From contig DATKAN010000027.1 in the NCBI GenBank assembly GCA_035498035.1, positions 5,001 to 42,110 on the forward strand: a stretch of 37,110 bases of DNA, given 5' to 3'. Made by a program: the position numbers and the translations under genes. Below, piece after piece: positions 1 through 37,110 of the stretch. The notes beneath the pieces were generated by a model that saw nothing but the letters and a program-made list of their open reading frames with translations, did no database searches and was not told the origin of the DNA. Positions within the stretch are counted from its first letter, which is position 1; each line of letters starts with the position of its first letter. The stretch comes from Nitrospiria bacterium (lineage in GTDB: Bacteria; Nitrospirota; Nitrospiria; JACQBZ01).

Positions 1-701
<701 letters not shown>

Positions 702-764
702 GAATCTATTATGGTGGACGGGGAACGGTGGCGTCAAGCGGGAGGTCGCGTTGGACTCGACCAA

Positions 765-793
765 TTGACTTCTATTAGGGCTTCCCGTAGCAT
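765..793 (+). promoter_or_regulatory. Sigma-70-type promoter candidate
   Basis: TTGACT (765-770) and TAGCAT (788-793) are separated by 17 bases, in the divergent gap between rsmD and the ABM-domain gene. A transcript would begin near 800 and leave a leader of about 65 bases before the ATG at 867. The -35 box matches consensus at 5 of 6 bases. The -10 box matches at 4 of 6 and keeps the key A2 and T6. No experimental support. Confidence 0.5.
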
Positions 794-866
794 GAAATGA
801 ATAGACGAGGGGAAGGGTTCGGTCGAGCGTCATTGTGGAAGGCTAAATTTCTTCAGGGAATATTAT

Positions 867-1199
867 ATGAAGGCCATCGCAACCACTCCGGAGCCGCCGT
901 ATTATGCCGTGATTTTCACGTCGGCGCGGACCGACAACGATGAAGGATACAAGGAAACTTCCGAACGAATGCTGAAGCTCGCCGCCGAGCAGCCCGGATA
1001 TCTCGGCGTGGAATCGGTTCGGGAAACGGGACTGGGCATTACGGTTTCGTATTGGAGGTCGGAGGAAGCCATCAGGTCCTGGAAAAGGCAAGTCGATCAC
1101 CTGGAGGCGCAACGAAAAGGCCGGACGACCTGGTATCGATCTTATCGGATCCGTGCCTGCAAGGTCGAACGGGACTATGGTTTTGACGGCGATAGATAA
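867..1199 (+). CDS. Antibiotic biosynthesis monooxygenase (ABM)-domain protein
   Basis: This 110-residue protein has the dimeric alpha-beta barrel pattern of the ABM/YqjZ-like family: YYAVIFTSARTDNDEGY, a helix with MLKLAAEQPGYLGVES, a strand GLGITVSYWRSEEAIRSWK, and a C-terminal WYRSYRIRACKVERDYGF. The PGYLGVES and YWRSEEAIRSW blocks are typical of this family. Members include heme-degrading and small quinone or antibiotic monooxygenases, but many have no known activity, so the substrate is unknown. A CAGGGA sequence lies 8 bases before the ATG. The gene stands alone behind the promoter candidate at 765-793, and a glycosyltransferase follows 44 bases downstream. Confidence 0.8.
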   Translation: MKAIATTPEPPYYAVIFTSARTDNDEGYKETSERMLKLAAEQPGYLGVESVRETGLGITVSYWRSEEAIRSWKRQVDHLEAQRKGRTTWYRSYRIRACKVERDYGFDGDR

Positions 1200-1243
1200 T
1201 CACGCACCGGAGTCGACCGCGCTGGTTGGACGGTGATGATGTA

Positions 1244-2515
1244 ATGGATTTTTCCCCCGGCAAGCGCATACTGATCGCCACGTTCGGGTCGCTGGGCGAT
1301 CTCCATCCTTATCTCGCCATCGCGATCGAGCTCAAACGCCGCGGCCATCGGCCGTTGATCGCAACGCTCGACCGTTATCGCGAGGCGGTGGAGGGCGAGG
1401 GTGTCGAATTCGCCGTGATGCGCCCGTTGGAATCCCGATTCGGGAGCCCGCAGGAACTCGTCCGACGGATCATTCACCCCCGCAAAGGTCCGGAATATCT
1501 GATCCGACGCATCGTGATGCCCTTCGTTCGGGAAAGTTACGACGATCTTTATCGTCTGTCCGAGGGTGCGGATCTACTCATTTCACACCCGATCACTGTA
1601 ACGATGCCGCTTGTGGCTGAGAAACGGGGGCTGCCCTGGGTCTCGACCGTGCTGTCGCCGATGAGTTTCTTTTCGGCGTACGATCCTTCCGTCATCGCGG
1701 CGGTTCCGTGGCTCCATCATCTGCGTCGGATCAGCATCGGTTTATATCGAGGAATATTTGAAATGGCCAAATCCGCCATCGCGTCCTGGGAACGGCCGCT
1801 TCGTCAATTGCGCGTCGAGATCGGTCTGCCGCCGGCGAAAAAGCTCGCGATGTTTGAGGGCCAATTCTCGCCCCGTCTGAATCTCGCACTTTTCTCGTCC
1901 TTGTTCGCGGGGCCGCAGCCCGACTGGCCTGCCAACACGGAGATCTGCGGTTTTGCCCGTTACGACGGTCGTCCGGACCCCGCGGTTTCTGCAGGGCTTA
2001 AGAAGTATTTAGAAGCCGCAGAGCCGCCGATTGTCTTCACGCTGGGCTCATCGGTTTCGATGGATCCGGGAGATTTCTTCGCCAAGGCCCGCGATGCGGC
2101 GACGCGGCTTGGCCGGAGGGCAATTCTGGTCACCGGCTCTTTGTCATTGGAAAACTCCGATTCACTGGAGCGCGTGAAAGTGTTCCCGTATGTCCCTTAT
2201 TCCGAGATTTTTCCAAACGCATCGGTCATTGTGCACACGGGTGGAATCGGAACGATGTCCCAGGCGCTGGCGGCAGGCCGCCCGATGCTGGTGATCCCCG
2301 CGGCGTTCGATCAGCCCGACAACGCCCATCGTGCAGAGCGTCTCGGGACGGCCCGGGTCGTTCCCTTCCAAAGGGTCACCGTGAATAATCTTATGAAGCA
2401 TATCGTCGAGCTCCTTGCGGACCGGGAATGCCGTGAGCGGTCCGTCCGGGTGGGGGAACGGCTTCGGGATGAAAACGGGGCCAAACGCGCCTGCGACCTC
2501 CTGGAGAAAATCTGA
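1244..2515 (+). CDS. GT1-family glycosyltransferase (MGT/sterol glucosyltransferase-like)
   Basis: The protein has about 423 residues and a GT-B fold of the GT1 family, which moves a sugar from a nucleotide sugar to a lipid or small hydrophobic acceptor. The N-terminus ILIATFGSLGDLHPYLAIA matches the acceptor-domain start of GT1 enzymes (GSxGDxxP). The C-terminal nucleotide-sugar block is clear: PYVPYSEIFPNASVIVHTGG, then GTMSQALAAGRPMLVIP and DQPDNAHR. The GGxGT, P and DQ positions are all kept. The start is uncertain: an in-frame TTG lies at 1226 and an ATG at 1244, and I prefer the ATG because the conserved region begins right after it. The acceptor cannot be predicted; rhamnolipid-, sterol- and macrolide-type enzymes all share this form. 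Confidence 0.85.
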   Translation: MDFSPGKRILIATFGSLGDLHPYLAIAIELKRRGHRPLIATLDRYREAVEGEGVEFAVMRPLESRFGSPQELVRRIIHPRKGPEYLIRRIVMPFVRESYDDLYRLSEGADLLISHPITVTMPLVAEKRGLPWVSTVLSPMSFFSAYDPSVIAAVPWLHHLRRISIGLYRGIFEMAKSAIASWERPLRQLRVEIGLPPAKKLAMFEGQFSPRLNLALFSSLFAGPQPDWPANTEICGFARYDGRPDPAVSAGLKKYLEAAEPPIVFTLGSSVSMDPGDFFAKARDAATRLGRRAILVTGSLSLENSDSLERVKVFPYVPYSEIFPNASVIVHTGGIGTMSQALAAGRPMLVIPAAFDQPDNAHRAERLGTARVVPFQRVTVNNLMKHIVELLADRECRERSVRVGERLRDENGAKRACDLLEKI

Positions 2516-2535
2516 TCCAAAACGCCGCGGCCTTT

Positions 2536-2564
2536 TTGACAGGCCATTCGGGATCGATTATAAT
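2536..2564 (+). promoter_or_regulatory. Perfect-consensus sigma-70 promoter
   Basis: TTGACA (2536-2541) and TATAAT (2559-2564) match the sigma-70 consensus at all 12 positions and are spaced by exactly 17 bases. Transcription should begin near 2571, about 20 bases before the ATG of the lipoprotein gene at 2592. This is the best promoter match in the window. Confidence 0.85.
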
Positions 2565-2591
2565 GACCGTATTTCGTCTCAGGATGGCCTC

Positions 2592-3209
2592 ATGGACGTT
2601 TCTCTTCCAGTGCGCGCCCCTTTCATTCTCATGGCGATTTCCCTTGTTGTCTTGGCCTGCGCAACGCGGGCGCCCTTTCTCAATCCTGTGACCCCCGGCA
2701 CGGATACCTCGAGCGGATCAAAGCAGGTGGTCGTGGAAATCAAGCCGGTGGATACATCGGGATACCAAAATGAGGAACGCAAACGGCTTGGAATCGACCT
2801 GTCGGCTTATTTCACCGCGTTTGAGGTCACGATCAGAAACCAGACTCCGGACAAGGTCACACTGGATGGTCAGGGCGCTCAATTATCGGATGACGAACAG
2901 AAAAGCTATACGGTCCTTTCCGCGAAGGAAAGTCTGGATTATTATCAGTCCGGCGGGGTATCGGGTGAGAAGATCGTCATCGTTCCCAAAGCAGTCGGGA
3001 TTGCCAAGGAGGAAATGGATAAAATCCTCCAGCTCCGTTTGAAAAATTCGGATATACCTTCGGGCGGATCGGCCTACGGGATTCTTCTTTTCCAAAAAGT
3101 ACCCGCGGGTAAATGTCATCAAGTCTCGTTGACCTTGAACGGGGTTCGTATTTACGGTGAAAGTAATAACCGGGTATTCCAGTTCACGTTTAGTTGTCCG
3201 GAATCCTAA
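2592..3209 (+). CDS. Lipoprotein of unknown function
   Basis: I do not recognise this 205-residue protein. The N-terminus has a basic residue, a hydrophobic stretch and a lipobox (VVLAC, Cys about residue 23), so it should be exported by Sec, lipidated and anchored in a membrane. The mature part begins with a low-complexity TSSGSK region and is rich in beta-strand-forming segments such as FEVTIRNQTPDKVTLD and VSLTLNGVRIYG, which suggests an immunoglobulin-like or beta-sandwich fold. The ATG at 2592 was chosen because it gives the signal peptide and has AGGA 7 bases upstream; the open frame extends further upstream across the promoter. A perfect-consensus promoter precedes it, so it is probably well expressed and transcribed alone. 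Confidence 0.75.
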   Translation: MDVSLPVRAPFILMAISLVVLACATRAPFLNPVTPGTDTSSGSKQVVVEIKPVDTSGYQNEERKRLGIDLSAYFTAFEVTIRNQTPDKVTLDGQGAQLSDDEQKSYTVLSAKESLDYYQSGGVSGEKIVIVPKAVGIAKEEMDKILQLRLKNSDIPSGGSAYGILLFQKVPAGKCHQVSLTLNGVRIYGESNNRVFQFTFSCPES

Positions 3210-3254
3210 AGAGTTATCGGGTCGGGGGGAAACGGATCTGGCGGGCAATAAAAA

Positions 3255-3288
3255 ACGGGTCTCCCGTCCGTAGGGGCGGGAGACCCGT
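3255..3288 (-). terminator. Intrinsic terminator of the zinc-ribbon gene
   Basis: A perfect 12-base stem (3255-3266 with 3277-3288, sequence ACGGGTCTCCCG and its complement) encloses a 10-base loop. On the minus strand the stem is followed by a run of six T's (plus-strand A's 3250-3255, the last of them inside the stem), so it terminates the minus-strand gene that stops at 3300. It sits between convergent genes and may also slow transcription from the lipoprotein side, where the tail is only weakly T-rich. Confidence 0.85.
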
Positions 3289-3299
3289 CTCAATCAATC

Positions 3300-3491
3300 T
3301 TAATCCTTGTTCTCTTCATCCGTGGGCACCGTCTGAAGCATCAACTCCATCTCGGCACCCTTCGCTCGGTTGGACAGGATGGTCTGATCCATGATCGCGC
3401 CGCAATTGACGCATTTCCATGCATGAAAAGTCAGAAAGTAATCGGCGAACCGTTCGACGAACATCAAGCCGTTGCATTTTGGACATTTCAT
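3300..3491 (-). CDS. Small zinc-ribbon protein
   Basis: This 63-residue protein carries two CxxC knuckles, CPKC (residues 3-6) and CVNC (about residues 27-30), separated by an aromatic-rich segment (FADYFLTFHAWK). That is the layout of a compact zinc ribbon. The C-terminal third is charged and probably flexible. The start is well supported: AAGGAGG (complement of 3501-3507) lies 9 bases before the ATG. Upstream is a sigma-54-like -24/-12 element and downstream a strong terminator, so the gene is a complete single-gene unit. Function is unknown. Zinc ribbons of this size often bind nucleic acid or a protein partner, but nothing here shows which. Confidence 0.85.
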   Translation of the reverse strand: MKCPKCNGLMFVERFADYFLTFHAWKCVNCGAIMDQTILSNRAKGAEMELMLQTVPTDEENKD

Positions 3492-3537
3492 GGGATTTGC
3501 CCTCCTTGCGTGGTTTAAAGCTTGCCCATTCCTTATT

Positions 3538-3551
3538 GCAAGCGATGTGCC
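3538..3551 (-). promoter_or_regulatory. Sigma-54-type (-24/-12) promoter
   Basis: On the minus strand the sequence reads TGGCAC-ATCGC-TTGCAA. The invariant GG (3551-3550) and GC (3539-3538) are 10 bases apart, exactly the RpoN spacing, and the flanks match the TGGCAC and TTGCA consensus halves. Transcription would begin near 3526, giving a leader of about 35 bases that holds the strong ribosome-binding site of the zinc-ribbon gene. A short inverted repeat, CTTATT-GAAA-AATAAG (3572-3587), lies just upstream and could be a regulator site, although it is closer than typical enhancers. Confidence 0.65.
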
Positions 3552-3647
3552 ATTTTTGAACAGTTATTTAACTTATTGAAAAATAAGGTGTACAACTCAA
3601 AGCGGGACAATTTGGTACCCCATCAGCTCATAAGAAATGGCCAAAAA

Positions 3648-3677
3648 TTGTAAGTCGGGTAAGTAACGGACTACATA
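3648..3677 (+). promoter_or_regulatory. Weak sigma-70 promoter candidate for radC
   Basis: TTGTAA (3648-3653) and TACATA (3672-3677) are 18 bases apart in the gap ahead of radC. Both boxes are imperfect. It is listed because radC is divergent from the zinc-ribbon gene and needs its own promoter within 3560-3690. Confidence 0.3.
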
Positions 3678-3695
3678 AATCAATGGAGCGGTTAG

Positions 3696-4406
3696 ATGGA
3701 ACCGTCAAGAACAAATACCGGGAAAGGGATAAAGAATTGGCCGGAGATCGAGCGTCCTCGGGAGCGGTTGATCCGACAGGGACCGGAGACGCTTTCGGAT
3801 GCGCATCTTCTTGCGATTCTGCTTAGGACCGGCCGGCGAAAGAGCAGCGCGGTCGAGATGGCCCACCATCTTCTGAAGCAATTCGGCGGGTTGGCCGCGT
3901 TAAAACACACCAGCGTATCGGAGCTGTGTTCTGTGGATGGGATCGGCCCGGCGAAGGCCGCACAGATCCTGGCCTCACTGGAATTGGGACGCCGGTCCTT
4001 GGCCCAGCCGCTTCATCGGGAACTTCGCGCCCTTTCCAGCCGGGATATCTTTCATCACTATCACCCGCTATTGCGGGATTCAAAAAAAGAGCATTTTATG
4101 CTGTTGATGTTCGACGGAAAGAACCGGCTGCTCAAGGAAATCACCGTATCCACGGGAAGTCTTTCGCTCAATATCGTTCATCCGCGCGAGGTCTTTAAAC
4201 CGGCCGTGCGGGAGTCGGCGGCTTCCGTCATCCTTTTGCACAACCACCCCAGCGGGGATCCCGCCCCCAGTCCCGAGGATCGCGAGTTGACGCGGCGTCT
4301 TGTGAAGGCCGGACGGATCATGGGCATCAAGGTCCTGGATCATATTGTCCTCGGAGACGGTCGATACATCAGTTTTGCGGATCAAGGGTGGGAGGTCCAT
4401 GACTGA
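3696..4406 (+). CDS. radC: RadC-family JAB/MPN-domain protein
   Basis: This 236-residue protein has the usual RadC layout. An N-terminal segment (RPRERLIRQGPETLSDAHLL) leads into a helix-hairpin-helix region (ELCSVDGIGPAKAAQI, about residues 72-87), followed by a JAB1/MPN-like metalloprotease domain with the zinc motif HNHPSGDPAPSPED. The conserved Glu of the JAB domain lies in the EVFKPAV segment. RadC was once linked to DNA repair, but its biochemical role is not settled. The ATG at 3696 follows GGAG by 8 bases. The last codons overlap the start of the downstream lipoprotein gene, so the two are probably co-transcribed. Confidence 0.93.
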   Translation: MEPSRTNTGKGIKNWPEIERPRERLIRQGPETLSDAHLLAILLRTGRRKSSAVEMAHHLLKQFGGLAALKHTSVSELCSVDGIGPAKAAQILASLELGRRSLAQPLHRELRALSSRDIFHHYHPLLRDSKKEHFMLLMFDGKNRLLKEITVSTGSLSLNIVHPREVFKPAVRESAASVILLHNHPSGDPAPSPEDRELTRRLVKAGRIMGIKVLDHIVLGDGRYISFADQGWEVHD

Positions 4407-5247
4407 AGGCCCGGGGCGCCACGCTTTTTCAAAACAGCACGGTCGGCGAATCCGAAGGATCACTTATGCCTGTGTCTGGGTGTCGGGATGGCTGTTGGGG
4501 GGCTGTTCCCATCCGTCCGTTCCGTCCGGAATGGTGGCGGTCCCGGCCGGGAACTTTGTGATGGGAAGCGACAAGGTGGATACCGAAGGGATCGGCGTTC
4601 AGCTGGGAATGATCCGGCCTTTGTATCAGGATGAGCATCCGCAGAGGAAAGTGTTTCTCCCCACGTTTTTTATCGATCGGTTTGAGGTTACCCAGGCGCA
4701 GTACAAGGTCTTTACGGATCAGACCGGCTACCGGATCCCGCCCGTCTGGAAGAACGGGACGTTTGCTTCCGGCCGGGAGAACCATCCCGTGGCCTTTGTC
4801 AGCTGGTACGATGCGAAACAATACTGCCGGTGGGCCGGGAAACGATTGCCGACGGAGGCCGAATGGGAGAAATCCGCGCGGGGTCCGGATGGATTGGAAT
4901 ACCCATGGGGGAATGCTTATGAGTCCGACCGCGCCAATACGGGCGACTCCGAGGCCAACGATACGCTTCCGGTGGGCCGTATTGAATCCGGGAAGAGCCC
5001 TTACGGGGTGTACGATTTGATCGGCAATGTCGGCGAATGGGTGGAAGACTGGTATCAGCCCTATCCGGGCAATTCGCAAACCAGCCCCCTGTTCGGAGAG
5101 CGACTCAAAGTGATTCGGGGCGGTAGTTGGGGCGGGGGGGGAGGCCACTACACGATGGGCCTATTCTACCGTGCGGCGCATCGTTTGTTTGCGGACCCTT
5201 TGGACCGCTTCCCGGATACGGGCTTTCGATGCGCCCTGTCGGGTTGA
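4399..5247 (+). CDS. Formylglycine-generating-enzyme (SUMF1)-like lipoprotein
   Basis: The 282-residue protein has an arginine-rich start, a hydrophobic stretch and a lipobox (WLLGGC), so it is probably a lipoprotein. The mature part is a full FGE-sulfatase fold: MVAVPAGNFVMGSD, an EVTQAQYKVFTDQTGYR block, HPVAFVSWYDAKQYCRWAGK, RLPTEAEWEKSARG, YPWGN, VYDLIGNVGEWVEDWY, KVIRGGSW and the terminal GFRCA. Catalytic FGEs carry two cysteines after RGGSW; here that stretch (GGGGGHYTMGLFYRAAHR) has none, so sulfatase activation is unlikely. A binding or scaffold role is more plausible. The start overlaps radC by 8 bases. A GGAGG lies only 3 bases before the ATG, so the exact start is slightly uncertain. 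Confidence 0.88.
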   Translation: MTEGPGRHAFSKQHGRRIRRITYACVWVSGWLLGGCSHPSVPSGMVAVPAGNFVMGSDKVDTEGIGVQLGMIRPLYQDEHPQRKVFLPTFFIDRFEVTQAQYKVFTDQTGYRIPPVWKNGTFASGRENHPVAFVSWYDAKQYCRWAGKRLPTEAEWEKSARGPDGLEYPWGNAYESDRANTGDSEANDTLPVGRIESGKSPYGVYDLIGNVGEWVEDWYQPYPGNSQTSPLFGERLKVIRGGSWGGGGGHYTMGLFYRAAHRLFADPLDRFPDTGFRCALSG

Positions 5248-5290
5248 AACGGATTGCTTTTCTTAGGGACTTCCATTAAACTAGGGCGGT

Positions 5291-5668
5291 ATGAAAGGTA
5301 TTCTCATCCGATGGGTCATTAATGCGCTGGCCTTGATCCTCGTCAGCCATGTCATTCAGGGGATCCAGGTGGATCATCTCTTGGCGGCATTCGTTGCGGC
5401 GGCGGTGCTCGGGGTCATGAATGCCGTTATCCGACCCGTCTTGATACTCCTCACCCTTCCGATCACCCTTCTGACTCTGGGCCTGTTCGTCCTGATGATC
5501 AACGGATTCATGCTGTACATCGCCGGGGCCGTGGTGAAGGGATTTCACGTGAATGGTTTTTGGGCTGCCGTGTTTGGGTCGCTATTCTTATCGGTCATCA
5601 GCTGGATCGCAAACGCCTTTATCAACGACCGGGGCCGCATCGAGTATATCGAGGTTCGCACCCGATAG
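5291..5668 (+). CDS. Four-helix membrane protein (phage-holin-like, PF04020 type)
   Basis: This 125-residue protein is almost entirely hydrophobic, with four membrane helices: ALALILVSHVIQGI, AAFVAAAVLGVMNAVI, ILLTLPITLLTLGLFVLMI and AAVFGSLFLSVISWIAN. The NAVIRPVLILLTLPITLLTLG block is characteristic of the family named phage holin or mycobacterial 4-TM (PF04020), which is widespread on chromosomes and is not a sign of a prophage. The role is unknown; cell-envelope integrity is often assumed. The ribosome-binding site is weak (AGGGCGGT). It follows the FGE-like lipoprotein by 43 bases and is the last gene before the bamA promoter region. Confidence 0.8.
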   Translation: MKGILIRWVINALALILVSHVIQGIQVDHLLAAFVAAAVLGVMNAVIRPVLILLTLPITLLTLGLFVLMINGFMLYIAGAVVKGFHVNGFWAAVFGSLFLSVISWIANAFINDRGRIEYIEVRTR

Positions 5669-5775
5669 AGAACCACGGGCCGTTCCCTCCCTGATCCCCC
5701 CGAGAAGGTTCTCTGCCGCTTCCCCAGACCGGCCAATGGTTGATTCCGTTCATCGCTTTCGTGTGCGATTTTTGA

Positions 5776-5804
5776 TTTACAATTAATTTTCCGGATGTTA
5801 AAAT
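5776..5804 (+). promoter_or_regulatory. Sigma-70 promoter candidate for the bamA-lpx run
   Basis: TTTACA (5776-5781) and TAAAAT (5799-5804) are spaced by 17 bases in a sharply AT-rich stretch (5765-5830) that stands out from the GC-rich surroundings. The start site would be near 5811, leaving about 40 bases before the bamA ATG. A second -10-like TATAAT sits at 5816-5821 but lacks a good -35 box. This is the most likely main promoter for the long envelope gene run. Confidence 0.65.
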
Positions 5805-5852
5805 AGCTAAATTTATATAATAATTTATGCACAGGAAAGGTTTATCGAACGA

Positions 5853-8204
5853 ATGCTCAGGCGTTGGGCGCCGGTCGCCTTTTTGATCTTCATCTGGGAT
5901 TCCAATCTATATTTAGACCAAGCATCGCTCGGACAGGTCGAACCTCCCAAGGAGCCAATGACGGTCGTGGCGATCGAGATTCGAGGAAACAGCCGGATCG
6001 AGTCGTCGACCATTCGATCCCGAATCAAGACGAAGGAAGGGAGCCCATTCTCGGCGGACCTCATCCGCGAAGACATCCATTCGATCTATCAGTTGGGTTT
6101 TTTTTTGGACGTACGGGTGGATTCGGAACCGGTCGAAGGGGGGGTGAAGGTCATCTACCAGGTGGCCGAACGGCCGTATGTGACCGAAACCAATTTTGTG
6201 GGAAACGTGGAAATCCTGGCCGACAAGCTGAAAGAAAAGATCACCATCAAGACGATGACGTTTCTGGATAACGCGCAGGTCAAGGAAAACGCAGAGAAGA
6301 TCCGGCAATATTATGATGAAGAGGGATACTACAACACCTCCGTCATTCCGGTCCTCAAAGAGCAGGGAGACAAGGTCGCGTTGACCTTTTATATCAAAGA
6401 AGGGGCCAAGGCGACCGTCAAAACGATCGACTTTGAAGGCAACAAAGCATTTCCTCGTAATACGCTTCAGAAAAACATCGATTCCCAGGAATATTCGTTT
6501 TTGACGTCCTGGCTGACCAACAGCGGGTACTATAAGAAGGACGCGTTGAACGAAGACATGGATAAACTGAAGGACTATTATCTCAACAACGGATACCTCC
6601 AGATTCAGGTGGGAACCCCGTCGGTCGCTTTTAAAGAGGACCGATCCCAAACCCTTGTGACCTTTCCAATCCTGCACGGGGAGATCGATTACCCTTACGA
6701 GTTTCATACGGTCCGTGCCTCCATCGAGTTTCCCTTGGTCGAGGGGGAACAGTTTCGTGTCCGGACGATCACCGTGAGCGGCAATCACGTTTTTCAGACC
6801 GACCGCATCCGGGAGTCCTTGAAGTTAAAGGAGGGGGATCTATTCCGAAAAAATGTATTGCGGGACGGGGTGGGCGCGATCCATGATATCTACGGAGAGA
6901 AAGGTTACCTTTACGCCACGGTCATCCCGCAGTACACAAGCGACCCGGCGACGAAGACGGTGGACTTGTCCCTGGAGGTCGTCGAGGACAATCCGATGCG
7001 CGTCCGCCAGATCACGATTTCGGGAAACGACAAGACCCGCGACAAGGTGATCCGGCGTGAATTGCGGTTGAACGAGCAGGAACTGGTGGACACCCGATTG
7101 CTGCGACGAAGTTTTCAGCGGATCAACAACTTGAATTTCTTCGATTCCGTCGAGATCGTCCCGCAACGGGTGGGGCCGGATCAGGTGGATCTGAACGTAC
7201 AGGTCAAGGAAAAGTCGACCGGCTCCTTCAGTGTCGGGGGCGGTTACAGCTCCGTCGATCGTTTGGTGGGCATGGTGGATGTCACCCAAGGGAACCTTTT
7301 TGGGAAGGGCGAACTTCTGCGCGCCCGGGCGGAGTTCGGAGCGATAACCAACTCCTACAGCTTGACGTACCGGGTGCCGTATCTCTTCGACCACCCCGTA
7401 TCCGGGACGGTTGATCTGTTTAACCAACGGCAGATCTTTGATTCCTATACGGAAAAGACCGTCGGAGGAGACCTCGTCCTCGGAAAAGACTTTACCGAAT
7501 ATGTCAGCGGGAGCGTGAATTATACGTTGGAGACCTTGAATGTCACGGACCTGACTTCAAACGCCCCCGTACGAATTCAGGAGCAGGCCGGAAAGTCGGT
7601 GACCGGCAGCATCGGAGCGACCGTCGCGCGGGACACGCGGGACTTTTACTTCGATCCCAAGGAGGGAAATCGAACCGCACTAACGGGCCAGTTCGCCAAC
7701 ACGTATTTGGGCGGTAATAATAATTTTATAAAGACGATCCTGGATTCGGGCCAGTTTTTACCGTTTTACTGGGACACCGTCTTCTCCTTGCACGGCCGGT
7801 TCGGATACGCGCACGGGATGTACGGAACCGAGCTCCCGATTCCGGAACGTTTCTACGTCGGAGGAATAAATACCGTGCGCGGTTTTAAATTCGGACGGGC
7901 CGGCCCGGTCGATCCCGCGACCAACGAGGTCCTCGGCGGAAATAAGGAACTGGTCTTTAATTTCGAATACATCTTTCCTCTCGTGCCGGAGGCCAAGGTC
8001 AAGGGGGTGCTCTTCTTCGATGACGGGCGGGCCTTTGACGACAACGAGCCGATTCGGATCAGCGACCTGCGCAAGGGCACCGGAATCGAGCTGCGCTGGA
8101 TTTCGCCGATCGGCCCCTTGCGTCTGGAATGGGGATACAATATCAGTCCACAGGGAAACGAGGCGCACAGCGTCGTGGAATTTACCATCGGAACGTTATT
8201 CTAG
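5853..8204 (+). CDS. bamA: Outer membrane protein assembly factor BamA
   Basis: BamA (Omp85) is the core of the machine that folds and inserts beta-barrel proteins into the outer membrane. The 783-residue protein has a signal sequence (about residues 1-28), then five POTRA repeats (about 32-430) with recurring motifs such as EIRGNSRI, FVGNVEI, DFEGNKAF, TVSGNHVF and TISGNDKT. A C-terminal 16-strand barrel ends in Phe, as expected of a BAM substrate. The VRGF motif of the L6 loop is at residues 675-678. AGGAAAGG lies about 12 bases before the ATG. It is the first gene of the envelope run and is followed by skp, the classic bamA-skp-lpxD-fabZ-lpxA order. Confidence 0.97.
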   Translation: MLRRWAPVAFLIFIWDSNLYLDQASLGQVEPPKEPMTVVAIEIRGNSRIESSTIRSRIKTKEGSPFSADLIREDIHSIYQLGFFLDVRVDSEPVEGGVKVIYQVAERPYVTETNFVGNVEILADKLKEKITIKTMTFLDNAQVKENAEKIRQYYDEEGYYNTSVIPVLKEQGDKVALTFYIKEGAKATVKTIDFEGNKAFPRNTLQKNIDSQEYSFLTSWLTNSGYYKKDALNEDMDKLKDYYLNNGYLQIQVGTPSVAFKEDRSQTLVTFPILHGEIDYPYEFHTVRASIEFPLVEGEQFRVRTITVSGNHVFQTDRIRESLKLKEGDLFRKNVLRDGVGAIHDIYGEKGYLYATVIPQYTSDPATKTVDLSLEVVEDNPMRVRQITISGNDKTRDKVIRRELRLNEQELVDTRLLRRSFQRINNLNFFDSVEIVPQRVGPDQVDLNVQVKEKSTGSFSVGGGYSSVDRLVGMVDVTQGNLFGKGELLRARAEFGAITNSYSLTYRVPYLFDHPVSGTVDLFNQRQIFDSYTEKTVGGDLVLGKDFTEYVSGSVNYTLETLNVTDLTSNAPVRIQEQAGKSVTGSIGATVARDTRDFYFDPKEGNRTALTGQFANTYLGGNNNFIKTILDSGQFLPFYWDTVFSLHGRFGYAHGMYGTELPIPERFYVGGINTVRGFKFGRAGPVDPATNEVLGGNKELVFNFEYIFPLVPEAKVKGVLFFDDGRAFDDNEPIRISDLRKGTGIELRWISPIGPLRLEWGYNISPQGNEAHSVVEFTIGTLF

Positions 8205-8228
8205 CTTATTGGGGAAAGGAGAGGAGCG

Positions 8229-8783
8229 ATGCAACAATCGGAGTGGAGCGGACGGGCGATAGGATCCATTTTAGGTATAATTTTAATTTGGATTCTTCTT
8301 GCCGCGTCCCCGGTTCAATCGGCGGACTCGCTTAAGATCGGCTATGTGGACGCGCAAAAGGTTCTGGACGGCACCAAGGCCGGGAAAAAGGCCAAGGCGG
8401 ACATGGAGGAATTTGTCAAAAGCCGTCAGAAAATCATCGATCTGGACGAGTCCGAGATCAAACAGCTCCAGGACGATTTGACCCGCCAGGCCGCGGTGTT
8501 GAGTCCCGAGGCCCGCAAAGAGAAGGAGGACGCCTTGCAACGCAAGGTGATGGAATATCAGAAGCGGGCGGGCGAGTTGAACAAGGAGGTCCAGGACAAG
8601 AAAAAAGAGGTGCTTGATAACTTCAACAAGGATCTGGAGGGCGTCGTAAAAAAAGTGGCCGAGCGGGACGGATACGCCTATATCATCGACCGGAATGCCG
8701 AAGGCGGCGTGTTGCTCTATGCCAAAGACTCCCTCGATTTGACGGGCGACGTGGTCAAGGAGTTTGAGAAAGCCTTTCCGTGA
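8229..8783 (+). CDS. skp: OmpH/Skp-family periplasmic chaperone
   Basis: Skp binds unfolded outer-membrane proteins in the periplasm and delivers them to BamA. The 184-residue protein begins with a signal peptide (hydrophobic ILGIILIWILLAASPVQSA, cleavage near residue 34). The start of the mature protein, KIGYVDAQKVLDGTKAGKKA, is the family hallmark. A long charged coiled coil (about residues 55-140) forms the tentacles, and the C-terminus returns to the body domain (RDGYAYIIDRNAEGGVLLYA). The ribosome-binding site GGAGAGG is close to the ATG. It lies 24 bases after bamA, matching the usual pairing. Confidence 0.93.
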   Translation: MQQSEWSGRAIGSILGIILIWILLAASPVQSADSLKIGYVDAQKVLDGTKAGKKAKADMEEFVKSRQKIIDLDESEIKQLQDDLTRQAAVLSPEARKEKEDALQRKVMEYQKRAGELNKEVQDKKKEVLDNFNKDLEGVVKKVAERDGYAYIIDRNAEGGVLLYAKDSLDLTGDVVKEFEKAFP

Positions 8784-8801
8784 TCCCCTCCGGTCGGCAG
8801 G

Positions 8802-9869
8802 ATGAGGAACATGAAACCGGTATCCTTGAGAAAACTGGCGGAAACGATTGACGGACGCCTTCTGGGCGATCCCGACGTGCCGATTCACGGCGTGGCCGGG
8901 ATCAAGGAGGCCCGGCCGGGCGAAATCACGTTTTTGGCCAATGCCAGGTATGCCTCCTTGTTGCCCGAGACCCGGGCGTCCGCCGTCATTTTATCCAAGC
9001 CCCATCCCGATGTTCCCTGCGCCCAGGTGATTGTCGAGGATCCGTACTATGCCTTCGCCCGAGTCGTTTCCGTCCTGGTGGAGCCGCCGGGCCGGGCGAT
9101 CGGGGTGAGCCCGCTGGCGGCGATCGGAAAGGCGGTACGGCTGGGCCGGGACCTCTCGATCCATCCCTTCGTGACCCTCGGGGATCGGGCCGTGATCGGA
9201 GACCGCGTCGTGCTGTACCCCGGCGTTTTTATCGGCGAAGAAACCGAGATCGGCGACGACACGGTGATCCATGCCAATGTCAGTGTTCGGGAAAAGGTGA
9301 TCATCGGCCGCCGGGTGATTATTCATAGCGGCACGGTGATCGGGAGCGACGGTTTTGGATTTGCCACGCACAAGGGCCGGCATCACAAGATTCCGCAGAT
9401 CGGAACCGTGGTGATCGAGGACGATGTTGAGATCGGCGCCAACGTCGCCGTGGACCGGGCCGCGATGGGCAGGACCATGATCCGAAGGGGAACAAAGATC
9501 GACAATCTGGTTCAGATCGCGCATAATGTGACGGTGGGCGAGGATTGTTTGCTCGTGTCGCAGGTGGGAATTTCGGGAAGCACGGTCATCGGCCATCATG
9601 TGACCTTGGCCGGGCAAACCGGCGTGGCCGGGCATCTGACCGTCGGGGACAACGTCGTGGCCGGCGGAAGGACGGGGGTGACGAAAGACGTCGCTTCGAA
9701 TCAGGTCGTTTCGGGCTATCCGGCGTTGCCGCATCGGGAATGGCTCGCGGCGCAGGCCACGTTCCCGCAGCTTCCCGAACTTCGGAAGCGGATCAAGGAA
9801 TTGGAGACGAAGCTGGAGCGTCTTGAAAAACAGAGGGGCGGCGAACCCCCGGAGCGGAGCGGACGATGA
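8802..9869 (+). CDS. lpxD: UDP-3-O-(3-hydroxyacyl)glucosamine N-acyltransferase
   Basis: LpxD adds the N-linked hydroxyacyl chain to UDP-3-O-acylglucosamine, the third step of lipid A synthesis. The 355-residue protein has an N-terminal uridine-binding domain (residues 1-105), a left-handed beta-helix made of hexapeptide repeats (about 110-310), and a C-terminal helical tail with a coiled coil ([19 protein letters not shown]). The catalytic His lies in QIAHNV (His241). Two ATG codons are possible (8802 and 8811) and neither has a clearly better ribosome site. The stop overlaps the fabZ start as ATGA. Confidence 0.96.
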
Positions 9870-10318
9870 TCAAGGCAAGCGAGATTCTGGAAATCCTTCC
9901 CCACCGATATCCGTTTTTGCTCGTCGATCGGATCGAGGAGATCGAGATCGGCAAGCGGATCGTGGGCATCAAGAACGTGACGATCGGCGAGCCGTACTTC
10001 CAGGGCCATTTTCCGGATCGCCCGATCATGCCGGGAGTTCTGATTATCGAGGCGATGGCCCAGGTCGGCGGGGTGTTGGCCTTCAAATCCAGCCAGGATC
10101 CGAAGAAAAAACTGGTCTACTTTTTGGGGATTGAAAAGGCCAAGTTTCGAAAACCGGTCTTGCCCGGGGATCAACTGCGGTTTGAGTTGACGGTGGCGCA
10201 GAGTCGTCCGCCGTACTGGAAGCTCAAGGGGACCGCCCATGTGGAGAAGACCCTCGTCTGCGAAGCGGACCTGACGGCCATGTTGGCGGACGACGGGGAG
10301 GGAGGATCGACCCGGTGA
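9866..10318 (+). CDS. fabZ: 3-hydroxyacyl-ACP dehydratase FabZ
   Basis: FabZ removes water from 3-hydroxyacyl-ACP in fatty-acid elongation, and so competes with LpxA and LpxD for the same acyl-ACP pool. The 150-residue hotdog-fold protein has the signature [13 protein letters not shown] (residues 9-21) and the catalytic helix [20 protein letters not shown], with His48 and a Glu in IIEAMAQ. Length matches the family. It overlaps lpxD by 4 bases and lpxA by 4 bases (GTGA), so the trio is translationally coupled. Confidence 0.97.
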
Positions 10319-11091
10319 CGCGAATTCATTCGACGGCGCTGATTCATCCGAAGGCCCGAATCGACGACGACGTCGAGATCGGCCCCTTCTGCGTGATCGG
10401 CGAAAACGTTCAACTGCACCGGGGGGTTCAGGTCGCCTCGCATGTCGTGATCGAGGGTTGGACCGAAATCGGCGAGGGGTGTCGCATCTTCCAGTTTGCG
10501 TCCATCGGGGCCGTTCCCCAGGACCTGAAGTTTAGAGGTGAAAAATCTCATGTGGTGATCGGAAAGCAGAATACGATACGGGAATACGTCACCGTGCACC
10601 GCGGGACGGAGCCCGGGGGCGGGGTCACGAGAATCGGCGACCACAACCTCTTGATGGCCTACGTGCATGTCGCGCACGATTGCCAGATCGGGAACCGCGT
10701 CATCCTCGCCAACGCGGCGACCCTGGCGGGACATATCGTCGTTCAGGATAATGCGGTCATTGGCGGGGTGACGGGTCTGCACCAGTTTGTTCGCATCGGC
10801 CGTCACGCGATTATCGGGGGCTGCTCGGCGATCGCGCAGGATATCCCTCCGTTTGTATCGGCCGTGGGAAACCGGGCCAAGCTGTACGGCCTGAACACCG
10901 TCGGTTTGAAACGCCACGGATTCAGCGACGAGCAGGTGACCTCGCTCAAAACGGCCTACAAAATTCTGTTTCGATCGAAGCTATCGATGAAGGAATCCGT
11001 GGAGAAGATACGGAATGAACTCTCGGGGTCTCCGGAGGCCCAGGAGATGGCCACCTTTGTTGAAAGCTCCGAGCGGGGAGTTTGCCGGTGA
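10315..11091 (+). CDS. lpxA: Acyl-ACP--UDP-N-acetylglucosamine O-acyltransferase
   Basis: LpxA carries out the first step of lipid A synthesis, moving a 3-hydroxyacyl chain from ACP to the 3-OH of UDP-GlcNAc. The 258-residue protein has a left-handed beta-helix N-terminal part and a helical C-terminal part. The catalytic His lies in AYVHVAHDC. The GVTGLHQFVRIG and AVGNRAKLYGLNTVGLKR segments are diagnostic. Start is GTG, overlapping fabZ; a GGGGAGGGAGG ribosome-binding site lies just upstream inside fabZ. The stop overlaps the lpxI start. Confidence 0.97.
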   Translation: MTRIHSTALIHPKARIDDDVEIGPFCVIGENVQLHRGVQVASHVVIEGWTEIGEGCRIFQFASIGAVPQDLKFRGEKSHVVIGKQNTIREYVTVHRGTEPGGGVTRIGDHNLLMAYVHVAHDCQIGNRVILANAATLAGHIVVQDNAVIGGVTGLHQFVRIGRHAIIGGCSAIAQDIPPFVSAVGNRAKLYGLNTVGLKRHGFSDEQVTSLKTAYKILFRSKLSMKESVEKIRNELSGSPEAQEMATFVESSERGVCR

Positions 11092-11888
11092 AGACCTTGG
11101 GAATCATCGCCGGCAGCGGGACCTTTCCCTTGACGGTGGCCCGGGCGGCCCGGCAGGAAGGCTATCGCGTCGTCGCGGTCGCACACGAGGGTGAAACCCA
11201 CCCGGATCTGGCCGCTCAAGTTGACGAGTTGACCTGGATCTATGTGGGCGAGTTGAATAAATTGATCGCCGCGTTCAAAAAAGCCGGTGTGGCCGAGGCG
11301 GTCATGGCGGGAGGGATCAAGAAGGTCCGGCTGTTTGGAAACGCCCGGCCCGACCTGCGCACCCTGGCCTTGCTGGCCCGGGTCGGGATTAAAAAGGACG
11401 ACAGCCTCCTTCGCGCCGTCGCGGACGAGTTGGCCTCGGAGGGAATCCGGATCCGTTCGGCGACGGAAATGTTGACCGGCATCCTGATGCCCAAGGGGCT
11501 GTTGACGGAACGCTCCCTGACCGCGAGCGAGGAACAGGATGCGGAGTTCGGCTGGTCTCTGGCGAAGGAGATGGGCCGCTTGGACGTCGGACAATGCGTG
11601 GTGGTGAAGGACCGGACCGTCCTGGCTGTGGAAGCGATCGAGGGAACGGATGAGACCATCCGGCGCGGCGGACGCCATGGAGGGAAGGGGGCCGTCGTGG
11701 TGAAAGTGAGGAAACCCCAGCAGGATATCCGCTTTGATCTTCCGACGGTGGGACCGGTAACGGTCGATGTCATGGCCGAGATCGGGGCGGCGGTTCTGGT
11801 TCTGGAGGCCGGATGCACCATCCTGCTGGACAAAACCCTTCTTTTGGAAAAGGCTCGGGCGGCAGGCATTTCTGTCCTGGGCCGCTAA
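11088..11888 (+). CDS. lpxI: UDP-2,3-diacylglucosamine pyrophosphatase LpxI
   Basis: LpxI hydrolyses UDP-2,3-diacylglucosamine to lipid X and UMP. It is unrelated in fold to LpxH, which does the same step in gamma-proteobacteria, and is found in alpha-proteobacteria and several other diderm phyla. The 266-residue protein starts LGIIAGSGTFPL, has the N-terminal (residues 1-130) and C-terminal (about 135-266) domains of the family formerly called DUF1009, and contains VVVKDRTVLAVEAIEGTDET and GGKGAVVVKVRKPQQDIRFD. I chose GTG at 11088 because it overlaps the lpxA stop (GTGA) and has CGGGGAG 7 bases upstream; a TTG lies two codons earlier. Confidence 0.95.
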   Translation: MKTLGIIAGSGTFPLTVARAARQEGYRVVAVAHEGETHPDLAAQVDELTWIYVGELNKLIAAFKKAGVAEAVMAGGIKKVRLFGNARPDLRTLALLARVGIKKDDSLLRAVADELASEGIRIRSATEMLTGILMPKGLLTERSLTASEEQDAEFGWSLAKEMGRLDVGQCVVVKDRTVLAVEAIEGTDETIRRGGRHGGKGAVVVKVRKPQQDIRFDLPTVGPVTVDVMAEIGAAVLVLEAGCTILLDKTLLLEKARAAGISVLGR

Positions 11889-11891
11889 ACC

Positions 11892-12572
11892 ATGGCGATC
11901 GATGGAATTACCAGAGAGAATCTCCTCCAGCGATGCCTCAAACCGCTCCGATCCGCCAAACCCTGGCAGCCCGAGATTCTTTTGGTGCGGGGGGACGCGG
12001 GGCCGATCGTCGTGAAGGATTACAAAACCCGGCCGTTTCTCTATCGGTTTTTTGTGGGGCTTCCTTCCACATGGAATGAAGCCCGCATGTACCGGAAGCT
12101 GGCGGGCCTAGGGGGCATCCCGCGTTTTTACGGAAAGCTGGACCGCTATGCCCTGGCCATGGAGTACATCGAGGGTCGAAACGCATCCACGTATAAAACC
12201 GGCCAGCTGCCCCATGATTTTTTTCATCGCCTGAAACGGATCATCGACTCGGTCCACGAGCGGAATATCGTTCTGTGCGATCTGAGAAACAGGAAGAATA
12301 TTTTGATTTCAAACAACGGCGAACCGTATTTGATCGACTTCTGCACGGCGTTTGAGCGGGGAAGGCGCTGGAGTTTTCTCCGGAACGGACTTCACCGGAT
12401 CTTCACCCAGGATGATTACCTTGGACTGGCCAAACTCAAACGTCATCTGGCGCCGGAACTCCTGACCGCGGAGGAAGCCGATCGACTCGACCGGGGTCTG
12501 TTCCTGCAGCATGAAGCCGTCGCCGTCCGAAATTTCTGTGTGCGGTGGTTGAAACAGTTGGTGAGCAAATAG
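11892..12572 (+). CDS. LPS (Kdo/heptose)-kinase-like protein
   Basis: The 226-residue protein has the core of a protein-kinase-like fold in compact form. It shows a VVKDYK lysine (about residue 42), a hinge-like AMEYIEG, a catalytic loop CDLRNRKNIL (Asp and Asn kept) and a metal-binding IDF in place of DFG. This layout is shared by the RIO-like and WaaP/KdkA group that phosphorylates Kdo or heptose of LPS. Its place between lpxI and lpxB supports a lipid A or core kinase. There is no clear ribosome site; it starts 3 bases after lpxI and probably relies on coupling. The exact substrate is inferred from position only. LpxK is present elsewhere, so this is not the lipid A 4'-kinase. Confidence 0.75.
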   Translation: MAIDGITRENLLQRCLKPLRSAKPWQPEILLVRGDAGPIVVKDYKTRPFLYRFFVGLPSTWNEARMYRKLAGLGGIPRFYGKLDRYALAMEYIEGRNASTYKTGQLPHDFFHRLKRIIDSVHERNIVLCDLRNRKNILISNNGEPYLIDFCTAFERGRRWSFLRNGLHRIFTQDDYLGLAKLKRHLAPELLTAEEADRLDRGLFLQHEAVAVRNFCVRWLKQLVSK

Positions 12573-12601
12573 GAACCGATCGGGAGAAGGGCGGCCCATC
12601 G

Positions 12602-13762
12602 ATGTCGCAACGTACGATTCTCATCGTTACCGGAGAGGCCTCGGGCGATCTGCACGGCGCGGAACTGGCGCGAGCCCTTCTTCAACAACAACCGGATTTA
12701 CGCCTCCTCGGCATGGGAGGAGCCCGGATGAAGGTGGCCGGGGTGGAACTCATTTTCGACAACCGGCAACTGGGTGTGATGGGTCTGATCGAGGTCCTTC
12801 AGAGATGGCGGTCGGTTCTCCGGGCCTTCAAGACGGTCGAGGAGGTTCTTTTGCATCGGGGCGTCGATCTGGTCGTCCTGATCGATTCCCCGGATTTCAA
12901 TCTACGGGTCGCCCGGTTGGCCAAGCGGATGAAAATTCCGGCCGTCTACTACATCGGTCCCAAGGTATGGGCTTGGAGGGCGGGTCGTCTCAAAACGGTC
13001 AAAAAATGGGTCGACCGGATGTTGGTGATTTTTCCGTTTGAAGAGCCCTTGTACCGGGATGCCGGGGTGCCCTGCGAATTTGTCGGCCATCCGCTGTTGG
13101 ATGAAATTCCCAACACCCTCGACCGCCACGGCTTGCGTCGCCGGTACGAAATTCCGGATGACGCCGTGGTCGTGGCCCTGTTGCCCGGCAGCCGCTGGAT
13201 GGAAATCAATCGCCTCCTGGACGTCATGACGGAGGCCCTTCGGCGGGTCCGAGAGGATCTGCCGTCGGTGGTCGGGATCATGCCGGTGGCGTCGTCCTTA
13301 TCGATGGCCGAAATTCGTCAGAAGCTGTCCGCACGAGCCGACGACCTGAGGCTGGTGGCCGGGGATGCCCCCCAGGTCCTCGCCTGTTCCGATTTTGCGG
13401 TCGTCGCCTCCGGGACCGCGACCCTCGAAGCGGCCATTGTGGGAACCCCGATGGTCGTTGTGTATAAAGTGACTCCCCTGACCATGCTCCTGGCCCGATT
13501 GCTGGTGAAGATTCGGTCGTCCGGACTGGTGAACATCCTTGCGGGTCGGGTGGTGGCTCCGGAACTGCTTCAATCGAATGCGACCCCGCAAAAAATCGCG
13601 GCGGTGGTTCTGGATCACCTGAGGAATCCGGACAAGATGCAGGAGCAAAAGAAATCGCTGGAAGAAGTCCGGGAGAAATTAGGCCTGCCGGGCGCCGCCC
13701 ATCGTGCGGCCGCGGGTATTCTGAAAATTCTGTCCCAAACCGCACGGACGGTCACGGTATGA
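12602..13762 (+). CDS. lpxB: Lipid-A-disaccharide synthase
   Basis: LpxB joins UDP-2,3-diacylglucosamine to lipid X to form the tetra-acyl disaccharide. It is a GT19 enzyme that acts at the inner membrane. The 386-residue protein has the family start ILIVTGEASGDLHGAELARA, the DSPDFNLR motif, YYIGPKVWAWR, FVGHPLLDE, LLPGSRWMEI and the sugar-binding ASGTATLEAAIVGTPMVVVY. The ATG at 12602 was chosen over an upstream in-frame codon at 12545 because the conserved region begins there. The stop overlaps the msbA ATG (ATGA). Confidence 0.97.
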   Translation: MSQRTILIVTGEASGDLHGAELARALLQQQPDLRLLGMGGARMKVAGVELIFDNRQLGVMGLIEVLQRWRSVLRAFKTVEEVLLHRGVDLVVLIDSPDFNLRVARLAKRMKIPAVYYIGPKVWAWRAGRLKTVKKWVDRMLVIFPFEEPLYRDAGVPCEFVGHPLLDEIPNTLDRHGLRRRYEIPDDAVVVALLPGSRWMEINRLLDVMTEALRRVREDLPSVVGIMPVASSLSMAEIRQKLSARADDLRLVAGDAPQVLACSDFAVVASGTATLEAAIVGTPMVVVYKVTPLTMLLARLLVKIRSSGLVNILAGRVVAPELLQSNATPQKIAAVVLDHLRNPDKMQEQKKSLEEVREKLGLPGAAHRAAAGILKILSQTARTVTV

Positions 13763-15501
13763 AGATGGTTCGCCGGTTGTTCGGTTATCTCAAACCCTAT
13801 TGGAAGAGCCTGGTCGGCGCCACGGTCTGCGCCGGGGTCGTGGCCCTTCTGACGGCCTCCTACGCCTGGATGGTGAAGCCGATCATCGACGAGATCTTTA
13901 TTAAGAATCGGTGGGACCTGCTGGTCTGGATCATCCCGGCCATCGTTGCCGTGGGCATTACCAAGGGAGGGTTTAATTACGCCCGGTCTTATTTGATGCG
14001 CTATGCCGGGAACCGCGCCATCGCGGCCATTCGACTCGATTTGTTCCAGAAACTGATCCGGATGCCGATCGGATTCTTCAGCCATCAACGGACCGGCCAC
14101 CTGATGTCCTTGATCGTCAGCGACGCCGGAATGGTCCAGCAGGTGATTGCGACCGTGATCCGCGATCTGTTCCAGCAGTCGCTTACCATGATCTCGCTTG
14201 TGGGGGTTCTCTTCTACCTGAATTGGCGGCTGGCGCTGGCCGCGATCGTTGTGGTTCCGTTCTCGACCTATCCCATGAGCCGGATCGGAAAACGGATCCG
14301 GCGGATCGCTCATTCCGGCCAGGAGAAGATCGCGGAGTTGTCGACGTTGCTGAACGAAACCCTGTCCGGGGTCCGCTTGATCAAGGCGTTCGGATCCGAG
14401 CCGTTTGAAATCGACCGGTTTGACCGCAAGAATCAGGAGTATTTTCAGAAGACGATGAAAACCACGCGTCTCTCCGAGCTGGTGCCGGGGATCATGGAAG
14501 GGGCCGGGGCGGTCGCCGCGGCCCTGATCATCGGTGTCGGCGCCTACGAGGTCCGGATGGGGAGGATGACGCCGGGCGGTTTCTTTTCGTTTCTGGGCGC
14601 GAGCTGGCTCATGTACGCGCCCGTTCGTCACCTGGCGGCTACCTCGACGATGATCCAGCAGACCATCGCGGCGATCGACCGGATTTTTTGGATGCTGGAT
14701 CAACCCAGCGAGCAGATCAAGGATCAGGGAAAACAGGTCCTGCAGCCGGTGAAACGGGAGATCACGTTCGAACGCCTCTCTTTTTATTATGAGGGAATGG
14801 AGGAAGCGGCCCTTCGGGAGATCGACCTGACGGTCACGGCGGGAGAAGTCGTGGCCTTGGTCGGGAGCTCCGGTTCGGGGAAGACGACCTTGATGAATCT
14901 CCTGCTTCGTTTCTATGATCCGACCGAGGGCGTGATCCGCATTGACGGGACGGACCTTCGCGACGTGACCCTGGAGTCCCTCCGTAAACAGATCGGCCTG
15001 GTCGCCCAGGAAACCATTCTTTTCGACGATACGGTGGCGCGAAACATCGCGTACGGACTGGGACCGGTCGATCCCAAGCGGGTCATCGAGGCGGCGCGGG
15101 CGGCCTACGCGCACGAATTCATCCAGCGCCTGCCCCAGGGATACGACACGATGATCGGGGAGCGCGGGGTCCGGCTCTCCGGCGGACAACGTCAGCGATT
15201 GGCGGTTGCGAGGGCGATCTTGAGGGATTCGCCCATCCTGATTCTGGACGAGGCGACCTCGTCGCTCGATTCGGAGTCCGAGATGTACATCCAGAAGGCC
15301 CTGGCGAATCTGCTCAAAAACCGGACAACGTTCGTGATCGCCCACCGTCTCTCGACCGTCCAGAACGCCAGCCGCATCGTCGTCGTCGAGCAGGGACGGA
15401 TCGTTGAAATCGGCCGGCACCAGGACCTCCTCCTGCGGGGCGGCGTTTACAAGAAACTCTATCAACTGCAGTTCCGGGAGCAGTATGCGGAAACGCTTTG
15501 A
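13759..15501 (+). CDS. msbA: Lipid A export ABC transporter MsbA
   Basis: MsbA flips core-lipid A across the inner membrane using ATP. The 580-residue half-transporter has six membrane helices in the first 320 residues and a nucleotide-binding domain after about 340. Walker A is GSSGSGKTT (369-377), the signature is LSGGQ (473-477), Walker B ends in Asp497-Glu498, and the H-loop is AHRLSTV. The coupling-helix region is typical of lipid exporters. Its place between lpxB and later lipid A genes favours MsbA over a generic exporter. It overlaps lpxB by 4 bases and the following acyltransferase gene by 17 bases. Confidence 0.94.
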   Translation: MKMVRRLFGYLKPYWKSLVGATVCAGVVALLTASYAWMVKPIIDEIFIKNRWDLLVWIIPAIVAVGITKGGFNYARSYLMRYAGNRAIAAIRLDLFQKLIRMPIGFFSHQRTGHLMSLIVSDAGMVQQVIATVIRDLFQQSLTMISLVGVLFYLNWRLALAAIVVVPFSTYPMSRIGKRIRRIAHSGQEKIAELSTLLNETLSGVRLIKAFGSEPFEIDRFDRKNQEYFQKTMKTTRLSELVPGIMEGAGAVAAALIIGVGAYEVRMGRMTPGGFFSFLGASWLMYAPVRHLAATSTMIQQTIAAIDRIFWMLDQPSEQIKDQGKQVLQPVKREITFERLSFYYEGMEEAALREIDLTVTAGEVVALVGSSGSGKTTLMNLLLRFYDPTEGVIRIDGTDLRDVTLESLRKQIGLVAQETILFDDTVARNIAYGLGPVDPKRVIEAARAAYAHEFIQRLPQGYDTMIGERGVRLSGGQRQRLAVARAILRDSPILILDEATSSLDSESEMYIQKALANLLKNRTTFVIAHRLSTVQNASRIVVVEQGRIVEIGRHQDLLLRGGVYKKLYQLQFREQYAETL

Positions 15502-16161
15502 CGGGATCCTGCTCCGATTGATTCCGTGGCTGGGATACGGGGTGATCCGCGGGCTTCGATGGACGATGCGGATCAAAACCCTGAATGGCGGAATGACCGA
15601 CGCGCTCTGGAATGAAGGCCGGAATTTCATCGTCGCCTTCTGGCACGGCCGGCAACTGATGGTGCCGTACGCCTACAAAGGTAAGCGGGGCACGGTCCTG
15701 ATCAGCCAGCATCGGGACGGCGAACTGATCGCCCGAACGGTCGCTTATTTCGGGTTTCATGCCGTCCGGGGTTCCACGACTCGCGGCGGGGCCAGGGCCC
15801 TGCGCCGACTGGTCCAGTCGGCCCGTTCGGGAAACGACGTCGGCGTCACCCCGGACGGACCCCGCGGACCGAGGCAGACGGTTCAACCGGGCGTGGTGGA
15901 ACTGGCGAAGCTGACGGGGTTGCCGATATTCCCGTTGACCTTCAGCGCCTCTAAAAAAAAATCCTTCAGACCTGGGATGGCTTTCTGATTCCGTGTCCGT
16001 TCAGCCGCGGGGTCTTTATCTGGGGGGATCCCGTCCGGGTGCCCGACGACGCCGACCGGGAGATGCTGGAGGAAAAGCGCAAAGAGCTGGAAAAACGGCT
16101 TCAGGATATTACGGAGAAAGCGGATCAAATTTGGGAGTCGTCTTCTACAACCTCGTTTTGA
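15485..16161 (+). CDS. DUF374 lysophospholipid acyltransferase-like protein, frameshifted at A9
   Basis: The reading frame beginning ATG at 15485 (GGGAG 4 bases upstream) encodes a DUF374/LPLAT-like membrane-associated protein: FIVAFWHGRQLMVPYAY, ISQHRDGELIARTVAYFGF, RGSTTRGGARALRRLV and VTPDGPRGPR. As written it stops at 15988 after 167 residues. At nine A's (15953-15961) a -1 shift, or one extra A, continues with the expected family C-terminus (ILQTWDGFLIPCPFSRGVFI, then an ADREMLEEKRKELEKRL helix) and stops at 16161, giving 225 residues, a normal length. It may be a slippage-expressed or phase-variable gene, a decaying gene or a homopolymer error. It probably acts on an acyl glycolipid at the membrane; DUF374 is often found beside lipid A genes. 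Confidence 0.8.
15953..15961 (+). repeat. A9 homopolymer at a frameshift point
   Basis: Nine consecutive A's occur inside the DUF374-like gene. In frame 0 they make three AAA codons, so an A-AAA-AAA slippery heptamer is present in the correct phase for -1 slippage. The new frame restores the conserved C-terminal region. I see no obvious upstream Shine-Dalgarno-like stimulator and no strong hairpin directly downstream. Confidence 0.9.
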
Positions 16162-18563
16162 TATTGAGCCTGCCGCTTATCCTTCCCTTTTTTGTTTATT
16201 TGATGATCACCCGATCCGAGTATCGGACCGGACTGGCCGAGCGGCTCGGAAGCTGGCCCGGGTCTTGGGACCGACCCGAAAAGGCCCGTTCGAGGATTTG
16301 GGTTCATGCGGCCTCCGTCGGGGAGTGTCTTGCGGTGCTGCCGATGATCGAACGGTTTCTTGCGGACCGGCCGGAATGGGACCTGGTCTTCTCGGTGATG
16401 ACCCCGGCCGGGCGGAGGTTGATCGAACAGCGGCTGGGAGACCGGGTGCGCGCTCGATTCTTCCCGATGGATTTTCCGGGGCTGGCCGGGCGCCTCCTCC
16501 GCCGCGTGGCCCCCGATCTGATTCTATTGGCCGAGACCGAATTGTGGCCCAACTTCCTTCGGTCCGCAACCCAATGCGATATACCCGTTCTCCTGGTCAA
16601 CGGTCGAATTTCTCCGCGGTCATACCGTCGCTACCGGTCGATCCGGTGGCTGTTCCGCGAGACACTCCGGAAAATCCGGATCTTCGGAATGCAGTCGGCC
16701 CAGGATGCTCAGCGAATCATCGACCTGGGCGCCCCTCCCGAACGGGTCCGGGTTCTGGGAAATCTCAAGTTTGACCAGGCGGCGGTCCCGCTGTCGGAAA
16801 CGGAGCGACAGCGACTTCTCGGGCGCTTGGGCTGGCATGCGGACGATAAAATTCTCGTGGCCGGGAGCACCCACGAAAAGGAGGAAGAATATGTTTTGAA
16901 CGCCTTCCTTCGGATCCGGGAGGGAGTGCCGAACCTCCGGCTGATCCTGGCGCCGAGGCATCTCAATCGGTTGCCGGGCCTGGCCGGGCTGCTCGCCCGC
17001 TGTGAAAAAGAAGGCGTCCGACACTCACGGTATTCCGATCTGGATCGGGGATCGTCCGAGGCCAAGGCCGATATCCTGCTCGTGGATACCATGGGCCAGT
17101 TGGGACGCCTGTACGGATTGGGGACCGTGGTCTTTGTGGGAGGCAGTCTGGTGCCGGTGGGAGGCCATAATCTTATGGAGCCGGCGGCGCTCGGGAGGCC
17201 GGTGCTGTTCGGACCGTTCTTCCAGCATGTCCAGGAAACGGCCGATCTGTTGCTGGCCTCCGGGGGCGGCCGAATGGTTCATGATGTCGGGGAACTGGTC
17301 CGTGAAGTTCGGGTCCTGCTGACCGAGACCGCCCAACGGCGGACGATGGAGCGTCTCGCCCGTGATACGGTGCGCGGCCATCAAGGGGCCTCCGCCCGGG
17401 CCTTTGTCATGGTGGAAGAGGAGTTGAAGAAACGTCTCGGCGGTCCCATTTCGAGGCGGGATTTTCGTAGCGCCCTTGAACGCTGGTTTAAAGAACGGAT
17501 GCTGGCCTCAAAAGGCGGCGCGCTCACCTCCCTGGCCGCCGCGGGATTGCGCGGGGCTTCCATCCTTTATCAAGCGTGGCAGGAGATTCGGACGGCGGCC
17601 TACTCGCTCGGGCTGCTGCGATCCGTCCGGGTGGCGGGGCCGGTCATCAGCGTAGGCAATCTCACCCTTGGCGGAACCGGAAAGACGCCCACGGTCATGG
17701 CCGTCAGCCGGCTTCTGGCGGCCCAGGGGCATCGCCCCGCCGTCCTTTCCCGGGGCTACGGAGGACGCATCGGAAGGGCGATTCGGGTGGCGTCGGCTTC
17801 CTCCGGCATCGCACCCGGACCGGAGGATGTGGGGGATGAACCCTCCCTGATGGCCGATCGGCTTCGGGGAGTGCCCGTGGTGGTTTCATCCGACCGTGTC
17901 GCCGCGGCCCGTTACGCTCTCGAAACTCTTCAAACGGACGTTTTGGTCTTGGATGACGGCTACCAACATCTCCGTTTGAAGAGGGACCTGAATCTCCTCG
18001 TGGTGGATGCGGTCGAGCCCTTCGGCAACGGCCATGTTTTTCCCCGGGGAACGCTTCGGGAATCGGTCGGGCACCTGGGCCGGGCGGACGCCGTTTTGTT
18101 GACCCACGTGGACCATCCGGACGAAACGGCCGAACTGCAAAAATTCATACGACGATACCGCTCCGATCTGCCAATTTTCACCAGCCGGCACCGGATTGTT
18201 GAGCTCGTCCCCTTGGGCGGCGGTTCCTCCTGGCCCTTCGAAAAGATCAAGGGGTTGCGGCTGGTCGCCGTGGCGGGGATCGGCCAGCCGGACCGGTTCG
18301 TCAGGATGCTTCAAGCGGCGGGAGCGGATGTCGCCGCGGTCTTCCTGTATCCGGACCATTACCGGTATCGCCGGGAGGATGTGGAGGCGATCGAGACCGA
18401 GGCCGGGCGAAGGGAGGCCCCCGCGATTGTGACGACCGAAAAAGATGCGGTTCGAATCCGAAAGATTGGCCGTCCGATGAAGGCCTGGCGCGCGGGCCGC
18501 TTGGAACTGGTCATCGACCAGTCCGAGGCCTTCCAATCGATGCTGAGGAGGGTTTTTCGGTGA
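16131..18563 (+). CDS. Fused Kdo transferase (WaaA) and tetraacyldisaccharide 4'-kinase (LpxK)
   Basis: One open frame of about 810 residues holds two lipid A enzymes. The first part (about 1-440) is WaaA/KdtA: one N-terminal membrane anchor (FYNLVLILSLPLILPFFVYL), HAASVGE (59-65, with the catalytic-type Glu65), LAETELWPNFL, NGRISPRSYRRY, VLGNLKFD, GSTHEKEEE and GGSLVPVGGHNLMEPAALG. It adds Kdo to lipid IVA. The second part (about 457-810) is LpxK, the 4'-kinase: Walker A GNLTLGGTGKT (509-519), SRGYGG, VLDDGYQHLRLKRDLNLL and FPRGTLRES. No stop or start separates them. The start is uncertain: TTG 16131 fits the membrane anchor, GTG 15993 gives a poor leader. It overlaps the restored acyltransferase frame by 31 bases and the next gene by GTGA. 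Confidence 0.9.
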   Translation: MGVVFYNLVLILSLPLILPFFVYLMITRSEYRTGLAERLGSWPGSWDRPEKARSRIWVHAASVGECLAVLPMIERFLADRPEWDLVFSVMTPAGRRLIEQRLGDRVRARFFPMDFPGLAGRLLRRVAPDLILLAETELWPNFLRSATQCDIPVLLVNGRISPRSYRRYRSIRWLFRETLRKIRIFGMQSAQDAQRIIDLGAPPERVRVLGNLKFDQAAVPLSETERQRLLGRLGWHADDKILVAGSTHEKEEEYVLNAFLRIREGVPNLRLILAPRHLNRLPGLAGLLARCEKEGVRHSRYSDLDRGSSEAKADILLVDTMGQLGRLYGLGTVVFVGGSLVPVGGHNLMEPAALGRPVLFGPFFQHVQETADLLLASGGGRMVHDVGELVREVRVLLTETAQRRTMERLARDTVRGHQGASARAFVMVEEELKKRLGGPISRRDFRSALERWFKERMLASKGGALTSLAAAGLRGASILYQAWQEIRTAAYSLGLLRSVRVAGPVISVGNLTLGGTGKTPTVMAVSRLLAAQGHRPAVLSRGYGGRIGRAIRVASASSGIAPGPEDVGDEPSLMADRLRGVPVVVSSDRVAAARYALETLQTDVLVLDDGYQHLRLKRDLNLLVVDAVEPFGNGHVFPRGTLRESVGHLGRADAVLLTHVDHPDETAELQKFIRRYRSDLPIFTSRHRIVELVPLGGGSSWPFEKIKGLRLVAVAGIGQPDRFVRMLQAAGADVAAVFLYPDHYRYRREDVEAIETEAGRREAPAIVTTEKDAVRIRKIGRPMKAWRAGRLELVIDQSEAFQSMLRRVFR

Positions 18564-20080
18564 AGGCGGCGAAGCGGAAAAATCATCCGTGGCGCGATCG
18601 GTTGGAATACGGTCTGGTGATGGGGGTCTACGGTCTCTGCCGCCTCCTGCCCCGGTCCTGGGCTCCGCCCCTTGGCTCGCTTCTGGGCCTAGCGGCCTAC
18701 TATCTGATTCCGCGCCGCCGACGAATCGCCCTCGACAATCTCCGTCGGGCCTTCGGGGCGTCCGAATTGGATCCTCGGGCGGTCGCTCGCGAGGCCTACC
18801 GGTCGTTGGGAAGGAATTTGATGGAGCTCCTGGTGGCGATGGATCAGGACCGGCCGGAGATTCTTCGCGGCGTTCGGATCGAGGGCCGTTCCCACATGGA
18901 AGAGGCGTTCCGGGAGGGCCGGGGGGTCATTTTTCTGGCATCCCATTACGGGAACTGGGAGCTGATGAACCTGGTCAATTCCGCGACCGGCGTCCCGACG
19001 CATGTCGTGGCCCGTGTGCTGGACAATCCCCGGCTCAACCGCATGATCAACCGGCAGCGGGAGCGGTTCGGGGCCGTCGTCATCAACAGCAAGGACCCCT
19101 CTTCGGTACGACAGATTCTATCCGCGCTCCATCAGAAAAAAGCGGTCGCGTTCCTGATCGATCAGAACGTCGTCGGAAACCGCGGTGTTTATGTTGATTT
19201 TTTCGGGCGCCTGGCCTATACTCATAAAGTTGTGGCCTTGATGGCCATCAAGACCGGGGCCCCCGTGATCCCAAGCTTCATGCATCGGGTGGAGGGGGGA
19301 GGCCATCGCCTCGTTTACGGGAAAGCGTTGCCGCTCCTCAAGACCGGGAATCGTGATCACGATGTGTGGATCAACACCCAGATCATGACCCGAGCGGTCG
19401 AGGACGCGGTTCGACAGCACCCGGAGCAGTGGCTCTGGATGCATGACCGATGGAGAAAGCAGCCGGCGGTCGGGACCGAGGCCGTTTTCCTGGACCGGGA
19501 TGGAACCATCAGCCGGGAGGTGGGTTACATCCATAATGTGGACCATCTGCAACTGCTGCCGAATTCCGCCCGGGCCATTCGAAGGCTCAAACGGTGCGGG
19601 ATGAAGGTCTTCGTGGTGACGAATCAGTCCGGCGTGGCGCGCGGTTACTATTCGGAAGAGCATGTCCGTCGGGTCAACGCCCGACTGGTCGATCTCCTCA
19701 AGGCGGAGGGGGCGGAGCTGGACGGGGTCTATTACTGCCCGCATCATCCCACGGAGGGTCAGGGGGCCTACACGCAGTCCTGCGGCTGTCGGAAGCCCGA
19801 GCCGGGCCTGCTGTATCAGGCGGCGGCCGGCGGGCCGATCGACTTCCGCCGCTCCTATGTCGTGGGGGATAAACTGACCGATGTGGAAATGGCGCATCGG
19901 GTCGGCGCCAAAGGGATCATGGTCCTGACGGGATACGGGTCGGAGGAGCTGGGACGAACCGCCGGCCACGGACCGCGACCGGACAAGGTCGTCCCCGATT
20001 TAGAGAAGGCGGTGGAATGGATTGTATCTCAGCGTGAGACGGACGAGGGCGACGACCCCCGAACCGGCACGGACTCCTGA
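18560..20080 (+). CDS. Fused lipid A acyltransferase (LpxL/HtrB) and heptose-bisphosphate phosphatase (GmhB)
   Basis: The 506-residue protein joins a LpxL/LpxM-type acyltransferase (about 1-300) to a HAD-family GmhB (about 305-490). The first part has an N-terminal hydrophobic anchor, ASHYGNWE (HxxxxE, His129), and RPEQWLWMHDRWRK-like ending (HPEQWLWMHDRWRK); it would add secondary acyl chains to Kdo-lipid A. The second starts VFLDRDGTIS (Asp312 and Asp314 nucleophile and acid), then VVTNQSGVARG, the zinc loop CPHHP...CGCRKPEPG and VGDKLTDVEMA. GmhB removes the 7-phosphate from heptose 1,7-bisphosphate. hldA and hldC follow directly, so the phosphatase half completes a heptose cassette. GTG start overlaps the upstream stop. 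Confidence 0.9.
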   Translation: MKAAKRKNHPWRDRLEYGLVMGVYGLCRLLPRSWAPPLGSLLGLAAYYLIPRRRRIALDNLRRAFGASELDPRAVAREAYRSLGRNLMELLVAMDQDRPEILRGVRIEGRSHMEEAFREGRGVIFLASHYGNWELMNLVNSATGVPTHVVARVLDNPRLNRMINRQRERFGAVVINSKDPSSVRQILSALHQKKAVAFLIDQNVVGNRGVYVDFFGRLAYTHKVVALMAIKTGAPVIPSFMHRVEGGGHRLVYGKALPLLKTGNRDHDVWINTQIMTRAVEDAVRQHPEQWLWMHDRWRKQPAVGTEAVFLDRDGTISREVGYIHNVDHLQLLPNSARAIRRLKRCGMKVFVVTNQSGVARGYYSEEHVRRVNARLVDLLKAEGAELDGVYYCPHHPTEGQGAYTQSCGCRKPEPGLLYQAAAGGPIDFRRSYVVGDKLTDVEMAHRVGAKGIMVLTGYGSEELGRTAGHGPRPDKVVPDLEKAVEWIVSQRETDEGDDPRTGTDS

Positions 20081-20104
20081 AAACCACGGAGGGGATTCCT
20101 TTCG

Positions 20105-21112
20105 ATGGATACGCGGCGCCTCAAGAAAATCGTCGAGCAGTTTGCGGGAAAAAAGATCATGGTCCTCGGCGATTTTGTCGCGGATGAGTATATCCTGGGT
20201 AAGACCTCGCGGATCTCCAGGGAGGCGCCCGTCCTGATTTTGCAGTACCTCTCGCGACAGGTCGTGTTGGGCGGTGCGGGCAATGCCACGAACAATCTGG
20301 CCGCTCTCGGCGCCACCGTTGTCCCGGTGGGGGTCGTGGGCGATGACGAGACCGGCCGGGAGGTGACGCTTCAGCTCAAACGGCTGGGCATCGACACCGC
20401 CCTTCTTCGCGCCCAACGCGACCGCGTCACCACCACCAAGACGAGGATCATGGCCGGCGGCCGGCATCAGCATACGTCGCAGCAGCAGGTGGTCCGGATC
20501 GACCGGGGGGAGTTCGAACGGGTCTCGGAACAGAACGAGGCGGCTTTCCTGATGGCGTTGGACGAGGAAATCCCGCGCATGGATGCCCTGGTGATCTCGG
20601 ACTATCAGTACGGGGTCCTGTCCCCCCGCGTGATCGAAAAAGTCAATCAGATTGCCGGCCGGGATTCGTGCATCATCACGGTCGATTCGCGATACCGGAT
20701 GTTGTCCTTCCGGGGGGTGAGCGCGGTGACCCCCAACGAGCCGGAGGTGGAGGAGGCGCTCGGGATTCGATTGGGCGAGGAGGAAGCGGGGGTGCGGGCG
20801 GCCGGAGAGCAGATCCTGGAGCGGGTCCAAAGCCGGGCGGTATTGATTACCCGGGGCAGCAAGGGAATGGCGTTGATCGAGCGTGGCGGGAAGGCCGAAT
20901 TAATTCCGATCTACGGTTCGGACGAGATTGCGGATGTGACGGGCGCGGGGGACACCGTGATTGCGATCTTCACCCTCGCCCTGGCCTGCGGAGCCACGCT
21001 CCTGGAGGCGGCCCAATTGGCCAACATCGGCGGGGGAATCGTCGTGATGAAACGAGGGACGGCGACGGTCGGTTGGGGAGAGCTGGAAGCGGCTCTAAAG
21101 AAGCCGCTGTGA
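20105..21112 (+). CDS. hldA: D-glycero-beta-D-manno-heptose-7-phosphate kinase
   Basis: HldA (RfaE1) phosphorylates heptose 7-phosphate at C1 in ADP-heptose synthesis. The 335-residue PfkB/ribokinase-fold protein has the N-terminal [34 protein letters not shown], the [14 protein letters not shown] segment and the PfkB signature [11 protein letters not shown] with the catalytic Asp. In E. coli the same domain is the first half of HldE; here the two halves are separate genes, as in several other phyla. GGAGGGG lies 10 bases before the ATG. It sits between the GmhB domain and hldC, in pathway order apart from the missing isomerase and epimerase. Confidence 0.94.
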
Positions 21113-21116
21113 GGCG

Positions 21117-21611
21117 ATGAAGCCCGACCGTAAATTAAAAACCCTGCGGGGATTGACGCCGGTGGTCCGAAAGCTGAGGCGACAGGGAAAAAAAATCGTC
21201 TTCGCGAACGGATGCTTCGATCTTCTCCATGTGGGTCACGCTCGTTATTTGAAAGGGGCCAAGGCGTTGGGGGACGTGCTGATCGTGGGGATCAACGGGG
21301 ACCGGTCGGTCCGCCGCCTCAAGGGAAGGGGCCGGCCGCTGATGCCGGAGGCGGCGCGCGCCGAGTTGATCGCGGGTTTCGAATGCACGGACCATGTTGT
21401 TATATTCCATGAACTCGACGCGCTGCGGCTTTTGGGCGCGCTCCGTCCGGATGTTCACGCCAAGGGCGGCGATTACACGACCGACACGGTTCCGGAGCGG
21501 GCCTTTGTGAGATCCTACGGGGGGCGCGTGGCCATCGTCGGCGGACCGAAGGTGCGATCCACCCGCGAAATCATCGAACAGGTGAAGCGATCTCCGAGGC
21601 GCGGCCAATGA
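21117..21611 (+). CDS. hldC: D-glycero-beta-D-manno-heptose 1-phosphate adenylyltransferase
   Basis: This 164-residue nucleotidyltransferase (RfaE2) transfers AMP to heptose 1-phosphate to give ADP-D,D-heptose. It has the [17 protein letters not shown] motif (HxGH) near residue 30-45 and the C-terminal [12 protein letters not shown] and [10 protein letters not shown] blocks found in the second half of HldE. The gene begins 4 bases after hldA, with GAGG overlapping the hldA stop. Its stop overlaps an alternative upstream ATG of the Trm112-like gene. No hldD epimerase or gmhA isomerase is visible in the window. Confidence 0.94.
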
Positions 21612-21625
21612 ACGGGAGGAAGACC

Positions 21626-21811
21626 ATGGCGATCGACAAAGAACTTCTTGAAATCCTGGCCTGCCCCAAGTGCAAGGGGGATATCCGACTCAATGCCCGG
21701 GGCGATGGATTGATCTGCGACGCCTGCCGGCTGATGTACCCGATCAAGGAAGATATTCCGGTGATGTTGATCGAAGAAGCGGTAAAAATTGAGGGGCTGG
21801 GGAGGTCGTGA
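21626..21811 (+). CDS. Trm112/YcaR-family small zinc-binding protein
   Basis: The 61-residue protein has the Trm112-like form: LLEILACPKCKGDI with the first CxxC pair, then ICDACRLMYPIKEDIPVMLIEEA with the second. The YPIKxxIPVMLxxEA ending is the family hallmark. E. coli YcaR is the related protein and lies between lpxK and kdsB, so an association with LPS genes recurs here. GGGAGGA lies 5 bases before the ATG at 21626, which is better than the overlapping ATG at 21608. The biochemical role of the bacterial members in LPS clusters is not known to me. Confidence 0.88.
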   Translation: MAIDKELLEILACPKCKGDIRLNARGDGLICDACRLMYPIKEDIPVMLIEEAVKIEGLGRS

Positions 21812-21831
21812 ACACCCATTGCGAGCGCCAT

Positions 21832-21936
21832 CCTCGCCCCTTAGGGCGGGGTTAGCGGGCAGAGTAGGAATGACAGGTTCATTTCATCTCGGGTCGAAGA
21901 ATCCTCCCCCTTCGAGGGAGGGGTTCTTCAATTTTT
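21832..21936 (+). repeat. GC-rich palindromic element with terminator-like hairpin
   Basis: The stretch holds two inverted repeats. The first is CGCCCCTTAGGGCGGGG, around 21834-21850. The second is a longer hairpin in which 21897-21908 pairs with 21916-21928 (one bulge and one G-T pair), followed within a few bases by TTTTTT. It resembles an intrinsic terminator but lies at the junction of the Trm112-like gene and the first codons of the methyltransferase gene. Confidence 0.6.
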
Positions 21937-22469
21937 TCGAGATCGTCCGGCAACACCGGATCGTTCTCAGCGGTGTCATCGGGGCTGTCCTGATTTATCT
22001 TTCCAGGCCGACCGTCGGCTCTTTATTGGCCGGCCTGCCGTTTGTGCTGGTGGGGGAAGCGATTCGGACCTGGTCGTCCGGTTATATCCGCAAGAACAAG
22101 GCGCTGGCCACCGACGGTCCCTACGCCCACACCCGAAACCCGCTCTATTTGGGCAGTTTCGGGATCGGGGTGGGATTCGTGGTGATGGGAAACAGCGTTT
22201 GGGTCCTGGTCATTTTCCTCTCGGCCTTCGGCCTGGTTTATTGGGGGGTGATCCGATCCGAGGAAGACTACCTGGCCCGGGTCTTCGGAGCCCGCTTTGA
22301 GGAATACGTCCGGACGGTGCCAAGATTTCTTCCGCGCTGGACCCGCTCGCCCTATGAGGCCGGCGGGTTTGATTGGGCCTTGGTGTGGAAACACCGGGAG
22401 TACCAGGCCTGGGCGGGCATCGCCGGAGGCGTGGCGATCCTCATCGTCAAGATACTGGCCCTGACATGA
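21870..22469 (+). CDS. Isoprenylcysteine-methyltransferase-like membrane protein
   Basis: The 199-residue protein has several membrane helices and the ICMT/PEMT methyltransferase signature ATDGPYAHTRNPLYLGSFGI (about residues 77-96) followed by EEDYLARVFGARFEEYVRTV. Such enzymes methylate lipid or isoprenoid substrates with SAM; the substrate here is unknown and a role in envelope lipid modification is only suggested by the neighbours. The ATG at 21870 is the only reasonable start before the conserved part. This places a terminator-like palindrome (21897-21928) inside the first 20 codons, which is unusual. An upstream in-frame codon at 21789 is less likely because it overlaps the Trm112-like gene. 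Confidence 0.75.
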   Translation: MTGSFHLGSKNPPPSREGFFNFFEIVRQHRIVLSGVIGAVLIYLSRPTVGSLLAGLPFVLVGEAIRTWSSGYIRKNKALATDGPYAHTRNPLYLGSFGIGVGFVVMGNSVWVLVIFLSAFGLVYWGVIRSEEDYLARVFGARFEEYVRTVPRFLPRWTRSPYEAGGFDWALVWKHREYQAWAGIAGGVAILIVKILALT

Positions 22470-22503
22470 GCGACGGAGCGCACGCGGCCCCCCCGATATT
22501 GCT

Positions 22504-23265
22504 ATGCTAAAGCTGACCGCGATCGTTCCCGTTTACAATGAAGAACAAAACCTGGAGGACTGTCTTCGGGGTTTGATCTGGGTGGATGAGATCCTCGTGG
22601 TGGATTCCTTCAGTCGCGACGGCACGCTTTCCATCGCCCGTCGTTACACCGACCGGATTCTCCAACACGAGTACGTCAATTCCGCCGCGCAGAAAAACTG
22701 GACGATTCCGCAGGCCCGGCATGACTGGGTTCTGATCGTGGACGCCGATGAACGGGTGACCGACGCCCTTCGGGACGAGATCCGGCGGGTGCTGGGCGCC
22801 GAGGGCGGGCCCCCAGACGACGGATATCGGATCCGGCGCCAGACCTATTTCTGGGGTAAACCGATCCGGTATTGCGGCTGGCAGAACGACCGGGTCCTTC
22901 GGCTCTTCAACCGTCACAAGGGCCGATACGAGGAGAAGGAGGTCCACGCGGATGTCGTGATCCAGGGGAAGACGGGGGATCTGAAATCGCCGCTGATTCA
23001 TTATACCTACCGGGATTTCAAGCAATACTTCGGGAAATTCCATCGTTACACGGAATGGGGGGCGTTGGAGCTGCAGAAGCGCGGAAAGCGGGCTCGATGG
23101 TATCATCTCCTGCTGCATCCGGCCTTCCGGTTTCTGCGGATGTATATTTTTCAGCGTGGGTTCCTGGACGGCCTGCACGGTCTGGTGCTCTGCCTGCTGG
23201 CGGCCTTCAGCGTTTTCACCAAATATGCCAAGTTATGGGAAATGAACCAAAAAAAATCCTTGTGA
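22504..23265 (+). CDS. GT2 glycosyltransferase, WaaE/KdtX-like
   Basis: The 253-residue enzyme is a GT2 family member of the WaaE type, which adds a glucose or similar sugar to the LPS inner core. It has the GT-A start TAIVPVYNEEQNLEDCLRGL, VDEILVVDSFSRDGTLSIA, the DADER metal-binding triad (about residues 83-87), and the WaaE-like block FWGKPIRYCGWQNDRVLRLF. A C-terminal amphipathic and hydrophobic region (FLDGLHGLVLCLLAAFSVF) may attach it to the inner membrane. The ribosome-binding site is poor. It precedes the two heptosyltransferase genes, and its last 31 bases overlap the first of them. Donor and acceptor are not certain. Confidence 0.85.
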   Translation: MLKLTAIVPVYNEEQNLEDCLRGLIWVDEILVVDSFSRDGTLSIARRYTDRILQHEYVNSAAQKNWTIPQARHDWVLIVDADERVTDALRDEIRRVLGAEGGPPDDGYRIRRQTYFWGKPIRYCGWQNDRVLRLFNRHKGRYEEKEVHADVVIQGKTGDLKSPLIHYTYRDFKQYFGKFHRYTEWGALELQKRGKRARWYHLLLHPAFRFLRMYIFQRGFLDGLHGLVLCLLAAFSVFTKYAKLWEMNQKKSL

Positions 23266-24302
23266 TCCAGACCGCTTTTCTCGGCGACGTGGTGCTGACC
23301 ACGCCGCTCCTCCAGGCCCTCCGTGATCGGTTCCCCAAGGCCTATCTCGCCGTTCTCGTTATCCCCGGGACCCGGGATATCCTCGCCGGTCATCCCGGAT
23401 TGGACGAGGTCCTGGTCTACGACAAGAAAGGCGGGGAGCGCGGCCTTCGCGGCTTTCGATCCATCGTGCGGCGGCTGGCGGAAAAACGCTTCGATGGCTG
23501 TCTGCTGCCGCATCGGTCCTTCCGGTCGGCGCTTCTGGCCTTCGCGGCCGGCATACCGATGCGGATCGGGTTTTATCAGTCGCCGGGTTGTTGGCTCTAT
23601 TCGCGACGCGTCTGGCGGGATTCATCCCGTCATGAAGTTCGCCGAAACCTGCAGCTGTTGGGGCCTCTCTTCCCCGAGCGCTCCGCGGACCGGGCCCTCC
23701 CAAACGAGAGACTTTGGGTTGCGTCGGACACGGAGGACCGGGAATGGGCGCGTCGCTTTCTGGCCGAGCAGGGCATCGGTCCGGACGATTCCGTGATCGG
23801 AATCGCTCCCGGTTCCGTCTGGGCGACGAAGCGCTGGATCCCGGAAGGTTTCGCGGCCGTGGTCGACGGCCTGGCCGTCACGTACAAACGGAAGGTGGTG
23901 CTCCTGGGCTCCCGTGAGGACCGGGTGGTGGTCGATGAGATCATGAAGCGGTGCCGGGAGCACCCGATCGACCTTTCCGGACGAACGACGCTGCGGCAGC
24001 TCGCGGCCGTCCTCAAACGTTGCGAACTCTTGGTCACGAACGACAACGGCGCGATGCATGTCGGCGTGGCCCAGGATCTTCCGGTCGTCGCCATATTCGG
24101 TTCGACGACCTTGAGTCTCGGCTACGGGCCGTTCACGGATCGGGCCGAGGTGGTGGAACGCTCGCTCGATTGCCGTCCATGCGGTAGACACGGGTATTCG
24201 GAATGCCCGCGGGGCCATTTCAACTGCATGAGGAAAATCACGCCCGAAGAAGTGTTGAAGGCGGCGGAGAAAATGATGCAGAAAGCGTCACCGGAATTGT
24301 AG
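23235..24302 (+). CDS. waaF: ADP-heptose:LPS heptosyltransferase II-like (GT9)
   Basis: The 355-residue GT9 protein adds heptose to the LPS inner core. It has KKILVIQTAFLGDVVLTTPLL (catalytic-type Asp in FLGD), IGIAPGSVWATKRWIPEGFA, a Rossmann block ending in LLVTNDNGAMHVGVAQDLPV, AIFGSTTLSLGYGPF and a Cys-rich tail (CRPCGRHGYSECPRGHFNCM) typical of WaaF. The open frame extends upstream inside the GT2 gene, but the conserved part starts at ATG 23235, so a 31-base overlap with the preceding gene is likely. The stop codon TAG opens a palindromic element. WaaF is assigned over WaaC from the Cys-rich tail and the TNDNGAMH motif. Confidence 0.9.
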   Translation: MGNEPKKILVIQTAFLGDVVLTTPLLQALRDRFPKAYLAVLVIPGTRDILAGHPGLDEVLVYDKKGGERGLRGFRSIVRRLAEKRFDGCLLPHRSFRSALLAFAAGIPMRIGFYQSPGCWLYSRRVWRDSSRHEVRRNLQLLGPLFPERSADRALPNERLWVASDTEDREWARRFLAEQGIGPDDSVIGIAPGSVWATKRWIPEGFAAVVDGLAVTYKRKVVLLGSREDRVVVDEIMKRCREHPIDLSGRTTLRQLAAVLKRCELLVTNDNGAMHVGVAQDLPVVAIFGSTTLSLGYGPFTDRAEVVERSLDCRPCGRHGYSECPRGHFNCMRKITPEEVLKAAEKMMQKASPEL

Positions 24303-24365
24303 GGGCAGCCCTCTTTGCCTGCCCAGTTCTTTCGGGGATATGAGGGCGGACACGGGGGTCCGCCC
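24300..24365 (+). repeat. Palindromic element beginning at a stop codon (copy 1)
   Basis: The waaF stop TAG is the first part of TAGGGGC. GGGCAG (24303-24308) can pair with CTGCCC (24319-24324), and GGGCGGAC (24344-24351) pairs perfectly with GTCCGCCC (24358-24365). The element fills the whole gap to the next gene. It may work as a weak terminator or an mRNA end protector, but there is no T tract. Confidence 0.6.
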
Positions 24366-24373
24366 CCACGGCG

Positions 24374-25408
24374 ATGGAAAGAATCCTTATCATTAAATTA
24401 GGCGCGGTCGGCGATGTGATTCATACCCTTCCGGTGCTTGAGACGTTGCGGAATAGTTTCCCTAAGGCCCATATCGGATGGGCCGTGGAGGGGGCCGCCG
24501 CACCGGTTCTGAAGGGGAATCCGGCTTTGAGCGAGTTGATTCCGTTGGAACGGAAAAAGCTTCGCGGGGTGTCGGGTCTTGTCTATTTCAGGCGGTGGCT
24601 TCGATCGCTCCGGGAAAAAAAATTTGATACGGCACTCGATCCCCACAATTTGTTCAAAAGCGGCGTGATCGCCTACGGCAGCGGGGCGGCCCTCCGGATC
24701 GGATTCCAAAAATTCCGGGAGGGTAATTTTCTCTTCACGAATCGCCGGGTCCAGCCCGATCCACGGCATCGGCATGCGGTTGAGAAATATCTCTGCCTGC
24801 TCGAACCCCTCGGTATTCAGGAGACCCAATGGGTGGTCCGGTTTCCGTTGGGATGGGGCCCGCAGGATGAAGACCGGATCGGGCGGTTCTGGACGGCGGA
24901 GGGGTTCGATCGACCCGGAGTCGAACACGATGGGGTCGTCGCGATCAATCCCGGAGCCAGCTGGCCCAGCAAACGATGGATGCCGGAGCGCTACGCACGG
25001 GTCGCGGACCGCTTGGTAAAGGAGCACGGGATTCGAATTCTGATTTTGTGGGGGCCGGACGAGCGGCCCTTGGCCGAACGCATCGCCCGCTCGATGGGCG
25101 AGAAGGCCGTGATCGCCCCGGAGACGGATTTAAAACAGCTGACGGCCCTGATCAAGCGTTGCCGGTTGCTCGTCACCGGGGACACGGGACCGCTTCACAT
25201 CGCCGCGGCCCTGGGGGTTCCGACCGTCTCCCTGTTCGGGCCGTCGGATCCGGATCGCAACGGGCCCTACGGCAGGGACCATGCGGTCGTCCGATCGCCG
25301 ATCCCCCCCGCCACTCACTGGGAGAAGAAGGAGATCGGGGATCATTGGATGAGCGCGATCCCGGTCGAGGCCGTTCTCGAAGCGGCAAAGAAACGATTGG
25401 AACCGTAG
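24374..25408 (+). CDS. waaC: ADP-heptose:LPS heptosyltransferase I-like (GT9)
   Basis: The 344-residue GT9 enzyme probably transfers the first heptose to Kdo-lipid A. The start ERILIIKLGAVGDVIHTLPV carries the conserved GDV motif. VAINPGASWPSKRWMPERYA, LLVTGDTGPLHIAAALGVPT and SLFGPSDPDRNGPYG are all WaaC-like; the TGDTGPLH form is typical of heptosyltransferase I, unlike the TNDNGAMH in the previous gene. It begins 8 bases after copy 1 of the palindromic element, and its stop is the TAG of copy 2. It could instead belong to another GT9 subgroup with a different acceptor. Confidence 0.88.
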   Translation: MERILIIKLGAVGDVIHTLPVLETLRNSFPKAHIGWAVEGAAAPVLKGNPALSELIPLERKKLRGVSGLVYFRRWLRSLREKKFDTALDPHNLFKSGVIAYGSGAALRIGFQKFREGNFLFTNRRVQPDPRHRHAVEKYLCLLEPLGIQETQWVVRFPLGWGPQDEDRIGRFWTAEGFDRPGVEHDGVVAINPGASWPSKRWMPERYARVADRLVKEHGIRILILWGPDERPLAERIARSMGEKAVIAPETDLKQLTALIKRCRLLVTGDTGPLHIAAALGVPTVSLFGPSDPDRNGPYGRDHAVVRSPIPPATHWEKKEIGDHWMSAIPVEAVLEAAKKRLEP

Positions 25409-25458
25409 GGGCAGGGCTTGCCCGACCCAAACCGGGCTCGGCCGGCGGCGCCCCTCCA
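25406..25458 (+). repeat. Palindromic element beginning at a stop codon (copy 2)
   Basis: The waaC stop TAG again opens TAGGGGC. GGGCA (25409-25413) faces TGCCC (25419-25423), and the stretch ends near GGCGCCCCTCC before the ATG of the next gene. The next gene has no visible Shine-Dalgarno sequence, so the element replaces the normal leader. Confidence 0.55.
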
Positions 25459-25464
25459 AAATTA

Positions 25465-26577
25465 ATGACATTACGCATCCTTCATCTTGATACCGAGCGC
25501 ACCTGGCGGGGCGGGGAAGCCCAGCTTCTCCATTTGGCCCTGGGGCTGGCGCAGCGGGGCCATTACTGCATCGTGGCGGGTCAGCCCGACAGCCCGCTGC
25601 TTTCACGGGCGGCCGGGAAGGGATTAAGGACCGAGGCGGTCGCGATGCCTTCCGAATGGAGTCTGCCGGCCGTTTGGACGCTTTCGGAAATATTGAAACG
25701 GGAGAGGATCCAGGTGATCCACATGCATACCTCGCACGCCTGTACCTTGGGGGGGTGGGCCGCGCGCCTGGCCGGGGTACCGGCCCGCATTATCTCCCGG
25801 CGGGTGGATTTCTCGGTGCGGTCCAATCCCCTCCGGAAAATGAAATACCAATGGGGGGTGGATCGAATCCTGGCGATTTCGGAAGGCGTCCGAAACGTCC
25901 TGTTGGCCGACGGCCTGGATCCGAACCGCATCGAGGTGGTCCGCAGCGGAATCGACCCTCGGCCGTTCGATCCCGACTATCCGCCCGGGGAGGCCCGCCG
26001 GGAACTCGGAATCCCGGAGGGGTCTCCCGTGATCGGATGCGTGGCCCATTTCGCGGATCACAAGGGTCACCGTTATTTGATCGAGGCCGCCGTCCGCGTC
26101 GCCGCCGCGGTGCCCGACGTGCGCTTCCTCCTGGTCGGTGAGGGGGAACTTCGCCCGGCGATCGAACTTCAGATCAAGGACCTCGGGCTGGAAAGGCACG
26201 TCGTGTTAACCGGTTTTCGTAACGATGTGCCGAGGCTGTTGGCGGCGATGGATATCGTCGTATTATCCTCCCATCTGGAAGGACTGGGCACGTCTCTGTT
26301 GGACGCGATGGCGATGGCCCGGCCGGTCGTCGCGACTCGGGTGGGCGGGATCCCGGAAATGGTCGAGGACGGCCTGAACGGACGTCTCGTGCCCCCGCGC
26401 GATCCGGCGGCGCTGGCGGAGGCCTTGATCATGCTGATCAACCGGCCGGAAGAGCGAAAGCGGCTCGGTCGGGCCGGCCGGACCCGGATGCTTCAAACGT
26501 TTTCGGCCGAAGCGATGGTCGCGGCGACGGAGGCGGTCTACCGAAAGGTCCTGGATTCGAAGGGGATCAAAGGCTAG
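25465..26577 (+). CDS. GT4 glycosyltransferase
   Basis: The 370-residue GT-B enzyme belongs to GT4. The N-terminal domain starts LRILHLDTERTWRGGEAQLL (acceptor loop with GGxE) and the C-terminal half holds VRSGIDPRPF, VIGCVAHFADHKGHRYLIEA, LLVGEGELRPAIE and the donor-site EX7E region HLEGLGTSLLDAMAMARPVV. ATG 25465 is chosen because the conserved region starts immediately; the open frame extends far upstream only as an overlap with waaC. Sugar and acceptor are unknown. Its place after waaC suggests outer-core or surface-glycan extension. Confidence 0.9.
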   Translation: MTLRILHLDTERTWRGGEAQLLHLALGLAQRGHYCIVAGQPDSPLLSRAAGKGLRTEAVAMPSEWSLPAVWTLSEILKRERIQVIHMHTSHACTLGGWAARLAGVPARIISRRVDFSVRSNPLRKMKYQWGVDRILAISEGVRNVLLADGLDPNRIEVVRSGIDPRPFDPDYPPGEARRELGIPEGSPVIGCVAHFADHKGHRYLIEAAVRVAAAVPDVRFLLVGEGELRPAIELQIKDLGLERHVVLTGFRNDVPRLLAAMDIVVLSSHLEGLGTSLLDAMAMARPVVATRVGGIPEMVEDGLNGRLVPPRDPAALAEALIMLINRPEERKRLGRAGRTRMLQTFSAEAMVAATEAVYRKVLDSKGIKG

Positions 26578-26589
26578 AAGGAAATTTCG

Positions 26590-28407
26590 ATGTGCCGGAT
26601 GGCCGGATATTGGGATCATCATTATAAAGGTCAATACGAAATGGCCGAGACCGTCATCCGCATGAGGGATACCTTGACTCACGGCGGACCCGATGATGCC
26701 GGTCACTGGACCGATCCGGATCGAGGGTTGGCGTTCGGGCACCGCCGCTTGTCCATCATCGATCTTTCGGCCTCGGGCCACCAGCCCATGCGCTTCCGCG
26801 AGACGGTTCTCGTCTATAACGGCGAGGTGTACAACTATTCCGAGATTCGGGCGGACCTCGAGCGGGCGGGATACGTCTTCGATTCCGGCTCCGACACCGA
26901 GGTGATTCTCAAAGCCTATGATCGCTGGGGGACGGATTGTCTTCAGCGGTTCAGGGGCATGTGGGCCTTTGCGCTCTGGGACGGCCGGACGGAGTCGTTG
27001 CTCCTGTGCCGCGACCGGGTCGGCGTCAAACCGCTGTACTGGTATTATAAGGACGGCCTCCTGATTTTTGGGTCCGAGCTGAAGGCGTTTCACAAACATC
27101 CCGGTTTCTCGAAAGACCTCGACCGTCGCGCCGCCCAACTCTATTTCCAGTACGGTTATATCCCGGCGCCGCACGCGATTTTCCGGAATGTCCGGAAGGT
27201 CCGGCCCGGCCATTTCCTGACGGCGGACCGGACCGGCGCGATTCGGGAAACGGCCTACTGGAACGTCCGGGAGAGCTATGTCCGGGGATTTTCGGAGGAG
27301 GGGCGTCGCCGCTGGAATCGGAAAACGGAGAAAGAGATCGAGGATGAGCTGGAGAAGGAGCTGATCGAATCCTTCAAACTTCGCCTGGTTTCGGATGTAC
27401 CGGTCGGTATATTCCTGAGCGGTGGAATCGACAGCTCGGCCGTGGCGGCCCTGCTTCAGGCCCAGTCGGGACAGCGACTCAAGACCTTTACGATAGGCTT
27501 TTACGGAAAAAAGAGCTATGACGAGGCCCCGTGGGCCGGAAAAATCGCCGCTCATCTCGGAACCGACCATGTCGAGCATTATTTCGAGCCGAAGGAAGTG
27601 GCCGGGATCCTGGAAAAGGTGCCCCTTCTCTATGACGAACCCTTCGGGGACAGCTCGGCCCTGCCGACGTCTCTGGTCGCGACCGTGGCCCGACGCCACG
27701 TGAAGGTGGCCTTGTCGGCCGACGGCGGGGACGAACTCTTTCAGGGCTACCGTTTCTATCGTCAGGCCTTTCCGGCCTGGACGCATCCCCTGATCCGCTG
27801 GCTATCCGGCGTCCGCTCGAAACGGATCGTACTGGGGCCGTTCGAAAAGAAATTCCAAGCCGAGCGGGTAACCGCCTTTTATCCTTCCCGTCTTCGCCGG
27901 GCGCTCGCCCTCCTCCGGGAGGTGGATTTCCGGGACGGCTGGGACGTTCCGAGCGGGTTGATGTACTGTGATTTCATCGGCTATTTGCCGGACGATATTT
28001 TGGTCAAAGTGGACCGGGCCACGATGGGCGTCGCGTTGGAAGGCCGGGAGCCTTTTCTTGACCATCGCTTGGTCGAGTACGTGACCCAGATGCCGGTCGA
28101 GTACAAATTTCGGAACGGTGTGGCGAAATATCTCCTGAAAAAGATCCTGTACCGCTATATCCCCGAGCCGCTTCTGCGGCGGCCCAAACACGGTTTCAGC
28201 ATCCCGCTGGATGATCCGGAATACCGCGGGAAGCTCGAGGCCTTGTTCGATCATTACCTGTCCGAGGAACGGCTGAGGGGAACCGATCTGATCGACACCG
28301 GACTCGTCCGAGGGCTTTTAGATCGGTGGAAGGCGGGACGCATCCGCCATGACCGCTTGTGGTACATCCTGTGTTTTCAGATCTGGGCCGATGCGTATCT
28401 GTTATAG
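26590..28407 (+). CDS. asnB: Asparagine synthase-like glutamine amidotransferase
   Basis: The 605-residue protein has a class II glutaminase domain (1-200) and a synthetase domain (about 230-600). Cys2 is the nucleophile. LSIIDLSASGHQPM, YNGEVYNYSEIR, GSDTEVILKAY, GVKPLYW and the PP-loop SGGIDSS (277-283) are all present, as is ALSADGGDELFQGY. The N-terminus is MCRMAG, not the usual MCGIAG. Members of this group in glycan clusters are often thought to amidate sugars or carboxylates, but true asparagine synthesis is possible. It is separated by 12 bases from the preceding GT4, with GAAGGAAA upstream. Its stop TAG opens copy 3 of the palindromic element. Confidence 0.92.
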   Translation: MCRMAGYWDHHYKGQYEMAETVIRMRDTLTHGGPDDAGHWTDPDRGLAFGHRRLSIIDLSASGHQPMRFRETVLVYNGEVYNYSEIRADLERAGYVFDSGSDTEVILKAYDRWGTDCLQRFRGMWAFALWDGRTESLLLCRDRVGVKPLYWYYKDGLLIFGSELKAFHKHPGFSKDLDRRAAQLYFQYGYIPAPHAIFRNVRKVRPGHFLTADRTGAIRETAYWNVRESYVRGFSEEGRRRWNRKTEKEIEDELEKELIESFKLRLVSDVPVGIFLSGGIDSSAVAALLQAQSGQRLKTFTIGFYGKKSYDEAPWAGKIAAHLGTDHVEHYFEPKEVAGILEKVPLLYDEPFGDSSALPTSLVATVARRHVKVALSADGGDELFQGYRFYRQAFPAWTHPLIRWLSGVRSKRIVLGPFEKKFQAERVTAFYPSRLRRALALLREVDFRDGWDVPSGLMYCDFIGYLPDDILVKVDRATMGVALEGREPFLDHRLVEYVTQMPVEYKFRNGVAKYLLKKILYRYIPEPLLRRPKHGFSIPLDDPEYRGKLEALFDHYLSEERLRGTDLIDTGLVRGLLDRWKAGRIRHDRLWYILCFQIWADAYLL

Positions 28408-28486
28408 GGGCTTGCGTCGCCCCCTCCATCCACCTAAGGTGGAATGGAGCCTCCCCCTCACGCTCGCCGTGCTCGCTGGGGGGATT
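28405..28486 (+). repeat. Palindromic element (copy 3) plus dispersed repeat copy A
   Basis: The asnB stop TAG opens TAGGGGC, and GGGGC can pair with the following GCCCC. A second palindrome, CCATCCACC with GGTGGAATGG, follows around 28426-28447. The 37 bases at 28444-28480 match 36600-36636 at 33 positions. Together these fill the 129-base gap before the FemAB-like gene. Confidence 0.75.
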
Positions 28487-28536
28487 TGCGAATCCGACGG
28501 TTCCAACAAATCCTGAATATTTCGGAAGGGGAGAGA

Positions 28537-29682
28537 TTGGTTGAGTTTGAGTTGATCGAAGAGGATAAACCGTTCCGGGATCTGGCACCCGGATGGATCG
28601 ATCTGCACCGCGCCGCGGTCCATCCCACGCCGTTCATGAGCTGGGAATGGGCGTCGAGCTGGTGGGACTTCTTCGGCTCCGGAAAACTCCACGTCGTTGC
28701 ATTCCGACGGGGCGGGCGCCTTTCGGGACTCGCTCCGCTCTACCGCTGCGACGGCCCGTGGGGGATGTCGACGCTACGGCAGATCGGGGCGGGACAATCC
28801 GATTATCTGGATTTTCTCGTCGGACCCGAAGCCGGCGAAAAGGGGTACGGCGATCTGGTTCTTTCCGTTCTCGCCTCGGGCGACGCCGACCTGGTTTGGC
28901 TGGAACAGGTCCCGCCCGACCGCTTGGCGACCCTTCGGGACCGGGGCCGCTCGACCGGATCGTATTTCCAGGTGAAAGAGCGGGGGCATTGCTACATCGC
29001 CGAACTTCCGTCGCGGTGGGAGGAGTATCTTTCCGGCCTGGGGAGCAACGAGCGGTATAACATCGGCCGCAGGAGCCGCACCTTGGAAAAGCAACACGGC
29101 GTTGTGTTCCATCGCTACGATAAACCGGGAGAGGACCTGGATCGAAAAATGGACGATTTCTTCGATCTGATGATCCGTCGGCTGACGATGCGCGGACGGG
29201 TCCTGGCCGCGGACGAGACGGTCTCGCGGGGCTTCCACAAAAGCATCGCACAGCGCTTCGCCGCGCAGGGGTGGCTCAATCTCAGTACGCTGGAGAAGGA
29301 CGGCCGGATGATCGCCGGCCTGCTTTCGTTTGAATACGGCGGAACGCTTTTCTACTATCATTCCGGCTTCGATCCGGCCTGGGCCAAATTCAGCGTCGGC
29401 ATGGTTCTGATGGCCAAATGCATCGAGGATGGAATCGGTCGCGGTCTTCGTCAATTCGATTTCATGCGGGGTCGCGCCGCTTATAAGATGAAGTGGAAGG
29501 TGAAAGAGCGAAGCTTCTTTCGCGTCGTCATCGCCCGGTCGATGGGCGGCTATCTTAAGTTCCTCGGCCACGGAGTGGCCTCTCGCCTTCAAAAGAATAT
29601 CGGCCGCTGGGCCGGCGCCCGGGGCGGGGGCCGCGACCGGTCGGAAGCGGTCCCTTCGGCCGTAAGGGGGCCGCGCATATGA
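28537..29682 (+). CDS. FemAB/GNAT-like N-acyltransferase (BioF2-type)
   Basis: The 381-residue protein has the double-GNAT arrangement of the FemAB/CelD (PF13480-type) family. PFMSWEWASSWWDFFG opens the first half, LAPLYRC and YLDFLVGP follow, and the second half carries RYNIGRRSRTLEKQHGVVFH, GWLNLSTLEKDGRMIAGLLS, YYHSGFDPAWAKFSVGMVLM and FDFMRGRAAYKMKWKV. These proteins transfer an acyl or aminoacyl group, often to an amino sugar in extracellular glycans. TTG 28537 is my choice because AAGGGGAG lies just upstream and an upstream ATG (28444) would begin inside the dispersed repeat. The stop overlaps the FkbM gene (ATGA). Confidence 0.82.
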   Translation: MVEFELIEEDKPFRDLAPGWIDLHRAAVHPTPFMSWEWASSWWDFFGSGKLHVVAFRRGGRLSGLAPLYRCDGPWGMSTLRQIGAGQSDYLDFLVGPEAGEKGYGDLVLSVLASGDADLVWLEQVPPDRLATLRDRGRSTGSYFQVKERGHCYIAELPSRWEEYLSGLGSNERYNIGRRSRTLEKQHGVVFHRYDKPGEDLDRKMDDFFDLMIRRLTMRGRVLAADETVSRGFHKSIAQRFAAQGWLNLSTLEKDGRMIAGLLSFEYGGTLFYYHSGFDPAWAKFSVGMVLMAKCIEDGIGRGLRQFDFMRGRAAYKMKWKVKERSFFRVVIARSMGGYLKFLGHGVASRLQKNIGRWAGARGGGRDRSEAVPSAVRGPRI

Positions 29683-30524
29683 GTTCCGATCGGGCCGTCA
29701 AATACATCCGTCGTCTGCTCCGACCCCGGAGATGGGTTCGGAATGCCCTGGTGTACTTCTGGCATGCCGACGGAATCCGGAATAAGGCCAAGCTGGTCGG
29801 CTATTCCCTGATCCATGTCCTGCGAAAAGGCGGCCTTCAAACCCCTCCGGCATCCGAATGGACAATCCGGCTCAAGGGTCTCGAAATTCATTTTGCTCCG
29901 AACCTCGGGGAGTTGATCACCTACAAGGAGATCTTTGTGAGCCGGGTCTATCAACGGCTTCCGGACTTTCGCCCGACGGGATACGCGGTGGTATTCGACG
30001 TCGGCGCCAACATCGGATTTTACACGCTTCAGGCAGCGGCGTCGCTGGCCGGGGGAACGATCTACGCCTTTGAACCGAACCCCGAAGCCTATTCGAAGTT
30101 GGTGGAAAATGTCGGGGCCAATCGCGCGAAGAATGTTCATCTGTTGCCTTACGCGGTGGGTTCAAAACAGGGCCGGGTTTGGTTGCGACGTGCCGAACGA
30201 ACGGGCCTGGGTAGCGTGGAGGAGTCGCCCGCGGAGACGGGTAACTCGCGGGTGGAGGTGGAGATGGTCACGCTGGACGGCATGGTCGAGAAGCATTCCG
30301 TCACACGAATCGACTTGATGAAGATCGACGTGGAGGGCCACGAGGAAGCCGTGCTGGCGGGAGGGGAGCGGGCGCTCGGCATGACCCGAAGAATCGTGAT
30401 GGAATACCACGGCCCGGAGATCCTCGAACGCGTCCGGAAATTTCTTCCGGATCGGGGTTTCCGGGAGGTACTGGAATACCGGGGCCATGTCTATTTCGTG
30501 AATAGGCGTCCGGTCGGGGGCTGA
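29679..30524 (+). CDS. FkbM-family methyltransferase
   Basis: The 281-residue protein is a SAM-dependent methyltransferase of the FkbM family. The central part shows YAVVFDVGANIGFYTLQAAA (SAM-binding VGANxGxYT), TIYAFEPNPEAYSKLVENV, VTLDGMVEKHSVTRIDLMKI and DVEGHEEAVLAGG. The 100-residue N-terminal part is less conserved. FkbM enzymes O-methylate sugars or polyketides; in this context a sugar is likely. ATG at 29679 overlaps the FemAB-like stop. The next gene overlaps as TGATG, so the three are co-translated. Confidence 0.9.
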   Translation: MSSDRAVKYIRRLLRPRRWVRNALVYFWHADGIRNKAKLVGYSLIHVLRKGGLQTPPASEWTIRLKGLEIHFAPNLGELITYKEIFVSRVYQRLPDFRPTGYAVVFDVGANIGFYTLQAAASLAGGTIYAFEPNPEAYSKLVENVGANRAKNVHLLPYAVGSKQGRVWLRRAERTGLGSVEESPAETGNSRVEVEMVTLDGMVEKHSVTRIDLMKIDVEGHEEAVLAGGERALGMTRRIVMEYHGPEILERVRKFLPDRGFREVLEYRGHVYFVNRRPVGG

Positions 30525-31636
30525 TGAAGATCGCCATGCTCACCAAGCATTTTAACTTCCGGAACGGATCGAGCCGTTCGGTCCATGAGGTGGCGGTTCG
30601 ACTGACGGCCCGCGGTCACGAGGTCCATATTTTTTGCAACCGGAGGCCGGATTCGTATCCCCCGAGGCCCGTTCTGCGGCATGTTCCGACGCTGCCCCTG
30701 GGATCATGGGCCCGGACCTTGACCTTCGATTGGGGATGCCGTCGCAGGATTCATGCCGAACCCTTCGATATCGTCCACGGGCATGGGAACACCATCGAAC
30801 AGGATGTGGTAACCGTCCGCATCTGCCGCAAGGCCAACCGGGTGGCCCGGGGTCTTTCCCTCTCTCGGTGGGACCCTCATCTTTGGATGGAGTCCCGCCA
30901 ATTGTCGAATCCAAGGCTCAAACGAATCATTGCCCTATCCGGGATGGTCAAGAAGGACCTTCAGCGTTACTACGGAATCGCATCCGGGAGGATCGTGACC
31001 ATCCCCAACGGGGTCGACGCGGCCCGTTTCCACCCGAACCTCGGGGCCGTTCACCGCGACCGGGTCCGGACCGCCCTCGGCCTTTCGAAGGAAGATTTTG
31101 CGGTCCTGTTCATCGCCTCTGGCAATTATGTCAACCGCGGACTGTTGAACGTCCTTTCGATGGTGAAGCAGCGTCCTTTGAACGGCCTGAAGCTCGTCGT
31201 GGCCGGCGGCGACAGGCCGGGACTATTCCGGGACCGCGCCCGGGACCAGGGGATCGAAGAACGGTTGATTTTTTTGCCGTTCACGGACCGGATCGAGGAA
31301 TTGCACAGCGGGATGGATGCGTTGATTTTTCCGTCCTATTATGACACGTTCGGAAACGTGCCCTTGGAGGCGATGGCCTCCGGACTGCCCGTCATCGTCA
31401 CGGCCCAGTGCGGGGTGAGCGAGCTGATCACGCACGGTCGGGACGGTCTCATCCTGAAGCATACCGAGGACCTGGACGGCATGGCCGCGGCCCTGGGCGG
31501 ATTAATGGACGGGGAGCGGCGCGCGCGGATCGGTCGCGCGGCCCGGGTGACGGCGGAGCGCTACAGTTGGGACTCCGTGGCCGAGCGGACGCTGGAAGTC
31601 TACTCGGAATTGATCCCGTCCGGGAGGACGACGTGA
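30524..31636 (+). CDS. GT4 glycosyltransferase
   Basis: The 370-residue GT4 enzyme starts MKIAMLTKHFNFRNGSSRSV, followed by HGHGNTIEQDVV, a linker IVTIPNGVDAARFHPNLG, the IASGNYVNRGLLNVLSMV strand-helix segment, LIFLPFTDRIEELHSGMDAL and the donor loop YDTFGNVPLEAMASGLPVIV. The NRGLL and DRIEELHSGMDALIFPSYYD segments resemble WaaG-like core glucosyltransferases, so an outer-core glucosyltransferase is possible. TGATG links it to FkbM, and GTGA links it to the deacetylase after it. Donor and acceptor unknown. Confidence 0.88.
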   Translation: MKIAMLTKHFNFRNGSSRSVHEVAVRLTARGHEVHIFCNRRPDSYPPRPVLRHVPTLPLGSWARTLTFDWGCRRRIHAEPFDIVHGHGNTIEQDVVTVRICRKANRVARGLSLSRWDPHLWMESRQLSNPRLKRIIALSGMVKKDLQRYYGIASGRIVTIPNGVDAARFHPNLGAVHRDRVRTALGLSKEDFAVLFIASGNYVNRGLLNVLSMVKQRPLNGLKLVVAGGDRPGLFRDRARDQGIEERLIFLPFTDRIEELHSGMDALIFPSYYDTFGNVPLEAMASGLPVIVTAQCGVSELITHGRDGLILKHTEDLDGMAAALGGLMDGERRARIGRAARVTAERYSWDSVAERTLEVYSELIPSGRTT

Positions 31637-32373
31637 AGTCCCGCCTCGTCCGACGCATACCGGTTCTACTCTATCACAAGATCGGCGTGGCCCCGAGGGG
31701 GGTCCGCAATCCGCGATCCTGGGTCTCTCCGGATCGATTCTCCTGGCAGATGAATTATCTCTCCCGGCGGGGCTGGCGGTGCATCACGCCCGGGGCGCTG
31801 GCGGCCCATTACCGGGGAGAGAAGGAGGCCGATTCGAAATCCATCCTGATCACGTTTGATGACGGATCCCGGAGTTGTTACCGGGAGGCGTTTCCGGTGT
31901 TGCGTTCTCTGGGAATGACCGCCACGGTCTTCATCGTCTCCGGGCAACTTGGCGGCCGGGCCGTATGGGATCGCAACCCGGATCATCCCGATGACGAGTT
32001 GCTGACGATCGGGGAGATCCGCGAACTGGCGCAGGCGGGCTGGTCCATCGGCGCCCATTCCATGACCCATTCCCGCCTTCCCACTTTATCGCGGGAGGAG
32101 GCCGACCGGGAAATCAGGGAATCCAAGCGGCGGCTTGAAGAAACGCTTTCAATGCCCATCGGCACCTTTGCCTATCCCTACGGAGCCTTCGCGCCCGAAC
32201 ATGCCGGGCTTGTCCGGAAGGCGGGGTACGAGACCGGGTTCACCACCCATTACCCCGAGCAGGGGCTTTACGCCATCCGGCGGGAAAACATCCACGGGGA
32301 GGTTTACGCCCTGCGGTTTCTGTGGCGGTTTCGGCGTGCAAGACGAGGAACATTTCAGAATGGCGAAGCTTAA
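31633..32373 (+). CDS. Polysaccharide deacetylase (CE4/NodB family)
   Basis: The 246-residue protein is a NodB-homology deacetylase. PVLLYHKIG opens it, ITFDDGSRS carries the catalytic base and metal Asp, GAHSMTHSRL provides the metal His pair (HSxxH), and TFAYPYGAF is the last motif. No signal peptide or membrane anchor is visible, so it probably acts in the cytoplasm on a lipid-linked glycan intermediate, as is common in such clusters. GTG 31633 was chosen because it overlaps the preceding stop as GTGA and GGGAGGA lies 4 bases upstream; the long upstream open frame is an overlap of the GT4 gene. Confidence 0.88.
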   Translation: MKSRLVRRIPVLLYHKIGVAPRGVRNPRSWVSPDRFSWQMNYLSRRGWRCITPGALAAHYRGEKEADSKSILITFDDGSRSCYREAFPVLRSLGMTATVFIVSGQLGGRAVWDRNPDHPDDELLTIGEIRELAQAGWSIGAHSMTHSRLPTLSREEADREIRESKRRLEETLSMPIGTFAYPYGAFAPEHAGLVRKAGYETGFTTHYPEQGLYAIRRENIHGEVYALRFLWRFRRARRGTFQNGEA

Positions 32374-33520
32374 AATCATCCATCTCTTGGCCAGCTACAA
32401 ATGGACCGGAGCGGCCGAGGGGGTGGTTACGCTCTGCCGCGATTTGAAAAACCAGGGGCACGATGTCCGTCTTTATTGCACCCCCAATTCACGAAGGTTG
32501 CTGGCCGATCCGGCGCTTCAACGGGGTGTGACCCCGGAAGGCGACTTATGGCTGGCGCGAAAACATCCCATTCTGAACGCCTTGGACATCCATCGCTTAA
32601 AAGGGATTATAAAACGGGAACGACCGGACATCCTTCATCTTCACCTTTCGGCGGATCACTGGATCGGAGCCCTGGCGGCCCGTTGGGCCGGAGGGACGGC
32701 TCGCGTCCTACGGACGATCCATAACGCCCGGACGATCAAACGCCGGCCCTTCCGGTCCTGGCTCTACGAATCCCTGACCGACGGTTTCGTAACGCTGTGC
32801 GAGAAAGATCGGGGACAACTGATGCGGGATTATCGGATCGATCCGAAGCCGGTCGCGGTCATTCACGGCGCCGTGGACACGGCACGGTTTCATTCCGACG
32901 TGGAGGCGCGCCTGGGCCGCGCGGAATTTGGAATCAAGATGACGACCCCGGTCGTGGGCATGGTGGCCCGGTTCCAGGCGCACCGGCGGCATGAGATCCT
33001 GATCGAAGCCTTGGCCCGGCTTCAAAAGCATTTTCCGACGATCCGTCTGCTCCTGGTGGGGCGGGGGGAGCATCAGCCGGCGCTTGAACGAAGCGTCCGG
33101 GATAAGGGCCTCGAACGCTGCGTGATCTTCACCGGCTATCGCGACCGAGACCTGCCCCAGATCTATGCCGCCATGGATGTCGCGGTCCTTTTGGCCGTGG
33201 GGAACGACGGTTCCTGCCGCGCGGCGCTCGAGGCGATGGCGGTCGGACGGCCGGTCGTCGGTTTCCCGGTGGGGGCCTTGCCGGAGACGATTGTGGAAGG
33301 GGTGACGGGGTATCTGGTGGCGGACGGGGATCCGGAAAGGCTCGCGGACTGTCTGGCCGCACTGTTGTCCGATCGTCCGAGAATGCAGGCGATGGGTGAG
33401 GCGGCCCGCAAGCGGATCGAGGCCGAATTTACCGAGGCGGCGCGCTTGGAACGAACCGTGGAGTTTTATCGAACGGTGATCGGGAAGCGACAAGGAGATG
33501 TTTCTGGCCGAGGTCGATGA
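32360..33520 (+). CDS. GT4 glycosyltransferase
   Basis: The 386-residue protein is a GT4 enzyme starting LKIIHLLASYKWTGAAEGVV (acceptor-loop form TGAAE), with LHLHLSADHWIGALAARWAG, VIHGAVDTARFHSDV, VGMVARFQAHRRHEILIEAL, LLLVGRGEHQPALERSV and the donor region NDGSCRAALEAMAVGRPVVG. ATG at 32360 has GAGGAA upstream and overlaps the deacetylase by 14 bases. An upstream in-frame ATG at 32135 would overlap the deacetylase by 240 bases and is unlikely. Target sugar unknown. Confidence 0.88.
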   Translation: MAKLKIIHLLASYKWTGAAEGVVTLCRDLKNQGHDVRLYCTPNSRRLLADPALQRGVTPEGDLWLARKHPILNALDIHRLKGIIKRERPDILHLHLSADHWIGALAARWAGGTARVLRTIHNARTIKRRPFRSWLYESLTDGFVTLCEKDRGQLMRDYRIDPKPVAVIHGAVDTARFHSDVEARLGRAEFGIKMTTPVVGMVARFQAHRRHEILIEALARLQKHFPTIRLLLVGRGEHQPALERSVRDKGLERCVIFTGYRDRDLPQIYAAMDVAVLLAVGNDGSCRAALEAMAVGRPVVGFPVGALPETIVEGVTGYLVADGDPERLADCLAALLSDRPRMQAMGEAARKRIEAEFTEAARLERTVEFYRTVIGKRQGDVSGRGR

Positions 33521-33702
33521 CAAGGACCTTGCCCCCTACGAGAAGCGGCGGTACGGACCGCCGCGAGCCGGGGATGCCGGAGGAAATCCGATGGAAGGGT
33601 TATCCAAGCCGGATCGAGATGATGGGGGAGGAGGAATTTCAATCGGGGGTAAAGGAGATTCCTCATTCGGAATTTACGTCCCCTCGGGAAGGGATTCGTT
33701 CC

Positions 33703-33731
33703 TTGACCCGGTCCGAACGTTCTGATATTGT
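33703..33731 (+). promoter_or_regulatory. Internal sigma-70 promoter candidate
   Basis: TTGACC (33703-33708) and TATTGT (33726-33731) are spaced by 17 bases inside the 218-base stretch between a GT4 gene and the second deacetylase. Transcription would begin near 33738, directly at the ATG of 33739, so a leaderless transcript is possible. The stretch 33521-33702 holds no gene I recognise. Confidence 0.45.
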
Positions 33732-33738
33732 GAGGAAC

Positions 33739-34893
33739 ATGAGCGAGCTGACGACCGACGCATCCCTTCGGAAGATGTGGCGAGCCTTTAAGAACCAGAC
33801 CCCGGCCCTGACGGCGGTCCTGCATTGGGGATATCCCCGCTTTGTATTCGATGGATGGATCCGTACGCTCAAGGGTCAGGTTCCGGTCTTCACGTTTCAC
33901 TCGGTCGAACCGGAACCCTTCGAATCCCGCCTCCGGTATCTCCACAGGAACGGATACCGGACCCTGACGGCCGATGAATTGCTGGCCGTTCTCAACCGTG
34001 AGGCGCCGGTTCCGGACCGCTCGGTGGTGCTCTCGTTTGACGACGGGTGGGGGAGCCTTAAAACGGTGGCCTACCCCTTGCTCAAACAATACGGGTTTAA
34101 AGCCGTCGCCTTTATCGCCCCGGCCCTGATCGGCGATGAAACGGCCGGGTCTGTGAAATCCGATCGGCGCCGATTTTGCACGTGGGCGGAACTCCGGGAA
34201 ATGCAGCTGAGCGGCGTCGTGGATATCCAGTCACACAGCCTGAATCATCCTCGGGTGTTCATATCCCCCAAGATTGTGGATTTCCATCGTCCAAAAAGAA
34301 GCGGGAATCATCCGAAGCTGAACTTCCCCGTGTATCGCGAAAGCGGGCAGGATCGCTGGGATCGACAGGGACGGATCGGGATGCCGATTTACGAGAGCCA
34401 ATCGATTTTTTCCGGGCGTCACCGGTATTTTGACGATGAGAAACTTCGGGAGATGTGCGTTCAATTTGTGGCCGAACGGGGCGAATCGGAATTTTTTTCA
34501 AAGAAGGGCTCCACCCAAACGCTTTTAAAGATCGTCCAGGATTACCGGAATTCAAACATCGACCTCGGGCGCTTTGCGGATTCGGCCGAGACCGATCGGG
34601 CCATGATCGAGGAACTCCAAGGATCAAAGCGCCGGATCGAGGAAAAACTGCCCGGGCACCGGGTCCGGCATTTTTGCTACCCCTGGTGGAACGGATGCGA
34701 ACGGGCCGTGCAACTTTCGAAAGAGACGGGATACGAGGCCAATTTCTGGGGACGATTGGTACGCCGTCCCGCGAACCGTCCCGGGGACGACCCCTTCCAT
34801 ATCGTTCGCCTGCGGGATTATTATATCTTCCGCCTGCCCGGAGAGGGCCGGAAATCGTTGCGGTCCGTGGCCTCGGAACGTTCCGAAATGTAA
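33739..34893 (+). CDS. Polysaccharide deacetylase-like protein with internal insertion
   Basis: From ATG 33739 the protein has 384 residues. VFTFHSVEP, VVLSFDDGWGSLK (catalytic Asp pair), DIQSHSLNHPRVF (HSxxH) and RHFCYPWWNG show a NodB-type fold. Between HSxxH and the last motif lies an extra segment of about 150 residues with several aromatic and charged runs, longer than in the neighbour deacetylase. No signal peptide is seen. The reading frame is open from ATG 33517, which would overlap the GT4 stop as ATGA and add 74 residues; those extra residues are low in hydrophobic structure and look less like a domain, but I cannot exclude them. Confidence 0.8.
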   Translation: MSELTTDASLRKMWRAFKNQTPALTAVLHWGYPRFVFDGWIRTLKGQVPVFTFHSVEPEPFESRLRYLHRNGYRTLTADELLAVLNREAPVPDRSVVLSFDDGWGSLKTVAYPLLKQYGFKAVAFIAPALIGDETAGSVKSDRRRFCTWAELREMQLSGVVDIQSHSLNHPRVFISPKIVDFHRPKRSGNHPKLNFPVYRESGQDRWDRQGRIGMPIYESQSIFSGRHRYFDDEKLREMCVQFVAERGESEFFSKKGSTQTLLKIVQDYRNSNIDLGRFADSAETDRAMIEELQGSKRRIEEKLPGHRVRHFCYPWWNGCERAVQLSKETGYEANFWGRLVRRPANRPGDDPFHIVRLRDYYIFRLPGEGRKSLRSVASERSEM

Positions 34894-34927
34894 GGCGCCC
34901 GAACCGCCGAATCGTCTCAAAGCCGTC

Positions 34928-36037
34928 ATGAAAACCTTGCGAATCCTACAGATCAATTCCGGTACCGGCTGGAGCGGAAGCCACCATCAGGTCTATCTCC
35001 TGAGCCGGGGGCTGGCCGAGCGGGGCCACGAGGTGACCGTCGTTTGCGAGGCCGACAGCCATCTGATGGAAAAGGCCCGGGCGGCCGGCCTGAGGACCAT
35101 CCCGCTGCGGATGCGCGGCCAGTGGGACTTAAAAGCCGTCCGGGGGCTAAGGCGATGGATCAAAGAGCTGCGGATCGAGATCATCAACACGCACAAACCG
35201 CTGCCCCATACCCTTGCGGTACTGGCCGCGATAGGGTCCGGGCCGCCCGTGGTGGCGACGCGACGGGTTTCGTTCCCGCTTCGGCGGCATCTCTTTTTGA
35301 AATGGAAATGGGATTGGGCCGTGGCCGCACTCATCGCGGTCTCGAAAGGGGTCGCGGAAGGTCTGATCGACTCGGGGATTTCTCCGAAAAAAGTGGTCAC
35401 GATCTACAGTGCCGTGGATCTCGAACGATTTCATCCGGACGTTTCGGGGGCGGACATCCGGAGGGAATTCGGTCTTTCGCCGGATGCGCCGGTGGTCGGG
35501 CAAGTGGCCGATCTTCGTCCCTATAAAGGATACGAAGTGCTCCTGGAAGCGGCGCCGCTTGTATTAAAGCGGATGCCGGACGTTCATTTCTTTTGCATCG
35601 GAAGGAAAAGCCCGGAAGACTACGACGGCCTGGCCCGACGGATCGACCGCCTGGGAATTTCCAAGAATGTCACCTTCACCGGTTTCAGAAAAGATGTGGA
35701 GGCCTTCTACGCGACCATGGCCGTCTGCGTCAACTGCACCACGGTGGCGGAGGGGCTCCCGGGTTCGCTGCGCGAGGCGCTGGCGATGCGGGTGCCGGTG
35801 ATCGGTTCGGACGTGAAGGGGAATCGGGAGTTGGTGATTCCGGATCGGACAGGCGAGTTGGTTCCGCCGAGGGATCCCCAAGCGCTGGCCGAGGCGATCC
35901 TGGCTCTGTTGAGAGACCCGGCCCGCCGGTCCAAGATGGGGCTTGAAGGGCGTCGATGGATGGAGGCCGAGTTTTCGGTCCGGACGATGGTGGACCGGAC
36001 GGAGGCGCTTTATTTGAAGCTGATCGAGGGATCCTGA
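34928..36037 (+). CDS. GT4 glycosyltransferase
   Basis: The 369-residue GT4 enzyme begins LRILQINSGTGWSGSHHQVY, then INTHKPLPHTLAVLAAIG, RRVSFPLRRHLFLKWKW, VVTIYSAVDLERFHPDV, VVGQVADLRPYKGYEVLLEA, VTFTGFRKDVEAFYATM and the donor region EGLPGSLREALAMRVPVIGS. It closely resembles the GT4 at 25465-26577 in layout. It is the last plus-strand gene in the window and lies 35 bases after the second deacetylase. A short gap and a convergent gene follow. Substrates unknown. Confidence 0.9.
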   Translation: MKTLRILQINSGTGWSGSHHQVYLLSRGLAERGHEVTVVCEADSHLMEKARAAGLRTIPLRMRGQWDLKAVRGLRRWIKELRIEIINTHKPLPHTLAVLAAIGSGPPVVATRRVSFPLRRHLFLKWKWDWAVAALIAVSKGVAEGLIDSGISPKKVVTIYSAVDLERFHPDVSGADIRREFGLSPDAPVVGQVADLRPYKGYEVLLEAAPLVLKRMPDVHFFCIGRKSPEDYDGLARRIDRLGISKNVTFTGFRKDVEAFYATMAVCVNCTTVAEGLPGSLREALAMRVPVIGSDVKGNRELVIPDRTGELVPPRDPQALAEAILALLRDPARRSKMGLEGRRWMEAEFSVRTMVDRTEALYLKLIEGS

Positions 36038-36065
36038 CTGTGGGGGGTTGATCGGCCGGCGGACG

Positions 36066-36083
36066 CGATCATGAGGATGATCG
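36066..36083. other. Short perfect inverted repeat between convergent genes
   Basis: CGATCAT (36066-36072) and ATGATCG (36077-36083) pair perfectly around a GAGG loop at the 3' end of the minus-strand kinase-like gene. There is no T tract, so its value as a terminator is doubtful. Confidence 0.3.
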
Positions 36084-37037
36084 ATATGAGGCGGGAGGCG
36101 TTCCGGGAAAAACGAGGTTGAGGGTTTCGGGAACGATCGTCAACCGGGCCGGGGCGGTGCCGACGGCCTCGCCGTCGGCCTGAAGCGGGACCGGACTTTC
36201 GATTTCGACCGACCTTCCGTGGTGGAATTCCACGTCCTTCATCCGATGGTGCAGTCCCGCGATCACGCCCAGCGTGTATTTCATATAGGTCAGGGGACCC
36301 CGTCCTTTAAAAAGGCAGAGGACCAGCTCCGGCCGGTCCAGTCGGACATGGGGCACGATGGCAAAGGGACCGCCGTAACAACGGGCCTTGGCGGTGATTC
36401 CCGACGTGCCCTTCACCTCACGCCCATCGACGCGGAACGTGACGGTGGAATAGTCGTAGCGGAACAATTGGATGATTCCGGCCGCCATGTAGGCCAACAT
36501 GCCCAGTTTCTTCGGGCCGGGCGGAACGCTCCGGACGATGCTCGCGTCGAATCCCGCGCCGACCATGAGAATGAAAAGGCGCTGGTTTGGCGAAGCCGGA
36601 TGGAGCCTCCCCCTCCCGCTCGCGTTGCTCGCCGGGCCGATCTGTCCCAAATAAATCGGACGGACCACGCCGTTACGGATCGCCGTGGCGGCCTTGATCG
36701 GGTTTGTCGGCAGTCCCACTTCACGAATGAGGCTGTTCCCGGTTCCCATCGGGAGGATTCCGAGCGGAACGGCGGAGCCCCGCATCCCGTTGATTACCTC
36801 GTGATAGGTTCCGTCCCCGCCGGCGGCCAGGATCAGATCGTGCGCGCCGGAGGACAACATTCTCGCCAGACGTTCACCGTCGCCGGCGCGGCCGGTCGGG
36901 TGGACGGTGAGATCGGGAAAGAGTGTCTTCAGATGGTCGATCAGCTGCCGCGACTTCCTTCGCCTCCATACCGGACCGGCAACCGGGTTCAAAATCAGTG
37001 TCGGCTTTTTTGCCATCATCGTAGAGGCTCGCTCCAT
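36069..37037 (-). CDS. Diacylglycerol/lipid kinase family protein with repeat-derived insertion
   Basis: The 322-residue protein belongs to the DAGK-catalytic (YegS/DgkB-like) family of ATP-dependent lipid kinases. TLILNPVAGP opens the domain, LILAAGGDGTYHEVINGM holds the GGDGT nucleotide site, and PLGILPMGTGNSLIREVG and LMVGAGFDASIV follow. The C-terminal part ends with VPLQADGEAVG, normal for the family. About 17 residues near 131-148 (ASNASGRGRLHPASP) come from a dispersed DNA repeat and are not part of the usual fold. The start is unclear: ATG 37037, 37019 or 37016; the family start (KKPTLILNP) fits any of them. Substrate may be diacylglycerol or another lipid alcohol. Confidence 0.85.
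   Translation of the reverse strand: MERASTMMAKKPTLILNPVAGPVWRRRKSRQLIDHLKTLFPDLTVHPTGRAGDGERLARMLSSGAHDLILAAGGDGTYHEVINGMRGSAVPLGILPMGTGNSLIREVGLPTNPIKAATAIRNGVVRPIYLGQIGPASNASGRGRLHPASPNQRLFILMVGAGFDASIVRSVPPGPKKLGMLAYMAAGIIQLFRYDYSTVTFRVDGREVKGTSGITAKARCYGGPFAIVPHVRLDRPELVLCLFKGRGPLTYMKYTLGVIAGLHHRMKDVEFHHGRSVEIESPVPLQADGEAVGTAPARLTIVPETLNLVFPGTPPASYRSSS
36600..36636. repeat. Dispersed GC-rich repeat, copy B (inside a gene)
   Basis: These 37 bases match 28444-28480 at 33 positions. Copy A lies in an intergenic gap; copy B lies inside the lipid-kinase gene and keeps its frame open. Both copies contain two CGCTCGC/TGCTCGC units after CTCCCCCTC. Confidence 0.85.
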
Positions 37038-37110
37038 ATCAACGAGCGGCCATCTTAGCACAAGAAAACGGGTTTGAGAAGCGGGCCGCCCCGGTCTCTC
37101 CGGCTTGCTA

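Follow-up and report, generated by a model that had tools for sequence, protein, structure and literature searches.

A dispersed, structured repeat of Nitrospiria inserted in frame in a lipid-kinase gene and other conserved genes

A lipid-kinase gene in the window (the whole stretch of 37,110 nucleotides analyzed, from genome G000) carries an in-frame remnant of a dispersed repeat. This repeat is polymorphic between close relatives, is mostly intergenic, and forms several in-frame insertions in conserved genes. With a probability of about 0.8, such copies are class-specific, non-autonomous, structured mobile repeats resembling the RPEs of Rickettsia, and the kinase insert is an eroded copy. 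Mobility had been proposed from the sequence alone; occupied and empty sites and copy differences between relatives support it, while transposition is inferred from these rather than observed.

Copies in the window and alleles of the kinase site

Two 37-base stretches of the window, 36600-36636 and 28444-28480, had been described as near-identical, and direct reading of the sequence confirmed 33 of 37 identical positions. Both read ATGGAGCCTCCCCCTC[C/A]CGCTCGC.., and the core pattern has two matches in the window against 0.02 expected from shuffles. The match is correct, but its size is not that of the repeat, which is about 79–83 bp, so the 37 bases are only the core. One copy does lie in the kinase gene and the other between genes, with the corrections that the minus strand encodes the gene and that the intergenic copy is longer (Table 1). 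Genes were called from ORFs, hexamer coding score, homology, and Pfam/NCBIfam matches rather than from curated annotation. The best NCBIfam match of the kinase is TIGR00147, with a score slightly under its cut-off. Translation of the kinase probably begins at an internal ATG, around residue 15-16.

Table 1. Positions of the repeat copies and of the kinase gene in the window
Feature	Position	Strand	Description and basis
In-frame insertion in lipid-kinase gene	36588..36638	-	51 bp, kinase residues 142-158 (GPASNASGRGRLHPASP); repeat remnant, hairpin-1 end lost; occupied/empty comparison with G001-G006 orthologues; profile match positions 26-75 of 79
Repeat-homologous stretch	36587..36636	+	Model positions 26-75, model '+' strand, antisense to kinase gene; nhmmer profile match; R1 covariance match of the region, G000:C27:41534-41640
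YegS/Rv2252/BmrU (DgkB-type) lipid kinase carrying the insertion	36069..37061	-	Pfam DAGK_cat and YegS_C; PDB DgkB/BmrU; orthologue alignment
Intergenic repeat, near-complete copy	28404..28484	+	R1 E=3e-16, G000:C27:33404-33484

The upstream ORF, 26590-28407, ends at a TAG (28405-28407) contributed by the intergenic copy. The genes flanking this copy are on the plus strand, so it has the rarer orientation, and its fold z is -2.5 on the plus and -3.5 on the minus strand. At 28444-28540, an ATG inside the element begins an ORF (28444-29682) that shares the frame of the downstream gene; the gene itself probably starts at the TTG near 28537, after GGGGAGAGA.

The kinase insertion was predicted to add about 17 residues, and its 51 bp are indeed 17 codons of an eroded copy. 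Orthologue alignment showed that the peptide is missing in G001, G003, G004, G005, and one of two alleles of G006 (C171), all of which have the plain turn LG(Q/R)xxxR(L/F)FILMVG. A short turn is usual in the family, as had been assumed, since most distant homologues and the PDB structure of DgkB (2qv7) are without the segment. The sister genome G002, a congener of G000, holds a complete element at this site, in frame, with a gain of 81 bp (LGQIDPASTASERGRLHPALPVEGATRAPTIDHRLF); the copy is 79 bp long (R1 E=1.1e-18, G002:C66:10153-10231). In G000 the site has gained 51 bp and the hairpin-1 part is absent, and the G006 allele on C112 retains an 18-bp repeat remnant (+18 bp). All three lengths are multiples of 3. 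The kinase of G000 is 87% identical to that of G002 and about 80% identical to the rest, which fits a single insertion ahead of the split between G000 and G002. The AlphaFold model (12 sequences, mean pLDDT 84) gives residues 146-158 a confidence below 50, in a loop between strands 132-143 and 161-169. The insert is a short, probably floppy peptide.

The two G006 alleles, C112 (L046) and C171 (L037), are 88.6% identical within one MAG, one with the remnant and the other empty. This pair was read as mixed strains or a second lineage, and accounting for the remnant would take either gene exchange, another insertion, or an exact loss. An 18-bp remnant beside so similar an empty allele counts against the mobile-repeat reading.

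A rival explanation is that the kinase has an ordinary loop here, of family-specific and variable length, whose likeness to the repeat comes from chance or composition. This turn does differ among DgkB-type kinases, and in two class-level homologues, L038 and L040, it holds short insertions unrelated to the repeat. However, the complete copy at the exact site in G002 refutes this explanation, and the five empty alleles and the low chance expectation for the core also oppose it, which leaves it hardly any probability. An ancient loop, which would have been expected to persist in orthologues, is ruled out by the empty orthologues together with the full copy in G002. It is similarly very improbable that the repeats were misjoined during metagenome assembly. 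The family genomes appear to be MAGs and G006 holds two kinase fragments, but typical sequencing reads are longer than an 80-bp repeat, and the flanks are two halves of one gene, joined in frame at common sites in several separate MAGs.

Distribution and structure of the repeat

The possibility that the genome held no further copies was dismissed by a genome-wide search. The core has 44 matches at <=3 mismatches in the 2.67-Mb genome of G000 and none with the reversed-pattern control, and a covariance model built from the copies detects 88 at E<=0.001. All seven genomes of the family are positive by this model (88, 33, 74, 53, 18, 15, and 20 copies); public relatives of the family are groundwater 'Nitrospirae' MAGs. 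Among other families of the class, at least 40 copies were found in G009, 30 in G010, 19 in G015, 18 in G012, and 14 in G019, and one to a few in the remaining positive genomes. Presence across the class is patchy, with 87 of 117 genomes lacking copies. Of 246 genomes drawn from across the phylum, 12 contained the 22-base motif (<=2 mismatches), only one of them outside the class. Viral contigs did not contain the exact 22-base motif, and plasmids and phages did not contain the repeat consensus.

The non-redundant set comprises 200 copies, 189 of them near full length. About 15 of the 200 lie within genes; the intragenic share, estimated from the best-scoring copies, is about 7%. At a sampled intergenic site, the repeat was present in one genome and missing from another. 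Length differences between occupied and empty sites between genes were 73, 79, 80, 81, and 82 bp; all occupied/empty comparisons are between MAGs of different species, mostly uncultured organisms.

The unit of about 79–83 bp has the consensus TTRTAGGGGCTYGCGTCGCCCCCTCCACCGGCNAAGCCGGATGGAGCCTCCCCCTCTCGCTCGCNTTGCTCGCTGGGTAGATC (alignment of 28 copies), with conservation beginning at about position -3 and fading past GCTGGGTAGATC. Each unit has three hairpins: TAGGGGC..GTCGCCCC (hairpin 1), CTCCACCGGC..GCCGGATGGAG (hairpin 2), and GCTCGC..GCTCGC (hairpin 3). Hairpin 2 covaries, with five pairs changed on both sides. The covariation score of the whole structure is 0.115, a value reached in 0 of 500 shuffles, compared with 0.056 after shuffling, and slid controls stay at or below 0.027. 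A 2x2 mismatch is usual in hairpin 3; on the minus strand it reads G.A/A.G (tandem G.A), and in 10 copies Watson-Crick pairs replace it. Folding of the copies, proposed earlier as a check, showed that the transcript strand is the more stable in 169 of 170 (mean -36.1 vs -31.3 kcal/mol). A search of Rfam 15 with the repeat gave no match above the gathering score.

The end modules, TAGGGGCTYGCGTCGCC and CGCTCGC..GCTCGCTGGGT, also bound longer units of 95–200 bp with different middles. At least three different middles occur in these longer units (L015 1556-1710, L131, L117, L111, L118, L098, L119, L139, and others), one of which bears a GACTCGACTGAGCTCGTCGAAGTC motif. Because middles exchange while both ends stay, the conserved ends may be what a mobilizing machinery, or an RNA-binding partner, recognizes. 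The ends are not inverted copies of each other, so there is no terminal inverted repeat (TIR). The junctions of the occupied/empty site comparison showed no clear target-site duplication (TSD), although short ones could be missed because the empty-site flanks are only about 70–90% identical.

Orientation and insertions into genes

Most copies lie between genes and in a preferred orientation. Of 151 copies with clear coding flanks, 105 lie between co-directional genes antisense to the model strand and 18 between such genes in the sense orientation, so that the same repeat strand is transcribed in 105 vs 18 cases; 17 flanks are divergent and 11 convergent. The median distance from the stop codon of the upstream gene to the start of the element, measured on the transcript strand, is 19 nt (quartiles 3–35). 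Copies within genes have the orientation of the intergenic majority. In G000, one copy lies directly upstream of miaA (L014 near 1463-1540) and may provide a GTG start codon (PVEGATRAP frame) and N-terminal residues.

Ten independent in-gene sites, including the kinase, were found in the family, and DabA outside the family is the eleventh. The leucyl-tRNA synthetase (LeuRS) gene is occupied in G000 (+84 bp) and empty in G001-G005, and purN is occupied in G001, G002, and G003 (+81 bp) and empty in G000, G004, and G006. Two different sites are occupied in TamB-like proteins, one in G000 and one in G003 (TamB +81 bp). The remaining sites are a family-4 uracil-DNA glycosylase linker (G005), a CCG-domain Fe-S reductase subunit (G002, G003, and G005), an exported cytochrome/FGE protein (G000), an exported glycosidase-like protein (G004), and the PriA zinc domain (G003), the sole site on the opposite strand. 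All genic occupied/empty differences (kinase, LeuRS, PurN, and TamB) are multiples of 3, and the genes with insertions are intact ORFs. Repeated insertions have left the reading frames of these genes unbroken, and each would add a short peptide to the protein.

The Nitrospiraceae-like genomes G030, G073, G087, and G108 have their single copy in DabA, an inorganic-carbon transporter subunit, in frame and at one site. Decayed traces remain in G067 and G061, and the site is empty in G100, G070, G084, G007, and others. G023 has a 160-bp longer member, in frame, in the loop that holds the short form elsewhere. This loop, before CIDVRSEPFRRHLE, is a hotspot (short form L256 in G073, L257 in G030, L258 in G108, and L265 in G087; longer form L284 in G023). 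The short form occurs in several Nitrospiraceae-like genera with no or hardly any other copy, and G023 belongs to another family than these. In the uracil-DNA glycosylase linker where G005 holds the element, G000 has two perfect 28-bp palindromes in frame, GTAGGGGCGACGCATGCGTCGCCCCTAC and GTAGGGGCGTACGGCCGTACGCCCCTAC (L192 2107-2253, identical to L104 1254-1400). These in-frame palindromes suggest that a second, GTAG-type palindrome family also enters genes.

Ten of the 11 in-gene sites, a small sample, share the same strand and, in essence, the same frame (..ASERGRLHPASPVEGATRAP..). Under equal chances, such agreement would have a probability of about 1e-5, an estimate for which the classification was partly made by eye. 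Selection on the encoded peptide as a useful or harmless linker might by itself account for the common strand and frame, an explanation held to be possible but rather doubtful. Five of the six frames are mostly open (149, 143, 123, 122, and 114 of 189 copies), yet nearly all sites use the hydrophilic frame, and the DabA element is kept in frame in several genera nearly without other copies. Against this, the non-coding intergenic copies share the strand bias, so strand choice cannot reflect peptide selection only and must at least partly be set otherwise. The other benign frame of that strand is also open, and therefore only the choice of frame within the strand needs peptide selection. The number of sites is also small.

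An unlikely alternative is that the repeat acts chiefly in RNA regulation or processing at gene 3' ends, as an mRNA structure between cistrons maintained by selection, and that the in-gene copies are recombination accidents. The 105:18 bias, the location just past stop codons, the better folding of the transcript strand with its tandem G.A motif, and the compensatory changes in hairpin 2 all agree with an RNA role. However, copy number varies from 15 to 88 among close relatives, the sampled intergenic site is occupied or empty, and the repeat is missing from most of the class. At least 10 independent in-gene insertions are also too many for rare accidents. It can be tentatively proposed that between genes the element is an orientation-locked structured RNA directly behind stop codons and that within genes the same strand, translated in one preferred frame, serves as a disordered linker.

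Relation to known repeats and proposed origin

The suggested likeness to RPEs holds for behavior but not for membership in a known RPE or REP sequence family. In Rickettsia, RPEs are dispersed structured repeats that sit in frame within unrelated genes, often those with housekeeping roles; every RPE family has its own conserved encoded peptide, and copies occur both in genes and between them (PMC10969869; PMC3733652). Like them, the Nitrospirota repeat is dispersed and foldable, has many copies (88) and hairpins with covariation, lies in frame in several unrelated genes whose orthologues are empty, and has a conserved encoded frame (10 of 11 sites, a small sample). Unlike RPEs of about 150 bp, it is about 79–83 bp and GC-rich, has no common terminal tag (RPE-4 and RPE-6 are CGTC-ended), is strongly oriented to transcription also between genes, and is hosted by Nitrospirota instead of Rickettsiales.

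GTAG/CGTC REPs are short palindromes, mainly intergenic near gene 3' ends and associated with co-directional genes; they occur in several phyla, with some copies inside genes, including tRNA synthetase genes (Di Nocera 2013, PMC3733652). The Nitrospirota repeat is similarly mostly intergenic near gene 3' ends and may provide a TAG stop codon, but it has three hairpins per unit and flanks no RAYT. A GTAG end is not conserved, with A in 53% and G in 30% of copies at position 1. CGTC REPs have an unpaired CGTC end, an 8–9 bp stem starting with A/T pairs, and a CCA tail (PMC3733652), and the structure of the present repeat departs from this description. The terminal CGTC of RPE-4, RPE-6, and dRS3 is absent, and the CGTC that is present lies inside the unit, in the hairpin-1 loop. 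A RAYT-driven REP was ruled out, as both Y1_Tnp genes of G000 (C55) are flanked by other repeats. These RAYT-like genes (about 290 aa; L050 and L051; G000:C55 at about 34.1 and 37.0 kb) are closely similar and have GGGTCAGGTCTTGAATTATCAGTTTT flanks, and the second copy apparently lies inside an RHS/YD-repeat-like gene.

Like MITEs, the repeat is short, non-autonomous, dispersed, and presumably moved in trans, with common ends and a variable middle; unlike them, it has no recognized TIR or TSD, and no parent transposon was found. An integron attC site appears unlikely, as no attC-type GTTRRRY core was seen in the consensus. An intrinsic terminator was rejected, as the consensus has no T-run after the last hairpin on the transcript strand. 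The repeat looks like a new family of a known kind, because its behavior is RPE-like but the GTAG REP, CGTC REP, and MITE tests failed; RPE-like and REP-like behavior itself is known. The literature searched held no report of such repeats for Nitrospirota, which is not proof of absence, and 'Nitrospira' had 0 hits in PMC3733652. The orientation lock, which like the host lineage looks new, and the complete series of occupied, partial, remnant, and empty alleles are unusual.

Copies may spread through a transposase or recombinase that works in trans and targets the conserved end modules, since copies with different middles, from 79 to about 180 bp long, keep the same two ends. No linked transposase, TIR, or clear TSD was found, which counts against the mobile-repeat reading. 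A full 81-bp copy would have entered the beta-hairpin turn of the kinase in the common ancestor of G000 and G002, where it was probably tolerated because it encodes a hydrophilic, unstructured loop. The G000 copy would later have eroded by an in-frame 30-bp loss. Orientation could be set by RNA-level selection or by insertion coupled to the direction of transcription, because most copies lie just past a stop codon with one strand transcribed.

In-frame palindromic insertions are best known from Rickettsia, and a 2024 review considered a similar mechanism merely conceivable for other prokaryotes (PMC10969869). The present repeat is an independent case from a lineage that is free-living and not rickettsial. 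One site shows full, partial, remnant, and empty alleles, and at least 10 independent target genes are known, including essential ones. Together with a measurable orientation rule, this makes it testable what moves the repeats, why their frame and strand are fixed, and whether the peptides are neutral. If the proposed double role is true, an RNA-level constraint would also make the element a recurrent source of new protein segments, one of which would have been kept for genus-scale times in DabA.
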